Origin: Microbispora catharanthi
GTDB taxonomy: Bacteria > Actinomycetota > Actinomycetes > Streptosporangiales > Streptosporangiaceae
Direction of reading: 5' to 3'
DNA length: 64,000 nucleotides
NCBI RefSeq assembly: GCF_006334915.2
Contig: NZ_VDMA02000015.1
Coordinates: 124,001 to 188,000 of the forward strand
Shown: one piece after another, positions 1 through 64,000 of the stretch
How the letters are laid out: every line of letters starts with the position of its first letter
Position numbering within the stretch: position 1 is the first letter of the stretch
Notes under the pieces: model-generated
The model's input: only the letters and a program-made list of their open reading frames with translations
Told to the model about the DNA's origin: nothing
The model's database searches: none
Position numbers and translations under genes: made by a program

Positions 1-1388
1 GCGCACGGGCGCCGGACGAAGGGGCGCTGCCCACACAACGGCTCGGGCAGGAGTTCCAGAACCTCGCCACGGCCGTGGCCGAGCGCGCGTTGTCCCGGGT
101 CGCCGAGAGGATCGACGGTCTCGCCGGCCGTCTCACCGACTACGTGGAGCACGGCGGCTCCGGGCTGCTCAGCGCGCTCACGGGGAAAGAGGGCGGCGGA
201 CGCGAGGCGCTCGGCGGGCTGCTCGGCGGCCTCACCCGCGGCCGGAACGCCCGGGACCTGCTCAAGTCGGCGGCCGACCGGCTCGGCGCGACGGGCGGAG
301 GCGGCCTGCTCGGCGCTCTCACCAGCGCTCTCACCGAGGACGGCGGAGGCGGCCACCCCGTACGCGCGGCCCTCATGGCGTACGGCAAGGAGAAGATCAA
401 GGGCCTGTTCGGCGGGGGCGGCGGAGGAGGCAAGGGTCGCAAGGGCAAGAAGCTCAAGGTCACCAACATCGTCGAGTCGCTCGACATCGGCGCGCCGCTC
501 CGCCTGGTCTACAACCAGTGGACGCAGTTCGAAGACTTCCCGAGCTTCATGAAGAAGGTCGAGACCGTCGAGCAGAAGTCCGACGAGAAGCTCGGGTGGA
601 AGGCCCAGGTCTTCTGGTCGCACCGCACGTGGGAGTCGACGATCGTCGAGCAGGTCCCCGACAGCAGGATCATCTGGCGGTCGCAGGGGCCGAAGGGCTT
701 CCCGGACGGCTCGGTGACCTTCCACGAGATCACTCCCGAGCTGACCCGGGTCCTGCTCGTCGTCGAGTATCACCCGCAGGGATTGTTCGAGCGTCTCGGC
801 AACCTGTGGCGGGCCCAGGGCCGCCGGGTCCGGCTCGAGTTCAAGCACTTCAAACGGCACGTCATGACCAACGCCCTGCTGCGTCCCGACGAGATCGAGG
901 GCTGGCGGGGCGAGATCCGCGACAGCGAGGTCGTCAAGGACCACGAGACGGCGCTGCGCGAGGAGCGCGAACGCGAGGGCCGCGAGCGGGGCGAGGAGGC
1001 CCCCGAGGAGGCCGAGGAAGAGGCTCCCGAGGAGCGCGAGGAAGCCGAGGAGGCCCACGAGCCCGAGGAGTTCGAGGAGGAGCCGTACGAAGAGGAGGAA
1101 GAGGAAGAGGAGGAGCCCGAGCGGGCGCGCAGGCCCGCCTACGCGGGCGCCCAGACGGGCGAACGCGCCAGGCCGCCGGTCACCCGCAGGCGCGGGGACG
1201 AGCCCGAGGAGCGCGGCACGCGGGCGCCGGCCAGGCGGCGCGAGGCTGAGGCCGAGCGGGGCGAAGGCGAACAGCCCCGGAGGGGCGAGCAGGCACGCAG
1301 GGGCGAGGAGACCGAGGAGACGGGCGAGGCCGAGGAGCGGCCGACGCGCCGCCGTCCCCTGGTCCGGCGCCGCCGTCCCCCGGAATAG
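1..1388 (+). CDS. gas-vesicle-cluster SRPBCC-domain protein (5' partial)
   Basis: The frame is open from base 3, through the GTG at 75, so the gene starts upstream of the window. Visible parts in order: a Gly-rich helical N-terminus with repeated GGLLGALT-like segments, a START/SRPBCC (polyketide cyclase-like) domain at about residues 130-280 counted from the GTG, and a charged C-terminal tail of poly-Glu then Arg-rich sequence. SRPBCC proteins of this kind occur in Streptomyces gvp clusters (GvpZ-like position); their role is not established, perhaps binding hydrophobic ligand or aiding assembly. It precedes gvpA on the same strand. The acidic tail is low complexity and probably disordered. 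The stop codon lies in the first unit of a 14-bp tandem repeat. Confidence 0.75.
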   Translation, partial: ARAPDEGALPTQRLGQEFQNLATAVAERALSRVAERIDGLAGRLTDYVEHGGSGLLSALTGKEGGGREALGGLLGGLTRGRNARDLLKSAADRLGATGGGGLLGALTSALTEDGGGGHPVRAALMAYGKEKIKGLFGGGGGGGKGRKGKKLKVTNIVESLDIGAPLRLVYNQWTQFEDFPSFMKKVETVEQKSDEKLGWKAQVFWSHRTWESTIVEQVPDSRIIWRSQGPKGFPDGSVTFHEITPELTRVLLVVEYHPQGLFERLGNLWRAQGRRVRLEFKHFKRHVMTNALLRPDEIEGWRGEIRDSEVVKDHETALREEREREGRERGEEAPEEAEEEAPEEREEAEEAHEPEEFEEEPYEEEEEEEEEPERARRPAYAGAQTGERARPPVTRRRGDEPEERGTRAPARRREAEAERGEGEQPRRGEQARRGEETEETGEAEERPTRRRPLVRRRRPPE

Positions 1389-1451
1389 CAAACACGGAAT
1401 AGCAAGCACGGAATAGCAGGCACGGAATAGCAGGCACGGAATAGCGAACAC
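1382..1451. repeat. five 14-bp tandem repeats after the SRPBCC gene
   Basis: Five direct units of the form GGAATAGCAxxCAC run head to tail, and a degenerate sixth (GGAGTGG) follows. The first unit carries the TAG stop of the upstream gene. The array lies in the 139-bp gap before gvpA, so it is transcribed if the operon is continuous. Function unknown. Confidence 0.8.
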
Positions 1452-1527
1452 GGAGTGGTGACGCCGGGATGGCGGCGGGCGGAGCGAGTGATCGGAAACA
1501 CGACATCGAACCGAGGAGGGGAAGCGC

Positions 1528-1944
1528 ATGACGGTAGCCGTTCCACCGGCGGGTGGCGGCGGATTGCCGGGCCGGTCGTCGGGATCGGGCCTGGCCGACG
1601 TCATTGACACGATCCTGGACAAGGGTCTCGTGATCGACGCCTACGTACGGGTCTCACTGGTCGGCATCGAGATCCTGACCATCGACGTGCGTGTCGTCGT
1701 CGCGAGCGTCGACACCTATCTCCGATTCGCCGAGGCGGTGAACCGGCTGGACCTGGCGTCCCAGCAGCAGGGGCTGCCCGACCTCCTGTCGAGTGCGCCC
1801 CAGAGCATCGCTCGCGGCAAGTCCAAGGGCGTGGCCCAGGGCGTGATCGAGGCGGCCGGAGAGAAGCTGCAGGACCTCTTGGCGAACTACGCGGAGGAGG
1901 AACCCGCCCCGCGTACCCGCAGGCGTCGAAGGGAGGAGGACTGA
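1528..1944 (+). CDS. gvpA: gas vesicle structural protein GvpA
   Basis: This 138-residue protein carries the GvpA/GvpJ core at residues 22-75, including the motif [18 protein letters not shown] and then [15 protein letters not shown]. That amphipathic helix-strand-strand-helix unit builds the ribbed gas-vesicle shell. It is closest to actinobacterial GvpA, which has a short Gly/Ser-rich leader and a charged tail. The ATG follows GAGGAGGGGAAG. The stop is one base from the gvpF start, so the two are translationally coupled. GvpJ and GvpS paralogues follow in the same operon. Confidence 0.9.
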
Positions 1945-1945
1945 G

Positions 1946-2737
1946 ATGACGGGCTCCACGAGGCAGTCCGGGGCGGGCGACCGGGCCGAGGCCCCTCGGC
2001 GCAACACGGCGTGCTACGTCTACGGCATCCTCCCCGAGGACGTCGAGATCAGCGAGGACGCCGTCGGGGTGGGCGATCCTCCCGGCCGGATCAGGGTCAT
2101 CAGGCACGGTGAGATCGCCGCTCTGGTGAGCGACGTCGACGTGGACCGCCCCCTCGGCCGCGCCCAGGACCTGGTGGCCCACGAGCAACTGCTCGACGAG
2201 GCCGCGGCCGAGGTCCCCGTGCTCCCCCTGCGGTTCGGCGCCGTGATGACCACGCCGGAGGCGGTCGTGGAGGAGCTGCTGGCCCCGCACCACGACTCGT
2301 TCGCGGCCGCGCTGAAGCAGATCGAAGGCCGGGCCCAGTTCGTCCTCAAGGCGCGGTACGCCGAGCAGCCGGTGCTGGTCGAGGTGCTGACGGAGAGCGC
2401 CGAGGCCAGGCAGTTGCGCGACCGGATCAGGCAGTTGCCGGAAGAGGTGACGCGGGGCGAACGGATCCGCCTCGGCGAACTGATCACGCAGATCATCGCG
2501 GCCAAGCGCGAGGCCGACACCCGGGCGGTCGTCGAACGCTTCGAGCCCTGCACCGTCGGCGCGGTGGTCCGGGACCCCAGCCACGAGCGGGACGCCGCGC
2601 ACGTCGCGTTCCTCGTGGAGAACGACCGCCAGGCCGACTTCGAACGCGTCGTCGGGGAGTTGCGCTCCGAGTGGGGAGACCGGGTCGAGGTCCGGTTGCT
2701 CGGGCCGATGGCGCCGTACGACTTCGTCACCACCTGA
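1946..2737 (+). CDS. gvpF: gas vesicle protein GvpF (GvpL/GvpF family)
   Basis: This 263-residue GvpL/GvpF protein has the family's N-terminal YVYGILPE strand and a C-terminal segment ending in GPMAPYDFV. Members are accessory assembly proteins that bind the GvpA subunit and are found on the inner face of the vesicle. The start is one base after the gvpA stop. A second family member, gvpL, lies downstream, as in Streptomyces gvp clusters. The length fits the family. Confidence 0.9.
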   Translation: MTGSTRQSGAGDRAEAPRRNTACYVYGILPEDVEISEDAVGVGDPPGRIRVIRHGEIAALVSDVDVDRPLGRAQDLVAHEQLLDEAAAEVPVLPLRFGAVMTTPEAVVEELLAPHHDSFAAALKQIEGRAQFVLKARYAEQPVLVEVLTESAEARQLRDRIRQLPEEVTRGERIRLGELITQIIAAKREADTRAVVERFEPCTVGAVVRDPSHERDAAHVAFLVENDRQADFERVVGELRSEWGDRVEVRLLGPMAPYDFVTT

Positions 2738-2756
2738 CTCATGAGGGGAGGCTGCC

Positions 2757-2990
2757 GTGGGACTGATCAGCATGCTGTTCACCTGGCCGCTCGCCCCGGT
2801 CCACGGCGTCATCCGGCTGGGCGAGCTGATCCAGCAGCAGGTCGAGCATGAGCTGAGGGATCCGGCCGCGGTCCGGCGGCGGCTGGAGGCCATCGAGGAG
2901 GCCAGACGCTCGGGCCAGATCTCCGAAGAGGAGGAGGCCCAGGCCGTGGAGGAGATCCTCAGGCTCATGAGCGGCCCGCGGAGGAGGTGA
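2757..2990 (+). CDS. gvpG: gas vesicle protein GvpG
   Basis: A 77-residue GvpG protein: a short hydrophobic start (LISMLFTWPLAPVHG) followed by a charged helix containing LEAIEEARRSGQISEEE. GvpG is a small assembly factor acting with GvpF and GvpL. The GTG start follows GAGGGGAGG. It sits 19 bp after gvpF and 7 bp before gvpO, so it is part of the same transcript. Confidence 0.9.
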   Translation: MGLISMLFTWPLAPVHGVIRLGELIQQQVEHELRDPAAVRRRLEAIEEARRSGQISEEEEAQAVEEILRLMSGPRRR

Positions 2991-2997
2991 TCGTCCC

Positions 2998-3438
2998 ATG
3001 CCTCCCCGGCGGAGAGCCCGTTACGACGAGGACGCCGCGCCGTACGGGCGGCGGGGCTCCTCGGGCATGCCCGTCGAGGAGGACGGGCCGTACGACGAGG
3101 CCGAGGGCGAAGACGAGCACAGGAGTGAGCGCGGGGATGACCGCGCCGCCGAGCCGCGCCGGCGCCGGGCCGCGCTGAACGCGGTGTCCGCCGGACGGCT
3201 CGGCCTGCGCTACATCGCGGATCTGACCTCCAAGGACACGGAGGGGGTCACGTCGGTGGAACCCGTGGAGAACGGCTGGCTGGTCGACGTCGAGGTCGTC
3301 GAGGACCACAGGATCCCGTCCACAGGAGACATGCTGTCGATCTACGAGTGCCAGGTGGACGACGAGGGAAATCTCATGTCCTACCGGCGCACCCGGACCT
3401 ACCGGCGCGGCACGGGCGCCTACGGCGGTGGGCTATGA
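2998..3438 (+). CDS. gvpO: gas vesicle protein GvpO
   Basis: A 146-residue protein with a GvpO domain in its C-terminal half: an LTSKDTEGVTSVEPVENGW stretch, then a VDVEVVEDHRIPSTGDMLSIYE segment and a closing basic strand (SYRRTRTYRRG). The N-terminal 60 residues are charged and probably disordered. GvpO is essential in haloarchaeal vesicle formation and common in actinobacterial clusters. In Streptomyces it usually heads the cluster; here it lies after gvpG. The stop overlaps the gvpJ start as ATGA. Confidence 0.88.
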   Translation: MPPRRRARYDEDAAPYGRRGSSGMPVEEDGPYDEAEGEDEHRSERGDDRAAEPRRRRAALNAVSAGRLGLRYIADLTSKDTEGVTSVEPVENGWLVDVEVVEDHRIPSTGDMLSIYECQVDDEGNLMSYRRTRTYRRGTGAYGGGL

Positions 3439-3950
3439 CCGATCCCCGCTCGCGTCCCATCCTGCGCGAGTCGTCGTACGCGCCGCCGGCCGTCATGGGC
3501 CGGGAGTCGACCAACCTGGGCGACATCCTGGAACGCGTGCTCGACCGGGGCATCGTGATCGCCGGCGACATCCGGGTGAACCTGCTGGAGATCGAGCTGC
3601 TGACCATCAAGCTGCGGCTGGTCATCGCCTCGGTCGACACCGCGCGGGAGATCGGCATCGACTGGTGGGAGCGCGACCCGTGGCTCAGCGGCAGGGATCG
3701 CGAACTGGTCGAGGAGAACCGCCGGCTCCGCGAGCGCCTGAGCGCGGTCGAGGAGCGCCTGCTCGCCTGGGAGGAGCGGACGGAACTCGAACCGGGCGAG
3801 CGCGCGCACGAGCGACCGGGCGAGCGCGCGGAAGAACGCACGGGCCGGCGCCAAGGTGAACGCACGGGTGAGCGGCGGGGCGACCGCCAAGCCGAGGCCC
3901 GCGCCCGACGGCTCGGCCGCCTCGGCGGAACGGAGCCCGGCCGTGAGTGA
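3435..3950 (+). CDS. gvpJ: gas vesicle protein GvpJ
   Basis: The start is set at the ATGA overlap with the gvpO stop (ATG at 3435). Residues 30-80 form a GvpA-like core (LERVLDRGIVIAGDIRV, then LRLVIASVDTAREIGIDWW), the minor-shell GvpJ version. A coiled-coil heptad segment follows (about 95-118), then an Arg/Glu/Gly-rich tail with repeated GERxxER motifs. Its 3' end overlaps the likely gvpL start at GTG 3943. It is probably a minor structural or nucleation protein of the vesicle tip. Confidence 0.85.
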   Translation: MTDPRSRPILRESSYAPPAVMGRESTNLGDILERVLDRGIVIAGDIRVNLLEIELLTIKLRLVIASVDTAREIGIDWWERDPWLSGRDRELVEENRRLRERLSAVEERLLAWEERTELEPGERAHERPGERAEERTGRRQGERTGERRGDRQAEARARRLGRLGGTEPGRE

Positions 3951-4110
3951 GAACCACCCCGCCGTGAGTGAGAACCACCCCGCCGTGAGCGAGAACCACC
4001 CCGCCATGAGCGAGAACCACCCCGCCATGAGCGAGAACCACCCCGCCATGAGCGAGAACCACCCCGCCATGAGCGAGAACCAGCCGGCCGTAGGCGAGAA
4101 CCACCCCGCC
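3943..4110 (+). repeat. 21-bp tandem repeat encoding SENHPA(V/M), 8 units
   Basis: Eight in-frame 21-bp units run from 3943 to 4110. Units 1-3 begin with GTG, units 4-7 with ATG, and the last begins with GTA. The consensus is (A/G)TGAGYGAGAACCACCCCGCC, giving the heptapeptide (M/V)SENHPA. The array makes up the N-terminus of gvpL. As each of the first seven units starts with a possible start codon, it is a ladder of alternative starts in one frame. Confidence 0.9.
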
Positions 4111-4992
4111 GCTCCCGCCGCCCCGCCGCAGAGGGCGCAGGAGCCCCACGCCCCTGACGCCCCGCGCGAGGCCCGTGAGACCGCCGCCCCTGGCGGTTCC
4201 GGCCAGGGGGTCTACCTGTACGCGGTGACGTCCGGCGGAGAGCCTCCTCGTGACCTGCACGGTGTCATGGACGGCGTGGTGCGGACCGTGTCCTGCGGCG
4301 GGCTCGTGGCCCACATCGGCGACGTGCCCCTCGACCGGTTCGGCGAGGAACCGCTGCGCCGCTCGCTGGAGGACCTCGACTGGGTGGAGGGAGTCGCCCG
4401 CGCCCATCACCGGGTCGTCGAGGCGCTGGCGGCGGCCGGGCCGACCGCCCCTGTGCGCCTCGTGACCGTCTACACCGGAGAGGAGCAGGTCCGCGACCTC
4501 CTCGACCGGCGGCACGACGACTTCGCGGAGATCCTCTCGCATGTCGCGGGACGGCGGGAGTGGGGCGTCAAGGCCTACCTGCGCCGGGACACGCCACCCC
4601 CCGCGCCCGCGGCCGCCACCGCGCCCGCCACCGCGGCCGGTGGCGACAGCCCCGGCATGGCGTACCTGCGCCGGAAGAAGGAGAGCCTGCGCGGCAGGGA
4701 GGACCTGTGGCGCGCGGCGGCCGAGCGGGCCGAGCTCCTGCACGCCGAGCTGGGGCAGGTCGCCGTGGCGAGCCGCCGCCACCGCCCGCAGGACCCCCAG
4801 CTGTCCGGGCGGAGCGAGTCGATGGTGCTCAATGGCGCCTACCTGGTGGATCCGGCCCGCGAGGAGGAGTTCGCCGCGGTGCTCGGCGGCTACCGCGACC
4901 GATTCCTCGACGTCGAGCTCACGGGCCCGTGGGCGCCCTACTCCTTCACCTCGATCGACCTCGGGACGGGCCGTTCCGGGGGCGTGCGATGA
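3943..4992 (+). CDS. gvpL: gas vesicle protein GvpL (GvpL/GvpF family)
   Basis: The second GvpL/GvpF protein of the cluster: the conserved part starts at GVYLYAVTS (about base 4207) and ends with the family signature GPWAPYSFTS. A Pro/Ala-rich loop interrupts the middle. The start is uncertain. GTG 3943 overlaps the gvpJ stop by 8 nt and is preferred, but the frame is open upstream and six further GTG/ATG codons lie in the repeat array, so a family of N-termini is possible. The stop overlaps the gvpS ATG by 4 nt. Predicted role: shell-assembly accessory factor. Confidence 0.85.
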   Translation: MSENHPAVSENHPAVSENHPAMSENHPAMSENHPAMSENHPAMSENQPAVGENHPAAPAAPPQRAQEPHAPDAPREARETAAPGGSGQGVYLYAVTSGGEPPRDLHGVMDGVVRTVSCGGLVAHIGDVPLDRFGEEPLRRSLEDLDWVEGVARAHHRVVEALAAAGPTAPVRLVTVYTGEEQVRDLLDRRHDDFAEILSHVAGRREWGVKAYLRRDTPPPAPAAATAPATAAGGDSPGMAYLRRKKESLRGREDLWRAAAERAELLHAELGQVAVASRRHRPQDPQLSGRSESMVLNGAYLVDPAREEEFAAVLGGYRDRFLDVELTGPWAPYSFTSIDLGTGRSGGVR

Positions 4993-5309
4993 CGCCCGGC
5001 GGGACCCCGGCGTACCTGCCGGAGCGCCCGCGGGGCGCCGCCCTCGCCGCCGAGGGCCGCCTGCCGCCCGAGCGCGTGGCGCTCGTCGACCTGCTCGACC
5101 GGCTGCTCGCGGGCGGTGTGGTGATCACCGGCGACATCGTGCTGTCGATCGCCGACATCGACCTCGTCCGTATCTCCCTGCGGGCGCTGCTCGGCTCCGT
5201 ACGCGGCACCGAGCCGTTCGACCCGCTCGGCGAGCCGTACGCGGAGGGCGGGCGGGCAACGCGCGATCTCGCCCGCGGCAGGAGGGAGAGTGGGGATGAC
5301 CGGTGGTGA
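4989..5309 (+). CDS. gvpS: gas vesicle protein GvpS (GvpA/J-like)
   Basis: A 106-residue protein whose middle (residues 27-75) is a shortened GvpA/J core, with VALVDLLDRLLAGGVVITGD and then IADIDLVRISLRALLGSV. This places it with GvpS/GvpM-type minor structural proteins. The ATG overlaps the gvpL stop (ATGA), and the 3' end overlaps the gvpK start region by about 14-20 nt. The Arg/Asp-rich tail shows no recognisable motif. Confidence 0.83.
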   Translation: MTPGGTPAYLPERPRGAALAAEGRLPPERVALVDLLDRLLAGGVVITGDIVLSIADIDLVRISLRALLGSVRGTEPFDPLGEPYAEGGRATRDLARGRRESGDDRW

Positions 5310-5715
5310 GGCCGGGAGCGCTCCGTGGGACACCGCGGCAGGGCCCTGGCGGATGGGCGTGGAGACCGAGGCGGGCGGTCCGGATCGGTGGGAGCAGGAC
5401 CAGTGGGAACGGGGCGCGGAAGCCGGGAGGGGCAGCCCCTGGCGGCTGAACACCGACCCGGAGGCGGTGCGGCGTGACCTGAGCCGTCTCGTGCTGACGC
5501 TCGTCGAGCTGGTGCGCCAGCTCGTGGAACGGCAGGCCATCCGGCGAATGGACCAGGGCGACCTGTCCGACGAGCAGGTCGAGACGCTCGGCCTGACGCT
5601 GATGCGCCTGGAGGAGGCCATGACCGAGTTGTGCGAGCGGTTCGACCTCTCACCGTCCGACCTCAACCTCGACCTGGGGCCCCTCGGCACGCTGCTGCCC
5701 ACCGACGCGCCGTGA
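5290..5715 (+). CDS. gvpK: gas vesicle protein GvpK
   Basis: A 141-residue protein. The GvpK domain occupies the C-terminal 95 residues: RLNTDPEAVRRDLSRLVLTL, an LVRQLVERQAIRRM helix, and an end containing LGPLGTLLP. GvpK is required for growth of vesicles from the biconical to the cylindrical form in other systems. Starts are possible at GTG 5290 (behind GGCAGGAGGGAGA) or ATG 5296. The gene overlaps the end of gvpS and is the last recognisable gvp gene of the operon. Confidence 0.88.
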   Translation: MGMTGGEAGSAPWDTAAGPWRMGVETEAGGPDRWEQDQWERGAEAGRGSPWRLNTDPEAVRRDLSRLVLTLVELVRQLVERQAIRRMDQGDLSDEQVETLGLTLMRLEEAMTELCERFDLSPSDLNLDLGPLGTLLPTDAP

Positions 5716-5785
5716 GCGCGAGCGCGTGTACGGCCAGGTCGCAGGGGTAGGCGGAGGAGGTCGATCGGGGCCGGAAGGAGATGTC

Positions 5786-6022
5786 ATGAGTGTCGTCGGC
5801 CGGGACGAGGTCCGGGCGCTGCTGGAGTCGCCGTTGCCCGACGCGACGCTGGTGCTGGTGGGCGGGCGGTGCGAGGTCGTGCCGGAGTCGCGCGCCGAGG
5901 GCCTCGTGATCGCCGGCAGGCGCGACCTGGAGAGCCTGCTGGGAGACGGCCCGGTGGACGACCGGCGGCTCGGCGAGCTCGCGGACCGGCTCGACACGGT
6001 CGCCCGGGACCTGGGGGCGTGA
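5786..6022 (+). CDS. small hypothetical protein at end of gvp operon
   Basis: A 78-residue acidic protein starting at ATG 5786, chosen because GGAAGGAG lies 5 nt upstream. It has no signal peptide or membrane segment and no recognised domain. The 71-bp gap from gvpK and the same orientation suggest cotranscription with the gas-vesicle genes. The fold looks like mixed alpha/beta, with a VLVGGRCEVV strand and two C-terminal helices. Function unknown. Confidence 0.6.
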   Translation: MSVVGRDEVRALLESPLPDATLVLVGGRCEVVPESRAEGLVIAGRRDLESLLGDGPVDDRRLGELADRLDTVARDLGA

Positions 6023-6027
6023 CGGGC

Positions 6028-6058
6028 CGACCGGCAGCCCCATAGCGCGTGCCGGTCG
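6028..6058 (+). terminator. stem-loop after the gvp operon
   Basis: Inverted repeat CGACCGGCA ... TGCCGGTCG, 9-nt arms and a 13-nt loop, 5 bp after the preceding stop and 15 bp before the methyltransferase ATG. There is no U-tract, so it may be a weak terminator or an mRNA processing stem. Confidence 0.45.
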
Positions 6059-6073
6059 TGTTGGGGGGAACGC

Positions 6074-6811
6074 ATGGGGGAATTCGATGCGTCCGCGTAC
6101 GGGCGGACGATCGCCGACGTCTACGACGAGATGGTGGAGCACCTGCCCACCGGTCCGGCGGTCGAGCGCGTCTTCCGGCTGGCCGAGGGAGGGCCGGTCC
6201 TGGAGTTCGGGATCGGCACCGGCAGGCTGGCGCTCCCTCTCGCCGCCCGCGGCCTGGCCGTGGCGGGTGTCGACGGGTCGCCCGACATGGTGGCGGTCCT
6301 TCGCGACAAGCCCGGCGGTGACCGCATTCCGGTCACGCTGGGCGACTTCTCCGAGGTCCGGGTCGAGGGGCGGTTCGCGCTCGTCCTGCTGGCCTTCAAC
6401 ACCGTCTTCGCGCTGCCCTCCCAGGACGCCCAGGTGCGGTGCTTCCACAACGCGGCGGCCCATCTGCGGCCCGGGGGGCGCTTCGTGATCGAGGCGTGGG
6501 TGCCGGACCCCGCGGCCTTCCGCGACCGGACGTCGCTGCGGCTGCTGTCGCTCGGCGAGGACGAGGTCGTCGTCGAGGCCGCCCGGCTGAGTCCGGCCGA
6601 GCAGTTCATGCACACCACGAAACTGCGGATGACCGCGGACGGCCTGCGGTTGCTGCCGGCCGACCACCGCTACGCCTGGCCGTGCGAGCTGGACCTCATG
6701 GCCCGCCTCGCGGGGATGGCGCGGGAGCACCGATGGGCCGACTGGTCCGGCGCCCCTTTCACGGACGACAGCCGCGCCCACGTGTCCGTCTACCGCCTGC
6801 TGGAGAGCTGA
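6074..6811 (+). CDS. class I SAM-dependent methyltransferase
   Basis: A 245-residue Rossmann-fold methyltransferase. Motif I (VLEFGIGTGRLALPLA) lies near residue 45, the acidic strand-2 end is VAGVDGSPDMV, motif IV is FALVLLAFNTVF, and a post-IV segment reads LRPGGRFVIEAW. Substrate unknown. The stop overlaps the next ATG (TGATG), so it is coupled to the diiron-type enzyme and the glycosyltransferase. The set resembles a small modification pathway. Confidence 0.85.
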   Translation: MGEFDASAYGRTIADVYDEMVEHLPTGPAVERVFRLAEGGPVLEFGIGTGRLALPLAARGLAVAGVDGSPDMVAVLRDKPGGDRIPVTLGDFSEVRVEGRFALVLLAFNTVFALPSQDAQVRCFHNAAAHLRPGGRFVIEAWVPDPAAFRDRTSLRLLSLGEDEVVVEAARLSPAEQFMHTTKLRMTADGLRLLPADHRYAWPCELDLMARLAGMAREHRWADWSGAPFTDDSRAHVSVYRLLES

Positions 6812-7818
6812 TGCAGTTGCCCGCGCCCAGAGGCCCGCTCACCGACCGGCTCTTCGCGGAGCTGGCCCGGCCGCCTCACGCTTTCGGCCCGCCGCCCGCC
6901 GACCCGTACGGCGACTCGTGCGGCGACGAGGAGGACGCCCAGCTCGCGCTGTTCGTCTGTTACGAGCTGCACTACCAGGGCTTCGACGGCGTCGACGACC
7001 GCTGGGAGTGGAACCCGTCGGTGCTGGCCCTGCGGGAGCGCCTGGAGACGTGGTTCGAGGGGTGGCTGGCCCGGCGCGTGTCCCGCCCGCCCGCTCCGCC
7101 GCCGCGGGAGGTGCCCCGGGCCCTGGCGGCGCTGGTGGCGTCCGACGACGGCCCCTCCCTGTCGGCGTACCTGCGTGGAAGAGGCGACGCCGCACAGTTC
7201 CGCGAGTTCGTGGTCCACCGGTCGATCTACCAGCTCAAGGAGGCCGACCCCCACACGTGGGGCATCCCACGCCTGCTCGGGCGGCCGAAGGCCGCGCTGG
7301 TGGAGATCCAGTCCGACGAGTACGGCGGGGGCAGGCCGGAGCGCATGCACGCCGAGCTGTTCCGCGCGACCATGCGGGGGCTCGGCCTCGACGACTCCTA
7401 CGGCGCCTACCTGGGCGGCGTCCCCGGCGTGACGCTCGCGATCAGCAACGTCATGTCGCTGTTCGGGCTGCACCGCCATCACCGGGGCGCGCTCCTCGGG
7501 CACCTCGCGGCGTTCGAGATGACCTCGTCGCTCCCCAACCGCCGCTACAGCCAGGGCCTGCGGCGGCTGGGCGGCGACGCCGGCGCGCGCCGCTACTACG
7601 ACGAGCACGTGCAGGCCGACGCCGTACACGAGCAGATCGCCGCGCACGACATGTGCGGCGCGTTCGCCGCGGAACACCCCGGCCTGACCGGCGACATCCT
7701 GTACGGCGCCGCCTGCGCGCTGACCCTCGACCGGCTCTTCGCGGAGCATCTGCTGGGCCGCTGGCGGGAGGGGCGCACCTCCCTGTGGCGGGCCGACGCC
7801 GAGGTGTCGATGCGATGA
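6811..7818 (+). CDS. iron-containing redox enzyme (haem-oxygenase-like)
   Basis: A 335-residue protein of the iron-containing redox enzyme family, which has the haem-oxygenase-like fold and often a diiron site (HDO superfamily). Candidate ligands lie in VEIQSDEYGGG, ERMHAELF, AAFEMTS and YYDEHVQADAVHE. The start ATG 6811 overlaps the upstream stop by 1 nt; the stop overlaps the glycosyltransferase ATG by 4 nt. Known HDO enzymes carry out oxygen-dependent N-oxygenation or C-C cleavage in biosynthesis, so an oxidative tailoring step is likely, but the substrate is unknown. Confidence 0.8.
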   Translation: MQLPAPRGPLTDRLFAELARPPHAFGPPPADPYGDSCGDEEDAQLALFVCYELHYQGFDGVDDRWEWNPSVLALRERLETWFEGWLARRVSRPPAPPPREVPRALAALVASDDGPSLSAYLRGRGDAAQFREFVVHRSIYQLKEADPHTWGIPRLLGRPKAALVEIQSDEYGGGRPERMHAELFRATMRGLGLDDSYGAYLGGVPGVTLAISNVMSLFGLHRHHRGALLGHLAAFEMTSSLPNRRYSQGLRRLGGDAGARRYYDEHVQADAVHEQIAAHDMCGAFAAEHPGLTGDILYGAACALTLDRLFAEHLLGRWREGRTSLWRADAEVSMR

Positions 7819-8954
7819 CCACGCGCGGCCGCCGCCCGCCCGGGTCAGGCCCTGTCACAGAATGGGGCCCTGTCCCAGAGTCGGGCCCTGTCACAGCGGA
7901 GATCGACTACGTGCTGCCGCTGCGCTGGCACGACGACGCCGGGCTCGCGGAGCTGACCGGCTACCTGCGCGGCCTGTCCCGGCACGTCCGGATCGTGGTG
8001 GTCGACGGCTCGCCACCCCCGCTGTTCGAAGGGCACGCGCGCCTGTGGCGCGGCATCGCCGAGCACGTGCGGCCCGACGACGACCTGACCGTCGCGAACG
8101 GCAAGGTGGCGGGCGTGCTCACCGGCATGCGCCGCGCCCGGGGCGAGCACGTCGTCATCGCCGACGACGACGTGCGTTACGACCCGGGCGCGCTCGCCCG
8201 GGTCCACGCGCTGCTCGACCACGCCGACCTCGTCCGCCCGCAAAATCACTTCCACCCGCTCCCCTGGCACGCCCGCTGGGACAGCGCCCGCACCCTGCTC
8301 AACCGCGGCCTCGGGGCGGACTATCCGGGGACCTTCGGCGTACGTCGCTCGACGTTCGAGAAGATGGGCGGCTACGACGGCGACGTGCTGTTCGAGAACC
8401 TGGAACTCATCCGCACGGTCCGTGCCCACGGCGGCCGGGAGGTCCGCCCGCTCGACCTGTACGTGCGGCGCCTGCCGCCCGGCACCCGCCGGTTCTGGTC
8501 CCAGCGGGTCCGGCAGGCGTACGACGACCTGGCGCAACCCGCGCGGATGGCGGTCTTCCTCGCCGTCCTCCCCTGCGTGGGCGCGGCTTTGTGGCGACGC
8601 CGGCCGGAGTTGATCGCGGCAGGCGCGGTGGCGGCGGTCGGCCTGGCGGAGATCGGACGCCGCCGCGCCGGAGGCCGCCGGATCTTCCCCGCCGCGGCCA
8701 GCCTGTTCGCGCCGATCTGGGTGCTCGAACGGGCCACCTGCAGCTGGGCGGCCCTGGCCGCCAGGTTCGCGCTCGGCGGCGTGCCGTACGCGGGGCGCCG
8801 CCTGCGGGTCGCCGCGCACTCGACGCGCCGGCTCCGCCGCCGGGCACTTCAGACGCCCGTCCCTTCCGGATCGGGCGTCGCCGGGCGGTGGTCGGGGCTT
8901 CGTCAGCCCGGCGGATCGGGCTCGCTCGTCGCGCGGAAGCCGGCCGCCTTGTGA
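7815..8954 (+). CDS. family 2 glycosyltransferase with C-terminal membrane segments
   Basis: A 379-residue GT-A glycosyltransferase. The N-terminal domain has a VVVDGS strand, a nucleotide-sugar DxD-like motif (VIADDDVRYDPG, about residues 112-123) and an acceptor-side ENLELIRT segment. The C-terminal third holds hydrophobic helices (MAVFLAVLPCVGAAL, LIAAGAVAAVGLAEI), so it is probably membrane-associated. It is coupled to the diiron enzyme gene by an ATGA overlap. The 3' end overlaps the convergent CDGSH gene by 52 bp. Confidence 0.8.
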   Translation: MTTRGRRPPGSGPVTEWGPVPESGPVTAEIDYVLPLRWHDDAGLAELTGYLRGLSRHVRIVVVDGSPPPLFEGHARLWRGIAEHVRPDDDLTVANGKVAGVLTGMRRARGEHVVIADDDVRYDPGALARVHALLDHADLVRPQNHFHPLPWHARWDSARTLLNRGLGADYPGTFGVRRSTFEKMGGYDGDVLFENLELIRTVRAHGGREVRPLDLYVRRLPPGTRRFWSQRVRQAYDDLAQPARMAVFLAVLPCVGAALWRRRPELIAAGAVAAVGLAEIGRRRAGGRRIFPAAASLFAPIWVLERATCSWAALAARFALGGVPYAGRRLRVAAHSTRRLRRRALQTPVPSGSGVAGRWSGLRQPGGSGSLVARKPAAL

Positions 8955-9145
8955 GAGCCGTCGCAGAACGGCTTGGTCGAGGACCGGCCGCAGCGGCACA
9001 GCGCCACCGTGGCCCTGCCCGGATCGATGCGCCGCCCGTCCTGCGTCATGAGCGCGAACGGCCCGCGCACCAGCAGCGGGCCGTCCTCGCAGGGCGTCAC
9101 CGTGACCGCCGTCACCGTGGCCGGGTCCTCCGCCATGTGCTCCAT
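8903..9145 (-). CDS. CDGSH iron-sulfur domain protein
   Basis: About 80 residues with one CDGSH [2Fe-2S] motif: CRC, then CDGSHKAAGF, giving three Cys and one His ligand. Such proteins (mitoNEET-like) transfer electrons or clusters. In actinobacteria they often accompany iron-containing redox enzymes of the neighbouring type, so it may be a redox partner. The ATG at 9145 is chosen; 9136 and a TTG at 9154 are alternatives. The gene converges on the glycosyltransferase and overlaps it by 52 bp. Confidence 0.8.
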   Translation of the reverse strand: MEHMAEDPATVTAVTVTPCEDGPLLVRGPFALMTQDGRRIDPGRATVALCRCGRSSTKPFCDGSHKAAGFRATSEPDPPG

Positions 9146-9200
9146 GCGGTGCAACCTGCCCGGGACGGTGACGGCATAACAGGTGGTCAGCGGCGCACGG

Positions 9201-11399
9201 TCAGTCCCATCTCGCGCAGTGGGCGGAGGGGCTGAAGGCCCAGCATCCGGCCCGGCCCGCGTCCGGTTCCTCCGCCGCGAGTGCGAACCCGGCGAACGGC
9301 GCGCTGAACGCGCCGGGGACGCCCGACGGGCTGGGCACGCCCGACTTCACGCTCGGCGGGGCGAAGGCCCACCGCGGCGTCGCCGTGCCGCCCGTCCGCC
9401 CGCCGCCCGAGAACTCGTGGGAGTGCCCGGCCGTACGGCTCCGCCAGGGCGCCAGGCTCCAGCAGCCGGCCGTGCCGTCGTCCCCGCATCGATCATGCGC
9501 CTGGGCGACCAGTGGCGGCAGCGGCAGATATCCCGGGATCGCGATCGGCGCGGTCGGCGGCTGTCCGACCGCGGGAGGCGGCGCCGCCGCGGACCGGCCG
9601 GTGAGCGACGGCGCGGGAATCTCCCACACCGCGCTGCCCGGGGATGTCGGGAGGGCCGTGGGAACCCTGGGAACTGTGGGAACCGTGGGAGACGTGGGCG
9701 TCACGGGCGGAAGGGCCGTCCGCGTCGGCGTCGCCGTACCGCCCGCCTGCGGGACGGCGGGCGGAGTGGCGGCGGGAAGCGCGGTCGAGGTGGCGGTCGC
9801 GCTCGGCTTGGGCTCCTGAGGCTGCTGCTGCGTCGGCTTGTGCGTCGGTCTGTCGCTCGCCGTCGGCTTGGCGGTGGGTTTGTCTGTGGGCTTGCCCGTC
9901 GGCTTGGCGGTGGGTTTGTCTGTCGGCTTGCCCGTCGGCTTGTCTGTGGGCTTGCCCGTCGGCTTGGCGGTGGGTTTGTCTGTCGGCTTGCCCGTCGGCT
10001 TGTCTGTGGGCTTGCCCGAGGGCTTGTCTGTCGGCTTGCCCGTCGGCTTCCCAGTGGCCGTGGGGCTCGGTTGGGGGTTCGCCGTGGAGCCCGGGCCGGG
10101 CGAGACGCTCACCGAGACGGTCGCGTGCGGGGTGGCCTGCGGCGCCGCCGTCGAGGCGGGCCCGTTGCCTTGTGTGGCCGCGGTCGCGCCGCTCGCGGCC
10201 GGTGCGGGAGTCGCCGTCGAGGCGGGCCCGCTGCTCGCGGTCGGCGCGGGCGCCCCCTTACCGGTCTGGCCGGAGGTGGCGGTGGCAGCGCCGCCGGCCG
10301 TCGGCTTCGGAGCCGACGCGGCGCCCTGCCCGCCGTTCGGCGCCGGCTTCCCCTGCCCGACCGGCGCGGCCAGGGCCTTCGTCATGGGGCCGCTGCTCGC
10401 GGTGGGGACGGGCCCCTGTGGAGCTGATGGCGAGGGGACGGGCGGCGTCGCCGTGCCACCGGGCGTGTCTGGCGACGGAGTTGCCGGTGGCGGCGGAGCG
10501 GAGCCCTCGACGCGCCCGTCGCCGCCCGCGTGGCGCGACGTGCCGATCCGCCGGTCGCCGCTGCTACCGCCGGACCCGTGGCGGACGTAAGCACGAGAGT
10601 CGCGAGCCGTCTGGTCGCCCGTGACGCGGCTCCGAGCATCACGGTCCTGATCACGCGACTCGTCGGCCGTCCGGTCTCCGGTGGGGGTGCCTTTCGATCC
10701 GGCGCCCACGGCGACGCCGGACGACCCGGAAGACGGTCCCGCGGACTCGTGTGACTTCCCTGACGGGCCATCGGGACTGCCGGACGAGCCTCCAGAGGCA
10801 CCGGAACCGGCCTTATCCGCCGCTTGCGGGTCAGGCGCGGCGTCGCCCGCTGCCTTCGCGGTGTCATCGGACTGGTTCGAGGCGCCGGGCGAGGAGTCGT
10901 CGTGCGTAGAAGCGGACGAACCACCCGGGCCGCCCGGCGAGTCCTGCGCCGTATCCGACGCACCGCCGGAACCGCCCGAGGAGTCGTGGGCCGTGCCGGA
11001 CGAGCCTCCAGAGGCACCGGAACCGGCCTTGTCCGCCGCCTGCGGGTCAGGCGCGGCGTCGCCGGCTGCCTTCGCGGGGCCGTCCTGCGGGCTGTTGCCC
11101 GCGTCGGCGCTCGCGCCGTCGGCCTCGCCGGCCGAACCGCCCGAGCCGGCCGAGCCGCCGGAACCGCCCGACGCGGAATCAGACGCCGAATCAGACGAGG
11201 ACGACGAGGCGTTGCCGGGCTCGTCGGAGGTGGGCGCGGCCAGGGGGGCGGCGCCTTCTATCGGTGGGGGGGCGTCCAGGCCGGGCTCGGCCACGGCGGC
11301 CCAGGGCTGCGCGACGACGGCGCCGCCGGTCGCGGATACCGCGGCCAGGAGCAGGCCGGAGACCAGGGTGGCGCGCCGGGAGGACATTCGGGGGGTCAT
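9201..11399 (-). CDS. low-complexity secreted Ser/Thr/Pro/Gly-rich protein
   Basis: A 732-residue protein with an N-terminal signal peptide (basic start, [18 protein letters not shown], cleavage near residue 37). The body is low complexity: a Ser/Gly/Asp/Ala-rich third, an Ala/Thr/Pro-rich third, and a Lys-Pro-Thr region of [11 protein letters not shown] repeats. The last 130 residues look more folded and contain four Cys ([21 protein letters not shown]). No LPxTG sorting signal is seen. It is the last gene of a four-gene minus-strand operon. Possible role: cell-surface or spore-sheath component. Confidence 0.7.
9862..10055. repeat. tandem repeats encoding KPT(G/D/A) units
   Basis: Direct 12-bp and 36-bp repeats of the type GGCTTGCCCGTC, GGCTTGTCTGTG and GGCTTGGCGGTG. 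On the minus strand they encode Lys-Pro-Thr-Gly/Asp/Ala quartets of the secreted protein. Copy number is likely to vary between strains. Confidence 0.8.
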
Positions 11400-11418
11400 T
11401 GAGGGGCTCTTCCTCGAT

Positions 11419-12171
11419 CTAGGGAGTGGGCCGGGGACCGATGAGGGACTTCCAGCCCGCCGCGGCGAACTCGGGCGTCCCTGGGAGAGCGGCTGCGGGC
11501 ACGGACGGGGGCGTCGGGTCGGGGATGTTCACCCAGTCGCCCTTGTTCGCACCGCGCATATCGGGTTTCCACGCCATCAGCAGGCTCATGGCGTAGGGGC
11601 TGGAGTAGACGGGGCCGGTGGCACCGGCGCCCGTGGTCGCCGTCACCTGCACCAGGACGGAGACCTGCACCTGGTCCTCGGAGCGGACCTTCCACTGGAC
11701 GCCGATCGTCTGCGTCCGCAGGGCCGCCCCGGCGGGGAGTTCGCCTTCGGAGGGAAGGCCGAGGGTCTCCCGCCAGCCGCGTACGGCGTCGCGAGCACCC
11801 TGGCGTGCCGCCTCACGCTGGTCCGGCGGGGCGTACAGCGCGGCCGCCTGTTCCGCCTGGCCGACGTCGAGCGTCCAGGCGGCCTCCAGGGCGGCGGCCG
11901 CGGCGGACGCCGCCCCGATCTCGCTGTGGGGGAAGCCGACGGGATAGCCTCCGTCGCCCTCGTGACCGGTCGGCGCCGCCAGCCCGACGGACGGCGCGAC
12001 GACGCGCGCCGGCGTGGACGGCGCCTCGGCGTGCCGGGTCTGCAGCACGATCACCGCGACGGCGACGACGGTGACGACCCCCGCGATGGCGACGATCAGG
12101 TGCCGGGGATCCCACCGTCGCGGCGGTCCCAGGTCCCAGTCGAGCGCCGGATCGGGGATGACCGGTCCCAC
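11419..12171 (-). CDS. single-pass membrane protein, possible secretion/conjugation component
   Basis: A 250-residue protein: a short cytoplasmic start with [15 protein letters not shown], one transmembrane helix ([20 protein letters not shown], residues 25-44) and an extracytoplasmic domain. The [22 protein letters not shown] segment resembles exported proteins near actinobacterial conjugation/T4SS-like loci (from memory, not searched). GTG 12171 overlaps the ParA gene's TAG (TAGTG), so translation is coupled. The gap to the secreted-protein gene is only 19 bp. Confidence 0.65.
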
Positions 12172-13151
12172 TACTTGCTCCGGTCCGGCCGCTGTGAGAA
12201 CGCCTGCCCGGCAGCCGCGGCGAGGCGCAGGTACGCGCCGCGGGTGGTGGGCCGCAGCCGGGACAGGTCGACCTCGGCGCCCTCCTTGAGATGCGGGTCG
12301 AACGGCACCCGCACCACCGCGCGGCAGCGTCCGGCGAAGTGGCGTTCGAGCAGGTCGACGTCCACGTGCGACTTCGGCTCGACCGCGTTCAGCACGACGA
12401 TGGCGTTCTTGACGAGGTGGCCGTGGCCGTGGGCGGTGAGCCAGTCGAGGGTCGCGGCGGCCGAGCTCGCGCCGTCCACGGCGACCATGGTGACCAGCAC
12501 GATCTGGTCGGCGAGCTCCAGCGTGGCGCCCATGGCGCCGTGCAGGAGCCCGGTGCCGCAGTCGGTGATGCAGATCGAGTAGTAGCGCTCGATCAGATTG
12601 GCGACCGTACGGTAGTCCTCGGCGTTGAACGCCTCGCTGACGGCCGGGTCGGTGTCGGACGCGAGCACCTCCAGCCGGGCGGACGACTGCGAGGTGAACG
12701 CGCGGGCGTCGGCGTACCGGACGATGTGCGGCGCCTCGGCCAGCAGAGTCCGGATCGTCGCCGCGGTCTCCGACTTGACCTTGATGCCGAGCGTCCCCCT
12801 GTCGGGGTTGGCGTCGATGGCGATCACCCGGTCGCCGCGCAGCGAGGCCAGCGTGTTGCCCAGCGCCGCCGTCGTCGTGGTCTTCCCCACCCCGCCTTTC
12901 AGGCTCATGACCGCGATCCTGTGGTGACCGCTGGCGACGGGCGTCTGGGCCTGGGCGATCAGTGTGCGCCGTTCCAGCTCCGCCGCCGACTCCGAGGGGA
13001 TGATCCGCCCGCCGGAGAGCTGGTAGACGAGCCGCCGCCATCCGCCGGTGGGCTCTATGCGGCGGTTGGTCAACAGGTGTTCTGCCGTGAGAGGCACGCT
13101 CTCCGGGAACTGCTCGGCAGGAGTGGGCACCGAAGTGTGAATCTCGGTCAT
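12171..13151 (-). CDS. ParA/MinD-type ATPase
   Basis: A 326-residue protein with a deviant Walker A motif, KGGVGKTTTT, at residues 85-94. A VIAIDANPDRGTL strand follows near 110, with a switch-like ITDCGTGLLHGAM segment. The 75-residue N-terminal extension and overall layout match MinD/ParA proteins of actinobacterial type VII-secretion or surface-protein loci. It is expected to be a membrane-positioning ATPase for the neighbouring proteins. It lies directly after the large sigma-like fusion gene (39-bp gap) and is coupled to the membrane protein downstream. Confidence 0.85.
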   Translation of the reverse strand: MTEIHTSVPTPAEQFPESVPLTAEHLLTNRRIEPTGGWRRLVYQLSGGRIIPSESAAELERRTLIAQAQTPVASGHHRIAVMSLKGGVGKTTTTAALGNTLASLRGDRVIAIDANPDRGTLGIKVKSETAATIRTLLAEAPHIVRYADARAFTSQSSARLEVLASDTDPAVSEAFNAEDYRTVANLIERYYSICITDCGTGLLHGAMGATLELADQIVLVTMVAVDGASSAAATLDWLTAHGHGHLVKNAIVVLNAVEPKSHVDVDLLERHFAGRCRAVVRVPFDPHLKEGAEVDLSRLRPTTRGAYLRLAAAAGQAFSQRPDRSK

Positions 13152-13190
13152 GGGGGTCCTTTCACCGAGGACGGGAGGAAACGGGGGCGG

Positions 13191-15533
13191 TCAGCAGGTG
13201 CTCCATCGCACGGTGGCGGTGCCTTTGCCCTTCGGGGCGTGCAGTTCGAGCGGTGCCGTCACGGGCGAGGGGACCCCGCACCAGTAGCGGACGCGCATCG
13301 CGCGCACGGTGAGCACGTCGGTGTGCCCGGGCTTGAGCGTTCCACTGGACGGCTCGACCACCAGGCCGGGAGCCGATATCCGCCATTTCACGGGTTTTCC
13401 GGAGGTCGTCGAGAGAGTGAGGGTTCCCCTCCCGAACGCGTCGAGTGTGACGACGGACGGCGCCTGCACACCCCAGGCGCCCATCAGGAAGGCGCCGGGA
13501 GATGCGGGGGCGTCCGGAGCGGTGCCGCGTCCATCAGGCCGCGTGGCACCCCCGCCTGCGGCGCCCCCGGCCGCGGTGCCGTGTTGCCCGCCGGACTGCG
13601 CGGCGCCCCCGGCCGCGGTGCTCTGTCCGCCAGGCTGCGCGGCGCCCCCGGCCCCCGCGGCGGTCGCGGTCACCGTGGCCCGCGGCGTGCCCGAGGCCGT
13701 ACTCGTGGCGCGCTCGCCCACCGCCGCACCACCCGCCGTGGTGCCGCCGGTCGCCGCCCCGTCTGTCGCTGCGCCGTCCGTCTGGCCGGTCGCCAAGGGG
13801 TTCGCGCCCGTTCCCGCCGGATCGGCGGACGCCTGCGCGACGCTCGCCTCCAGCGATCCCTTCTGGGACTGGGGGGCAGGAGCGAAGAGGTTGATTCCCG
13901 TCACGGTCCCCGCCGCACCCGCGATCACGACGATGACGATCCGTAAGGCGGTCGCCCGGAGCAGCGAGCCGACCCGGGCCAGGACCTCGACGATCCTGAT
14001 CTGCGCACCGGCGAGCGGCCTGTGGGTGAGGTCCACCTCCCCCGCCGTGTCGGCGACGTCGGTGACATCGGCGACGTGGGCGGGGGCGGGAACCGCCTCG
14101 GCGGCGTGCGCCAGGGCCTCCCTGGCCCTGATCTGCGAGAGCAGCGCGTTGTAGAGAGGCGTGTCCTGCCCCGGCGGGAGCGCGGCGCCCTCTCCGGAAG
14201 CCGGGTGCGCCCCCCGCGCCGGTCCGACCGGCCCGGCCGGACCGGCCGGACCTGGCGAGCCCGACCCCCGCGACCCGGGTGAGCCGGGTGAGCCGGTCGC
14301 GCCCCGCGACCCGGGTGAGCCGGTCGCGCCCGACGGCCCGGGGAACGGGTTGGGCCGTTGCGCGCCGCGTGACTTCAACGTCCCCGGCGACCACGGCAGG
14401 CTCGGCTGGGTGTCCTCCTGCGAGATGGCCCGCACCGGGCGCTCCGGCAGCTCGGGCCCGGCACCGGCCGCAGTCTCAGCCCCAGTGCCGGCCACCTTGT
14501 TGGCCACAGGGTTCGCCACTGTGTTCGTCACAGGGCCGGCAGGACGCGGCGCCTCCGGCTGCGCGGGCGGGATGAGGCGGCCGGGTCTCGTGTCCTCCCG
14601 GGACGGCGGGCGGAGCTCCTCACTGGACACGGCCGGCGACAGGCCGGAATCGGGCGGCACCGACGGCGGAGCGGCCGGAGACGACACGGGGAACGCCGGT
14701 GCGGGGGCGGCAGGAGCGTGCGGCTTGTGCACGGGAGCGGTGTCCACGGGAGCGGACAGCGGCATGCCGAACGACGAGGGAGGCCGGTGCCCCGTCCGCT
14801 CCGCCGGAGCGGGCCGGTCCCTGTTCAGGGCGTCCAGGAGTCGTTGCCTGGTCTCGGGCGTGAGGTCGGCAACCGGAGGGCGGGAGAGGATCTGCGGAAC
14901 GGTGTATCGGATGTTGATGGGCCGCTTGCACACCACGCACGTCACGATGTGGCGGAGCAGCGCCGTACGGGCGGCGCCGAAGTCGGCCGCCTCGCCGTGC
15001 TCGTCCGGGAAGACGGCGGCGGCCAGCGGCGCGATCTCCGGACAGATCGGCCGGCCCCGGGCGAGGCCGTCCAGTCCGCTCACGAGGATCTCCACCACGT
15101 CCTGGGTACGCGCGATTAGCCTGCCGGCCTCCTTCAGCGGCAGGGCGAGCACGTACACGAGATCCCGAAGCGGGAGTTCGTGACGGTAGAGCAGGAGCAG
15201 CGTCTCCGCGCCCAGGGGGTCCGCCAGGCGCCACGCGCGCCGCACCGCGAGGTGGTCGGGCCCGCCGGGACCGGGCCCGGGCAGGAACCCCCGCCCCGGG
15301 CCGGTGGCGACCTCACGGCGCAGCGCGGACAGCAGCCAGGCCCGGTCTGAAACGTTCCCGGGCCGTTCGCGGGCGGCACACGACTCCAGCGCGGCGATCA
15401 CCGCCGCGAGCATGGGGCCGGACTCGAGATGACCGGAGGCGTAGTCGACGAGGTGGGCGCCGTGCTCGTCCACCCATGCCATCCCCCGGCCGGGGTCGAG
15501 CGTCAGATCCCCGGCGGGCGGGTTCATGCGCAC
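13191..15533 (-). CDS. sigma-like / zinc-finger / collagen-like / membrane / BACON-like fusion protein
   Basis: A 780-residue mosaic. Residues 1-160 look like a degenerate ECF sigma factor (YRHELPLRDLVYVLALPLKEAG resembles region 4). H195, C199 and C202 (HIVTCVVC) recall a zf-HC2 anti-sigma finger. A long Pro/Ala-rich linker with a Gly-X-Y collagen-like run follows (DNA about 14220-14340), then a transmembrane helix (RIVIVVIAGAAGTVTGINLF). The extracytoplasmic C-terminal 100 residues resemble a BACON/Ig-like fold (SKPVKWRI-type strand, SSGTLKPGHTDVLTV). Starts at GTG 15533 or ATG 15527; no strong RBS. It heads the four-gene operon and may be a sensor-regulator. The domain calls are by eye. 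Confidence 0.65.
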   Translation of the reverse strand: MRMNPPAGDLTLDPGRGMAWVDEHGAHLVDYASGHLESGPMLAAVIAALESCAARERPGNVSDRAWLLSALRREVATGPGRGFLPGPGPGGPDHLAVRRAWRLADPLGAETLLLLYRHELPLRDLVYVLALPLKEAGRLIARTQDVVEILVSGLDGLARGRPICPEIAPLAAAVFPDEHGEAADFGAARTALLRHIVTCVVCKRPINIRYTVPQILSRPPVADLTPETRQRLLDALNRDRPAPAERTGHRPPSSFGMPLSAPVDTAPVHKPHAPAAPAPAFPVSSPAAPPSVPPDSGLSPAVSSEELRPPSREDTRPGRLIPPAQPEAPRPAGPVTNTVANPVANKVAGTGAETAAGAGPELPERPVRAISQEDTQPSLPWSPGTLKSRGAQRPNPFPGPSGATGSPGSRGATGSPGSPGSRGSGSPGPAGPAGPVGPARGAHPASGEGAALPPGQDTPLYNALLSQIRAREALAHAAEAVPAPAHVADVTDVADTAGEVDLTHRPLAGAQIRIVEVLARVGSLLRATALRIVIVVIAGAAGTVTGINLFAPAPQSQKGSLEASVAQASADPAGTGANPLATGQTDGAATDGAATGGTTAGGAAVGERATSTASGTPRATVTATAAGAGGAAQPGGQSTAAGGAAQSGGQHGTAAGGAAGGGATRPDGRGTAPDAPASPGAFLMGAWGVQAPSVVTLDAFGRGTLTLSTTSGKPVKWRISAPGLVVEPSSGTLKPGHTDVLTVRAMRVRYWCGVPSPVTAPLELHAPKGKGTATVRWSTC

Positions 15534-15588
15534 CGGATCGGGGTGAGGATGACGACGGCGTCATGTTCGGCCAGAGCATCCCTGCGAC

Positions 15589-15609
15589 TTAGGCATCGCA
15601 CTTGCCTAA
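15589..15609. promoter_or_regulatory. inverted repeat upstream of the sigma-like fusion gene
   Basis: TTAGGC, 9-nt spacer, GCCTAA, about 55 bp upstream of the minus-strand start at 15533. Size and position suit an operator. The regulator is unknown. Confidence 0.35.
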
Positions 15610-16042
15610 CAGGAAATCTTGATGCATACCGATACATAGAACGAGATCTTAGACTGACTGCGATGTGTTGGGAAGGAAAAGAACCAGAGAAATCCTGAGT
15701 TGAGGATAAGCCGCAAATAACACTGATATGGTCATCCGAAAGGGGCCCAGTCGCAGCACCGTTATCATCTCCCGACTTGTCTGGAGAAGTTGCGGATCAT
15801 GCCCGCTCTCGCCGCCCCACAGGCCGGATGACCTGCTCTTTCATTCCGTTTTCACGCACGTGACCCACCCGGAGATGGACAGGTTTCCCTGCCCGCCTTT
15901 CGCCCGTCATCCGTCCGCCACATCCGATGTGAATAGCCTTCATATTTCCGGGGAATAACCAGCATTCCATGCTTTTTCGGCATTACAGCATGCGCACGAC
16001 CGGTCTCGGCGTGAAGCAGCCTCCGCCGTACGACGAAACGAT

Positions 16043-16061
16043 CTCCCGATTTACTCGGGAG
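16043..16061. promoter_or_regulatory. hairpin in photolyase leader
   Basis: CTCCCGA, TTTAC loop, TCGGGAG: 7-bp perfect arms about 40 bp before the likely photolyase GTG. It could be an operator or a leader stem. Confidence 0.35.
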
Positions 16062-16099
16062 CCGCAACCACCGGCGTGATCGACGGCGAAGAGGTACGC

Positions 16100-17389
16100 G
16101 TGGAGACCGTCGTCGTGCTGTTCAACCGGGACCTGCGAATTCATGATCACCCGGCGTTGTCCGAGGCGTGCGCCGTGGCCCGGCACGTCGTTCCGTTGTT
16201 CGTGTTCGACCCCGCGATCGGGGCCAGGCACCGCCGCGACTTCCTCCACGCGTCCCTCCACGACCTGCGGGCGTCCCTCCGCGCGCTCGGCGGGGACCTC
16301 GTCGTACGGCACGGCGACCCGGTGGCCCACGCCGTACGGGTCGCCGGGGAGGCGGCCGCGTCGGCGATCTGGGCGAGCGAGGACGTCAGCCCGCTGGCGC
16401 GGCGGCGGGAGCGGCGCCTGGCGGAGGAGTGCCGGGCCCACCGGTTGGAGTTCCGCCTCTTCCCCGGCGTGACCGTGGTGCCGCCCGGCGCGCTGCGACC
16501 CGGCAGCGGGAGCCACTACCGGGTCTTCTCGCCCTACTGGCGGGCCTGGTCGGCCACCGCGAGACGGCCGGTCCTCGGCGCGCCCCACCGCCTGTGCCTG
16601 CCGCCCGGCATCGATACGGGCCTCCTGTCCGAGACGTCCCCCGAGCCGTACGGGATCGTGCGGGGCGGGGAGAGCGAGGCGCGGCGACGGCTGGAGCGGT
16701 GGGTGGGCGAGGGCCTGGCCTCCTACGCCGAGACCCGCGACCTGATGGCGGGGCGCACCTCGATGCTCAGCGCCTACCTCCACTTCGGCTGCGTGTCGCC
16801 GTCGGAGGTGGTGGACCGCGCCTGCGAACGGCCGGGCGGCGAGGAGTACGTCAGGCAACTGTGCTGGCGCGACTTCCACTACCAGGTCGTCGACGCCTTC
16901 CCCGAGATGGGCCGGCGCGACTACCGGCCGAGGGACGTGGCATGGCGGCGCGACGAGGAGGCGGAGGCCGCCTGGCGGGAGGGCGTGACCGGGGTTCCGA
17001 TCGTGGACGCGGGCATGCGCCAGCTTCGCGCCGAGGGCTGGATGCACAACCGGGTGCGCCTGGTCACCAGCTCCTATCTGACCAAGCGGCTCGGGATCGA
17101 CTGGCGGGCCGGGCTGGAGCACTTCGCCGAGTGGCTGCTCGACGGCGACATGCCGAACAACTGCGGCAACTGGCAGTGGGTCGCGGGGACGGGCAACGAC
17201 ACCCGGCCCTACCGCACGCTCAACCCCCTGCGCCAGGCGAAGAGATTCGATCCGGAGGGGGAGTACGTGCGGCGCTACGTCCCCGAACTCGCGTCGCTGC
17301 CCGGCGACCTGGTCCACGAGCCGTGGAGGGTACGCGGCGGCGTGCCGGGCTACCCCTCCTCGCCCCTCGGTGGTGAGCTCAGGGCGTGA
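16100..17389 (+). CDS. phr: deoxyribodipyrimidine photo-lyase
   Basis: A class I CPD photolyase/cryptochrome-family enzyme of about 430 residues. It repairs UV cyclobutane pyrimidine dimers with FADH- and blue light. The N-terminal antenna-binding Rossmann domain starts VVVLFNRDLRIHDHP. The C-terminal FAD domain shows LCWRDFHYQVVDAFP, MHNRVRLVTSSYLTKRL, DGDMPNNCGNWQWVAGTGND and NPLRQAKRFDPEGEYVRRY. GTG 16100 is preferred because GAAGAGG lies about 6 nt upstream; GTG 16076 is in frame. The last 40 bp overlap the convergent AraC gene. Confidence 0.93.
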   Translation: METVVVLFNRDLRIHDHPALSEACAVARHVVPLFVFDPAIGARHRRDFLHASLHDLRASLRALGGDLVVRHGDPVAHAVRVAGEAAASAIWASEDVSPLARRRERRLAEECRAHRLEFRLFPGVTVVPPGALRPGSGSHYRVFSPYWRAWSATARRPVLGAPHRLCLPPGIDTGLLSETSPEPYGIVRGGESEARRRLERWVGEGLASYAETRDLMAGRTSMLSAYLHFGCVSPSEVVDRACERPGGEEYVRQLCWRDFHYQVVDAFPEMGRRDYRPRDVAWRRDEEAEAAWREGVTGVPIVDAGMRQLRAEGWMHNRVRLVTSSYLTKRLGIDWRAGLEHFAEWLLDGDMPNNCGNWQWVAGTGNDTRPYRTLNPLRQAKRFDPEGEYVRRYVPELASLPGDLVHEPWRVRGGVPGYPSSPLGGELRA

Positions 17390-18270
17390 CGGCCGCTGTG
17401 CCCGTCTCGCCAGCGGCTGGGCGGCATGCCGGTCTGGCGCTGGAAGAACGTGGTGAAGTTCGCCGGATCGTCGAAGCCCAGCCGCTGCGCGCACCGCGCG
17501 ACGGACAGGTCGGTGTGGGCGAGCAGCCGCTTGGCTTCCAGCAGGATCCGCTGGTCGAGAAACTGTTTGGCGCCCACTCCGGCCGCCGCGCGGGTGGCCC
17601 GGGTGAGGGTGCGGGGCGTGTAGCCGAGCGTGCCCGCGTAGTCGGCCACGTGGTGCCGAGTGGCGAACGACTGTTCCACGGCGGCCCGGAACCGGCGGAA
17701 CACCTCGTGCTCGGGGCCGTCGGAGCCCGGCGCGGAGCCCGTCTCGGCAACCACCCGCAGCACGAGCGCGGCGAGCAGATGGGCGAGGATCGGCGCCGAC
17801 GACGGCCGGGGATCCGCCAGGGCGGCCGCGTGCTCCCGGCCCAGGTGGTCGGCGGCGGTCAGGCAGAGGGGCCAGGCGTCCTCGCCGGCCCGCCAGGCGG
17901 CAGGGGCGAAGACGTCGGCCGCGGCCTGCGCCGCGGGTCCCGACGCAGGAAGGACGCCCTGCTCGAACAGCACGAGAGACCCGTCGACCCGATCGACGTC
18001 GGTCCAGCGGTGCACCACGCCGGGACGGATCCACACGACGGTGCGTCCGCACAGCGGATGGTCCACGAAGTCCGCGGTGTGCCGGCCGCGCCCGGAGCGG
18101 ATCAGGGCCAGGACGTGGAAGTCGGGACGCTGGGGGCCGGCCCGGCGGCGACCGGGGTCCATGCGCCGCAGCGCGTCGAAGCCGAGCACCTCGACGCCGA
18201 AGTCCGGTCCCGGCGCCGGGGCGTAGCGGAGCTGCCGGACACCGGGAAGCTGACCGTTTTCCACAAGCAC
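17350..18270 (-). CDS. AraC-family transcriptional regulator
   Basis: A 306-residue regulator with an N-terminal cupin-type sensing domain (DFHVLALIRSGRGRHTADF, RPGVVHRW) and a C-terminal double HTH (AKQFLDQRILLEAKRLLAH, then SVARCAQRLGFDDPANFTTFFQRQTGMPPSRWR). It is divergent from the alpha/beta hydrolase gene across 130 bp, suggesting it controls that gene in response to a small ligand. Its 3' end overlaps the photolyase gene by 40 bp. Confidence 0.9.
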   Translation of the reverse strand: MLVENGQLPGVRQLRYAPAPGPDFGVEVLGFDALRRMDPGRRRAGPQRPDFHVLALIRSGRGRHTADFVDHPLCGRTVVWIRPGVVHRWTDVDRVDGSLVLFEQGVLPASGPAAQAAADVFAPAAWRAGEDAWPLCLTAADHLGREHAAALADPRPSSAPILAHLLAALVLRVVAETGSAPGSDGPEHEVFRRFRAAVEQSFATRHHVADYAGTLGYTPRTLTRATRAAAGVGAKQFLDQRILLEAKRLLAHTDLSVARCAQRLGFDDPANFTTFFQRQTGMPPSRWRDGHSGRHALSSPPRGEEG

Positions 18271-18400
18271 CGAGCGCCTTTCGACCGGGATCTCCCCGGC
18301 CCGTCAGCCTAGCGTTCTCTCCGTACCCCTGCACGACAGAGGCGTCGGAGGGCGGGACGCACCGCTCGCGTACGCCTGCTCGTGCCATGGATCGGAGGAC

Positions 18401-19213
18401 ATGATGACGACGACTTTCACAACTCAGGACGTCCCGGTGAGGGGCGGCACGATCGAGGTGCGCCACCAGGGAGGCGGCACGCCGGCGGCGGTGTTCCTGC
18501 CCTACTGGGGCGGGTCGGCCGCGACCTGGGACGCGGTCGTGGAGCGGCTGCCGCGCGAACGCGGCACGGTCCGCTACGACCCGCGCGGGTGGGGCGCGTC
18601 ACGGGGGCTGCCCGGCCCGTACGGCCTTGAGCAGCTCGCCGACGACCTGGCCGCCGTGGTGCGGGAGCTGCGCCTGGAACGATACGTGCTCGTCGGGCAC
18701 TCCATGGGCGGCAAGATCGCCCAACTGGCCGCCGCCCGGCGTCCGGCCGGTCTGGCCGGTCTGGTGCTGGTCGCGCCCGCGCCCGCGGAGCCGCCCGCCA
18801 CCGTCACGCCCGACTACAGGCGGTTCCTCGCCGGCGCCTACGACTCGGCGCAGACCGTCGAACAGGCCATCGACACCGCACTGACCGCCACCGCGATCCC
18901 CGGCGCGGTTCGCGAGGCGATCGTGCGCGACAGCCTGGCCGCCGACGACCCCGCGCGCCGGGAGTGGCCCCTCAACGGCATCGTCGCCGACATCACCGCC
19001 GCCGCGCGGGCTATCGAGGCTCCCGTGCTGGTGCTCGCCGGCGAACACGACCGGGTCGAGCCGCCGCAGATGCTCCGCGACCACCTGCTGCCCCACATCC
19101 CCCACGCGCGGTTGGACGTCGTCGCCGGGAGCGGGCACCTGCTGCCCGTGGAGGCGCCGGACGCGGTCGCCACGGCGGTGGACCGATTCGTCGCCGCCGT
19201 CGCCGAGGGCTGA
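18401..19213 (+). CDS. alpha/beta hydrolase
   Basis: A 270-residue alpha/beta-hydrolase. The nucleophile elbow GHSMGG has Ser101, an acid is likely in LAGEHDRVEPP, and the catalytic His is in VVAGSGHLLPVE. The oxyanion region is FLPYWGGS. The type resembles chloroperoxidase/lactonase-like esterases; substrate unknown. ATG 18401 or 18404 follows CGGAGGA. Divergent from the AraC gene, its probable regulator. It ends 4 bp before the convergent oxidoreductase stop. Confidence 0.87.
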   Translation: MMTTTFTTQDVPVRGGTIEVRHQGGGTPAAVFLPYWGGSAATWDAVVERLPRERGTVRYDPRGWGASRGLPGPYGLEQLADDLAAVVRELRLERYVLVGHSMGGKIAQLAAARRPAGLAGLVLVAPAPAEPPATVTPDYRRFLAGAYDSAQTVEQAIDTALTATAIPGAVREAIVRDSLAADDPARREWPLNGIVADITAAARAIEAPVLVLAGEHDRVEPPQMLRDHLLPHIPHARLDVVAGSGHLLPVEAPDAVATAVDRFVAAVAEG

Positions 19214-19217
19214 CCGC

Positions 19218-20132
19218 TCAGAAGATCAGAACGAGCTTGCCGGTGGTGTGGCCGGTCTCGATCAGCCGATGTGCCCGCGCCACCTCCTCGACCGGGATCG
19301 CCTCCTGGATCCGCACCTTCAGGTCGCCCTTCTCGTACAGGGCGGTCAGCCGGGCGAGCCGGTCCGCCGAGCGCTCGGTGCCCAGTCGCTGGACCCCGAG
19401 CCGCTCGGCGGCGGGCTGGTAGGCGATCGTGCCGGTCCGGGTGCGGTCGGCCACGAGCGTCGCCGAGGCCTCCAGCGCCTCCACGGTCCCGGCCGCGTCG
19501 AGCGCGGCGTCCACGCCGTGTGGGGCGGCCGCCCGCACCCGCTCGGCCAGCCCGTCGCCGTACGCCACGGGAATCGCCCCGAGGTCGCGCAGGTAGGCGT
19601 GGTTGCGTTCGCTCGCGGTGCCGACGACCGTCGCCCCGAGCGCCCGGGCGATCTGCACGGCGAACGTGCCGACCCCGCCGGCCGCCGCGTGCACGAGCAG
19701 GGTGTCACCGGCGCCGACGCGCAGCTTCTCCAGCGCGGTGTCGGCGGTCTGCCCCGACGCCGACAGCACCCCGGCTTCCGGCCACGGCATCGACGCGGGC
19801 TTCGCGACCACCTGGCCGGCCGGGACGACGACGTGCTCGGCGTACGACGCGAGCATCGCCCAGCCGACGACCTCGTCGCCCGCGGCCACGCCGGTGACGC
19901 CCTCGCCGACGGCGTCGACCACGCCCGCGAACTCGTTGCCCAGCCGCTGCGGGAACGCCGCGGGCACGTAGGCGTGGGCGCCCCCGCCGCGGAACAGCGC
20001 GTCGAACGGCTGCACGCCCGCTGCCCGCACCCGCACCCTGATCGCCCCCGGCCCCGGCTCGTCCGGCTCCGTCTCGACGACCTCGAGCACCTCCGGGCCG
20101 CCGTAAGCGGAGAACACGACCGTCCTGCTCAC
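19218..20132 (-). CDS. NADP-dependent medium-chain (quinone) oxidoreductase
   Basis: A 304-residue zinc-independent MDR/quinone-oxidoreductase: GroES-like domain (GGPEVLEVVETEPDEPGPG, NEFAGVVDAVGEGV) and Rossmann nucleotide domain (AAAGGVGTFAVQIARALGA). No zinc-ligand Cys set is present. It probably reduces quinones or alkenals with NADPH. The GTG start follows AGGAGAG and overlaps the TetR gene's stop by 4 nt (GTGA), so the pair is coupled and probably autoregulated through the 42-bp palindrome. Confidence 0.9.
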   Translation of the reverse strand: MSRTVVFSAYGGPEVLEVVETEPDEPGPGAIRVRVRAAGVQPFDALFRGGGAHAYVPAAFPQRLGNEFAGVVDAVGEGVTGVAAGDEVVGWAMLASYAEHVVVPAGQVVAKPASMPWPEAGVLSASGQTADTALEKLRVGAGDTLLVHAAAGGVGTFAVQIARALGATVVGTASERNHAYLRDLGAIPVAYGDGLAERVRAAAPHGVDAALDAAGTVEALEASATLVADRTRTGTIAYQPAAERLGVQRLGTERSADRLARLTALYEKGDLKVRIQEAIPVEEVARAHRLIETGHTTGKLVLIF

Positions 20133-20746
20133 GAATCTCTCCTCGTCATCGCGGCGAGCTGGCCGACGACCCACTCGCGATAGTCCTTCGACAGCGGATC
20201 GGCGCCGACGATCCCCTCGACCATCCGGGGCAGCGCGATGGGCGCGAAGGCCAGCGCGTAGGCGACCAGCAGGACGAACTCGGCGTCCAGCTCGCCGGTG
20301 ATCTCGCCCTCCTCCTGGCGCCGGCGGGTCCGCTCCACGGCCTGGCGCAGCCGGGCCCGCTGCGCCGCCGCCCATTCGTCGTCGCCCGCGGCGGCCGGGC
20401 TGTCCCCCAGCGCCTGCCAGACCACGAGCCGGGACCAGTCCGGGTTGTCCAGCGTCGCGTCGAGGTGGGCCGCCACGCTCTGCGCGTACGTCGCGCCGGG
20501 CGGCGTCACGCTCTCCTGCGCCCGCGCCCACCTGCGCCGCAGTTCCTCGACGAGCCCCTGCTTTCCGCCGAAGTAGTAGGAGATGAGCTGCTGGTTGACC
20601 CCCGCCCGCGCCGCGATGGCGGCCGTGCGGGCCCCGGCGTACCCCTTCGCGCCGAACTCCTCGACCGCCGCCTCCAGGATCCGCTCACGGGTCCGTTCGG
20701 CCGCCTTCCCGCGCTCCTGTGGCGCACGCCGTGCTGTTGAAGCCAT
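20129..20746 (-). CDS. TetR-family regulator
   Basis: A TetR protein of about 205 residues. The N-terminal HTH reads RERILEAAVEEFGAKGYAGARTAAIAARAGVNQQLISYYFGGKQGL, in pieces typical of the family. The C-terminal ligand domain is helical. ATG 20746 is chosen; 20764 would place the start inside the palindrome. It is upstream of and coupled to the oxidoreductase gene and divergent from the PPOX gene, so it probably represses both from the shared operator. Confidence 0.9.
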   Translation of the reverse strand: MASTARRAPQERGKAAERTRERILEAAVEEFGAKGYAGARTAAIAARAGVNQQLISYYFGGKQGLVEELRRRWARAQESVTPPGATYAQSVAAHLDATLDNPDWSRLVVWQALGDSPAAAGDDEWAAAQRARLRQAVERTRRRQEEGEITGELDAEFVLLVAYALAFAPIALPRMVEGIVGADPLSKDYREWVVGQLAAMTRRDS

Positions 20747-20762
20747 GCGCCGCACCCTAGCC

Positions 20763-20804
20763 AATCAAGTAGTTGAATGACAAATGTCAATCAACTACTT
20801 GATT
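20763..20804. promoter_or_regulatory. 42-bp palindromic operator between TetR and PPOX genes
   Basis: Outer arms AATCAAGTAGTTGA (20763-20776) and TCAACTACTTGATT (20791-20804) are perfect complements. The 14-nt centre adds TGACA/TGTCA pairing, so only two symmetric positions mismatch. It fills the intergenic space between divergent genes and ends 12 bp before the PPOX ATG. It is the likely TetR site. Confidence 0.8.
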
Positions 20805-20815
20805 AGGATGAGCGC

Positions 20816-21223
20816 ATGATCTTCACAGAGCGCGAAATCGAGTACCTCGGCGGTCAGCGGATCGGGCGACTGGCCACGCTCCATCCGAACGGCACGCTCC
20901 AGGTGAGCCCGGTCGGGTTCCGCTACAACCGTGAGCTGCAGACGATCGACATCGGCGGGCGCGACATGGCGGCCAGCCGCAAGTTCCGCAATGTGCTGGC
21001 CAACGGCAAGGTGGCGTTCGTTGTGGACGACCTCCCGTCCACTGATCCCTGGCAGGTGCGCTGCCTGGAGATACGCGGGCACGGCGAGGCGCTCACCGAA
21101 CCCGCCGGCTCGAAGGCCCCGCTGTCCGGCCCGATCATCCGCGTCCATCCGCAGCGGATCATCAGCTTCGGCGTCGACCCCGGCAACCCCGCCGCCGGCA
21201 AGCGCGATGTCGCCTCACGTTGA
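20816..21223 (+). CDS. PPOX-class F420-dependent family protein
   Basis: A 135-residue split-barrel flavin/F420-binding protein of the PPOX (pyridoxamine oxidase-like) class. Landmarks are EIEYLGGQRIGRLATLHPNG, VSPVGFRYN and KVAFVVDDL. Actinobacterial members use F420H2 or flavin to reduce small molecules. The short leader is almost entirely the palindromic operator, so TetR control is likely. The 3' end overlaps the convergent selB stop by 9 bp. Confidence 0.85.
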   Translation: MIFTEREIEYLGGQRIGRLATLHPNGTLQVSPVGFRYNRELQTIDIGGRDMAASRKFRNVLANGKVAFVVDDLPSTDPWQVRCLEIRGHGEALTEPAGSKAPLSGPIIRVHPQRIISFGVDPGNPAAGKRDVASR

Positions 21224-23005
21224 CCGGCGGTGGACCTCGTCCACCCGCTCGGTGAGGCCCTCGCGGTCGAGGTGTTCCAGCAGCGGCACCGCGACCCTGC
21301 GGCTGGTGCCGAGCGCGCTCCTGGCCTGGCTGACCGTGAACGGCTGCGGCAGCCGGGCCAGCAGCGCCGCGGCCCGCGCGTCGGCGCCCGGCGCGAGCAC
21401 GACGCCCTCGGCCACGCGCAGCAGCGCCCCGGCGCGTACGGCGGCGGCGAGCTCGCGCGGTCCGAGCCCCAGCGCGGCCAGCCGCCCTGCCTCCGGCGCC
21501 TGGAACGGGGCCTTGGCCAGGTCGTCCAGCAGGGCCCGCACCGCCCCGGCGACGGGGGCGGGCAGCCCGGCCGTCCCGGCCACGACGCGGCCCGTCGTGG
21601 TGATCCGCCCGTCGGCCACCGTCAGCGGCGGCCGAACGAGCGCCGTGACGAGCCGGCGGTCGGGCAGGCCCAGCTCGTGGCGGGCGGCCTCCACCGGCAT
21701 CCCGGGCTCCAGGGGGTGATCGGCGGCATACCGCCGTACGACCTCGGGGAGCCGGGTGGACAGATCCGACCAGTGATCGGGGTCGGCGTGCCAGCCCGCG
21801 GCCACCGGCCGTCCCCCGGGCGGACAGCCCATCGCGGCCAGCTCGCCGTCGCGCAGCAGCAGGTGCGTACGCAGGAGGGAGGCCGCGCTCGCCGACGCGT
21901 CCGCCAGCGCCTTCGCCCGCTCCCTGGCCGCCCCCCGGCGGCGCAGCTCCGGGGGCCGCACGTCGAGCACGGTCGCCCGCGCGAGCACCCGCAGCTCGCC
22001 CTGTCCCCGGCCCGGGTCCCGCAGCAGCAGCGCGTCTCCCAGGTGCAGGGGAAGCGGCCGGGCCAGGCGCAGCCGGGCCGCCGCCCCCTCGGCCTCGGCG
22101 CCGAGCGGGCGCACCTCGCACGGCACCGACGCCGAGCCGATGTGGGCGGTGAGCCGGGCGGGCAGGGGCCCGCGGGCGCCTTCCGCCATCGTCACGCGCA
22201 CGTCGGCCAGGCTCGTCGCCGTCCAGGCGCCGGGCGTGACGAGGGCGTGCCCGCGTTGCGGCGCGATCCGCCCGCGCAGGTTGAGCGCCACCCGCGCGAC
22301 CCCGGTGACCGACTCGACGTGCTCCTTCAGCGACTCCAGGGCGCGCACCCGCACCGGCTCGCCGTCCAGCTCCAGTTCGTCGCCCACCTCGACGCGGCCG
22401 GCGGGCAGCGTGCCGGTCACGACGGTCCCGCTGCCGCGCACGCTGAACGCCCGGTCGATCCACAGCCGCACCGGGGCCCGCGGATCGGGCGCGGGCAGCG
22501 CCGCCACCAGCCGGTCGAGGGCGGCGCGCAGCCCGTCCAGGCCCTCGCCGGTGCGCCCGCTGACCGGCAGGGCCTCCACGTCGCCCAGTCCGGCCTCCGC
22601 CAGCCGGTCGCGCGCGTCCTCCAGCGCGGGCGCGGGGTCGGCCAGGTCCGCGCGGGTGACGGCGAGCAGGCCGTGCCGTACGCCGAGGGTGCGCAGCGCG
22701 ACCAGATGCTCCTCCGACTGGGGCATCCACCCCTCGTCGGCGGCGACGACGAACATCACGGCGGGCACCGGGCCGACCCCGGCGAGCATCGTGCCGAGGA
22801 ACCGCTCGTGCCCGGGCACGTCGACGAACGCCACCCGCTCCCCCGAGGGCAGCGTCGTCCAGGCGTAACCGAGCTCGATCGTGAGCCCGCGCCGCCGCTC
22901 CTCCGCCAGCCGGTCGGGCTCCATCCCGGTCAACGCCCGCACCAGCGTCGACTTGCCGTGGTCGACGTGTCCGGCCGTGGCCACGACGTGCGTTCCCGGG
23001 GCCAT
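21215..23005 (-). CDS. selB: selenocysteine-specific elongation factor SelB
   Basis: A 596-residue SelB. The EF-Tu-like GTPase starts with GHVDHGKSTLVRAL (G1), has DVPGHERF (G3), and a TRAD-type G4 (VTRADLAD). Translation-factor barrel domains follow (RAFSVRGSGTVVTGTL), then C-terminal winged-helix repeats that read SECIS RNA. It delivers Sec-tRNA to UGA codons marked by a SECIS, here the fdh gene at 44.5 kb. ATG 23005 overlaps the selA stop by 1 nt. Confidence 0.95.
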   Translation of the reverse strand: MAPGTHVVATAGHVDHGKSTLVRALTGMEPDRLAEERRRGLTIELGYAWTTLPSGERVAFVDVPGHERFLGTMLAGVGPVPAVMFVVAADEGWMPQSEEHLVALRTLGVRHGLLAVTRADLADPAPALEDARDRLAEAGLGDVEALPVSGRTGEGLDGLRAALDRLVAALPAPDPRAPVRLWIDRAFSVRGSGTVVTGTLPAGRVEVGDELELDGEPVRVRALESLKEHVESVTGVARVALNLRGRIAPQRGHALVTPGAWTATSLADVRVTMAEGARGPLPARLTAHIGSASVPCEVRPLGAEAEGAAARLRLARPLPLHLGDALLLRDPGRGQGELRVLARATVLDVRPPELRRRGAARERAKALADASASAASLLRTHLLLRDGELAAMGCPPGGRPVAAGWHADPDHWSDLSTRLPEVVRRYAADHPLEPGMPVEAARHELGLPDRRLVTALVRPPLTVADGRITTTGRVVAGTAGLPAPVAGAVRALLDDLAKAPFQAPEAGRLAALGLGPRELAAAVRAGALLRVAEGVVLAPGADARAAALLARLPQPFTVSQARSALGTSRRVAVPLLEHLDREGLTERVDEVHRRST

Positions 23006-24294
23006 CAGGAGGTCGCCTTCAGGACGGCCGCGAGGACCTCGCCGTCCCGGTCGGGCGGCACCGCGCGCAGGTCGAGCAGCAGGCGGCCCCCCTCGACCCG
23101 GCCGACGACCGGCGGCTCGCCCCGCCGCAGCGGTGCGGCCAGCCGTTCCGGCAGGCTCACGGCCACGCTCGGCAGACCCACTCCGGGGGCGCCGCCCCCG
23201 CCCACGGTCGCCTCCGCGGACACGGCCGCCGCGTCCACGCCCGCCCGGCACAGCGCCTTGGCCAGCGCCTCGGCCCGCTCGCCGAGAACGATCGGGTCGG
23301 CGTGGAGAGCCTGCCGTACGGGGGGCTCCGGGCCCCGCAGCGTCGCCTCGAGCGCGGCCAGCGTCAGCTTGTCCACGCGCAGCGCGCGGGCGAGCGGGTG
23401 CCGTCTGAGCCGTTCGACGAGGTCGCGGCGGCCGAGCAGCAGGCCCGCCTGCGGGCCGCCGAGCAGCTTGTCACCGCTCGCGGTGACCAGGTCGGCGCCG
23501 GCCCGCAGCACGCTCGCGGCGTCGGGCTCCTCGGGCAGGAGGGGATCGCGGGCGAGCAGCCCCGAGCCGATGTCGACGACCACGGGCACGCCCAGCCCGG
23601 TCAGCTCGGCCACCTCGACCGAGCCGGTGAAGCCCTCGACCCGGAAGTTCGACGGGTGGACCTTGAGCACGAACCCCGTCTGCGGCCCGATCACGTCCCG
23701 GTAGTCGGCCAGGGTGGTGCGGTTGGTCGTGCCCACCTCGCGCAGGCGCGCGCCGGTGGACACGAGCAGGTCGGGGATGCGGAAACCGTCGCCGATCTCG
23801 ACCAGTTCACCCCTGCTGATCACGATTTCCCGCCCGGCGGCGAGCACGGTGGCGGCCAGCACGAGGGCGGCGGCGTTGTTGTTGACCACGTGGACGCCCT
23901 CGGCGTCGGGCACGGCCCGGGCGAGCGCCTCGACCGCGCCGCGTCCCCGGCGCGCCCGCGCCCCCGTGGTCAGGTCGAACTCCACGTCGGTCGCCCCCGC
24001 CGCCACCGTCACCGCCTCGACGGCGGCCGGGGACAGCGGCGCACGGCCCAGGTTCGTGTGGAGCAGCACGCCGGTCATGTTGATCACCGGACGGAGGCTC
24101 GTGGCGTTGGGCGGCAGCGCGGCCAGCGCGACGTCCGCGACGTCCTCCGGTTCGATCTCGCCCTGCCGCACCCGCTGCTGCGCCCGCACGACCGCGTCCT
24201 TGACCGCCGGACGGCCGAGCCGCTCGACGGCGGCGGCCAGCCGCGGATCGGCCAGCACGGCGTCGGTGCGCGGCACCCGCCTCCGTGGATCCAC
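23005..24294 (-). CDS. selA: L-seryl-tRNA(Sec) selenium transferase SelA
   Basis: A 429-residue PLP enzyme converting Ser-tRNA(Sec) to Sec-tRNA(Sec) with selenophosphate. The PLP lysine is K276 in TASGDKLLGGPQAG; other family motifs are INMTGVLLHTNLGRAPLS, VNNNAAALVL, SRGELVEIGDGFRIPD and EVGTTNRT. It is coupled to selB. Its partners selC and selD are 9 kb away beyond an accessory block. Confidence 0.95.
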   Translation of the reverse strand: MDPRRRVPRTDAVLADPRLAAAVERLGRPAVKDAVVRAQQRVRQGEIEPEDVADVALAALPPNATSLRPVINMTGVLLHTNLGRAPLSPAAVEAVTVAAGATDVEFDLTTGARARRGRGAVEALARAVPDAEGVHVVNNNAAALVLAATVLAAGREIVISRGELVEIGDGFRIPDLLVSTGARLREVGTTNRTTLADYRDVIGPQTGFVLKVHPSNFRVEGFTGSVEVAELTGLGVPVVVDIGSGLLARDPLLPEEPDAASVLRAGADLVTASGDKLLGGPQAGLLLGRRDLVERLRRHPLARALRVDKLTLAALEATLRGPEPPVRQALHADPIVLGERAEALAKALCRAGVDAAAVSAEATVGGGGAPGVGLPSVAVSLPERLAAPLRRGEPPVVGRVEGGRLLLDLRAVPPDRDGEVLAAVLKATS

Positions 24295-24313
24295 ACTTCA
24301 AATTACAGCGATG

Positions 24314-24348
24314 GCGCACGGCCCGGCCCGCGAGGCCGGGCCGTGCGC
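24314..24348 (-). terminator. strong stem-loop between secreted protein gene and selA
   Basis: Perfect 15-bp stem GCGCACGGCCCGGCC / GGCCGGGCCGTGCGC with a 5-nt loop. It lies between the stop of the secreted repeat protein and the selA start, so it probably isolates selAB from read-through. No U-tract. Confidence 0.7.
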
Positions 24349-24394
24349 GGAGGGCACGCCGGGCGGGGGACCAACGGCGTGCCCTGGTTCTTCG

Positions 24395-26233
24395 TCAGCT
24401 CTGGCAGTGGATGGGATAGGCGGCCTGCGCCGTCGGCTTGTTGTGGTTCAAGACCTCGATCTTGACCGTTCCGTCGGTCTTCTCGGCCCGCGTCCAATAC
24501 CAGGCCTGGATGCCTATCACGCCGCCCTCGGGGACCGTGTGGGTGAAGGTCTGCTGGTTCACGCCGTCGACCACCCAGCGGTAGGTGATCTCCGTCCCGG
24601 CGGGCGCCTTGAACTCGCCGAAGGCCGTCACGTAGGGGGCGACCACGCAGTCGCCGTAGTAGCCGACGGACTCGATCTCGGTGATCTGCACGGTGCCCGG
24701 CGACGGGTCCGGCGCCACGCACGTCCAGGTGTACGGCACCTGCTTGACGGGCTTGTTGTGGTTGAGGATCTCCAGGCGGACGACGCCCGAACCACTGGAC
24801 CTGGCGTTGCCATACCAGAAGTCGCCGATCGTGCTCCGCACCCCGGGCTTGAGCCGGGCCGTCCTGAGCACGCCCGGCTTGTCATCGACGACCAGGCGAT
24901 ACCTGACCTCCGCGTCGCGGTCCGTCAGGACCATCGCGCTGGCCCGCATGGGGAACGAGCCGTCGCACTCGCCGTTGAAGTGGGGCGTCAGCATGTACTC
25001 GACGGTCAGGTCGGCGTCGCCGCCCTCGGCCACGCAGGTGAAGCTGAACGTGCGCTGGGCCGGCTGGGCGGGGCCGCCTTCGGCCCGCAGGCCGAGGGTG
25101 TGGGAGCCGCTCCGGGTGGAGTCGAGGCTCCAGGTCGCGGACACGTTCTGCACGCGGGGCCGGTCGCCGGCGGGGAAGTCGGCGAACTGCTCCTGCCACA
25201 TGGAGCCGTCAAGGCTCCACCAGTATCCGACCCTCTGGGCCGCGCCCGCCGGGAGCGAGATCTGGCCGGTGGCCTGGTAGGCGACGGGTTCGAGGCAGCT
25301 GCCCTCGTAGTCGCCCGGCGTGAGGTCGGCGATCTGCGGCACCGGCGTCTGCACGGCCGGCGGCGTCGGACTCGGGCTCGTGGACGGGCTGGGCGACCGG
25401 CTGGGCGAGGGTGACGGGCTCGGCGAGGTCGGCGGTGTGGTCGTGCAGGTCACCGCGTAGGCGGCCCGTCCGGAGTCGCGGCCGCCGGTGTTGACGATGC
25501 GGATGGCCTTCCAGCCCGCGGTCGAGCTGCCCACGGCCAGCGGGAGCGTGACCTGCCGGCTGCGCGGGCCACCCGCCGCGAAGAGGAGCGACTCGAGCCG
25601 GCCCTCCCCGGTGCCGCTGTCGATCCAGCGGTAGTAGACCTTGGCAGGCGTACGCGACACCTGGACGGTGCCCGTGAACGTCACCGTCGTGGGGCAGGCG
25701 CCCCGGTAGGTCGCCGGGCTCGCGCTGACCGCGGCAGCGGCGACCAGCGGTGCGCTCGGCCCGGCGGGCAGCGGGTGGGCGGTGTCCCAGATCACGACGG
25801 CGCCGGTGCACCCGACGTCGAAGCGGCCCTTGGCCGACAGCCCTTTCTTGCCGAGGATCTCCACCGCCTGCCAGCCGGAGGCGCTGCGGTCGAACGTCTG
25901 GCGGTCCCGCACGACCACCTTGCGCGCGCCGTCGACGCGGAAGCTCCTGATGGCGCTCTTGCTCCCGTCACCGCGTACCCAGCGGTAGCGCACGGTTCCC
26001 TTCCCCTTCGCCGCCACCACGGCGGAGAAGCCCACAGTGGTGGGACAGGCGCCGGATCTCGTGGCCGGGCTCGCCGTGACCCTGGCCACGGCCGTCTTGA
26101 CGACAGGGGCCGGCCTGGGGGCGGCCGATTCGGCAGTGGGGGCCGTCATGGGAGCAGGGGCCGCGAGCACCGGAGGGGCGGTCAGCAGGCCGCCGAGCAG
26201 CGTGGCGCTCAGCAGCGTCGCCGTCCATCTCAT
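24395..26233 (-). CDS. secreted protein with five Cys-containing beta repeat modules
   Basis: A 612-residue exported protein: signal peptide (LLSATLLGGLLTAPPVLAAPA), then modules opening with related motifs (ATRSGACPTTVGF, ATYRGACPTTVTF, DYEGSCLEPVAY, HFNGECDGSFPM, YYGDCVVAPYV), each about 100 residues, with a second Cys near the end and a conserved YRW or YWW strand. A Pro/Ser linker separates modules 2 and 3. Modules 4 and 5 share LNHNKPxxQ. The fold is probably Ig-like with one disulfide per module. Function unknown; surface binding is plausible. It is divergent from the pectinesterase gene. Confidence 0.7.
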   Translation of the reverse strand: MRWTATLLSATLLGGLLTAPPVLAAPAPMTAPTAESAAPRPAPVVKTAVARVTASPATRSGACPTTVGFSAVVAAKGKGTVRYRWVRGDGSKSAIRSFRVDGARKVVVRDRQTFDRSASGWQAVEILGKKGLSAKGRFDVGCTGAVVIWDTAHPLPAGPSAPLVAAAAVSASPATYRGACPTTVTFTGTVQVSRTPAKVYYRWIDSGTGEGRLESLLFAAGGPRSRQVTLPLAVGSSTAGWKAIRIVNTGGRDSGRAAYAVTCTTTPPTSPSPSPSPSRSPSPSTSPSPTPPAVQTPVPQIADLTPGDYEGSCLEPVAYQATGQISLPAGAAQRVGYWWSLDGSMWQEQFADFPAGDRPRVQNVSATWSLDSTRSGSHTLGLRAEGGPAQPAQRTFSFTCVAEGGDADLTVEYMLTPHFNGECDGSFPMRASAMVLTDRDAEVRYRLVVDDKPGVLRTARLKPGVRSTIGDFWYGNARSSGSGVVRLEILNHNKPVKQVPYTWTCVAPDPSPGTVQITEIESVGYYGDCVVAPYVTAFGEFKAPAGTEITYRWVVDGVNQQTFTHTVPEGGVIGIQAWYWTRAEKTDGTVKIEVLNHNKPTAQAAYPIHCQS

Positions 26234-26413
26234 CGGGGGTCCTTTTCGTTGTTCACGGAAGTCGTCGCTCAGGGGAGACAGGCCATGCTGTCCGGTCCGA
26301 CTTGGAGATCACTTGACACTGCCTTGTAACTGTCGCCCCAGCCGTTTCCGGCCGTCGTTGACAGAGCCGGAGGCGGATCTTACGGTGCTTCTGTTCGCAT
26401 TTGAGGAACTAGT

Positions 26414-26425
26414 TCACATATGTGA
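26414..26425. promoter_or_regulatory. 12-bp palindrome upstream of pectinesterase
   Basis: TCACATATGTGA, a perfect palindrome, lies about 15 bp before the pectinesterase start within the divergent promoter region. It is a possible operator, for example for the downstream IclR protein. Confidence 0.4.
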
Positions 26426-26439
26426 CCATAGGAGCCGTC

Positions 26440-27582
26440 ATGTCGTTCCTGACCCCCCTGATCGGCCGGCGGCAGGCGCTGGCCGGCGCGGCCGCCGCGA
26501 TCCTCGGACTCGCGGTCGCGTCGCCCGCACGCGCCGCCCATGTGCTCCCCTTCGGCCGGTACGGCTCGCCCCGGCGCCGGCTGAACGACCGCACGCTGTA
26601 CGTCGACGCTCAGGGACGGGGCGACCACGCCACCGTCCAGGCCGCCGTCGACGCGACACCGGACGCCCCGGCCGAGAGCTGGACCCTGGTGATCTCCGCC
26701 GGGACCTACCGGGAGACCGTCCTCGTGCCGCAGGCCAAGACCGGCCTGTGCTTCCTGGGGGCGACCGGCGACGCGCGCGACGTAGTGATCGTCTACGACA
26801 ACGCGGCCGGCACGCCCAAGCCCGCGGGCGGCACGTACGGCACCAGCGGCAGCGCCACCACCACGATCCAGGCCGACGGCTTCACCGCCGCGCACGTCAC
26901 GTTCGCCAACGACTGGCTGCGGGCCGACCACCCGGACATCACCGGCACGCAGGCGGTGGCGGCGAAGGTCATGGGCGACCGGTCGTACTTCGAGAGGTGC
27001 CGCTTCCTCGGCCACCAGGACACGCTGTATGCCGACACCCGCGCCCTGGCCTCCTTCGCGCGGCAGTACTACCGCGAGTGCCACATCGAGGGAGACGTCG
27101 ACTTCGTCTTCGGCCGCGCGACCGCCGTCTTCGAGCGATGCGAGCTGAGCACCCTGGCCAGGGACGTGACGTTCCGTCCGTACGGCTTCGTGTTCGCGCC
27201 GAGCACGGCCGCCGCCAACCCGCGCGGCTACCTGGCGGTGCGATGCGTGATCAACGGGACCGCGGCCGACGCGTCCTTCGGCCTGGCCCGGCCCTGGCGG
27301 CCCAGCAGCGACCCGACCGCCCTCCCGTCGCTCGTCGTACGCGAGACCTGGATGGGCCCCTCGATCGACGCGGCCACGCCGTACGTGGACATGAGCTCCG
27401 GGTATCACTGGCAGGACGCGCGGTTCGGCGAGTTCCACAACATCGGCCCGGGCGCCGCGATCCCCGTCCCCGAGAACCGGCCGCAGCTCACCCCGGAACA
27501 GGCCGCCGAGCACACCCCCCGGAACTACCTCGGCGACTGGCGCCCCGGCCCCGCCCTGCTCCCCCGTCCTTCCGGCCGGTGA
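26440..27582 (+). CDS. secreted pectinesterase
   Basis: A carbohydrate esterase family 8 pectin methylesterase of about 380 residues. A Tat-type signal (GRRQALAGAAAAILG, AxA near ARA) precedes the right-handed beta-helix. Signature segments are GTYRETV, GTQAVA, GHQDTLYA, EGDVDFVFGRATAVFE (catalytic Asp region) and LARPWRP. It demethylates plant pectin outside the cell. ATG 26440 is preferred (AGGAG 5 nt upstream) over GTG 26422. The IclR gene follows. Confidence 0.92.
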   Translation: MSFLTPLIGRRQALAGAAAAILGLAVASPARAAHVLPFGRYGSPRRRLNDRTLYVDAQGRGDHATVQAAVDATPDAPAESWTLVISAGTYRETVLVPQAKTGLCFLGATGDARDVVIVYDNAAGTPKPAGGTYGTSGSATTTIQADGFTAAHVTFANDWLRADHPDITGTQAVAAKVMGDRSYFERCRFLGHQDTLYADTRALASFARQYYRECHIEGDVDFVFGRATAVFERCELSTLARDVTFRPYGFVFAPSTAAANPRGYLAVRCVINGTAADASFGLARPWRPSSDPTALPSLVVRETWMGPSIDAATPYVDMSSGYHWQDARFGEFHNIGPGAAIPVPENRPQLTPEQAAEHTPRNYLGDWRPGPALLPRPSGR

Positions 27583-27662
27583 CACCGTTCTGTCGGTCCC
27601 GGCGGTAACGGCGGGCTCCTCCTCCGCGAGTTCCTGGTAACCGCCTCGGGAGGGGAGTCCTC

Positions 27663-28424
27663 ATGGACGTGCGGGACCACGCCGGCGCCGGTCCCGGCCG
27701 GGAACCGGCGCTTCGAACAGGGACAGCCAACGGACGCGGCGTGCTCGAAGGGGCGTTCCACCTGCTCGACGTCCTGGCGGCGGCCGAGGACGGAGCCGGT
27801 CTGTCCGAGCTCGCCCGCGACGCCGGCATGCCGAAGGCGACCACCTATCGCCTGCTCCGGCAGCTCGCGAACCTCGGCGCGGTGCAACAGCACGGACAGC
27901 GCTACTTCGTGGGACGGCGGCTCGCCCGTCTGGGCGGCGCCTGGCAGCCCGACCCGCGGCTGCAGGCCGCCGCCCGCGAACCCGTACGCCTGCTGTCCGC
28001 GCTGACCACGACCGTCACGTTTCTCACCGTGCTGGAAGAGGACCGGGTCAGGGTGATCGCGGCGACACGGGGAGAGATCAGGGAGGTGCCGCCGGTCCTG
28101 CCGGGCTCCGAGTTGGCCGAGGCGACCGCCGCGGGCCGGGTGCTGCTGATGCAGAGACCGGACGGCGACGCCGTGCCGCCGGGGTTCACGCTCGCCGAAT
28201 GGCGGCGGGCCCAGGCGGCCTTCCGCCGGTCGGGTTCGGTCGCCGCCGATCACCAGGAGGTCCTTCCCGGGGTCTGCTGCGTGGCCGTACCGGTGCGGCG
28301 CCCGGACGGCGAGATCGTCGCGTCGGTCAGCGCGCTCGCGGTGCGGCCGGCGGTGCCGGCGGGGCTCACCGAACTCGTGCTGCGGGCGTCGAGGGAGATC
28401 ACGCGCAATCTCGGCCGCACCTGA
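27663..28424 (+). CDS. IclR-family transcriptional regulator
   Basis: A 253-residue IclR protein. The N-terminal winged HTH is GAFHLLDVLAAAEDGAGLSELARDAGMPKATTYRLLRQL (residues 32-70) and the C-terminal GAF-like effector domain ends VSALAVRPAVPAGLTELVL. IclR proteins often control catabolism of pectin and aromatics, and the gene lies 80 bp after the pectinesterase. GGGAGGGGAG precedes the ATG. Confidence 0.9.
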   Translation: MDVRDHAGAGPGREPALRTGTANGRGVLEGAFHLLDVLAAAEDGAGLSELARDAGMPKATTYRLLRQLANLGAVQQHGQRYFVGRRLARLGGAWQPDPRLQAAAREPVRLLSALTTTVTFLTVLEEDRVRVIAATRGEIREVPPVLPGSELAEATAAGRVLLMQRPDGDAVPPGFTLAEWRRAQAAFRRSGSVAADHQEVLPGVCCVAVPVRRPDGEIVASVSALAVRPAVPAGLTELVLRASREITRNLGRT

Positions 28425-28520
28425 CACCGGTCCGCTGAGTGAACCGCGCTGTTTCCTCCCCTGGTCTGCCGGGCCGACACTGCATCGGCAGGGACCGGCC
28501 GTACGTGCGAGGGAGCCGCA

Positions 28521-31133
28521 GTGGCCGCTGAAACGACCAGGCTGACCATCCAGATCGCAGAGGAGAACGCCGACCCCCACGACCTGGAGGACCTGACGGC
28601 CCGGCTCCGCGCGGAGTTGCTGGAGATCGACGTGGTGGCGGCGCAGGCCGAGCGGGGGGCGCCGCCACCACCCGGCGCCAGGGCGGTGCTGTCGTTCTCC
28701 CTCGGCGGCCTGGTGGTCTCCCTCGCGGGCACGGAACTGCTCGCCGCGGTCGTGGGCGCGGTGACGGCCTGGCTGACCCGAGACCAGCACCGGTCCGCGA
28801 AGCTCACGATCGACGGCGACGCGATCGAGCTGACCGGTGTGCCGTCCGGCGAGCAACGCCGGCTGACCGATCTCTGGGTGCGGCGGCATGAAACCGTTCA
28901 CGCCCCCGCCCGGACGCGGAGCGCTCTCATCGTGGCCGGCGACGAGTACCGCGATCCGGGGCTGCGCCGGCTGCGGGCTCCCGCACGCGACGCGGAGGCG
29001 CTGGCCCGCGTGCTCGGCGATCCGGCGATCGGCGGCTTCCACGTGCGCACGCTGCTCAACGAGCCCACACACGTGGTCAGCGAGATGGTCGAAGAGTTCT
29101 TCACCGACCGGGCCGCGGACGACGTGCTGCTGCTGCACTTCTCCTGCCACGGCGTGAAGGACGACAACGGAGAGCTGTACTTCGCCACGCCCACCACCAA
29201 GCTGAACCGCCTGGGGGCGACAGCGGTCTCGGCCGAGTTCGTCAGCCGCAGGATGAGCCGCAGCCGGTCCAGGCGCATGATCCTGTTGCTCGACTGCTGT
29301 TACGCGGGAGCGTGGGCACGAGGCGCGCTGCCACGCGCCGGCATGGGCGTGCACGTGGAGGAGCAGTTCGGCGGTCACGGCCGAGTGGTGATCACCGCGT
29401 CGAACGCGATGGAGTACGCCTTCGACGGCACCGATCTCGCCGACGCCCAGGAGCAGGCGCCGTCGGTGTTCACCCGCGCCCTCGTGGAAGGGCTGGAGTC
29501 CGGGGACGCCGACCGCGACCAGGACGGCTACGTCGGCATCGACGAGCTGTACGACTACGTCTACGACAAAGTCCGGCAGACGACACCGGGCCAGACCCCG
29601 GGCAAGTGGGCGTTCGACCTGCAGGGCGATCTCTACGTCGCACGGCGCGCCCGCCCCGTCACCGTACCCTCGCCTTTGCCGGCGGAGCTCCAGGCGGTGA
29701 TCGAGAACTCCATTCCCAGGGTCCGCGCCGGCGCGGTCGAGGAGCTGCGGCGCCTGCTGAGGAGCAGGCACGGGGGTCTCGCTCTGGCGGCACGGCTGGC
29801 ATTGCAGGAGCTCGCCGGCGACGACAGCCGGACCGTGTCCACTGCCGCCGCCCAGGCCCTCGCCACCGGCAGGACAGCCGCACCGGCATCACCGTCAGGG
29901 TCTCCGCCTCCCGCGCCGACGTCGCAGTCTCCCCATTCCGTGCCGGTATCGCCGGAGCCCGAGCCGTCAGACTCCGCACCTCCCGCGACCTCCGTCCGCG
30001 CCGTCACCGGCGAACCCGCTCCGTCCGCACCCACGGACGACCGCGCCGACCCGGTTCCGAGGGTGGCCACCGCCCCTGGCACAGGCGCGCCGAGCCAGGC
30101 GGCGGGGACGCACACTGCCGTAACGCCTCCGACCACGCCGTCCCCGGTGGGACAGCCCTCATCCGTCGCCGCCACGGCGGCGCCGGCAGCGCCGACCCCG
30201 TCCGGCGGTGGGGCGGCGATCCGGAACCGCATCCTCCGGGTGTTCCGGTCACGCGACCGAGCCCTGAATCTCCGGGCGCCCGTCCTGCCGGCGGCCTTCC
30301 TGCTGGCGGCCTTCCTGCTGGCGAGCGCGGCGCTCTCATGGCTGACCCCGGCCGCCGCGATCTGGCAGTGGCTGCTGGTGGCCGCCGCCCTCGGGGCGGG
30401 CCTGCTTCCCCCTGAGGGACGGGCTCGGGAGATCACCGTCGGGTTCGCCGCCGGTCTGAGCGCGGTCATGCTGGGGTTGCTCGCGTTCTACGCGGAGGAG
30501 TACAGCAGCGGCTGGAGCGTGTGGATCGCAGCGACCGGGACCCTGCTCATCTTCGCGGTCGTCATGCTGGAGGGCGCACCACCCGGCACGACGCGGTGGT
30601 CATGGCTGGGGGAACGAACCGTCGGCCTGATCGCGGTAGCGGTGATCGCGACCCACCTGGCCTCTCCTGAAGGCATCACCGACGACCCGGGGAAGACGCC
30701 GCAGTGGTGGGGAGCGACGGTGGTGGCGGTCGCCTGCCTCTGCTTGTTCGTCGTCCGCGGCATCGAGCAGCGACGCGACGCCCGAGCCCTCGTCGCGTTC
30801 GTCCTCGGCGCCGCCGCGACCGTGCTCGTGGTGCTCGACGTCGGCAGTGCCGTGCGCACCGTCTTCCTGCCCACTGTGCTCGTCATGCTGCTGCTCGGCG
30901 TCCGCCCGGCCCGCGGGCGACCGGAGTTCCTCGCCGCCGCCCGGCTCTCCCTCATCGCGGGAGTTCTGCAGGGCGTCGTCGACCACGGTCTCGTGAACCG
31001 CGTAGATCCACGGTTCGTCATCGGCGCCGGCGCGAAGGACCATCTGATCCTCCAGATCGTCGCGGCCCTCCTGGTGGCGATAGCCGCCTACACGGCCAGG
31101 AGCAGTTCCTCCCGCTCGTCCCGTCAGGAATAG
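28521..31133 (+). CDS. EACC1-caspase-membrane fusion (predicted conflict effector)
   Basis: An 870-residue protein. Residues 1-125 match an effector-associated constant component (EACC1-like), with a hydrophobic helix LLAAVVGAVTAWL. Residues 130-390 form a caspase-like (C14) domain: LIVAGDEYRDPGLRRLRAPARDA, catalytic His210 in HFSCHG, Cys259/Cys260 in LLLDCCYAG, and an EF-hand-like DADRDQDGYVGIDEL. A disordered Pro/Ser region runs from about 450 to 570. About nine transmembrane helices fill residues 580-860. EACC1-caspase architectures are described as actinobacterial conflict components; the large membrane part is unusual. A probable programmed-death or phage-defence protease (inference). 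The start is a GTG after GAGGGAGCC. Confidence 0.75.
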   Translation: MAAETTRLTIQIAEENADPHDLEDLTARLRAELLEIDVVAAQAERGAPPPPGARAVLSFSLGGLVVSLAGTELLAAVVGAVTAWLTRDQHRSAKLTIDGDAIELTGVPSGEQRRLTDLWVRRHETVHAPARTRSALIVAGDEYRDPGLRRLRAPARDAEALARVLGDPAIGGFHVRTLLNEPTHVVSEMVEEFFTDRAADDVLLLHFSCHGVKDDNGELYFATPTTKLNRLGATAVSAEFVSRRMSRSRSRRMILLLDCCYAGAWARGALPRAGMGVHVEEQFGGHGRVVITASNAMEYAFDGTDLADAQEQAPSVFTRALVEGLESGDADRDQDGYVGIDELYDYVYDKVRQTTPGQTPGKWAFDLQGDLYVARRARPVTVPSPLPAELQAVIENSIPRVRAGAVEELRRLLRSRHGGLALAARLALQELAGDDSRTVSTAAAQALATGRTAAPASPSGSPPPAPTSQSPHSVPVSPEPEPSDSAPPATSVRAVTGEPAPSAPTDDRADPVPRVATAPGTGAPSQAAGTHTAVTPPTTPSPVGQPSSVAATAAPAAPTPSGGGAAIRNRILRVFRSRDRALNLRAPVLPAAFLLAAFLLASAALSWLTPAAAIWQWLLVAAALGAGLLPPEGRAREITVGFAAGLSAVMLGLLAFYAEEYSSGWSVWIAATGTLLIFAVVMLEGAPPGTTRWSWLGERTVGLIAVAVIATHLASPEGITDDPGKTPQWWGATVVAVACLCLFVVRGIEQRRDARALVAFVLGAAATVLVVLDVGSAVRTVFLPTVLVMLLLGVRPARGRPEFLAAARLSLIAGVLQGVVDHGLVNRVDPRFVIGAGAKDHLILQIVAALLVAIAAYTARSSSSRSSRQE

Positions 31134-31278
31134 AGCCGGTGCCGTCCCATGGCGGCCGAGTCAGGACTCCTCGGCGAACAGGTCGTCGGCGATGGTCAGC
31201 ACCGCCCTCGCCTCACCCACGATTTGCCCGCCCAAGGGCAACTATGAGCGAGCCTCTCGCCAGACCGAGTCGCCGTCG

Positions 31279-31821
31279 TCAGCAGAGTCGATGGCGACGG
31301 GCATAGGAGAGAAACGTCGATCCTGAGCAGGGTAAGCGCATGCCTGTCGCGCGGAGGGCGTCCACGAGGTTCTCCGCGCCCACTTGTGTGAGCTTGCCCT
31401 CCCGGCAGGCGGTGCCGAGGAGCCAGATCGTCCCGTGCACCTCCAGGCCATAGGCCCTGCCCACTGCAGTGGCATCGCGATCGTCGGTGATGGCGATCCC
31501 GCCGAGCAGTTCAGCTGCGCAAAATACGCTTGCCTCACCCAGATCACGGCCGGACGAGCCGACACGCCGAACCCACCGCGCGAAGCATTCGAGTTCCTGC
31601 AGTGTGGACAGTTCCGCCATCCCTAACCACTCGGCGTCCAATGCCTGCCGCAATGTCGGGAACGTTCCAATGCCGACACGAAGCTCCTCGTGAACCACAC
31701 GGGTAGTGAGGCATGGGCGTCCGGCGAGAAGGTCGCGCAAAACATCCAGCCGTTCAGCCCGGGAGAAGTGACTGAGGCTTGTGGCATCGAAGATGAGCAT
31801 CTGGTCGGCGGATGACGTCAC
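31279..31821 (-). CDS. PIN-like nuclease domain protein (putative toxin)
   Basis: A 180-residue protein with a PIN-like acidic pattern: D12 in LIFDATSLSHFSR, E45/E46 in VVHEELRVG, D93 in GRDLGEASV, and D113/D114 in AITDDRDA. PIN domains cleave RNA and act as toxins. GTG 31821 overlaps the upstream HTH-peptidase gene's stop by 4 nt (GTGA), so the pair is coupled as in HTH/ImmA-IrrE plus PIN modules. The end is followed by a 145-bp stretch with only a short gene-like fragment (minus, near 31164-31223). Confidence 0.7.
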   Translation of the reverse strand: MTSSADQMLIFDATSLSHFSRAERLDVLRDLLAGRPCLTTRVVHEELRVGIGTFPTLRQALDAEWLGMAELSTLQELECFARWVRRVGSSGRDLGEASVFCAAELLGGIAITDDRDATAVGRAYGLEVHGTIWLLGTACREGKLTQVGAENLVDALRATGMRLPCSGSTFLSYARRHRLC

Positions 31822-32888
31822 GGCTCGATGTCCCAGTCGTCCCTCGCGGGGAGATCGCCCTCCTCGACCTGACCGCGCATCAGCTCGATCGCCCTGGATG
31901 TTGTTATCAAGTTCTTCTTCAGGGCCTGGAAAACGGCGTGCGCGTAGCTCGGAGGCACCCGGACGGACTCCAGGTCCGGTTGGGGGGTCCAGCCCACCGC
32001 CTCCATCAGCTCTGCTCGAGTAGGGTTCCGCCGTCGTAGCTCCTTCGCCGCCTCTCTGCCCACCGCCCCGGCCTCGAGCGCCTGCCGCACGGTCAAGGAC
32101 CACGAGGTCCGATAGGTGGCGGCGAGCATCAGGAGAACGTCTCGGATGGGAGCGGCGGACTTCCCGGCGCGCTCCTTCACGACCCCCGCAGGCAGGAGGA
32201 GCTCGGCCGCGAAGGCGTCGATGACCTGCTCTCGCTCCGCCCGGGATGTGTGGACACCCAGGTCGGCCGAATACTCGTCACCTACGATCAGGTGGCCCAG
32301 TTCGTGGGCCGCGGTCGCCCGGCGACGCCCTGGATCGCCCTGACTGCTGACGACGGCCACCGCCACGTCGCCGTCCACGAGCGACGCGCCGTCCCCGCGA
32401 GTCGCGACCACGGCGACGAGTTGCCCCATACGCTCGCAGAGCGTCATGAGCGAATCAACCGGCCTCGTGCCCAGGTCGAGACTGTCCCGCACCCATCTGG
32501 CCGCCGATCTCGCACCCGGCATGTCGTCCACAGTCCCCGGGTAGCGGCGCACGGGAGGTGTGACCAGGTCCCCGAGCTCCGCGAGCTGCCGCACGTCGGC
32601 CAGCCAGGCGGACAATGCCAGCTCCAGCCGATAGGACTGGCGAGTCACATCGGCAATGGTGTCGTCGGTCAGCTCGGCCCGCCGGGAGATGATCGGCTGA
32701 GCCGGCCTGAGGAGGAAATCCAGGGGCACGCGGAGCGCTTCGGACAATCTGACCAGTTCCAACGCGTCGATCCGTCGGACACCTGCCTCGATCTTGGCGA
32801 TCATCGTACGGTCGAGACCGACCGCCGCGGCCAGTTGGTCCTGCGACAGGTCGGCCGCAAGCCTGCATTCGCGGACGCGGTCGCCCAT
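31818..32888 (-). CDS. XRE-family HTH / ImmA-IrrE metallopeptidase fusion
   Basis: A protein of about 356 residues. The N-terminal XRE HTH is RVRECRLAADLSQDQLAAAVGLDRTMIAKIEAGVRR and the C-terminal ImmA/IrrE (M78) peptidase has HELGH at about residues 195-199, with a downstream Glu in AFAAELLLPAG. Such proteins repress and then, by cleavage, release stress or phage responses; here it is probably the antitoxin/sensor of the PIN gene. Start candidates are ATG 32888 (GGAGAG 9 nt upstream, chosen), 32915 and 32933. Confidence 0.85.
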   Translation of the reverse strand: MGDRVRECRLAADLSQDQLAAAVGLDRTMIAKIEAGVRRIDALELVRLSEALRVPLDFLLRPAQPIISRRAELTDDTIADVTRQSYRLELALSAWLADVRQLAELGDLVTPPVRRYPGTVDDMPGARSAARWVRDSLDLGTRPVDSLMTLCERMGQLVAVVATRGDGASLVDGDVAVAVVSSQGDPGRRRATAAHELGHLIVGDEYSADLGVHTSRAEREQVIDAFAAELLLPAGVVKERAGKSAAPIRDVLLMLAATYRTSWSLTVRQALEAGAVGREAAKELRRRNPTRAELMEAVGWTPQPDLESVRVPPSYAHAVFQALKKNLITTSRAIELMRGQVEEGDLPARDDWDIEP

Positions 32889-32916
32889 GTCCGCCCACTC
32901 TCCGCCGATCCCCATG

Positions 32917-32931
32917 GTGCGATTTTCGCAC
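32917..32931. promoter_or_regulatory. operator-like palindrome at the HTH-peptidase promoter
   Basis: GTGCGA-TTT-TCGCAC, 6-bp arms with a 3-nt centre, immediately upstream of the HTH/ImmA gene. Size and spacing suit an XRE dimer, so autoregulation is likely. It lies inside the coding region if the most upstream ATG is used, which argues against that start. Confidence 0.55.
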
Positions 32932-33000
32932 ATGGACGGGTCAACAGGGCCTGCGGAAGGAATGAGAATTCGGCCTCCGGCAGGAAGGGCCTCTCCTGTC

Positions 33001-33068
33001 CGGCAGATCCATCACGAAGCTCGCGGCAGATCCACCACGAAGCTTGCGGCAGATCTACCACTGCCATG
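33001..33068. repeat. three 23-bp direct repeats
   Basis: Three head-to-tail units starting at 33001, 33024 and 33047, consensus CGGCAGATCCAYCACGAAGC plus three variable bases; the third unit is degenerate. They lie in the 257-bp gap between the HTH/peptidase gene and tRNA-Sec. Otherwise this gap shows nothing recognisable. Could be an operator array. Confidence 0.7.
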
Positions 33069-33145
33069 ACTGCTCACCCGGCTTGAGCTGGTCGAACGCG
33101 GGCTGTCGACGGAACCGGAGGCTGACCTGCCAAGGCGGGGGTGAG

Positions 33146-33238
33146 CGGAGGCGGACGGGAATCGAACCCGCCAGGCCGAGGACCTCGGCCTCGTCGGTTT
33201 TGAAGACCGCGGGGGCCACCAGGCGCCCACACACCTCC
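33146..33238 (-). tRNA. selC: tRNA-Sec (anticodon UCA)
   Basis: A 93-nt minus-strand cloverleaf. The acceptor starts GGAGGTG and ends CGCCTCC plus discriminator G. A long D arm (GGGCGCCTGGTGGCCC) and a CGGT/ACCG anticodon stem with loop CTTCAAA place UCA at 33203-33201. The large variable arm is GGCCGAG-GTC-CTCGGCC, 7 bp. The T arm is CGGG-TTCGATT-CCCG. The UCA anticodon plus extra-long variable arm identify tRNA(Sec). CCA is not encoded. It lies 89 bp from the selD start, in divergent orientation. Confidence 0.95.
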
Positions 33239-33327
33239 AGGGAGAAACCTAGCCGGAACGGGGTAGGGACCGCGGCGGCGCCCCGTGGTGGCGGCGTGGC
33301 GGAGGAAAGACTCGAAACGAGGGCGGT

Positions 33328-34341
33328 ATGACCGAGGCGGCGGAGCGGGCCGGAATCCGGCTGACCCAGCAGGCGCACGGGGGCGGCTGCGCCTGCAAGA
33401 TTCCCCCGGGTGAGCTGGAGACCATCGTGGCCGGGCTCGTGGCCCCGAACCCCTCGGCGTACGCGCACGAATTGATCATCGGGCTGGACGACGGCGACGA
33501 CGCGGCCGTGGTCAGGATCGAGGGCGGCCGGGCGGTCGTCGCCACCGCGGACTTCTTCACCCCTGTCGTGGACGACCCGTACGACTGGGGGCGGATCGCG
33601 GCCACCAACGCGCTGTCCGACGTGTACGCGGTGGGCGGCGAGCCGATCGTGGCGGTGAACCTGCTGGGCTGGCCCAGGGAGACGCTGTCCATGGACCTCG
33701 CCAGGGAGGTGCTGCGCGGGGGCCTGGACGCGGCGCGGGCGGCGGGCTGCCACGTCGCGGGCGGTCACAGCGTGGACGATCCCGAGCCGAAGTACGGCAT
33801 GGCGGTCACCGGTCTGGCCGACCCGGACCGGCTGCTGCGCATCGACGCGGGCCGGGCGGGAATGCCGATCTCCCTCACCAAACCGCTCGGCGTGGGCGTG
33901 CTCAACACGAGGCACAAGGTGACCGGCGAGGTGTTCCCCCAGGCGATCGAGGTCATGACGACGCTCAACCGGGACGCCTCACGGGCGGCGCTGGCGGCCG
34001 GGGCGGTGTGCGCGACCGACGTGACCGGATTCGGCCTGCTCGGCCACCTGTACAAGCTGGCCAGGGCGAGCGGCGTCACGGCGGTGGTCGACGTGGCGTC
34101 CGTGCCCTACGTGGAGGGGGCGCGACAGGCGGTGCGCGACGGCTACGTCAGCGGCGGCACCCGCCGCAACCTGGATTGGGTGCGCCCCCACCTCGACCCG
34201 GGCCGGTACGCGGAGGAGGACCTGCTCCTCCTGGCCGACGCCCAGACCTCGGGCGGCCTGCTGGTCGCCGGCGAGGTCCCCGGTTCGCCGATCGTCGGCG
34301 AACTCGTCCCGGCCGAGGCCGCCGCGATCCGGCTCGCCTGA
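33328..34341 (+). CDS. selD: selenide, water dikinase SelD
   Basis: A 337-residue selenophosphate synthetase making the selenium donor for SelA from selenide and ATP. The N-terminal catalytic motif is HGGGCACK, with C21 and K24 matching the essential Cys and Lys of E. coli SelD. Here the position is Cys, not Sec. Family motifs follow: ATADFFTPVVDDPYDWGRIAA, LSDVYAVGG, AGGHSVDDPEPKYG and ATDVTGFGLLGH. Confidence 0.95.
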   Translation: MTEAAERAGIRLTQQAHGGGCACKIPPGELETIVAGLVAPNPSAYAHELIIGLDDGDDAAVVRIEGGRAVVATADFFTPVVDDPYDWGRIAATNALSDVYAVGGEPIVAVNLLGWPRETLSMDLAREVLRGGLDAARAAGCHVAGGHSVDDPEPKYGMAVTGLADPDRLLRIDAGRAGMPISLTKPLGVGVLNTRHKVTGEVFPQAIEVMTTLNRDASRAALAAGAVCATDVTGFGLLGHLYKLARASGVTAVVDVASVPYVEGARQAVRDGYVSGGTRRNLDWVRPHLDPGRYAEEDLLLLADAQTSGGLLVAGEVPGSPIVGELVPAEAAAIRLA

Positions 34342-34387
34342 GACCTCGGGATCGGCCGCGGTCACGACGAGGTGGTAGACCCGGGAC

Positions 34388-34981
34388 ATGCGACCTGAGC
34401 CCGGCGAGGTGCTGCATTTCTCCGAAGACCCCAATATCACCCGATTCATCCCGCATGTGGCGGCCACCGCGCGGCAGCCGGAGGCGTACGTCTGGGCGGT
34501 GACGGCCGAGCGCTGCGCCGACTACTGGTTCCCTCGTCAGTGCCCGCGGGCCATGGCGTGGACGACGCCGGACTCCACGGACGCCGATCGCGACCGGATC
34601 ATCGGGCCGGGCTGCGGAGAGCGGGTTCACGCCATCGAGTACGGCTGGCTGAAGGCGTTCTTGACCGTCCGCCTGTACGCCTATCGCTTCCCGGCGGAGA
34701 AGTTCGTCCCGTTCGGAGAGCCGGTGCCCAATGCGGTGGTCGCGACCGAGCCCGTCGAACCCCTCGGGCCGCCCGAGCCTGTCGGCGACCTGCTGCGACT
34801 GCACGAGGAAGCCGGCATCCAGCTCAGGCTGCTGGACGACCTCTGGCCGTTCTGGGACGCGGTGACCGCGAGCTCCCTGGGCTGGAGCGGCATCCGCCTC
34901 CGCAACGCCCGCCCCCGGCGCTCACAGCCATTCGTTGATCGCGGCGATGAGGATCGCGGCTCCGTAGCGCACCACAAGTGA
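34388..34981 (+). CDS. DUF6886-family protein
   Basis: A 197-residue cytosolic protein beginning with EPGEVLHFSEDPNITRFIPH, then AYVWAVTAERCADYWFPRQCPRAMAW, the layout of the DUF6886 family. The role is unknown; the fold resembles a small ADP-ribosyl-like or ligand-binding protein but no catalytic set is clear. It lies 46 bp after selD on the same strand. The last 25 residues are Arg/Asp-rich. It ends 14 bp from the convergent MFS gene. Confidence 0.75.
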   Translation: MRPEPGEVLHFSEDPNITRFIPHVAATARQPEAYVWAVTAERCADYWFPRQCPRAMAWTTPDSTDADRDRIIGPGCGERVHAIEYGWLKAFLTVRLYAYRFPAEKFVPFGEPVPNAVVATEPVEPLGPPEPVGDLLRLHEEAGIQLRLLDDLWPFWDAVTASSLGWSGIRLRNARPRRSQPFVDRGDEDRGSVAHHK

Positions 34982-34995
34982 CCGTAAGGAGTGAG

Positions 34996-36171
34996 TCAGC
35001 GGGGTTTGCTGAGCGACCACAGGGAGGCCGCCATGAGGAGAGCGGTCAGCCCGCCGCAGATCATCACGATGGAGACCGAGAAGGCGTCGACGACGCGTCC
35101 GCCGAGGAACGCGCCGAGGGCGAAGGTCGCCTGGAAGGAGGAGGTGAAAACGACCGTCGCGGCTTCGGGCGTGTGAGGGGCGGCGGCGATGAACGATGCC
35201 TGCGAACAGACGGGTACGCCTCCGTAGGCCAAGCCCCAGACCACGAGTGACATCACGGCGCCGACGGTTGTGCCGCCGACCGAGGGCAGCAGCAGGGTGG
35301 TGACCGCGATCAGGAAGCCGCAGGTCACGAAGGCGGTTCGTAATCGTGTCACAGCGCCCTTGCCGGCCAGGAAGTTGCCGACGATTCCGGCGACGCCGTA
35401 CGCCAGCAGGATGGCGCTGACCGCGGCGGGAGGCAGGCCGGTGACGTTCTGGAGGAAGGGCGTGACGTAGGTGTAGGTGCCGAAATGGGCCAAGACGATG
35501 AGGAAAGTGGCCGGCAAGGCGATGGCGGCGCCCCGGGTGCGCAGCAGGTCGAGCAGGACGCGAGGGCGGGTGACCTGATGGGCGGGCAGCGGCGGCAGCA
35601 GGAGTGTCAGGGCCCCCAGAACCAGGAGTGCCGGCACGGCCAGGACCAAGAAGGCGGTCCGCCACCCGGCGAGGTCGCCGATGAAGGTTCCGGCCGGTAC
35701 GCCGAGCACGGAACCCAGCGGAACGGCCGAGAAGATCACAGCGGTGGCGGTGCCGACGGCGTGCGGCGGCATCAGGCGGGCGGCCAGCCCGGCCCCGATG
35801 GACCAGAAGCCGCCGATCGTGAGGCCGACGAGCGCCCTGGAGATCAGCATGATCCAGTACGAGGTCGCCACTGCGGCCAGCACGTCGGCTACGGCGAGCA
35901 CCGCCATGAGGGCGCACAGCATCACACGGCGGTCCAGGCGCGCGGTGGTCAGCGTGACGGTGGGCGCGGCGACCGCGGCGACGATGCCGGGCAGGGTCAT
36001 GGTCAGCCCTGTGGTGCCGTCGGAGATGCCGAAGTCGGCGCCTATGGCGGTCAGCAGGCCGATGGGCAGGATTTCGCTGGTGACGATGGCGAAGATGCCC
36101 AGCATGAGCGAGGTGACGGCGAGCCAGCCGATGAGGGGCGAGCGGGGCCGGGCGAGCGTGGTGGTCGGCAT
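34996..36171 (-). CDS. MFS transporter (DHA1-type efflux)
   Basis: A 391-residue protein with 12 predicted helices, starting after MPTTTLARPRSPLIG. Family marks include EILPIGLLTAIGADFGIS in helix 1, LDRRVML between helices 2 and 3, and SRALVGLTIGGFWSIGAGLAARL. It resembles AraJ/chloramphenicol-type efflux pumps. ATG 36171 fits the first helix; longer versions add an unlikely basic leader. It lies 176 bp downstream of the response regulator on the same strand, so it may be the output of that system. Confidence 0.87.
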   Translation of the reverse strand: MPTTTLARPRSPLIGWLAVTSLMLGIFAIVTSEILPIGLLTAIGADFGISDGTTGLTMTLPGIVAAVAAPTVTLTTARLDRRVMLCALMAVLAVADVLAAVATSYWIMLISRALVGLTIGGFWSIGAGLAARLMPPHAVGTATAVIFSAVPLGSVLGVPAGTFIGDLAGWRTAFLVLAVPALLVLGALTLLLPPLPAHQVTRPRVLLDLLRTRGAAIALPATFLIVLAHFGTYTYVTPFLQNVTGLPPAAVSAILLAYGVAGIVGNFLAGKGAVTRLRTAFVTCGFLIAVTTLLLPSVGGTTVGAVMSLVVWGLAYGGVPVCSQASFIAAAPHTPEAATVVFTSSFQATFALGAFLGGRVVDAFSVSIVMICGGLTALLMAASLWSLSKPR

Positions 36172-36346
36172 GGGTTCCGTTCGGCCAGGTGCGGGTGGAG
36201 GGCGGGCACCCAGCGAAGCAGTGAGGTGGCAGCGGGCACTGGCGCGTTTCGGCCGCGACCACGCCCCTTGCGCGAGCCAGGGCAGCACGGTGAGGGCCCG
36301 GCTACGCCCGCCGGCCGTGGCGAAGCAGGCCGCCTGGAGGAGCACG

Positions 36347-36994
36347 TCAGGGTTTGTTCAGGTAGGTGAGGACGGCGAGGACCCGGCGGTTGTTGTTGCC
36401 GTCGTCGGTGATGCCGAGCTTGCCGAAGATGGAGGTCGTGTATTTGCTGATGGCGCTCTCACTGAGGAAGAGCCGCTGGCCGACGGCCTGATTGGACAGC
36501 CCTTCGGCCATGAGGCCGAGCACGTCGTGTTCGCGTTCCGTGAGCCGTTCGAGTCGCCGGTTCGACGACCCGCTGGACAGCAGTTTGGCGATGACGGCCG
36601 GGTCCATGGCGGTCCCGCCACCGGCCACCCGCTCCAGAGCGTCGATGAACTGATCGGCGTCGAACACGCTCTCTTTGAGGAAATAGCCGATGCCGCCGGT
36701 GCCGTCGGCGAGGAGCTCGCGGGCGTACAGCTGTTCGACGTGCTGGGAAAGGATCAGGATCGGCAGTCCGGGCAGCCGGCGGCGGGCGTCGAGAGCCGCC
36801 CGCAGGCCCTCGTCCGACTGGGTCGGCGGCATGCGGACGTCGACGACCGCGACATCCGGCCGCTGTGTCAGCAGCGCGTCGAGCGTCTCGGGCCCGGTGG
36901 TCGCCGTCGCCACCACCTGGTGTCCATACGCCTCCAGGAGGCGGACCATCCCGTCACGCAGGAGGTAGAGGTCTTCGGCTACAACGATTCGCAT
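36347..36994 (-). CDS. LuxR/NarL-type response regulator
   Basis: A 215-residue two-domain regulator: receiver (IVVAEDLYLLRDG, phospho-Asp in VAVVDVRMPP, Lys in YFLKESVFD) and C-terminal LuxR HTH (RLERLTEREHDVLGLMAEGLSNQAVGQRLFLSESAISKYTTSIFGKLGI, quoted in parts). It pairs with the upstream kinase; the start lies 16 bp inside the kinase's 3' end. A likely target is the adjacent MFS gene. Confidence 0.92.
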   Translation of the reverse strand: MRIVVAEDLYLLRDGMVRLLEAYGHQVVATATTGPETLDALLTQRPDVAVVDVRMPPTQSDEGLRAALDARRRLPGLPILILSQHVEQLYARELLADGTGGIGYFLKESVFDADQFIDALERVAGGGTAMDPAVIAKLLSSGSSNRRLERLTEREHDVLGLMAEGLSNQAVGQRLFLSESAISKYTTSIFGKLGITDDGNNNRRVLAVLTYLNKP

Positions 36995-38238
36995 GGCACA
37001 ACCATTCTCACGCGGGTCGGACCGCCTGCCGGACTGGTGATCTCCAGGGTGCCGTCGAAGACCGCGAGGCGGCGGCGCAGCCCGTCGATCCCACCGCCGG
37101 CTCGTACGCCGGCCCCGCCCTCGCCGTCGTCCTCGACCTCGACGACGACGTCGGTGCCGTGGCCGGCGATGGAAATCCATGCCCGGGTCGCACGGGCGTG
37201 CTTGGCCGCGTTGGTGAGCAGCTCGGCGACCCCGAAATACAGGGCGGACTCGATCGGCGGGTCCAGGCGCAGCCGGAGGTCGGCGCTGACGGCGGCTTCG
37301 AGGGCACTGTCCAGGGCGAGAGCGCGAACGGCGTCGACGAGCCCTCGCTCGGTCAGCACCGGCGGGCTGATGCCCCTCACCAGGTCGCGGAGCTCGGTCA
37401 GGGACGTGGCGGCCCCGGCTCGCGCCTCCCGCAGCAGCGCCTTGGCCCGGTCGGGGTCGGTCTGCATCAGCCTCTCCACGGTCGCCAACGACATCCCGAG
37501 CGCGACCAGGCGCGCCTGCGCTCCGTCATGCAGGTCCCGTTCGATTCTGCGGATCTCGGCGGCCTGCGCGACCGTCGTGTCCGCGCGCTGGGCCGTCAGC
37601 TCGTCCACCCGGTCAGCCAGCGCCATCGCGGGCGACGGCCCCAGGAAACGGACGGACACCGGCCCGACCGCCCGCCAGGCGTACGGGGCGGCGCCGATCG
37701 CGACGGCCACGCCGAGCACACCGATCAGACGCATGGAGGCCGCCGGGTGGCCGAACCCGACGACCGCCGCCACGACTCCGGCCGGCGGAACGGCCGCGAC
37801 CACCCCCATGGTGACGGGTGCGATCACCGCGAAGCGCAGGTCGCGCCAGGTGGCGGGATCGCTCCACCAGAGCCGCATCCTCTGGTCCCGGCGAGCGTCC
37901 CGGCTGGTGCGCTCGTAGGAGTATCCGTTCCACCAGTAGCCGGTCGACATACGCACCACCGGCGCGGCCTTCCGATATCCGGGGGGAATGACGGTGCCCG
38001 TCCTTTCGGCGACGACAGAGCGGACCATCCGGCACACCGGGCGAGACAGGGCGAGTGTGCCGATGCACGCCCATATGAACGGCACTACCGCCGGCCACGG
38101 GTTGCCGCCCCACCACCAGATCCACAGCCCCACGGCGGCGGCCCACACGGCCGGGACCAGCATGCTGACGACCACCACGACACACGCTCGCACGAACCCC
38201 ACGGCGGCACTCGCCAGCCACGGCACCAGCTGTCGCAT
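36979..38238 (-). CDS. sensor histidine kinase (NarL-partner type)
   Basis: A kinase of about 419 residues with two N-terminal and two central membrane helices. The DHp H-box is RRIERDLHDGAQARLVALG and the HATPase domain has ELLTNAAKHARA, VEDDGEGGAG and GIDGLRRRLAVFDG. ATG 38238 is chosen because GAAGGAAAG lies 4 nt upstream; 38259 is an alternative. The frame stays open far upstream, but that extension has no kinase similarity. It overlaps its response regulator gene by 16 bp. Confidence 0.9.
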   Translation of the reverse strand: MRQLVPWLASAAVGFVRACVVVVVSMLVPAVWAAAVGLWIWWWGGNPWPAVVPFIWACIGTLALSRPVCRMVRSVVAERTGTVIPPGYRKAAPVVRMSTGYWWNGYSYERTSRDARRDQRMRLWWSDPATWRDLRFAVIAPVTMGVVAAVPPAGVVAAVVGFGHPAASMRLIGVLGVAVAIGAAPYAWRAVGPVSVRFLGPSPAMALADRVDELTAQRADTTVAQAAEIRRIERDLHDGAQARLVALGMSLATVERLMQTDPDRAKALLREARAGAATSLTELRDLVRGISPPVLTERGLVDAVRALALDSALEAAVSADLRLRLDPPIESALYFGVAELLTNAAKHARATRAWISIAGHGTDVVVEVEDDGEGGAGVRAGGGIDGLRRRLAVFDGTLEITSPAGGPTRVRMVVPCESL

Positions 38239-38460
38239 GATCTTTCCTTCGCGCTTCATGACCCCGGTTCCCGAAGTGTCCCGCAATGCGCCGATCCGGC
38301 CGGTGCGGCCTGATGTTTTCCACTGTGTACCGCACGGAGCCCCGCGCCCAGCCGATCGCCCCCGGAGTGGGTCTGGCCCCACCCCCGCGTACGTCCAGAC
38401 GCATACCGCGCCGCCCGTCCGCTCCCTAGCGTCGAGACCACGACGAGAAGGAGAAATGAC

Positions 38461-38892
38461 ATGACCACCATCACCGGCGCCACGGCACACCTCGACGACG
38501 GCCGCACCCGAGAGGCCTTCGACCTGGCGAAGAAGTGCGTCACGCTCTCCGGCATGATCTGCGGCGTCACCCTCGCGACGGTTGCCGTGCTGTCGATCGT
38601 CGGTCACCCGGGAACCACGTTCATGTGGGCCCGGGCCGTCATACTGCTCGCCATCGCCCCGGTGCTCTACCGGCTGACCGTGCGTGCTTCGCAGGGATCG
38701 CGGCGCAGCTTCGAGCGCATGCGCACCATCAGCGTCACCATGCCGATCGCGATCATCGGCGTCGACCTGATCCCCGGTATCTGCCCGGCGTGGTACGCCG
38801 TGATGCAGGCCATAAGCGTCCTGCCCCTGATCGCGGTCGCCTTCATCCTCAGCGGATCCGGACCCCGCGCCGCTTTCCCCAAGACGCGCTGA
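38461..38892 (+). CDS. small four-helix membrane protein
   Basis: A 143-residue protein with four predicted helices (SGMICGVTLATVAVLSIVG, WARAVILLAIAPVLYRL, ISVTMPIAIIGVDLIP, VMQAISVLPLIAVAFIL) and a hydrophilic start. No family recognised. It is divergent from the kinase gene over 222 bp and could be a member of that regulon. A strong bidirectional terminator follows. Confidence 0.75.
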   Translation: MTTITGATAHLDDGRTREAFDLAKKCVTLSGMICGVTLATVAVLSIVGHPGTTFMWARAVILLAIAPVLYRLTVRASQGSRRSFERMRTISVTMPIAIIGVDLIPGICPAWYAVMQAISVLPLIAVAFILSGSGPRAAFPKTR

Positions 38893-38901
38893 GCACCCGC
38901 T

Positions 38902-38937
38902 GCCGCGGCGCCCGGCCGGCAAGCCGGGCGCCGCGGC
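38902..38937. terminator. bidirectional terminator between convergent genes
   Basis: Perfect 15-bp arms, GCCGCGGCGCCCGGC and its complement, with a 6-nt loop CGGCAA, placed between the stops of the membrane protein (plus) and the hydrolase (minus). Confidence 0.8.
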
Positions 38938-38945
38938 CGCGTACG

Positions 38946-39710
38946 TCAGGACGGCGAGGCGACCGCTCGGCCGAAGTGCCGGGCGAAGAACCGCACCGCG
39001 CTGTCGGCCTCGAACCTGGGCAGTTCCTTGTGCCTGCCCGCGTTGGCGTGCAACGTCTTCTCCTTCGAGGCGAAGGCGTCGAACAGCGCGAGACCGGCCT
39101 CGCGCGAGATGTGCTCGTCGTCCCACTGCATGTCGAACTCGATCGGAATGGTGATCTGCTTCGCCTTCTGGGCCAGGACATCGGGCCAGTGCTGGCCGAA
39201 GACCGCGGCCGTGATCCTGGGTTCGATCGCCACAAGCGGTATTCCGATCGCGGTGCCCATGTTGACGCCGAAGTAGCCGACCGGCCCGTCGGCGCCGATC
39301 TCCGGAAGTTCCTGGAGCGCGTCCAGGGTCGCCTGCCACTCGGGCACGGCGAGCTCCGCCAGGTGGGCGTTGTAGCGGACGACGATCGGTCCTTCCGGCT
39401 CGCCCGCCGCCCTCGCCCGGTACAGCTCGGCGATCTCCTGCTCGTCGTGCGCGGTGCGCGGCCGGTCGCCGTGACCGGGCGCGTCGATGACGGCGACATG
39501 GAAGCCGCAGCCGGTCACGAGAAGGCGGGCGCGGCCCGCCATCGCCGGGTGCTTCTTGTGGTTGCCGCCGCCGTGGCCCATCAGGACCAGGGGCGCACGA
39601 TCGGTGCCGGGAGCCGGCGACCAGAGAACTCCGGGGACGTCGCCCACGGTGAATTCGCGTTCGACCATGCCGTTCGACGACGACTCGGCAGTGAACCGCA
39701 GAGAGTGCAC
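38946..39710 (-). CDS. alpha/beta hydrolase-family protein, paralogue 1
   Basis: A protein of about 254 residues of the dienelactone-hydrolase-like alpha/beta class: DVPGVLWSPAPG, an oxyanion region VLMGHGGGNHKKHPAMA, an elbow-like GYFGVNMGTAIGIPL (Asn at the usual nucleophile position), an acid region QWDDEHISREAG and His in LHANAGRHKELP. A close paralogue is at 56.2-57.0 kb. GTG 39710 follows GAAAGG. Both copies have a leader with the same GAGGAGGTGAGACC block. Confidence 0.75.
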   Translation of the reverse strand: MHSLRFTAESSSNGMVEREFTVGDVPGVLWSPAPGTDRAPLVLMGHGGGNHKKHPAMAGRARLLVTGCGFHVAVIDAPGHGDRPRTAHDEQEIAELYRARAAGEPEGPIVVRYNAHLAELAVPEWQATLDALQELPEIGADGPVGYFGVNMGTAIGIPLVAIEPRITAAVFGQHWPDVLAQKAKQITIPIEFDMQWDDEHISREAGLALFDAFASKEKTLHANAGRHKELPRFEADSAVRFFARHFGRAVASPS

Positions 39711-39760
39711 AGGTGTTGCCTTTCGGGAGTGCCTTGTTGTCGAGGCGCTCCCGGCGACAC

Positions 39761-39820
39761 CTACGTCGATCGCCCGGCCGTGATGGGAAGGGGGAGCACC
39801 CACGTCGATACTGCGTTCAC
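39761..39820 (-). CDS. 19-codon leader ORF upstream of hydrolase paralogue 1
   Basis: A GTG start at 39820 lies 8 nt after GAGGAGG (39829-39835) and opens a 19-codon frame, MNAVSTWVLPLPITAGRST, ending TAG at 39761, 51 bp before the hydrolase start. The RBS block is repeated upstream of paralogue 2, although there the aligned codon is ATC. It may be a regulatory upstream ORF. Confidence 0.45.
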   Translation of the reverse strand: MNAVSTWVLPLPITAGRST

Positions 39821-39901
39821 GGGTCTCACCTCCTCGGCCGGTGTCACGGTCGACTGCAAGCTACCAGCTCGATCATCATCCCTCCCAGCCCTTTTCCCGA
39901 C

Positions 39902-40067
39902 CTAGGGAGTGTCTGACAAATCATGGCCCTGCTGCGCGTGGCCCAGGCGGCGCCTCGCCGCGTTGTCGTCGTCGCCGATAACGCTGTTATCGGCTCCTCC
40001 TCCGCCTTGCGATGCATCCACCTGGATCCACGCTCGCGACGGGCAGCATTTGTCAGACACTCCCTAG
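39902..40067. mobile_element. MITE-like hairpin element with CTAG duplication
   Basis: Terminal inverted repeats CTAGGGAGTGTCTGACAAAT (39902-39921) and its complement (40048-40067) flank a 126-bp interior. The outer CTAG is itself palindromic and could be a duplicated target site (element then 39906-40063). The centre holds a second repeat, GCCGATAAC-GCT-GTTATCGGC (39974-39994), whose midpoint coincides with the element's, so the whole unit folds as one long imperfect hairpin. It has no transposase. The right CTAG supplies the stop codon of the neighbouring nrfD-like gene. Confidence 0.8.
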
Positions 40068-40999
40068 CGGCCGGGGACGGAGGCGGGGTGGCCGGCGTCG
40101 AGGCGGTCGCGCTGCGGCACGACGGTGTACTTCGGGTCCTTGGCCGAGGCCCGGCCCGCCTCCAGCACGCCGAAACGGGTGCACAGGGCTCCCGCCGTGA
40201 TCGCGAGCCCGGACAGCGCGGTGAGGGCCCGGCTGCGACCGGCGACCGTCGCGAGCAGGCCACCGCCGAGGGTGAGCACGCGGGAGGCCCGCATGAGCCT
40301 GCCCGCCCTGCCCGTGCGGTACGGCTCGCCGACGAGACCGAGACGGCGCTCCATCAGCCCGCCGGCGACGACCTCGGCCACGGCGCCCGCCGCCGCGGCG
40401 GCTCGGGCGGGCCCGGCCTGCGCCCGGGGCGTGGTCAGCATGACGGCCGCGCCCGCCGAGGCGAGGGCGCTCCCGGAGAACAGGAACGGCAGCTCGCGCA
40501 TCCCCTCGTGCCAGGCGGGGACGGCGGTGTCGGCCAGCAGGACGGCCGTGTAGGTGGCCATCGCCACGCCGCTCAGGCCGCTCGCGACCGACGCGGCATC
40601 GCCCGCGAGGGGCAGCAGGCCGGTCACCGCGGAGCCCGCCGCGACGCCGGTCAGCCCGCTGTGGGCGGCCAGCGTCCAGGAGCCGACGCTCATCGGCGAG
40701 GTGAGCTTGAACACCCGCAGCATGTTGAGGAAGCGCATCGGCCGGCCCAGCTCGGCCACGAGGAAGGCCGCACCGGCGCTCGCTCCCGCGAAGGCGGTCA
40801 TCCGGGCGGCCAGTTCCAGCCGATCCCGCCCGGTGAGGCGGGCGGCCGCCGCCATCGCGCCCGCCGCGCCGGACAGCCCGCCCAGATAGAGGTACGTCGG
40901 CATGTGGGGTTCGTGCCAGATGGGCTGCTTGATGACCGGCTGGCCGTAGTAGGACCGGAACTCGGCGTCCGGCACCATTTCGTCCCGGCGTCTCGGCAT
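40064..40999 (-). CDS. NrfD-type membrane subunit of formate dehydrogenase
   Basis: A 311-residue polytopic protein of the NrfD/PsrC class with a family-like start YYGQPVIKQPIWHEPHMPTYLYLGGLSG and MRFLNMLRVFKLTSPMSVGSW. About eight helices are predicted. It probably anchors the Fdh complex and passes electrons to quinone. ATG 40999 follows GGGGAGG. It is the last gene of the fdh operon. Its TAG stop is the terminal CTAG of the MITE-like element, so the extreme C-terminus may have been altered by insertion. Confidence 0.85.
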   Translation of the reverse strand: MPRRRDEMVPDAEFRSYYGQPVIKQPIWHEPHMPTYLYLGGLSGAAGAMAAAARLTGRDRLELAARMTAFAGASAGAAFLVAELGRPMRFLNMLRVFKLTSPMSVGSWTLAAHSGLTGVAAGSAVTGLLPLAGDAASVASGLSGVAMATYTAVLLADTAVPAWHEGMRELPFLFSGSALASAGAAVMLTTPRAQAGPARAAAAAGAVAEVVAGGLMERRLGLVGEPYRTGRAGRLMRASRVLTLGGGLLATVAGRSRALTALSGLAITAGALCTRFGVLEAGRASAKDPKYTVVPQRDRLDAGHPASVPGR

Positions 41000-41116
41000 C
41001 AGTGCCTCCCCACACACGGTGTCGCCATCACAGTCGCCCGCCCCCATTCCCATCACCGGTCCCGGCCGGGCTCGCCAGGTCCTCCCCTGACCTCGTCGGC
41101 TCCTCCGCCAACCCCG

Positions 41117-41866
41117 TCAGCCCCTCTTTCCGAGGAAGCAGGCGGCCACGCCGGCGGCCAGGGCGAGCGCTGCGCCGCCCGCCCAGCGCCACATCGCGGG
41201 CAGGTCGCGGGTGGTCACCACGGGATCCGGGGGCAGGCCGTACGTCTCCGGCTCGTCGAGCAGGAGGAAGAACGCGCCCGTGCCGCCCACCCCGTTGTCC
41301 GGGTTCTCGCCGTACAGCCGGGCCTCGGTCCTGCCGTCGGCGTGCAGCCGCTCGACCCGTTCCGCGGCCCGCTGCCGCAGCTCGTCGAGCGGCCCGAACT
41401 GGATGGACTCGGTCGGGCACGCCTTCGCGCAGGCGGGCTCCATGCCACCGCGCAGCCGGTCGTAGCAGAGCGTGCACTTCCACGCCCGGCCGTCGTCCTC
41501 CCTGCGGTCGATCACGCCGTACGGGCAGGCGGGGACGCAGTAGCCGCAGCCGTTGCAGACGTCGGCCTGGACGACGACGGTGTCGAACTCGGTGCGGAAC
41601 AGCGCCCCGGTGGGGCAGACGTCGAGGCAGGCGGCGTGGGTGCAGTGCTTGCACACGTCCGACGACATCAGCCACCGGCCGTCCTGCTCGACGAACGCCA
41701 CGTGGCGCCAGGTGCTCGCGCCGAGCGCGCCGGTGTTGTCGTAGGAGGTGGCCCGGAACACGAACCCGTCGTCGGGCACCTGGTTCCACTCCTTGCAGGC
41801 CACCTCGCAGGCCTTGCAGCCGATGCAGATGGACGTGTCGGTGAAGAACCCCATCCGCTCAGCCAT
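41117..41866 (-). CDS. fdhB: formate dehydrogenase iron-sulfur (beta) subunit
   Basis: A 249-residue electron-transfer subunit with four [4Fe-4S] sets: CIGCKACEVAC, CKHCTHAACLDVC, CNGCGYCVPAC, and CTLC with CAKAC. A C-terminal hydrophobic helix (GGAALALAAGVAACFLG) probably anchors it near the NrfD subunit. It carries electrons from the catalytic subunit. The start overlaps the fdhA stop by 8 nt, and 118 bp separate it from the NrfD gene. Homologous to FdnH-type subunits. Confidence 0.92.
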   Translation of the reverse strand: MAERMGFFTDTSICIGCKACEVACKEWNQVPDDGFVFRATSYDNTGALGASTWRHVAFVEQDGRWLMSSDVCKHCTHAACLDVCPTGALFRTEFDTVVVQADVCNGCGYCVPACPYGVIDRREDDGRAWKCTLCYDRLRGGMEPACAKACPTESIQFGPLDELRQRAAERVERLHADGRTEARLYGENPDNGVGGTGAFFLLLDEPETYGLPPDPVVTTRDLPAMWRWAGGAALALAAGVAACFLGKRG

Positions 41867-44800
41867 GGCGATACCTCTCGATCAGGTCGAGCAGGGCCGT
41901 GCCCCTCGGCCGGCGCCCCGGCAGGACGTCGCAGGTGCCGGCCTTGCTCTCCTGGATGTAGACGTTCGGGTCGAGCACGATCGACGGCAGGTCGTTGACG
42001 ACGTCCCCGGTGATCACCCCGCCGCTGCTATATCCCCAGTGGTACGGCATGATCACCTGGTGGACGGTCCGGCCGTTCAGCCGCAGGGGACGTACGCGGC
42101 CGGTCACGAGCACCCGCAGCTCGATCGCGGTCCGCGCGGTGACGATCGTCGCCCAGCCCCCGTTCTCCAGCCCGAGCTCCTCCGCCATCCGCGGGGACAC
42201 CTCGCAGAACGCCTCCGGCTGGAGCTCCGCGAGGTAGGGCAGGGGTCTGCTCATGGCGCCCGTCGTGTGGTGCTCGGTGAGCCTGCTCGTCGTGTAGACG
42301 TACGGGAACCGGGGCGACAGCGCCGGGTTGTACGGGTTCTCCGGCCGGTCGATGGTCCGGCGGGCCGGGTTCGCCTGCCGGCCGTACAGCGCGTTGCGCA
42401 CCGGCGACTCGTGCGGCTCGTAGTGGGCGGGCAGCGGCCCGTCGGACAGTCCTGACGGGACGTACAGCCAGCCCCTGCCGTCCGACTGCATGATGAACGG
42501 GTCGGTGCCGGCCAGCGCGTCCTGCGCCTTGGCCCCCTCGGGCGGCACGTAGTCGGGCGCCTTGTCCTCCTCGAAGTCCGGCACGTCGGGGCCGACCCAC
42601 CGGCCCTTGCCCGCATCCCAGTAGACGTACTTCTTCCGTTCGCTCCACGGGCGGCCCTGCGGGTCGGCCGAGGCGCGGTTGTAGAGGATGCGCCGGTTCG
42701 CCGGCCAGGCCCAGCCCCATTCGAGCGCGACAGGACCCTGCTCGGTGTGCGGCGTGCGCCGGGCCGCCATGTTGACCCCGTCGGCGTACACCCCGCAGTA
42801 GATCCAGCAGCCGCAGCTCGTCGACCCGTCGGGCTTCAGCTCGCGCAGCGACGCCAGCAGGCGGCCGCCCGGGCCGGTGCCGTTGATCTCGCGCAGGACG
42901 GCCTCGGCGTCGGGGTCGCGCTGCTCGCCGATCTCCGGGTAGTCCCAGGTCAGCTCCTTCACCGGCCGGTCGATCTCGTCGTCGCCGAGCCGCCGCCTGA
43001 TCCGCTTGCCGAGGTGGTAGAAGAACCACAGGTCGCTGCGGCAGTCGTGCGGCGGGTCGAGGGCCCTCTCCCGCCACTGCAGCAGCCGCTGGGTGTTGGT
43101 GAAGGTGCCCTCCTTCTCCACGTGGCTCGCGGCCGGCATGAAGAAGACCTCGGTGCCGATGTCCTCGGTCCGCAGCTCGCCCGTCTCGATCTCGGGCGCG
43201 TCCTTCCAGAACGTCGCGGTCTCGACCAGCATGAGGTCGCGGACCACCAGCCAGTCGAGGTTGGCCAGGCCGAGCCGCTGCGCCTTGCCGTTGGCCGAGC
43301 CGACCGCCGGGTTCTCGCCCACGACGAAGTAGCCCTTGACCGTCCCGTCGATCTGGCCCATCACGGTCGCGTAGTGGCCGTGGTCGCCGGTCAGGCGCGG
43401 CAGGTAGTCGAAACGGTAGTCGTTGTCCTCCGTCGCCGCGTCGCCCCACCACGCCTTGAGCAGGCTGACGACGTACGCCCGCCGGTTGCCCCACCAGCCG
43501 GTGTCGGCGCCCTCCCGCTCCAGATAGTGGTCGAGGCCGTCGTGCCGGTGGGCGTGCGGCATCGCGATGTATCCCGGCAGCAGGTTGAACAGCGTCGGGA
43601 TGTCGGTGGAGCCCTGGATGCTCGCGTGCCCGCGCAGCGCCATGATGCCGCCGCCCGGCCTGCCCATGTTGCCCAGCAACAGCTGCAGGATCGAGGCGGC
43701 CCTGATGTACTGCACGCCGACCGAGTGCTGCGTCCAGCCCACCGAGTACACCCACGCCGTGGTCCGCTCCCGGCCCGAGTTGGCCGTGATCGCCTCGGCC
43801 AGCTCGTGGAACCGCTCCGGCGGGATGCCGCACAGCTCCTCGACCATCTCGGGCGTGTAGCGCGAGTAGTGGCGCTTGAGTATCCGGTAGACGCACCGCG
43901 GGTTCGTCAGCGTCGGGTCGGCGGGCGGCGTCGCGCTGGCGCCCGCGCCGCGCGCGCCGTAGGAGTCGGATCCCGCCGCCTCCGCGTGGTGCCCGCCACC
44001 CTCGACCGGCTCCTCCTCCTCGGGCACGTCGCCCTCGTACGCCCAGCTCGACGGGTCATACCTGCCGGTCTCCTCGTCGTAGCCGGAGAACAGGCCGTCG
44101 AGGTCCTCGGTGTCGCGGAAGTCCTTGTTCACCAGGGTCGCGGCGTTCGTGTACGCGAGGACGTACTCGCGGAAGTCGAGCCCGTTCGACAGCACGTAGT
44201 TGATCAGCGCGCCGAGCAGCACGATGTCGGTGCCGGCGCGGATCGCGAGATACCTGTCCACGGTCGCACTCGTGCGGCTGAAGCGCGGGTCGATGTGGAA
44301 GACCTTCGCGCCGCGCGCACGCGCCTCCATCACCCACTGGTACCCCACCGGATGGCACTCGGCCATGTTGGAGCCCTGGATGACGATGCAGTCAGCGTTG
44401 GCCAGGTCCTGCTGATACTGGGTCGCGCCGCCACGCCCGAAGCTGGTCCCCAGACCGGGGACGGTGGAGGAGTGTCATATGCGCGCCTGGTTCTCGACCT
44501 GGATCGCGCCGAGGGCGGTGTAGAGCTTCTTCATCAGGTAGTTCTCTTCGTTGTCGAGCGTCGCCCCGCCCAGGCTGGCGATGCCCAGAGTCCTCCTGAC
44601 CTCCTGCCCCTCGTGCGTCTGCTGCCAGGTCTCGCGCCGGGTCCGCACCACGCGGTCGGCGATCATGTCCATCGCGGTCTCGAGGTCGAGCGGCTCCCAC
44701 TCGGTGCCGTACGGCCTGCGGTAGAGGACCTTCGTCTGGCGGCCGGGGTGGGTGACGAGCTGCTTGCTCGCCGATCCCTTCGGGCACAGCCGCCCACGGG

Positions 44801-45032
44801 AGATCGGCGAGTCGGGGTCGCCCTCGATCTGGGTGACCTTGCCGTCCTTGACGTAGACGAGCTGGCCGCAGCCCACGGCGCAGTAGGGACAGACGGAACG
44901 CGCGACCGTCTCGGCCCCCTCGACCCGGGGCCGCAGGGCGTCCGTACGCGCCGAGCGCGCCGCCTGCCCTCTGCCGTCCTCTCCCTTGAGCTGCCGGATC
45001 ACCGGCCAGCGGGAGAGCCGTCCACCACCCAC
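41859..45032 (-). CDS. fdhA: selenocysteine formate dehydrogenase catalytic subunit (UGA read as Sec)
   Basis: One gene with an in-frame TGA at 44477-44475, giving a 1057-residue molybdopterin oxidoreductase with Sec at residue 186. Residues 45-110 bind a [4Fe-4S] cluster (CPYCAVGCGQ, GRLCPKGSASK). The active-site stretch ENQARI-U-HSSTVPGLGTSFGRG matches Sec formate dehydrogenases. Later come IVIQGSNMAECHPVGYQW, GGGIMALRGHASIQGSTDIPTL and a C-terminal molydopterin-binding domain. Formate is oxidised to CO2. No clear Tat signal is seen. GTG 45032 follows AGAGG. Without Sec annotation it splits into two frames (44475-45032 and 41859-44366). Confidence 0.95.
44446..44477 (-). promoter_or_regulatory. 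UGA(Sec) codon with bacterial SECIS hairpin
   Basis: Directly after TGA (44477-44475) the mRNA reads CACTCCTCCACC and then folds as GUCCCC-GGUCU-GGGGAC (44462-44457, loop 44456-44452, 44451-44446). The loop GGUCU lies at nucleotides 22-26 from the U of UGA, the same place as in E. coli fdhF, whose loop SelB recognises. Confidence 0.9.
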
Positions 45033-45061
45033 GACGCCTCTGATGCCCCGGCCGTGACGGT

Positions 45062-47989
45062 CTAATCATGAGAAATCGCCGTGTCGTCCACCACCCGCCG
45101 GGACGTGACCGCGTGGAGGTAGCCCCGGGCGAGCGCGCGACGCCCGGACGAGCGGTGCAGCTCGCCGAGCAGCCGCCGGGTGGCCGCCTCCCCGCTCCGG
45201 TCGCCGAGCTGCAGGAAGATCGCCAGTGAGCTCTCCAGCCGGGCCGAGCCGTGCCGCCAGTCGCCCCTGGCCGCCTGGAGCCCGCCCAGGCCCTGCATCG
45301 CGTACGCCGCGCAGTGGCGGTCGCCGAAGCCCTCGAATATCGTCAGCGCCCGGCCCTGGGCGCGCATCGCCCGCCCGGTCTCCCCCGCGAGGTCGTGCAG
45401 GCGGCCGATCTGGAGCGACACGCAGCCCTCCCTGTGGGCGTCGCCGAGCTCCCGCGCCATGCGCAGCGCGCCGCCGAGCCAGTCGGCGGCGCCGTTCAGG
45501 TCGCCCGCGCTCAGGCAGGTGCGCCCGAGCGCCTGCCGCGCGTACGCCTCGCCCGACCGGTCGTCCAGCGACACGAACATCCCGAGGGCCCTGCGGAAGT
45601 ATCGGGAGGCGGCGGCCTGATCGCCCCGGAACTGGCCGACCGCGCCCAGCCCGCAGACCGAGACCGCCTCGCCCCTGACGTCCCCGAGCGTACGGAAGAT
45701 CACCCGGGAGCGGCGGAACATGCCGGCCGCCTGGACGTATCTGTCCCGATAGAGGGCCACCTGGCCGAGCCCCCGCAGCATGGCGGCCTCGCCCGCCCGG
45801 TCTCCGGCGGCGCGGGCGGCCTCCAGGGCGACGCGGTGGGTCTCCTCCCAGGGGCCGAGGTGACAGCGCAGGTCGAAGTAGGGCACGAGCGCCGCCGCCA
45901 GGCCCCAGGCGGCGCCGGCCAGCCCCGCCTCCGCGGCCAGCCGTACGGCCTCGACCAGGGTCTCGTGCTCGGCGCCGAACCAGGAGACCGGGTCGGCGGC
46001 GACCCGGCGCAGGGCGTCCTCCGGCAGCCGCCAGCGCCGGGCGGCGGGCGAGGTCAGGCGGAAGACCGTGGTGGGCAGCAGGGCCGTCGCGTGTTCCGCG
46101 GCGGCCGTCCAGCCCGCGACCACGCGGGCCAGCGCCGGCATGTCCACCTCCCCCGCCTTGTCCCTGGCGTCGACGCGCAGCAGGTCGGGCAGCCGGTAGC
46201 GGGGCTGGCCGAGGGGGTCGGTCCCCACCGGGCGCAGCAGGTTCGCGTCGACCAGCACGTCGGTCACGTCGTCGCTGCGGTGCCGGTCGAGCACGGCGTC
46301 GACCACCCAGCCGGGCAGCGGCCGGGTGCCGAGCAGGCCGAGCGCGCGGAACGTGCGCGCGGCGTCGTCCGGCAGCAGGCGATAGCTGCGGTCGAACGAC
46401 TCCCGCACCTCCAGGTCGCCGGCGCGCAGCTCGGCGAGCCTGACCGTCTCGTCGTCGAGCCGCCGTCGCAGCACGGCCGGCGACCAGCCGGGGCGGGCGG
46501 CCAGCCGGGCCCCGGCCACCCGGATCGCGAGCGGCAACCTGCCACAGGCCCGCACGATGGCGGCGGCCTCCTCCGGCTCCCGTTCCAGCCGCTCCGCGCC
46601 GACGATCGCCGTCAGCAGCCCCAGCGCCTCCGCCTGTGGCAGGACGTCCAGGTCGATCCGCGCGGCGCCGGGCAGTTCGGTGATGCGGCGCCTGCCGGTC
46701 ACGACGACGGCGCTGCCGCCGCCCGGCAGCAGCGGCCGCACCTGCGCGGCGCCCGCCGCGTCGTCGAGCACGACCAGCATCGGCCGTTCGGCGAGCAGCG
46801 TGCGGTAGAGCGCGGCCCGCTCGTGAACCGTGGGCGGCAACGGCTCCGCCGCGCCCAGCGCGCGCAGCGCCTCGGCCAGCAGCTCTCCCGGCTCGACCGG
46901 CGACCAGGCACCGCCGCCCGGCGAGACGGCGTCATCGGCGGGCTGTGCCGTGTCACCGGGCTGTGTGGTGCCCGTGGGCTGCGCTGTGTTGCCGGGCTGC
47001 GCTGTATCGCCGGGCTGCGTGGTGCCGCCCAGCGACAGGAAGAGCTGGCCGTGGGGGTACGCCTCGCGGACGGCGTGCGCGCAGCGCACCGCGAGCGCGG
47101 TCTTGCCGACGCCCGGCGGCCCGGTGACGACGGCGACCCCGCCGGGGGCGAGCGCCCGGGTCAGCGCCGCCACCTCGACGGCCCGCCCGGTGAAGTCCAC
47201 CAGGTCGGGCGGCAGCTGACGCGGCGCGACCCGTGAGGGCGGCTCACCGGCGAGCACGGCCTCGTGCGCCCGGCGCAGCTCGGGGCCGGGCTCGATGCCG
47301 AGTTCGGCCACGAGGTGCTCGCGGACCGTGCCGAAGGCCTGCAGTGCCTCACCCTGCCGCCCCGACCAGTGCAGGGCCAGCATGAGCCTGCGCCACAGGT
47401 CCTCGCGGAAGGGATGGTCGGCGAGCAGGGCCCGCAGCTCCCCGACCGCCTCGCCGTACTGCCCGGCCGCCATGAGCAGCTCGACCAGGTCCTCCGCGGC
47501 GCGCAGCCGCGCCTGGGCGAGCCGTTCGAGCCGGCGGTCCCACAGCGGGCTGCCGGGCAGGTCGGACAGCGGGACGCCCTGCCACAGCGCCAGCGCCCGT
47601 GCCAGCAGGTCGGCCGCCTCGCCCGGCCGGCCCCGCGCCCGGCACTCCCGCGCGGCGGTCACCCGCTCGTCGAACAGCAGCAGGTCGAGCTCGTGCGGCG
47701 GCAGCTCGATCGCGTACCCCGCCCCCAGAGCCCGGATGCGGGCCGGGGCCTGCCCGAGCTCCGCGCGCAGGGCGCTCGCGTACGTGCGGAGGTTGGCCGC
47801 GGTCGAGCGCGGCCGGTGGTCCGGCCACAGCACCTCGGCGAGCTCGTCGCCGCCGACCGTGTGGTTGGCGTGGAGGAGGAGGGTGGCCAGGAGCATGCGA
47901 GGTTTAGGGCCGCCGAGCCGTGGTGCCGTGCCCGGCAGGCGGACCTCGAGGGGACCGAGCACGCTGAACGTGGGCTTCTCGACTGTCAT
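45062..47989 (-). CDS. SARP-family regulator (AfsR-like) with NB-ARC and TPR
   Basis: A 975-residue AfsR/DnrI-type activator. OmpR-like DNA-binding domain (FSVLGPLEVRL to about residue 95), BTAD (about 100-245), NB-ARC/STAND ATPase (VVTGPPGVGKTALAVRCAHA; Walker B LVVLDDAAG) and C-terminal TPRs. Between Walker A and B is a Thr/Gln/Pro/Gly repeat insert. ATG 47989 is chosen, 48028 is an alternative. It is on the same strand as fdhA, whose start is 29 bp after this stop, so read-through into the fdh operon is likely. SARPs usually activate specialised metabolism. Confidence 0.88.
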   Translation of the reverse strand: MTVEKPTFSVLGPLEVRLPGTAPRLGGPKPRMLLATLLLHANHTVGGDELAEVLWPDHRPRSTAANLRTYASALRAELGQAPARIRALGAGYAIELPPHELDLLLFDERVTAARECRARGRPGEAADLLARALALWQGVPLSDLPGSPLWDRRLERLAQARLRAAEDLVELLMAAGQYGEAVGELRALLADHPFREDLWRRLMLALHWSGRQGEALQAFGTVREHLVAELGIEPGPELRRAHEAVLAGEPPSRVAPRQLPPDLVDFTGRAVEVAALTRALAPGGVAVVTGPPGVGKTALAVRCAHAVREAYPHGQLFLSLGGTTQPGDTAQPGNTAQPTGTTQPGDTAQPADDAVSPGGGAWSPVEPGELLAEALRALGAAEPLPPTVHERAALYRTLLAERPMLVVLDDAAGAAQVRPLLPGGGSAVVVTGRRRITELPGAARIDLDVLPQAEALGLLTAIVGAERLEREPEEAAAIVRACGRLPLAIRVAGARLAARPGWSPAVLRRRLDDETVRLAELRAGDLEVRESFDRSYRLLPDDAARTFRALGLLGTRPLPGWVVDAVLDRHRSDDVTDVLVDANLLRPVGTDPLGQPRYRLPDLLRVDARDKAGEVDMPALARVVAGWTAAAEHATALLPTTVFRLTSPAARRWRLPEDALRRVAADPVSWFGAEHETLVEAVRLAAEAGLAGAAWGLAAALVPYFDLRCHLGPWEETHRVALEAARAAGDRAGEAAMLRGLGQVALYRDRYVQAAGMFRRSRVIFRTLGDVRGEAVSVCGLGAVGQFRGDQAAASRYFRRALGMFVSLDDRSGEAYARQALGRTCLSAGDLNGAADWLGGALRMARELGDAHREGCVSLQIGRLHDLAGETGRAMRAQGRALTIFEGFGDRHCAAYAMQGLGGLQAARGDWRHGSARLESSLAIFLQLGDRSGEAATRRLLGELHRSSGRRALARGYLHAVTSRRVVDDTAISHD
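46940..47029. repeat. five 18-bp tandem repeats inside the SARP gene
   Basis: Five units of GGGCTGYGYxGTGTxxCC type encode hexapeptides such as TQPGDT and AQPGNT within the ATPase domain, between the Walker motifs. The array is in frame and could vary in copy number. Confidence 0.8.
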
Positions 47990-48094
47990 GACCGCGTTGC
48001 TCCCCCTGTCGAAGGACCGGTTCGCCATGACTCGCCCACCCTTTGTACCGAGTCTTGATGTTTTTTGTGCAGTAGATTCCGACTCTTTTTGGTC

Positions 48095-48997
48095 ATGAGA
48101 CTCAAATCGCTTGTCACGGCGGGCCTCGCGGTGGTCCTCGGCCTCGCGTTCGGCGCCGCGACCGCCCCGGCGGCCTCCGCGGCGGGTCCGCGCCCGGACT
48201 TCCAGATGCCGTTCCCCTGCGGCCAGGTCTGGACCGGCAACTCCAACGCCAGCAGCGCCCACCAGTCGTACGAGATCGACTTCAACCGCGGCAGCACGGC
48301 CGACGCGGACCTCGGCGACCCGGTCGTGGCGGCGGCGGCCGGCACGGTGGTCATCGCCGCCAATCAGGGGTCGACCAACGGCTTCGGCAATCTCGTCAAG
48401 ATCGACCACGGGGGCGGCTGGTTCACCTACTATGCCCACCTGCGGGTCATGTCGGTGAGCCAGGGCGCGCAGGTCAGCCAGGGTCAGAAGATCGGCGAGG
48501 TCGGCAACACCAGCAAGCCGGGCAACAACATCTCCCCACACCTGCACTACGAGGTGCGCACCAGCGACACGTCCTACCCCGCCAACATCCAGAAGGCGGT
48601 GTTCGACGGGGTCACCTTCGGCTACCCCGTGCAGACCGTGACCTCGCACAACTGCGGCGGCGGCGGATCGGCCAACCCGTACACCCCGCAGGAGGTCTGC
48701 GGCAGCGGCTACTCGGTGATCGACTCGGCCGCCCTCGGCACGGCGGGCACCGTCTACCTGCTCTACAACTCCGGCAACGGCAACAACTGCGTCGTCACGA
48801 TGAAGAAGACGTCGCTGGGCACGGCCACCGCGACCAGCGCCTACCTGGAGGTCCAGGGCAGGAGCCGGGTGACCGACTCGGGCGACTACGGCTACTACGC
48901 CGGGCCGGTGCGCGCCTCGGCCGCCGACACCTGCGTCAAGTGGGGTGGCAAGGCGGGCTCGTCCAGCTACGACAGCCCCTTCGAGCACTGCGGCTGA
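48095..48997 (+). CDS. secreted M23 peptidase with SapA-like C-terminal domain
   Basis: A 300-residue exported wall hydrolase: signal peptide (SLVTAGLAVVLGLAFGAATAPAASAA), M23/LytM-like metallopeptidase (zinc ligands H56 and D62 in HQSYEIDF, HLHYEV for the third), then a 108-residue tail (NPYTPQEVCGSGYSVIDSAAL to SPFEHCG) like spore-associated protein A of Streptomyces. It cleaves peptidoglycan stem or cross-bridge peptides. The ATG follows an AT-rich promoter region with little RBS. The next gene starts 5 bp after the stop. Confidence 0.9.
   Translation: MRLKSLVTAGLAVVLGLAFGAATAPAASAAGPRPDFQMPFPCGQVWTGNSNASSAHQSYEIDFNRGSTADADLGDPVVAAAAGTVVIAANQGSTNGFGNLVKIDHGGGWFTYYAHLRVMSVSQGAQVSQGQKIGEVGNTSKPGNNISPHLHYEVRTSDTSYPANIQKAVFDGVTFGYPVQTVTSHNCGGGGSANPYTPQEVCGSGYSVIDSAALGTAGTVYLLYNSGNGNNCVVTMKKTSLGTATATSAYLEVQGRSRVTDSGDYGYYAGPVRASAADTCVKWGGKAGSSSYDSPFEHCG
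48674..48997 (+). repeat. 324-bp duplicated SapA-like domain, copy 1
   Basis: Nearly identical, in frame, to 50158-50481 (copy 2), differing mainly at single bases and a few residues in the NPYTP(Q/E)(E/Q)V and C-terminal parts. It encodes the C-terminal domain of the M23 peptidase. Confidence 0.9.
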
Positions 48998-49002
48998 CCC
49001 CC

Positions 49003-50481
49003 ATGACCGAATCCCTGATCGTCCGCGGGTCCCGGCGTACGGCCCTGACCGCCGTCGGCGTCCTGACGCTCCTGCTGTGCCTGGCCGGGCTCGTCCCGGC
49101 CGGGCCGGCCTCGGCCGCCGAGGGCCCGCTCGCCACCGCCTTCACGCGGGCGGCGGCGGCCCACGGCGTTCCCCGCGACCTGCTCGTCGCGCTCGCCTAC
49201 GCCGAGACCCACCTCGACGGCCACGGCGGCAAGCCGAGTGCGAGCGGCGGGTATGGCGTGGCGCACCTGGTCAGCAATCCCACCGTGCACACCCTGGAGG
49301 AGGCGGCGCGGCTCACCGGAGCGCCAGTCGCCTCGCTCAAGGCCGACGACGCGGCCAACGTGGCGGGCGCGGCGGCCGTCCTGCGGGCCAGGGCCGACGC
49401 CCTGGGCCTGGACGCCGCCGCCCGCGCCGACGCCGGTCGCTGGTACACCGCCGTCGCGCGCTACGGCGGGGCGAGCGCGCCCGAGGTCGCCCGGCTGTAC
49501 GCGGACGCCGTCTACGACCTGCTGTCGGCCGGGTTCACCGCACGGACGCCTGCGGGTGAGACGATCACGGTGGCCGCCCGCCCGGTGAATCCGGACCGGG
49601 GAGCCCTCGCGAACGCCCGCGACCTCGACCAGCCGGAGAACCGCACACTCGCCGCGGCAGCCGTCGACTACCCGGGCGCGACGTGGGTGGCGGCCAGCAC
49701 CGCCAACTACGCGGTGTCCGACCGGCCGGCGAGCGACACGATCGACCGCATCGTCATCCACGTCACCCAGGGCTCGTACGCCGGGACGATCTCCTGGTTC
49801 CAGAACCCCGCCGCCCAGGTCTCCGCGCACTACGTCGTACGGTCCTCCGACGGCGCGATCACCCAGATGGTGCGGGAGAAGGACCGGGCCTGGCACGCGG
49901 GCAACTCCGACTACAACCACCACTCCATCGGCATCGAGCACGAGGGATACGTGGACGACGCGTCCTGGTTCACCGACGCGATGTACCGCTCCTCGGCCGC
50001 CCTCGTCCGCTCCATCGCCGCGCGGTACGGCATCCCCAAGGACCGGTCCCACATCGTGGGGCACTACCAGGTCCCCGGGACCGACCACACCGACCCCGGG
50101 CCCTACTGGGACTGGAACACGTACATGCAGTACGTCACGGGCGGCAGCGGGACCGGGAACCCGTACACGCCGGAGCAGGTGTGCGGCAGCGGCTACTCGG
50201 TGATCGACTCGGCCGCCCTCGGCACGGCGGGCACCGTCTATCTGCTCTACAACTCCGGCAACGGCAACAACTGCGTCGTGACACTGAAGAAGACGTCGCT
50301 GGGCACGGCCACCGCGACCAGCGCCTACCTGGAGGTCCAGGGCAGGAGCCGGGTGACCGACTCGGGCGACTACGGCTACTACGCCGGGCCGGTCAGTGCG
50401 TCCGCGGCGGACAAATGCGTGAAGTGGGGCGGCAAGGCGGGCTCGTCCAGCTACGACAGCCCCTTCGAGCACTGCGGCTGA
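49003..50481 (+). CDS. secreted N-acetylmuramoyl-L-alanine amidase with SapA-like domain
   Basis: A 492-residue protein: signal peptide (TALTAVGVLTLLLCLAGLVPAGPASAA), an N-terminal lysozyme/SLT-like helical domain (GVPRDLLVALAYAETHLDGHGGKPSASGGYGVAHLV, in part), an amidase_2 domain (IDRIVIHVTQGSYAGTISWF, SAHYVVRSSDGAITQMV, SIGIEHEGYVDD, IVGHYQVPGTDHTDPG) and the SapA-like tail shared with the previous gene. Zn ligands are in VIHVTQ, YNHHSIGIEHEG and HTDPG. It acts on peptidoglycan. The ATG follows the M23 stop by 5 bp, forming a two-gene operon. Confidence 0.92.
   Translation: MTESLIVRGSRRTALTAVGVLTLLLCLAGLVPAGPASAAEGPLATAFTRAAAAHGVPRDLLVALAYAETHLDGHGGKPSASGGYGVAHLVSNPTVHTLEEAARLTGAPVASLKADDAANVAGAAAVLRARADALGLDAAARADAGRWYTAVARYGGASAPEVARLYADAVYDLLSAGFTARTPAGETITVAARPVNPDRGALANARDLDQPENRTLAAAAVDYPGATWVAASTANYAVSDRPASDTIDRIVIHVTQGSYAGTISWFQNPAAQVSAHYVVRSSDGAITQMVREKDRAWHAGNSDYNHHSIGIEHEGYVDDASWFTDAMYRSSAALVRSIAARYGIPKDRSHIVGHYQVPGTDHTDPGPYWDWNTYMQYVTGGSGTGNPYTPEQVCGSGYSVIDSAALGTAGTVYLLYNSGNGNNCVVTLKKTSLGTATATSAYLEVQGRSRVTDSGDYGYYAGPVSASAADKCVKWGGKAGSSSYDSPFEHCG
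50158..50481 (+). repeat. 324-bp duplicated SapA-like domain, copy 2
   Basis: The second copy of the domain at 48674-48997, here at the C-terminus of the amidase. Both end with the same stop-proximal residues SSYDSPFEHCG. The high DNA identity suggests recent duplication or gene conversion. Confidence 0.9.
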
Positions 50482-50536
50482 CCTCTTCCGGCATCCGTCC
50501 GAGCATGGTCCGAAGCACGGCCCGAAGCATGATCCG

Positions 50537-50568
50537 GGGCCCCCGCGCGCCGCACCGCGCGGGGGCCC
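50537..50568 (+). terminator. strong GC stem after wall-hydrolase operon
   Basis: Perfect 13-bp arms, GGGCCCCCGCGCG and complement, with a 6-nt loop, 56 bp after the amidase stop. The tail is TCGCGTTGTCT, moderately U-rich. Confidence 0.75.
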
Positions 50569-50706
50569 TCGCGTTGTCTCTGAGAGATTGATGAGAGCTT
50601 GCGCCCCGCGACGTGTAGAGCGCGCTGGGAGGGCAATAAGTGCCTGATTCGGCACTCTTCGTGGGCGATTCATGCCCGCGGGACCACCCTCACGCAGAGG
50701 ACATCG

Positions 50707-50997
50707 ATGAGCGACCAGCCGCCCGAGTGGGCGAGAAATCTTGAGAAGGCGGCGATCGAGGCGGCCAGGGCCGTCGAACGCGCCGGCCGGGCACTCGGCA
50801 AGGCGGTGGAGCAGGCAGGGCGCACCGCCAAGGCCCAGGCGGCCATGGCGGCCGCCTACCAGGCTGACCTGGAGGCGCTGGAGACGGTGCTGCGGGCCCT
50901 TCCCGCGGAGCAGGTCAGGGACATCTCGGCGGCCGCGGCGGTGGTGACGGCGACCGCCGACCAGGTGCTGGCCCAGACGCCGAAGGACGACCTCTGA
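50707..50997 (+). CDS. small helical hypothetical protein
   Basis: A 96-residue Ala-rich, almost wholly helical protein (NLEKAAIEAARAVERAGRALGKAVEQAGRTAKAQAAMAA), starting at ATG 50707 after AGAGGAC. There is no signal peptide. The heptad-like Ala/Arg/Glu pattern suggests a coiled coil or amphipathic DNA- or membrane-associated helix. No family recognised. The 225-bp upstream gap holds the wall-hydrolase terminator and its own promoter. Confidence 0.6.
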   Translation: MSDQPPEWARNLEKAAIEAARAVERAGRALGKAVEQAGRTAKAQAAMAAAYQADLEALETVLRALPAEQVRDISAAAAVVTATADQVLAQTPKDDL

Positions 50998-51203
50998 GCC
51001 GGTGGCAGCGGATGCGGCCGGATCCTCCCCCAGAGCGGAGGGCAGGAGCGACGTGCCGATGTCCACAGCCTGTGGACGACCACACGGCCCTGTGCTTTTC
51101 CCACCCCTTGTGGTTTTCCGCAGCCCTGGGATGCGGCGCACCGGAGGGAGCCCGGCGGCGGCCCTCATGGTGACCGCATCGCCCGGCTTCTAGCGTCACC
51201 CGC

Positions 51204-51593
51204 ATGGACACCGCGGAAATCGGAGGGATCGCCGGGTGGGCGATGGAGCTCACCGAACGCCTGGGCGCGCCGGGCGCCGGCGTCGCGATCGCCCTGGAGA
51301 ACCTGTTCCCTCCACTGCCCAGCGAGGTCATCCTGCCGCTCGCCGGGTTCACCGCCGCGCGTGGGGACATGAGCCTGCTCGCCGCCCTCCTGTGGACGAC
51401 CGCAGGTTCCGTCGTGGGGGCGCTCGCGCTCTACTGTGTGGGCGCGCTGCTCGGCCGGGAGCGTACGGTGGCCGTCGCGGCGCGTCTGCCGCTGGTCAAG
51501 ATCTCCGACATCCAGAAGGCGGAGGCGTGGTTCGCCCGGCATGGTGTGAAGACGGTGTTCTTCGGGCGCGGCCGGGGACCCCATGCCCGTTGA
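51204..51593 (+). pseudogene. DedA-family membrane protein, C-terminally truncated
   Basis: This 129-residue frame matches the N-terminal two-thirds of DedA (SNARE-associated) proteins: LFPPLPSEVILPLAGF, then WTTAGSVVGALALYCVGALLGRE and AWFARHGVKTVFFGR. Normal members continue GRM(V/I)P with conserved Arg and Pro and about 80 more residues with two helices. Here the frame ends GRGRGPHAR and no continuation is found downstream in any frame. A deletion has probably fused its middle to the region upstream of the kinase. Confidence 0.65.
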
Positions 51594-51657
51594 CCGGCCG
51601 CTCCCCGGGCAGGTCCGCCTGCCGTCCCGAGCGGTGCGAACCGCCGCGAAGGAGCCG

Positions 51658-52800
51658 ATGAACGTCGCACGCGCCCTCAGGATCCTCGCGGCGCTGGTCA
51701 TCGGCACGCTGACGGCGGTCGTCGAGCTGGCCTGCCTTCTGATGGCCGCGCCGGTCGCCCTGCTCTGCCTGCCGCACCCCGGCGCGCGACGGGCCGGGGA
51801 ACGGGTGCTGCGGGCCGTGGCCGTACGGCTGGCCCAGGTCGAGATCCGCAGGCTCGGCCTGCTCGGCGGGTTCGACCTCGCCGCCGGGACCGGGCGGCTC
51901 ACCGGGTATCTCGCGGCCCGGTGGCCGGTCGGCCTGCTCGGCGGCCTCGTGCTCTTCCTGCTGTGGCTGGGGGTGAGCGAGGGGGTGCGGCTGGTGTGGG
52001 GCTGGGCCCACGGGGAGAACCTCGACGGCATCCCGCCCACTCCCGGCGTGCTCGCCTACATCGGAGTCGCCGGGGTGGTGCTGCTCTTCCTCGACATCAT
52101 GGGCATCCAGGGCGTCGCCGCCCTGGAACTGCGGATCGCCCGCCGCTTCCTCGGCCCCAGCCCCACGGAGCTGCTGGAGCGCCGCATCGACGAGCTGGCC
52201 AGGACCCGCGCCGGCATCGTGAGCGCGGTGGACCAGGAGCGACGCAGGATCGAGCGCGACCTGCACGACGGCGTGCAGCAGCGGCTGGTGGCCCTCGCCG
52301 TGCTGATCGGGCGGGCCCGGCGCGGGCGCACCCCGCAGCTACTCGACGACCTGCTTCACCAGGCCCACGAGGAGGCCCAGGAGGCCCTGCGCGAGCTGCG
52401 CGAGGTCGCCTGGCGGGTCTACCCGGCCGAGCTCGACACGCTCGGGCTGCGCGAGTCCCTGGCCGCCGTCGCCGAGCGGGCCGGGATACCCGTCACGGTC
52501 GCGTACGGCCTGACCGCGCGCCCGCCCACCGAGGTGGAGACGGCGGTCTACTTCGTCGTACGGGAGGCCGTGACGAACGCCGCCAAGCACGCGGCGGCGG
52601 GGCAGGTCCGGGTGGAGATCCTGGAGGACGAGGACACGATCGTCGTACGGGTGCGCGACGACGGGCGGGGCGGCGCCGTCCCCGGCGGGGGCGGCCTGTC
52701 CGGGCTGGCCCGCAGGGTCGCCGCACTGGACGGCCGGTTCCGGGTGGACAGCCCTCCCGGCGGTCCGACCACCGTGAGCGCGGAGCTGCCCTGCGGGTGA
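51658..52800 (+). CDS. orphan sensor histidine kinase
   Basis: A 380-residue kinase. Hydrophobic helices (ILAALVIGTLTAVVELACLL, GLLGGLVLFLLWLGV, VLAYIGVAGVVLLFLDIM) precede the DHp H-box RRRIERDLHDGVQQRLVALAVL, with REAVTNAAKHAAAG and DDGRGGAVPGGGGLSGLARRVAAL in the ATPase domain. ATG 51658 follows AAGGAG; a longer start at 51583 overlaps the DedA frame. No response regulator gene is adjacent, unusual for this NarL-type class. Confidence 0.87.
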   Translation: MNVARALRILAALVIGTLTAVVELACLLMAAPVALLCLPHPGARRAGERVLRAVAVRLAQVEIRRLGLLGGFDLAAGTGRLTGYLAARWPVGLLGGLVLFLLWLGVSEGVRLVWGWAHGENLDGIPPTPGVLAYIGVAGVVLLFLDIMGIQGVAALELRIARRFLGPSPTELLERRIDELARTRAGIVSAVDQERRRIERDLHDGVQQRLVALAVLIGRARRGRTPQLLDDLLHQAHEEAQEALRELREVAWRVYPAELDTLGLRESLAAVAERAGIPVTVAYGLTARPPTEVETAVYFVVREAVTNAAKHAAAGQVRVEILEDEDTIVVRVRDDGRGGAVPGGGGLSGLARRVAALDGRFRVDSPPGGPTTVSAELPCG

Positions 52801-53081
52801 CCCTGGCCGAAGGCCGGATCCTCCTGCCGGAGGGCTCGTCCGGCCTGATCAGCGTGTCGTCGACGTACGCGCGCGCGTGACCATTTCGTGTGAACCGGTG
52901 ACTCCTCGCCGTGCGGCGCTATCGTCGGCGACATGACCGATCAATCGCGCGCTTGGGAGAACGTAGCCGTTCTAAGGAACCTCTAAAGGTGGCTGAAACC
53001 ACACCAGAGGCCGCGATGTTTCTGTTGTCCCCAAGACGCCGGTTCTCGTCCGGCGCGCTCAGTGGACGAAAGGGCATCACG

Positions 53082-54023
53082 ATGATGAAACGCACGCGGC
53101 TGGTCGTGGCCACGGTCACGCTCGCCACGCTGGCCGCGACTGGTACGGCCGCGGCGGCCGCGGCGGCCGATCCGCCCCCGACACCCGGCGCTGCGAAATC
53201 CGACTCCGCGACGGTCAAGGTAGACGGGAAGTCCAGGGCGGGCGCGGATGCCGATTTCGCCGCGATCGCGGCGAAACTCGGAGTGACGACCGAGCGGCTC
53301 GACGCCGCGCTGGTCGCGGCCAAGACGTCGCTGGCCAACTCGGCCGACCTCACACCGGAGGCCTTCGTCTCGGCGGTCGCGGCCAACCTGGGGCTGCCGG
53401 TCCCGCAGGTTCAGGAGGCTCTGGAGCCGATGGTCGCCGAGCCCGCGCCACGTGGTGACGACCAGGGCAAGCTGCACAGCACGGACAAGAAGGCCCCGGA
53501 CGACCCGCAGAACTCGTCAGACAAGCCCAAGGTGGGCGCGGATGCCGATCTCGCCGCGATCGCGGCGAAACTCGGAGTGACGACCGAGCGGCTCGACGCC
53601 GCGCTGGTCGCGGCCAAGACGTCGCTGGCCAACTCGGCCGACCTCACACCGGAGGCCTTCGTCTCGGCGGTCGCGGCCAACCTGGGGCTGCCGGTCCCGC
53701 AGGTTCAGGAGGCTCTGGAGCCGATGGTCGCCGAGCCCGCGCCACGTGGTGACGACCAGGGCAAGCTGCACAGCATGGACAAGAAGGCCCCGGACGGCCC
53801 GCAGGACTCGCCGTTCACCACCGACGCCGCGGCGGCGTCTGTGGCCGCGGCGCTCGGTGTCGATCAAGCCAAGGCCAAGGCCGCCCTGGCCACTGTGGTG
53901 GCGTGGGGCAGAGTCGATCCGACGTCCAAGGCCTTCGGTGACATCGCCGCCTCGCTCGGGGTCAGCTCCGACCAGCTCAATGCCGCGTTGAGCGATCTGA
54001 AGCGGTCACTGATCAAGGGCTGA
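53082..54023 (+). CDS. secreted helical protein with 98-residue tandem duplication
   Basis: A 313-residue exported protein. Signal peptide (RLVVATVTLATLAATGTAAAAAAA), then two near-identical units each with IAAKLGVTTERLDAALVAAKTSLA and FVSAVAANLGLPVPQVQEALEPM, linked by acidic/Lys-rich stretches, and a third divergent half-unit near the end (IAASLGVSSDQLNAALSDLKRSL). The helical hairpins recall ClpS- or marR-like sensor repeats but no family is certain. It is 51 bp upstream of the OmpR-type two-component genes on the same strand, so it may be regulated by them. The 281-bp gap before it shows nothing else. Confidence 0.65.
   Translation: MMKRTRLVVATVTLATLAATGTAAAAAAADPPPTPGAAKSDSATVKVDGKSRAGADADFAAIAAKLGVTTERLDAALVAAKTSLANSADLTPEAFVSAVAANLGLPVPQVQEALEPMVAEPAPRGDDQGKLHSTDKKAPDDPQNSSDKPKVGADADLAAIAAKLGVTTERLDAALVAAKTSLANSADLTPEAFVSAVAANLGLPVPQVQEALEPMVAEPAPRGDDQGKLHSMDKKAPDGPQDSPFTTDAAAASVAAALGVDQAKAKAALATVVAWGRVDPTSKAFGDIAASLGVSSDQLNAALSDLKRSLIKG
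53241..53510 (+). repeat. 270-bp tandem duplication, unit 1
   Basis: Matches 53535-53804 with only a few base differences, period 294 bp (98 codons). Confidence 0.85.
53535..53804 (+). repeat. 270-bp tandem duplication, unit 2
   Basis: The second copy of 53241-53510, in frame. A few differences, for example ACGG/ATGG near the Lys-rich linker. The near-identity implies a recent event or ongoing conversion. Confidence 0.85.
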
Positions 54024-54074
54024 CAGCCACCGCGTCTCACACAGCTTAAGGATCGACGGCGAGGATGGGCGACC

Positions 54075-54746
54075 ATGCGGATACTTGTGGTGGACGACGA
54101 CCCGGCTGTGCGGCGGTCCTTGGAGCATGCGTTGCGCCGGGACGGCTACGACGTGTCGTCCGCCGCCGATGGGGCGTCCGCCCTCGCCGAGCACGGCATG
54201 TTCCGCCCGGATGCGGTGGTTCTCGACGTCCTCATGCCCGAACCGAACGGGCTGGAGGTGTGCAGGACGCTACGTTCGGGCGGGCACGACACGCCGATCC
54301 TGATGCTCACGGCCCGGGACCTGGTCACCGACCGGGTCGCCGGGCTCGACGCGGGGGCCGACGATTACCTGGCCAAGCCCTTCTCCTTGGATGAGCTGCG
54401 GGCCCGCCTCAGAGCCCTGCTCCGGCGCAGCGGTGCCAGGGCCGAGGTGCTGCGCTTCGCCGACGTCGACCTGGACTTGAGCGGCTGCAGGGCCGAGCGT
54501 GCCGGCCGGCGCCTGGATCTGACCAAGACGGAGCTGTCCCTGCTGGAGCTGTTCCTGCGCAATCCTGGCCGGGTGCTGAGCCGGACCCAGATCTTCGAGT
54601 CCGTCTGGGGCTACGACTTCGGCCCGGAGTCGAACGCACTGTGGGTGTACATCAGCTACCTGCGAAGCAAGCTCGAAGCGGACGGCGGCAGCAGATTGAT
54701 CCAGACGGTGCGCGGCCTGGGGTATGTCCTGCGCGAGGAGCCGTGA
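54075..54746 (+). CDS. OmpR-family response regulator
   Basis: A 223-residue regulator similar to MprA. Receiver: LVVDDDPAVRRSLEHAL, phospho-Asp in VVLDVLMPEPNG, Lys in DDYLAKPFSLDEL. Winged HTH: LDLTKTELSLLELFLRNPGRVLSRTQIFESVWG and a closing IQTVRGLGYVLREE (in part). ATG 54075 follows GGCGAGGATGG. Coupled to the kinase by a GTGA overlap. Confidence 0.95.
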   Translation: MRILVVDDDPAVRRSLEHALRRDGYDVSSAADGASALAEHGMFRPDAVVLDVLMPEPNGLEVCRTLRSGGHDTPILMLTARDLVTDRVAGLDAGADDYLAKPFSLDELRARLRALLRRSGARAEVLRFADVDLDLSGCRAERAGRRLDLTKTELSLLELFLRNPGRVLSRTQIFESVWGYDFGPESNALWVYISYLRSKLEADGGSRLIQTVRGLGYVLREEP

Positions 54747-56092
54747 ACCTGCGCACCCGGCTGGCCATCGCCGGCGGTTCCGTGGTCGCGGGCGCCCTGG
54801 TGCTCGTGTCGGTGGTCCTGTATCCGGCCGTGAACGCCAACCTCCGCGGCCAGATCGACAGCTCGCTGGTCGTGGCCGCCGACCAGGCACCGAACGTGGC
54901 CGCGGCCATCAAGGCCAAGTTCAGGGACGTCAACGGGGAGCCGGGCTTCCCGACTGTTCCGCTGGGGATCGGAAGCACCCAGCTGCAGATCGTGCCGGGC
55001 CCGGTCCAGGTCGGGCCGTCGACGGAGTTCGTCGACCTCACCGCCCGCGACGTCGCCGTCGCGAACGGCACCGCCGACGCCTACTTCCGTGACGCGGTCT
55101 ACAACGGCGTCGCCTACCGCGTCTTCACAGCCCAACTGCCCGAAGCTCCGGGGGCGCTCGTACGCACGGCCATCCCGGAGTCCGATCCGGCACCCACGCT
55201 ACGCGAACTCGCCTGGCTGCTCGCCGGCTCGACGGTGGCCGCCGGACTTCTGGCAGCACTGGCCTCACGCCTGGCAGCACGCCGCGTCCTACGCCCGGTG
55301 CACCAGCTCACCGAGACCGTCGAACTGATCCGCACGACCGGCGACCTGTCCATCCCGATCCCCGCCGACAGCCGGGACGAGATCGGCCGGCTCGGCTCGG
55401 CGTTCGCGGCGATGACCGCCGCCCTGGACGAATCGGTCGGCGCCCAGCGCCGTCTGGTGGCCGACGCCTCGCACGAACTGCGCACACCACTGACGAGCCT
55501 GACGGTGAACCTCGAGCTGCTGGCGGAAAACCCGGCCGACGCGCAGGCCCCACTCCTCGCCGCCGAAGCGCTCGGCCAGGCCGGCGAACTCACGACATTG
55601 GTCAACGACCTGATCGACCTGGCCCGCTACGGCCAGGCCCCGTTCCACACCGAAGACGTCCGCCTCGACCTCGTCGCCGAGCGCGTCGCGGCCCGCGCGG
55701 CGCGTCGGGCGCCGCAGATCGAATTCGAGCTGACCTGCGCGCCCACTCTCGTCCACGGAGACCCCGACGCCCTGGAACGCGCCGTCGCGAACCTCGTCGA
55801 CAACGCCGTGAAATGGAGCCCGTCCGACGGCCGGGTCAGGATCAGCGTCAAGGCGGGCACCCTCGAGGTCGCGGACGGCGGCCCGGGGATCCCCGACAGC
55901 GACCTCGAATTCGTCTTCGACCGCTTCTACCGATCACCCGCGGCCCGTGCGCACCCTGGCTCCGGACTGGGCCTGGCCATCGTCCGACAGGTCGCCGAGG
56001 CTCATGGCGGGACGGCCGAAGCCGTGCCGTGTCAAAGCGGCGCGTTACTGCGGCTGATACTGCCGACGTCTATCGAACACGCGGAGCCCTAG
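54743..56092 (+). CDS. HAMP-containing sensor histidine kinase
   Basis: A 449-residue HK: helix 1 (LAIAGGSVVAGALVLVSVVLYPAV), a periplasmic sensor loop (about 30-155), helix 2 (LAWLLAGSTVAAGLLAALASRLAA), HAMP, then HisKA (VADASHELRTPLTSLTVNLELLAENP) and HATPase (NLVDNAVKWSP, DGGPGIPDSDLEFVFDRFYR, SGLGLAIVRQVAEAHGG). GTG 54743 overlaps the regulator's stop. It signals to the preceding regulator, with the duplicated secreted protein as a possible accessory. Its stop lies within the stem of the terminator below. Confidence 0.95.
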   Translation: MNLRTRLAIAGGSVVAGALVLVSVVLYPAVNANLRGQIDSSLVVAADQAPNVAAAIKAKFRDVNGEPGFPTVPLGIGSTQLQIVPGPVQVGPSTEFVDLTARDVAVANGTADAYFRDAVYNGVAYRVFTAQLPEAPGALVRTAIPESDPAPTLRELAWLLAGSTVAAGLLAALASRLAARRVLRPVHQLTETVELIRTTGDLSIPIPADSRDEIGRLGSAFAAMTAALDESVGAQRRLVADASHELRTPLTSLTVNLELLAENPADAQAPLLAAEALGQAGELTTLVNDLIDLARYGQAPFHTEDVRLDLVAERVAARAARRAPQIEFELTCAPTLVHGDPDALERAVANLVDNAVKWSPSDGRVRISVKAGTLEVADGGPGIPDSDLEFVFDRFYRSPAARAHPGSGLGLAIVRQVAEAHGGTAEAVPCQSGALLRLILPTSIEHAEP

Positions 56093-56122
56093 GCACACCC
56101 CCGCTGATGTGCCTAGGGCTCC
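56083..56122 (+). terminator. hairpin at the end of the TCS operon
   Basis: Perfect 14-bp arms GGAGCCCTAGGCAC and complement with a 12-nt loop. The left arm contains the kinase TAG. It could be a terminator, or the end of the adjacent IS remnant. Confidence 0.6.
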
Positions 56123-56196
56123 GTGGAGTCGGCTTGGTGCTCGATGACGGCGTTGTCGAAGCAGTCGCCGATCGTCACCGCGCCGCGCCCGACCGC
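56113..56196 (-). pseudogene. IS3-type transposase remnant (DDE C-terminal piece)
   Basis: The minus-strand frame contains TIGDCFDNAVIEHQ, matching the conserved S(V)GDCYDNAxxE of IS3/IS481-like transposases, including the catalytic Glu region, and then ends at a TAG after ADSTEP. No other part of an IS is seen and the frame is broken upstream. It lies between the kinase terminator and the end of hydrolase paralogue 2. The left boundary is approximate. Confidence 0.55.
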
Positions 56197-56240
56197 GGCG
56201 CAGCCTTCGGCCCGCCTGAAGATCCGGCCGCCGTACAGCC

Positions 56241-56972
56241 CTAAGCGAGGTGCCGGGCGAAGAACCGCAGCGAGCTGTCGATCTCGAACTCGGGGATCTC
56301 CCCGTGGTTGCCGGGATTGGCGTGCAGCGTCTTGTCGGCCGACCCCAGAGCGTCGAACAGCGCCAGGCCCTGGGCCCGCGGCACCTTGTCGTCGTCCCAC
56401 TGGAGCAGGAACCGCACCGGGACGGTGACCCGGGCGGCGGTCTCGGCCAGCCCGTCCACGCCGAGCAGGCCCAGCACCGCCGCGCGGACCCGGGGTTCCG
56501 CGGCGACGAAGGGCACACCGAGCCCGCAGCCCATCGACATGCCGCAGTAGCCCACAGGGCCGGCGCCGACGACGTCGAGTTCCCGCACCGCGGTCAGGAC
56601 CGCCTGCCATTCCGGGACGGCGTGGTCGGCCAGGAACGTATGCATGGTGGCGAGATGCGGGGCGATGTCCCCGCCTGCGGCCATGCCCGCCCGCAACCCG
56701 GCCACGACCCGGGCGAACTCCTCGGTCTTCGGCCGATCGCCATGGTTGGGCGCATCGACCGCGACCACCGCGTAACCGCCCTCGGTGACGAAGCGGCGCG
56801 CGCGGGCCACGATGTCGGGGGCCTTCTTGTGCTGCCCGCCGCCGTGGCCCATCAGGATCAGGGGGCGAGCCCCGGCGGCGTCTTCCGGCGTCCACAACAC
56901 ACCGGGAACCTCGCCGAGGGTGAACAGCTGTTCGGTGACGCCGTCCGACGACGTCTGAGAGATGAAGCGCAA
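56241..56972 (-). CDS. alpha/beta hydrolase-family protein, paralogue 2
   Basis: A protein of about 243 residues, closely related to the 38.9-kb copy: EVPGVLWTPEDAAG, ILMGHGGGQHKKAPDI, AVDAPNHGDRPKTEEF, an elbow-like GYCGMSMGCGLGVPF (Ser present, unlike Asn in paralogue 1), QWDDDKVPRAQG and LHANPGNHGEIPEFEIDSSLRFFARH. The start is a TTG at 56972, after GAAAGG. As in paralogue 1 it follows a leader with the same GAGGAGGTGAGACC block and its neighbour is a two-component system. It keeps the catalytic Ser, so is the likelier active enzyme. Confidence 0.78.
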   Translation of the reverse strand: MRFISQTSSDGVTEQLFTLGEVPGVLWTPEDAAGARPLILMGHGGGQHKKAPDIVARARRFVTEGGYAVVAVDAPNHGDRPKTEEFARVVAGLRAGMAAGGDIAPHLATMHTFLADHAVPEWQAVLTAVRELDVVGAGPVGYCGMSMGCGLGVPFVAAEPRVRAAVLGLLGVDGLAETAARVTVPVRFLLQWDDDKVPRAQGLALFDALGSADKTLHANPGNHGEIPEFEIDSSLRFFARHLA

Positions 56973-57058
56973 AGCGTTTCACGCCTTTCGGGATGCCTTC
57001 TGCGGGCGCTCCCTAGACCATGCAACGGAGGGAGCCCCGACCTGTCACAGCGTTGATC

Positions 57059-57072
57059 GGTCTCACCTCCTC
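57059..57072 (-). promoter_or_regulatory. leader block upstream of hydrolase paralogue 2
   Basis: The minus-strand GAGGAGGTGAGACC equals that at 39822-39835 upstream of paralogue 1. The 86 bp from here to the paralogue 2 start includes GCCTTTCGGGATGCCTT, also shared. The codon aligned with the paralogue 1 leader start is ATC. Confidence 0.6.
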
Positions 57073-57180
57073 AGGTCGCAGCGATATGCACGGCGGCGCC
57101 GAACATATCACCACACCTCGCAGAGCTCCCAGTGGTTTACCCGGCACCAGGAGCGCTGCGCGGCTTCCCCATCGAGCGCG

Positions 57181-57957
57181 TCAGCGTCGCGCAGTGTGGA
57201 GTGCGTCAGTGTCGAGTGCGTCAGCGTCATCCGTGAGTTCCGCGCGCTTGGCGGCGGCGACCACCGAGACCCAGGCCATGGCGACCAGCACACCGACGCA
57301 GAGAGTGAGGGAGCCGGCCCGCCCGCCGGACATGGCCCATCCGTTGCCCAGCAGAAGGGCCAGGCCGCCGAGACGGGAGGCGACCGCGTGCCCGGCCCGC
57401 CCCGCGCGGGCGAAGTGCCGGCCGAGGACGAAGCAGGCCGCGATGAGCGCGGTGAAGGCCACCGAGCCGGCCGCCATGTGCAGCATCGCGTGCCAGCTCA
57501 TCCCGGCCGGGGCCCCCAGCGGGGTGCCTGCGGGGAAACCGTCCCCCGGGTCCATGCTGAAGGCTCCGGCCGCCGCGAGTCCGGCGCCCTCGACGAGCAG
57601 CAGCCTGGGCGCCCACGTCCCTCCGGGCGTCCCGTGCATGACCCTGCGCAGTCCGATCGCCCCGGCGACCGTCAGCACGGCGGTGATCCAGAAGGTGCCG
57701 ATCTGCAGCCACCCGAGGTCGCCGGTGCTGAGCATGCTGAGCGGGTGACGGAGCAGGTCGAACCCCTCGCGGGTGAACGCCTGCGTCAGCGAGACGATCC
57801 CGAAGACGGGGGTGGAGAGCACGGCGCAGGTGAGCAGCGCACGCGTCGATCCCGTGAAGCCCGTCGAACCCGGCGTGGCGCGCCGCGCGGCCGGCCGCAC
57901 GGTGATCTCGTTGGTGAGCTCGGTGGCGAGCTGGGTCGTGTCCTGCGTGGTGGTCAT
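57181..57957 (-). CDS. DUF998-family membrane protein
   Basis: A 258-residue protein with about six helices, including LLTCAVLSTPVFGIVSLTQAF, IGTFWITAVLTVAGAIGLRRV, and conserved SMDPGDGFPAGTPLGAPAGMSWHAMLH, typical of DUF998. Role unknown; an export or stress-related integral membrane protein. The C-terminus is Asp/Ala/Leu/Thr-rich and encoded by short repeated bases (GTGCGTCAG type). ATG 57957 has GGAACTGCC before it. It ends 208 bp before the hydrolase leader. Confidence 0.82.
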   Translation of the reverse strand: MTTTQDTTQLATELTNEITVRPAARRATPGSTGFTGSTRALLTCAVLSTPVFGIVSLTQAFTREGFDLLRHPLSMLSTGDLGWLQIGTFWITAVLTVAGAIGLRRVMHGTPGGTWAPRLLLVEGAGLAAAGAFSMDPGDGFPAGTPLGAPAGMSWHAMLHMAAGSVAFTALIAACFVLGRHFARAGRAGHAVASRLGGLALLLGNGWAMSGGRAGSLTLCVGVLVAMAWVSVVAAAKRAELTDDADALDTDALHTARR

Positions 57958-58384
57958 GGCAGTTCCCTTCTTCGGCGTCCCGGTCTTCCCTGTCCGGGCT
58001 TCAGCGCTCTCCGGTCCCTGAGGTCCCGGGCTTCAGCGCTCTCGGGGCCCCGAGGTTCCGGGCTTCGTGTTCCGGTCCTCGGTGGTCCCGGCCGGTGCGG
58101 TGTCCGGCCTCGCTCACGCGTCGAACGGCGGCCGCGCGATTCGACCACCCGTGCCCAGCCGCACCGTCCGCCTGCCGCTTACCCCGCCCACCTGCGGCGT
58201 CAGCCACGGCTGCGCATTCCCTGTCACATGCGCATTCCCTGTCACATCCCGATAGAGGACCAGGTCACGACGTGTCAGGATCGGAGCCCGTCGATTCCGG
58301 CTCGTCCCTTACGACGTGTAGGTGACGGCAGGGACCGGCGAACGGCCCGGCCGGCCACTGGACCGAAGAAGAAGGAGAACGACG
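57958..58384. other. 427-bp divergent intergenic region
   Basis: Separates the minus-strand DUF998 gene and the plus-strand DGPF gene. It holds direct GGGCTTCAGCGCTCT-type repeats (about 58006-58050) and the perfect 18-bp tandem repeat at 58211-58246, plus likely promoters. No coding sequence is supported. Confidence 0.65.
58211..58246. repeat. perfect 18-bp tandem repeat upstream of DGPF gene
   Basis: TGCGCATTCCCTGTCACA occurs twice head to tail (58211-58228, 58229-58246), 139 bp before the DGPF start. It could be a binding-site pair. Confidence 0.8.
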
Positions 58385-58747
58385 ATGCGGTTTCTGATGA
58401 CCACCAAAGGCGGCTCCCGGACGCCGGACGCGGCGATGATGGCCGAGATGGGCGCCTTCATCGAGGAGATGACCAAGGCGGGCGTGCTGCTGGCCACCGG
58501 CGGGCTGGAGCCCGGCGGCTTGCGGATGATCTCCTCCGGCGGCGAGATCACCGTGACCGACGGCCCCTTCACGGAGGCCAAGGAGGCGATCGTCAGCTTC
58601 GCCCTGATCGAGGCGCGGTCCCGAGAGGAGGCCGTGGAGCTGGCCCGCCGCTTCTGGAAGATCGTCGGCGACGGTGAGAGCGCGATCCAGCAGGTGTTCG
58701 GCCCCGAAGACGGCCCCGAAGACGGCCCCGGGGCCGGTCCCCGCTGA
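58385..58747 (+). CDS. DGPF/YCII-domain protein (ECF42-associated)
   Basis: A 120-residue YCII-like protein with the signature VTDGPFTEAKEAIVSFALIE. Proteins with a DGPF motif are routinely encoded beside ECF42 sigma factors and are thought to be their signalling partner or target. The start ATG 58385 follows AGAAGGAG and the sigma-fusion gene is next, 88 bp downstream. The tail is GPEDGPEDGPG-rich. Confidence 0.88.
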   Translation: MRFLMTTKGGSRTPDAAMMAEMGAFIEEMTKAGVLLATGGLEPGGLRMISSGGEITVTDGPFTEAKEAIVSFALIEARSREEAVELARRFWKIVGDGESAIQQVFGPEDGPEDGPGAGPR

Positions 58748-58835
58748 CGCCGGAGATCGTCGGCGAGGGCGTGATGAAGCAGGTGACGTACGCGCCGGGT
58801 TGCGCGGCGGACGGGCCGATGCTGTCATCGGTCGG

Positions 58836-61037
58836 GTGACGTCGATGGACGCCCATCGCGTCGTGGACGCGGTCTGGAAGATGGAGTCCGCGAGGATCGT
58901 CGCCGGCCTCGCGCGGATGGCCGGCGACGTCGGCCTCGCGGAGGAACTGGCGCAGGATGCCGTCCTCGCCGCGCTGGAGCAGTGGCCCGAGGCGGGCGTC
59001 CCGGACAACCCGGGCGCCTGGCTCATGGCCGTCGCCAAGCGCCGCGCCGTCGATCACCTGCGCCGGGAGGAGCGGCGGGACCGCGGGCAGGAGCGGCTCG
59101 CCCACGATCTCGCCACCCGTCCCGACGACGGCGAGCGTGACGTGGACGACGTGGTGGACGCGCTCGACGGGGAGGTCGGCGACGACGTCCTCCGGCTGAT
59201 GTTCGTCTCCTGTCACCCGGTGCTGTCCACCGAGGCCCGGGTCGCGCTCACACTGCGGCTGATCGGCGGCCTGCGGACCGACGAGATCGCGCGGGCCTTC
59301 CTCGTCTCCGAGAGCGCCGTCGCCCAGCGGATCGTGCGGGCCAAGCGGGCGCTCGCCGACGCGCACGTCCCCTTCGAGGTCCCGGCGGGGCCGGAACGGG
59401 CGGCCCGGCTGTCGTCGGTGCTCGAAGTGATCTATCTCGTGTTCAACGAGGGGTACGCGGCGACGGCGGGCGACGACCTGATGCGCCCGTCCCTCTGCCT
59501 GGAGGCGCTGCGCCTGGGCCGCGTCCTGGCCGAGCTGACCTCGGACGAGGCGGAGGTGCACGGCCTGGTCGCGCTGATGGAACTGCAGCAGTCGCGCTCG
59601 GCCGCGCGTACCGGCCCGTCGGGGGAGCCCGTCGTGCTGCACGAGCAGAACCGGGGGCGCTGGGACCCGCTGCTCATCCGGCGCGGCTTCGCGGCGCTGC
59701 TGCGGGCGCGGCAGGCCGGCGGCCCTCTCGGCCCCTACGTGCTGCAGGCGGCCATCGCGGCCTGCCACGCGCGGGCCGCCACGCCGGAGGAGACCGACTG
59801 GCCGCAGATCGCGGCGCTCTACGAGGCCCTCGTCAGGGTGCTGCCCACACCGGTCGTCCAGCTCAACCGCGCGGTCGCGCTCGCCATGGCCTACGGGCCG
59901 CGCGCCGGTCTCACGCTGGTGGACACGCTGACCGGCGAGCCGGCGCTCACGGGCTACCACCTGCTGCCCGCCGTACGCGGGGATCTGCTGGCCCGGCTGG
60001 GCCGGCACGACGAGGCCCTGGCGGAGTTCGAACGCGCCGCGTCCCTCACCCGCAACAGCGCGGAACGGGCCGTGCTGCTGCGGCGCGCCGCGACCTGCGC
60101 AGCGAAAGCCGGGGAGGCGGAGAAAGCCGAAGAAGCCGAGCAAGAGGCCACGGAGGCCGGCCCTGCGGAGGGGGACGTCACCCTCGGCAGGGCGATGGGG
60201 CTCTTCCTCGCCCGGCCCGATCTGAGCGCCGACACCGTCCGCTCCTACAACCAGACCCTGACGCGGCTGTGCCGGCACCTCGGCGAGGACGCCCCGATAC
60301 GCGACGTGACGTCCCACCGGGTCGCCGAGGTCTTCGCCGCGGCGTGGGGCACGGCGGCGGCCGCGACCTGGAACCGGCACCGCGCGGCGCTGCGGTCGTT
60401 CGCCACGTGGGCGGCCGAGCGCGGGTGGGCCGCCGCCGGCCTCGCCGCCCCGCTCGACCGGCGGCCCGAACCCCGCCCCCGCATCCGCCCCATCGACCGG
60501 TCGCGGCTGGAGAGCCTGTGGAAGCGGCCGGACATCCCGCTGCGCGAGCGCACGCTGTGGCTGCTGCTGTACGAGAGCGCGGCCCCGGCAGAGTGGGCGC
60601 TCTCGCTGAACGTGGAGGACCTCGACCTGCCCGGCATGCGCGGCGAGGTGAAGGCCAGAGGGCACTGGCTGCGCTGGCAGTCCGGCACGGCCGCGCTCCT
60701 GCCCCTCCTCGTCGGAGACCGCCGCCGGGGCCCGCTGTTCCTCGCCGACCGCAGGCCGGGGCCGGGTCGCATGCCCGCGACGGCCGACCTGTGCCCGCAC
60801 ACGGGCCGGGGCCGCCTGTCGTACGAGCGGGCGGAGTACCTGTTCAAACGGGCCACCGGGGACCTCGACCCGGAGGGCGGCGGCTCCACCCTGCACCGCC
60901 TGCGCCACTCGCGCCTGGCCCACCTCGGCGAGGAGGGCTGGTCCGCGCGGATGCTCATGTCCCTGTCCGGCCACGCCAGCGCGCGGACCCTGCACGGATT
61001 CGTCAGGGTCCCGCGACCTGCGGATACCGTTGCCTGA
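58836..61037 (+). CDS. ECF42-type sigma factor fused to a degenerate tyrosine recombinase
   Basis: A continuous 733-residue frame. Residues 1-180 are an ECF sigma: region 2 (SARIVAGLARMAGDVGLAEELAQDAVLAALEQWP) and region 4 (GGLRTDEIARAFLVSESAVAQRIVRAKRALA, in part). Residues 185-430 are the ECF42 C-terminal extension (EVIYLVFNEGY). After a Glu/Ala linker (about 430-443) comes a XerC/D-like SAM-like domain (SADTVRSYNQTLTRLCRH) and a catalytic-type domain with HRLRHSRLAHLGEEG (His 687). Arg I position reads Pro584 and the nucleophile Tyr position Phe722, so cleavage is unlikely. GTG 58836 or ATG 58845 are possible starts. The kinase starts right after the stop. Confidence 0.78.
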   Translation: MTSMDAHRVVDAVWKMESARIVAGLARMAGDVGLAEELAQDAVLAALEQWPEAGVPDNPGAWLMAVAKRRAVDHLRREERRDRGQERLAHDLATRPDDGERDVDDVVDALDGEVGDDVLRLMFVSCHPVLSTEARVALTLRLIGGLRTDEIARAFLVSESAVAQRIVRAKRALADAHVPFEVPAGPERAARLSSVLEVIYLVFNEGYAATAGDDLMRPSLCLEALRLGRVLAELTSDEAEVHGLVALMELQQSRSAARTGPSGEPVVLHEQNRGRWDPLLIRRGFAALLRARQAGGPLGPYVLQAAIAACHARAATPEETDWPQIAALYEALVRVLPTPVVQLNRAVALAMAYGPRAGLTLVDTLTGEPALTGYHLLPAVRGDLLARLGRHDEALAEFERAASLTRNSAERAVLLRRAATCAAKAGEAEKAEEAEQEATEAGPAEGDVTLGRAMGLFLARPDLSADTVRSYNQTLTRLCRHLGEDAPIRDVTSHRVAEVFAAAWGTAAAATWNRHRAALRSFATWAAERGWAAAGLAAPLDRRPEPRPRIRPIDRSRLESLWKRPDIPLRERTLWLLLYESAAPAEWALSLNVEDLDLPGMRGEVKARGHWLRWQSGTAALLPLLVGDRRRGPLFLADRRPGPGRMPATADLCPHTGRGRLSYERAEYLFKRATGDLDPEGGGSTLHRLRHSRLAHLGEEGWSARMLMSLSGHASARTLHGFVRVPRPADTVA

Positions 61038-62648
61038 GTGGGGAGGAAAGCGGCATACCTCAAGGACGTCCTGCTCTGGGCCGTCCTCGGCCTGCCGGCG
61101 CTGTGGGCGGGCCTCACGAACATCCTGGCCGACAGGTACACCTGGCCCGAGGTGATCGCAGGCCTGGCGACGATCGGCGTCGCCGTCGCGCTCGCCCGGC
61201 CCCGGCCGCTGGGGGCGATGCTCGTGACGGCCGCGCTGTGGGCGGGTTCGGTGGCCGTGCGGGGCGACCCCACCGTCTTCTTCCCGGCCCTGGCGGTGAC
61301 GAGCTACCTGGCCGGGGTGCGCATGGCCCGGGCCCGGCCCGCCCTGCTCGGCCTGTCGGCCGCCGCGGTGGTCGCCGCCGCCGCCGTCCCGTTCGTACGG
61401 TGGCTCCTCGCGGCGCAGTGGGATCTGGGCGCGTGGTTCTTCGCCGTCACGGGCATCGCGCTGTTCGGACTCGTCCCGTGGCTCGCGGGCCACGCGAGGC
61501 ACCAGAGCCTGGCCCTGACCAGGGCGGGCTGGGAACGCGCCGGGCACCTGGAGCGCGAGCGGCGCATGGTCGCCGAGCAGGCGAGGCTGCGGGAGCGGGC
61601 GGCCATCGCGAGGGAGATGCACGACCTGCTCGGTCACGACCTGAGCCTGGTCGCGCTGCGGATCGGGGCCCTGGAGGTCGACGCCGGCCTTCCCGAGAGC
61701 CGGCGCCGGGCCGCGGGCGAGGCCCGCGAGGCGGTCACCGCCGCGGCGGAGCGCCTGCGCGACATCGTCACCGTGCTCAGGGACGGCGACGACCCCGGCC
61801 CGGAACACGAAGGCCTGGAAAATGAAGACACGGTGCATGAAGACACGACCCACCCGCCCGAGGAGAGCGTGGACGAACTGGTCCGGCGCGCCGCGGCCGC
61901 CGGAATGCCGGTAACGCTGCACGGCGCGCAGGAGGAGGCGCGGATCCCCGCGCCCGCGCTCGTCACCGTGCGGCGGGTCGTCCGTGAGGGGCTGACCAAC
62001 GCCGCCAAGCACGCGCCCGGCGCCCCGGTCACCGTACGGCTCGCGCTCGCACCGGGCGAGACCGTGGTCACCGTCGCCAACGCCGCGTCGCACCGGCCCG
62101 GGCGCGGCGTGACCGGCGGACACGGACTGCGGGCGCTGGCGGTGCGGGTCCGTCTGCAGGGTGGGTCCGTGGAAAGCGGCCCCGCCGACGACGGGTTCAC
62201 CCTGACCGTACGGCTCCCGCACTCCGTTTCCCCGCATGTCCCCCCGCATGTCCCCCCGCGAACGGCGTCGCGGCCCGTGGAGCTGGATCTGGCGCTGGCC
62301 CGGCGGCGGGTGCGCCGTACGCGGCTGGCCGCGGCGCTGGTCTGCCTGGCCGCGGCGGCCGGAGTGGCGGCGTTCGTGCTGGGGTTCACGGTCTACGAGG
62401 CGGTCACCTCGGTCCTGCCGCCGGCCGAGTTCGCGAAGCTGCGGGTCGGGCAGGCCGAGTCGGAGGTCGCGGCGGTGCTGCCGGCCAGGACCAGGATCGA
62501 CGATCCGTCGTGGCCCGAGCCGCCGATCCCGCCGGGCGCCCGGTGCCGCTACTACAGCACCAGCCCCGAGCCGTTCGGCGACTTGACGCTCTACCGGCTG
62601 TGCTTCGCCGGGGGCCGCCTGGTCGCCAAGGCTTTCCTGCCCTCCTGA
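61038..62648 (+). CDS. sensor histidine kinase with C-terminal BamE-like domain
   Basis: A 536-residue kinase. About five N-terminal helices, DHp (REMHDLLGHDLSLVALRIGALEVD), HATPase (REGLTNAAKHAPG, GGHGLRALAVRVRLQGG). A second membrane segment (LVCLAAAAGVAAFVLGFTVYEAV, about residue 435-460) and an extracytoplasmic tail follow: KLRVGQAESEVAAVLP, CRYYSTSPEPFGDLTLYRLCFAGGRLVAKAF, resembling the SmpA/OmlA (BamE) fold. NarL-type kinases normally end at the ATPase domain. GTG 61038 abuts the sigma-fusion stop (TGAGTG), and its regulator follows. Confidence 0.85.
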   Translation: MGRKAAYLKDVLLWAVLGLPALWAGLTNILADRYTWPEVIAGLATIGVAVALARPRPLGAMLVTAALWAGSVAVRGDPTVFFPALAVTSYLAGVRMARARPALLGLSAAAVVAAAAVPFVRWLLAAQWDLGAWFFAVTGIALFGLVPWLAGHARHQSLALTRAGWERAGHLERERRMVAEQARLRERAAIAREMHDLLGHDLSLVALRIGALEVDAGLPESRRRAAGEAREAVTAAAERLRDIVTVLRDGDDPGPEHEGLENEDTVHEDTTHPPEESVDELVRRAAAAGMPVTLHGAQEEARIPAPALVTVRRVVREGLTNAAKHAPGAPVTVRLALAPGETVVTVANAASHRPGRGVTGGHGLRALAVRVRLQGGSVESGPADDGFTLTVRLPHSVSPHVPPHVPPRTASRPVELDLALARRRVRRTRLAAALVCLAAAAGVAAFVLGFTVYEAVTSVLPPAEFAKLRVGQAESEVAAVLPARTRIDDPSWPEPPIPPGARCRYYSTSPEPFGDLTLYRLCFAGGRLVAKAFLPS

Positions 62649-62689
62649 GCGGCACCCGGAGACTTTCCACGCTTCCGTACCATCAAGGC

Positions 62690-63352
62690 ATGCACGCGAT
62701 CCGGGTGGTCCTGGCCGACGACGAACCGGTGATCCGGGCCGGGGTGCGGGCGATCCTGGCGGCGGACCCGGGCATCGAGGTGGTCGCCGAGGCCGCCGAC
62801 GGGCGTGAGCTGGTGGACGCCGTCCTGGCGCACCGGCCCGACGTCGCGCTCGTCGACATCCGGATGCCCGCCCTGGACGGGCTGGCCGCCGCGGCCGAGG
62901 TGCGCAGGACCGCCCCCGGCACCGCCGTACTGATCATGACGTCCTTCGGCGAGGACGCCTACGTCGCGCGGGCGCTGGGCGACGGCGCGGCGGGATTCCT
63001 GTTGAAGACCGGGGATCCGCGCGAGTTCCCCCTCGGGGTGCGGGCGGCGGCCGAGGGCGGGGCGTACCTGTCGCCGCCGGTGGCCGCACGGGTCATCCGG
63101 GGACTCGCCGGCGACCGGCTGTCGCGCTCGGCCGCGGCCCGGGAACAGGTCGCGGCGCTGACCGGCCGGGAGCGCGAGGTGCTCGCCCTGGTCGGCGAGG
63201 GCATGTCGAACGCGGGCATCGCCGCCCGTCTGCACCTCGCCGAGGGCAGCGTCAAGACCTACGTGAGCACGATCATGGGAAAGCTCGGCGTGCCCAACCG
63301 GGTGCGGGCGGCGGTCATCGCCCATGAGGCGGGACTGGCGGGCGGGCGGTAG
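62690..63352 (+). CDS. NarL/LuxR-type response regulator
   Basis: A 220-residue regulator, cognate of the preceding kinase. Receiver: VVLADDEPVIRAGVRAIL, phospho-Asp in VALVDIRMPALDG, Lys in GFLLKTGDPREF. HTH: LTGREREVLALVGEGMSNAGIAARLHLAEGSVKTYVSTIMGKLG (in part). It lies 41 bp after the kinase and converges on the PAP2 gene with a 38-bp overlap. Confidence 0.94.
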   Translation: MHAIRVVLADDEPVIRAGVRAILAADPGIEVVAEAADGRELVDAVLAHRPDVALVDIRMPALDGLAAAAEVRRTAPGTAVLIMTSFGEDAYVARALGDGAAGFLLKTGDPREFPLGVRAAAEGGAYLSPPVAARVIRGLAGDRLSRSAAAREQVAALTGREREVLALVGEGMSNAGIAARLHLAEGSVKTYVSTIMGKLGVPNRVRAAVIAHEAGLAGGR

Positions 63353-63956
63353 TCAGCACCGCCGCCAGCGCCGGGCGCCGCCGCATCGCGGAGACCAGGG
63401 CGGCCGCGGGGTTCCGCAGGGCCAGCAGGACCAGCGGGGCGATCAGCGCGCCGAACAGCAGCCCCGCCGCCACGTCGTGCGGGTAGTGGACGCCCACGAA
63501 GACCCTGGAGAACGCCTCCAGCAGCGCGAGCGCCGGCGCCACCACCGCCATGCCGCGCCACAGGGCGACCAGCGCGACGGCCGCCGCCGCGGCGAAGGTC
63601 GCGTGGTTGCTCGGCAGCGACCAGTCGCCGTACGGCGGGCAGTGCGCCACGGTGACCACGTCGGCCAGGTCCCAGCAGGGGCGCCGCAGCCGCAGGACGC
63701 TCTTGACGCCCTCGCTCGCGAGGTAGGCCGTCACCACCGCGACCGGTGCGAGCAGGGCGAGCGCCATCCTGCGGTCGTCCCCCCGCCGCGCCCGCCACCA
63801 GCCGAGGACGAGGAACGCGAAGAGGACCGCGGGGACGGCGTCCGTCGCGATCCCCGCCGCGTCGCGCACCCATGCGGGGGTGTGCAGGGCGAGCGCGGTG
63901 ACCTCCCGATACCACTCGGCGCTGATGTCCGGGACGTCCTCGATCTCGTTGCCCAC
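63315..63956 (-). CDS. PAP2-family phosphatase
   Basis: A 213-residue integral membrane phosphatase of the PAP2 family: motif 1 KSVLRLRRPC, motif 2 PSNHA, motif 3 SRVFVGVHYPHDV, with the catalytic His residues. It dephosphorylates lipid phosphates such as undecaprenyl pyrophosphate or phosphatidate. About five helices. It overlaps the response regulator by 38 bp at its 3' end. Its start is near the window's right end, complete. Confidence 0.92.
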   Translation of the reverse strand: MGNEIEDVPDISAEWYREVTALALHTPAWVRDAAGIATDAVPAVLFAFLVLGWWRARRGDDRRMALALLAPVAVVTAYLASEGVKSVLRLRRPCWDLADVVTVAHCPPYGDWSLPSNHATFAAAAAVALVALWRGMAVVAPALALLEAFSRVFVGVHYPHDVAAGLLFGALIAPLVLLALRNPAAALVSAMRRRPALAAVLTTARPPVPPHGR

Positions 63957-64000
63957 CGGTTCCCCTCCGTGCTGCTTCGCGCCGGTCCGTCCGGCCCCTC

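Follow-up and report, generated by a model that had tools for sequence, protein, structure and literature searches.

What does a tyrosine-recombinase domain do at the end of a sigma factor? The question is raised by a locus in a 64,000-nucleotide stretch of Microbispora catharanthi DNA (the whole stretch analyzed, hereafter the window). Bacterial promoters are normally read by sigma regions 2 and 4 (sigma2 and sigma4), with activators helping from outside. In the window, a 733-aa frame runs without a stop from GTG 58836 to TGA 61037 on the forward strand, with an alternative start at ATG 58845. An earlier note had read this frame as an ECF42-type sigma with its C-terminal extension, passing through an acidic linker into a XerC/D-like recombinase, and the ORF and Pfam matches confirmed this composition (Table 1). 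The protein has the ECF42 features, namely sigma70 regions 2 and 4 and an approximately 200-aa C-terminal extension with TPR; DUF6596 matched aa 191-291 (E 4e-35) and TPR_12 matched aa 382-441 (E 5e-6, below its own gathering score). Beyond the linker, Phage_int_SAM_1 matched aa 462-530 (E 2e-9) and Phage_integrase matched aa 654-719 (E 4.5e-8). The sigma part is 66% identical to its closest unfused paralogue in the same genome, where we found 13 more strong matches to the sigma part alone.

Table 1. Positions, in the window, of the fused gene, its domains and residues, the upstream DNA elements and the neighboring genes.
Feature	Position	Strand	Basis or remark
Divergent DUF998 gene, probable co-target	57181..57957	-	Divergent DUF998 in 90/131 fused loci (duplicates between genome sets included)
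18-bp perfect tandem repeat, copy 1; arm TTCCCTGTCACAT at 58217-58229	58212..58229	+	
18-bp perfect tandem repeat, copy 2; arm TTCCCTGTCACAT at 58235-58247	58230..58247	+	
-35 element CGTCGA, ECF42-type, one mismatch to TGTCGA	58289..58294	+	
-10 element CGACGT, 17 bp after -35	58312..58317	+	
DGPF/YCII partner gene, upstream of fused gene	58385..58747	+	Pfam
Fused gene: ECF42 sigma, linker, degenerate tyrosine-recombinase domain	58836..61037	+	ORF, Pfam
Sigma region 2, aa 21-81	58896..59078	+	Pfam Sigma70_r2
Sigma region 4, aa 123-173	59202..59354	+	Pfam Sigma70_r4_2
Sigma4 recognition-helix Arg168, kept in the window	59337-59339	+	
ECF42 C-terminal extension (DUF6596 aa 191-291, weak TPR aa ~381-441)	59406..60158	+	Pfam
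Acidic Glu/Ala-rich linker, aa 424-445	60105..60170	+	dN/dS ~0.83 over aa 424-448
Recombinase core-binding (SAM-like) domain, aa 446-540; Pfam match 462-530	60171..60455	+	Pfam, model
Catalytic-domain remnant, aa 541-733	60456..61034	+	Residue alignment
ArgI position, Pro584	60585-60587	+	
HRLRH box, kept	60894-60908	+	
Catalytic-Tyr position, Phe722	60999-61001	+	

The fusion is real. An assembly indel at the junction was ruled out, because the same frame is open in other Microbispora assemblies, including the single-contig genomes G001 and G010, and because the fusion is one annotated CDS on two complete Streptomyces plasmids, where it lies behind a YciI gene and a divergent DUF998 gene is present. 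The open frame turns up in dozens of assemblies; in one copy (L121) it is broken. The earlier note had named, as a finding that would speak against a fusion, relatives that always carry two separate genes; the closest relatives proved to be fused, not split. We searched 60 relatives and 250 family genomes, in which many matches lay in frames long enough for both halves, and selected 80 regions that probably held a fused copy, a stand-alone recombinase or a single sigma gene; in 67 of these 80, one ORF matched both halves. A scan of named relatives, many of its loci coming from the same assemblies as the 80 chosen regions, gave 64 fused and 16 stand-alone loci among the best 80 of 221 relatives. 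The fusion was found across Actinomycetes, usually behind a DGPF gene, in Microbispora (the window's genus), Streptosporangium, Nonomuraea, Streptomyces, Kitasatospora, Amycolatopsis, Pseudonocardia, Paractinoplanes, Rhodococcus and others, with a linker of varying length. The first reading had also placed the gene between its usual DGPF partner and a two-component system. The DGPF gene is indeed a usual partner (upstream in 62 of the 64 named fused loci), but the two-component system is not conserved: the histidine kinase begins at GTG 61038, immediately after the TGA of the fused gene, and among the 64 named fused loci, 4, all from Microbispora, have a kinase homologue directly behind the fused gene. 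The two-component system was excluded as part of the system on this ground.

To judge from its residues, the recombinase domain is conserved yet catalytically dead. We aligned 68 fused copies (67 and that of the window) with XerC/XerD; the catalytic Lys column aligned poorly, so Lys was left out of the argument. Of the 68 copies, 2 keep the Tyr, 5 keep ArgI, 18 the HxxR His, 47 ArgII and 16 the second His, and 51 copies lacked the second-His and Tyr positions altogether, ending near the HxLR box. In the window, ArgI is replaced by Pro and Tyr by Phe, and Lys was unaligned; the catalytic set Arg-Lys-His-Arg-His/Trp-Tyr is incomplete in this protein. Of 13 Microbispora copies, 12 have F or L at the Tyr position; the M. 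corallina copy (L070) keeps Tyr but not ArgI, and one fused lineage (L082, identical with L193) keeps ArgI, His, ArgII, His and Tyr. Among the 11 non-fused rows, 8 retain the full R-K-H-R-H-Y, and one of the other three is the frame-broken fused L121. We found no convincing relic of the missing C-terminus of truncated copies in the 400 bases 3' of the stop, where matches with E below about 0.01 were the in-frame tails of seven Microbispora copies and an antisense 18-residue match in L116; a programmed frameshift in truncated copies was excluded on this basis.

The fold itself is present. Pfam and a structure model placed both the core-binding and the catalytic recombinase fold in the window protein, and the predicted structures reached a pLDDT of 91.9 for the window copy and 94.5 for a truncated Streptomyces copy. 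The models matched Tn1549 Int, XerA, lambda Int and Cre, with PDB matches mainly to DNA-bound recombinases; both matched SroF, and the truncated copy matched MrpR at E 1e-3. The earlier note had called the C-terminal part a recombinase; it has the fold but has lost catalytic residues. Invariant positions over 61 fused and stand-alone rows included T-W-N of the core-binding helix and R, L, Y, R and A of the helix preceding the HxLR box. By the Nei-Gojobori method, nine Microbispora copies gave a dN/dS of 0.17-0.18 in the sigma part and 0.83 in the linker; within the recombinase part, the value was 0.51 in the core-binding domain, 0.28 in the N-part of the catalytic domain and 0.14 in the tail. 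Values of 0.14-0.51 for the recombinase part against 0.83 for the linker indicate that the recombinase part is under purifying selection. In four larger truncated sets, dN/dS of the recombinase part was 0.24-0.51, and in smaller sets it ranged from 0.04 to 0.73. It is very improbable that the fusion arose by neutral read-through and carries the recombinase part as a decaying passenger. The lost catalytic residues and C-terminus would fit such decay, as would the raised dN/dS in the pair L080/L081, in which the recombinase part is faster-evolving (0.73 and 0.51), but dN/dS is well below 1 in the larger sets, the truncated copies share a common end point near the HxLR box and the frame is kept across Actinomycetes.

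The two tandem arms of the window form a direct repeat, not a palindrome, and an inverted-arm core site with a 6-8-bp center was not found among them. Scanning the 300 bases before the DGPF gene, we found the arm TTCCCTGTCACAT or its reverse complement in 105 of 105 distinct upstream regions: the forward arm (two or fewer mismatches) was present in 100, and the other 5 held the reverse complement. Duplicates between the two genome sets were removed by identity for this count and for the spacer counts, and three fused loci lacking a DGPF anchor (L115, L219 and L241) had no upstream row. By contrast, shuffled copies of the same regions contained the forward arm in 2 of 2100 cases, and the arm was found in none of 21 ECF42 control loci. 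A tblastn search for the recombinase part in the 21 controls found none; one control (L024) is cut by the contig end, which leaves 20 in which its absence is shown. A match to TGTCGA-N15-18-CG[AT]C occurred in 17 of the 21 controls, counted anywhere in the stretch irrespective of place.

Genome-wide counts gave the same picture. In the window's own 9.25-Mb genome, two exact copies of the 13-mer exist, both at this locus; allowing one mismatch added 3 further places, and the sequence read backwards, as a control, gave 2. Across the 250 family genomes, the exact 13-mer occurs at 120 places, 84 of which lie within 4 kb of a fused gene. With all genomes counted irrespective of kinship, it was present in 61 of 68 genomes with a listed fused gene versus 12 of 182 others; among the matches listed, at least 68 genomes are fused, one of them (G100) frame-broken. 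The 13-mer lay near the fused gene in 57 of the 68 and was absent nearby in 11. Several of the 12 arm-bearing genomes lacking a listed fusion have stand-alone relatives or fragments beside the site, and many single far arms are probably chance occurrences or att-like sites. At one locus (L285), the operator lies next to DGPF/DUF998 with no sigma gene in the fetched stretch, and the fused gene is on another contig, so the fused sigma likely acts in trans. At another locus (L284), the operator lies near another ECF42.

The same arms also mark recombinases that are not fused. Under a criterion of five or fewer mismatches in 26, 11 of the 21 stand-alone relatives had a 13-6/7-13 palindrome of the arms upstream, at most 1.8 kb from the gene, and the other 10 had none within that distance; shuffled sequence and the ECF42 controls each gave 0 of 21. 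All six catalytic residues are kept in 9 of the 11 palindrome-bearing relatives; of the other two, L198 has lost ArgI, and L259 is missing ArgII together with the second His and Tyr. From its place and form, the palindrome would be the recombination core site of the stand-alone enzymes. The exact palindrome occurred at 5 places in 394 class-wide genomes: three at fused genes (G386, G206 and G232), one at a stand-alone gene (G103) and one (G105) next to a sigma-like ORF, where a recombinase fragment lies at a distance of about 4.6 kb. With two or fewer mismatches allowed per arm, the spacer at fused loci was 8 bp in 43, 9 in 10, 10 in 3, 4 in 1 and 12 in 1, whereas at stand-alone loci it was 7 in 6 and 6 in 3.

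These data bear on two other explanations. The fusion might still be a working recombinase, expressed by its sigma part, whose sites invert or excise promoters, and the 13-N-13 geometry does resemble a recombination core site, while L082/L193 keeps ArgI, His, ArgII, His and Tyr. However, Tyr is absent in 66 and ArgI in 63 of the 68 copies, and the spacers of mostly 8-10 bp at fused loci depart from the 6-7 bp of stand-alone loci; we regard this explanation as most improbable. The domain could instead be a protein-interaction or autoinhibitory extension, with an unrelated regulator binding the arms. C-terminal extensions of ECF sigma factors are described as generally regulatory in the main text of a review (PMC8999054), and the freely varying linker between two conserved ends would suit such a role. 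Against it, these arms also occur at stand-alone recombinases whose fetched stretches contain no ECF42 sigma gene, and the arms track the fused gene across genomes, which makes an interaction extension unlikely. We favor a recombinase domain that itself reads the arms.

How the arms relate to the promoter differed among genera. The ECF42 promoter consensus is TGTCGA / CG[AT]C. The window promoter, CGTCGA-N17-CGACGT, conforms to it, whereas many relatives do not. We scanned openly for spacings of 9-18 bp, a test independent of promoter typing that anchored 118 of 129 upstream regions, and found a TGTC element at three spacings upstream of the -10 and no others: 10 bp (39 regions), 11 bp (40) and 17 bp (39). 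Typing by the arm-to-(-10) gap and the -35 itself then gave 39 type I and 78 type II loci, the latter count including duplicates between genome sets, with 12 of 129 untyped. Type I promoters read xGTCGA, 17 bp, CGACG; type II promoters, the form that departs from the consensus, read arm, 8-9 bp, CG[AT]C. The window is type I, and its two tandem arms end 64 bp before the -10. Most other genera are type II, with a palindrome, usually 13-8/9-13, in the -35 place. Over 27 distinct type I regions, the distance from the end of the proximal arm to the -10 is 51-52, 62-65 or 75 bp, clusters that come from few lineages and are suggestive of helical phasing. The correlation between linker length and arm distance was weak (type I rho 0.37, p 0.058), and a linker matched to operator distance was rejected as an idea.

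The -35 place scored 5.48 of 6 against TGTCGA in type I, 2.01 in type II (69 distinct regions) and 2.78 in shuffled sequence; because spacing and -35 define the types, these scores and the arm gaps are not independent of the typing. In most type II regions, this place holds the arm bases TTCC(C). Type II regions with a left arm had a mirrored CG[AT]CG at an equal gap, within 2 bp, in 53 of 57 cases, compared with 98 of 2850 shuffles. Since the -10 is mirrored and a divergent DUF998 gene is present at 90 of 131 fused loci (duplicates between genome sets counted), the operator probably serves both directions.

The sigma4 residues, which are independent of promoter typing, changed along with the promoter. 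All 21 controls and all 27 distinct type I sequences have Arg at position 168, whereas of the 78 type II loci, duplicates between genome sets included, 3 have Arg and 3 have Lys there. At the neighboring position 167, 67 of 69 distinct type II sequences carry Ala. To judge by where it sits in the helix-turn-helix, residue 168 would contact DNA. With the type II -35 missing and sigma4 changed, some other part must supply promoter recognition, and since the palindrome stands in the -35 place, the recombinase head would substitute for sigma4.

This evidence also weighs on the idea that the arm-bound domain acts negatively, either as the anchor of an autorepressor or by holding the sigma poised but inactive until a signal arrives. 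Exact arms occur only at the fused gene's own operon in the window genome, as for an autoregulator, and MrpR (PMC10516654) has a recombinase fold that has lost catalysis and is a repressor. In type II, however, the -35 is gone, sigma4 is changed and the arm occupies the place of the -35. We consider negative action improbable, if marginally less so than an interaction extension.

We therefore return to the recombinase domain as a reader of promoters. With a probability of roughly three in four, the protein would be an ECF42 sigma with a second, recombinase-derived DNA-reading head that addresses its promoter. We hold it likely, with somewhat less assurance, that this sigma family reads promoters through a captured site-specific recombinase whose core site has moved into the promoter, and that in a derived lineage the head replaces sigma4 at the -35, with a symmetric two-way promoter and a lox-like operator. 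We infer that the arms are bound by the recombinase domain, that this contact brings in polymerase and that DGPF/TPR is the point of entry for the signal. In such a mechanism, the dead domain would bind 13-bp arms (TTCCCTGTCACAT) derived from the ancestral recombinase core site, and the flexible linker would let the arm-bound domain position sigma, and RNA polymerase with it, in the promoter region from which DGPF-sigma and DUF998 diverge. In type I, as in the window, two tandem arms would assist a near-canonical -35/-10 promoter; in type II, the palindrome 8-9 bp from the -10 would replace the -35, and the recombinase head would substitute for sigma4. The sequences suggest that an old recombinase recognition site now directs the fused sigma to its promoter. 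The earlier note had proposed a sequence-addressed sigma factor, and the sequence comparisons support this, with the arm at 105/105 fused operons and 0/21 ECF42 controls, the arm shared with 11/21 stand-alone recombinase sites, and the -35 replaced and sigma4 residues lost in most lineages.

Phylogenetic trees bear on the history of the fusion. In the recombinase tree, a starred branch (support 99) parts the fused rows from the stand-alone rows, the frame-broken L121 excepted; holding the fused rows together was not rejected (AU p 0.72). A single nested clade (100) unites the type II rows with a small number of untyped rows, and when the tree is midpoint-rooted, L193 is the basal branch on the fused side. 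The sigma tree contains a type I group (99) and a type II group (88) but leaves their order with unfused rows open, and by itself it shows no single fusion. Because each type is approximately one clade, no more than a few events, perhaps one, stand behind the association of -35 loss with sigma4 change. The history could have run from one fusion with a recombinase, whose arms were captured, through loss of catalysis to the type II state, in which a palindromic operator came to lie over the -35 and the sigma4 helix changed.

If this reading is true, a sigma equipped with an operator reader of its own, derived from a recombinase, would represent a new mode of promoter choice, and in one lineage sigma4 seems to have given up reading the -35. 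The family would also preserve the stages of an enzyme-to-regulator exaptation, with the active site near-intact in L193, Tyr lost in most Microbispora and the C-terminus gone elsewhere, and the fusion would offer a natural blueprint for orthogonal sigma factors. To our knowledge, promoter reading by way of a fused recombinase domain has no precedent among sigma families. The earlier statement that no sigma factor of this composition had been described agrees with our literature searches (open-access, at the level of listings), which found no sigma-recombinase fusion; on these two grounds, we call the arrangement new. Its parts are already known, as ECF42 and as dead recombinase regulators such as MrpR. 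The words "recombinase" and "integrase" do not appear in the main text of the ECF review (PMC8999054).

Like ECF42 sigma factors, the fusion has sigma2 and sigma4, a DUF6596/TPR extension, a DGPF neighbor and, in type I, a TGTCGA/CG[AT]C-type promoter. Unlike them, it has an extra C-terminal recombinase domain and recombinase-type arms at the promoter, and type II fusions lack the -35 consensus and have an altered sigma4 recognition helix. MrpR is the master repressor of phage SPbeta, which has a tyrosine-recombinase fold, has lost recombinase function and binds a conserved DNA element (PMC10516654). The fusion likewise keeps the fold, has lost catalytic residues and is associated with a conserved DNA element that it presumably binds; MrpR, by contrast, is a free-standing phage repressor with no sigma factor joined to it (PMC10516654). 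With XerC/XerD, Tn1549 Int, lambda Int and Cre, the fusion shares the core-binding and catalytic fold, and the two-arm palindrome typical of tyrosine recombinases lies beside its stand-alone relatives. It differs from tyrosine recombinases in that fused copies have not kept R-K-H-R-H-Y, are mostly truncated at the C-terminus and have spacers of mostly 8-10 bp, not 6-7. Nuclease-dead Cas12f works with an ECF sigma factor as a separate, RNA-guided protein. In both cases, an exapted, dead DNA-targeting enzyme would give the sigma its address; whereas Cas12f is guided by RNA, the fused protein described here would read a fixed site.

Next to the fused sigma factor–recombinase gene, a kinase homologue was found in four of the 64 named fused loci, every one from Microbispora. 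At the Microbispora locus L190 there was no kinase match, and the response regulator was matched only as a fragment. Six plasmid-collection records, representing four Streptomyces plasmids and two large Embleya replicons, matched the fused protein over 92–93% of its length; the fused gene may therefore move between strains.

Two loci were irregular. L121 (G100:C1) holds the sigma part and the recombinase part in two overlapping frames; either this copy is broken or the sequence contains an error. L139 (G133:C1) has a 715-aa frame with a recombinase domain at 442–661, whose catalytic residues are degenerate, and no sigma match at the cut-off used; it may be another fusion or merely a long open frame.

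We also observed an exact 13-8-13 operator at L284 (G071:C33). It precedes a DGPF-like ORF and an ECF42-like gene other than the fused one, with 43% identity and no recombinase match. This genome has a sigma–recombinase fusion as well, and cross-regulation is possible.

Features and records
Feature	Location or identifier	Remark
Two-component system	window 61038–63352	directly after fused gene
13-8-13 operator	L284:3204–3237	
13-6/7-13 palindromes	L296:2593, L297:2449, L300:2503	
Stand-alone tyrosine recombinases with upstream palindrome	L084/L201, L085, L196, L197, L198, L200, L221, L259, L264, L144, L145	n = 11; L084 and L201 are the same locus, counted once
Records matching fused protein	NZ_CP108089, NZ_CP109269, NZ_CP109414, NZ_CP109402, NZ_CP108777, NZ_CP108785	

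The sister stand-alone relatives L083 (G269) and L199 are separate degenerate copies: ArgI is substituted in both, as is the first His in L083, Tyr is retained, and neither has the upstream palindrome. At L296, L297 and L300, recombinase and ECF42 queries found no match in the examined stretches around the palindromes, which may be empty attachment sites. Each of the 11 palindrome-bearing stand-alone recombinases (one, at L221, divided between two frames) lies downstream of a lox-like 13-6/7-13 palindrome, and nine retain all six catalytic residues; together they possibly constitute a family of compact-site recombinases not described before.
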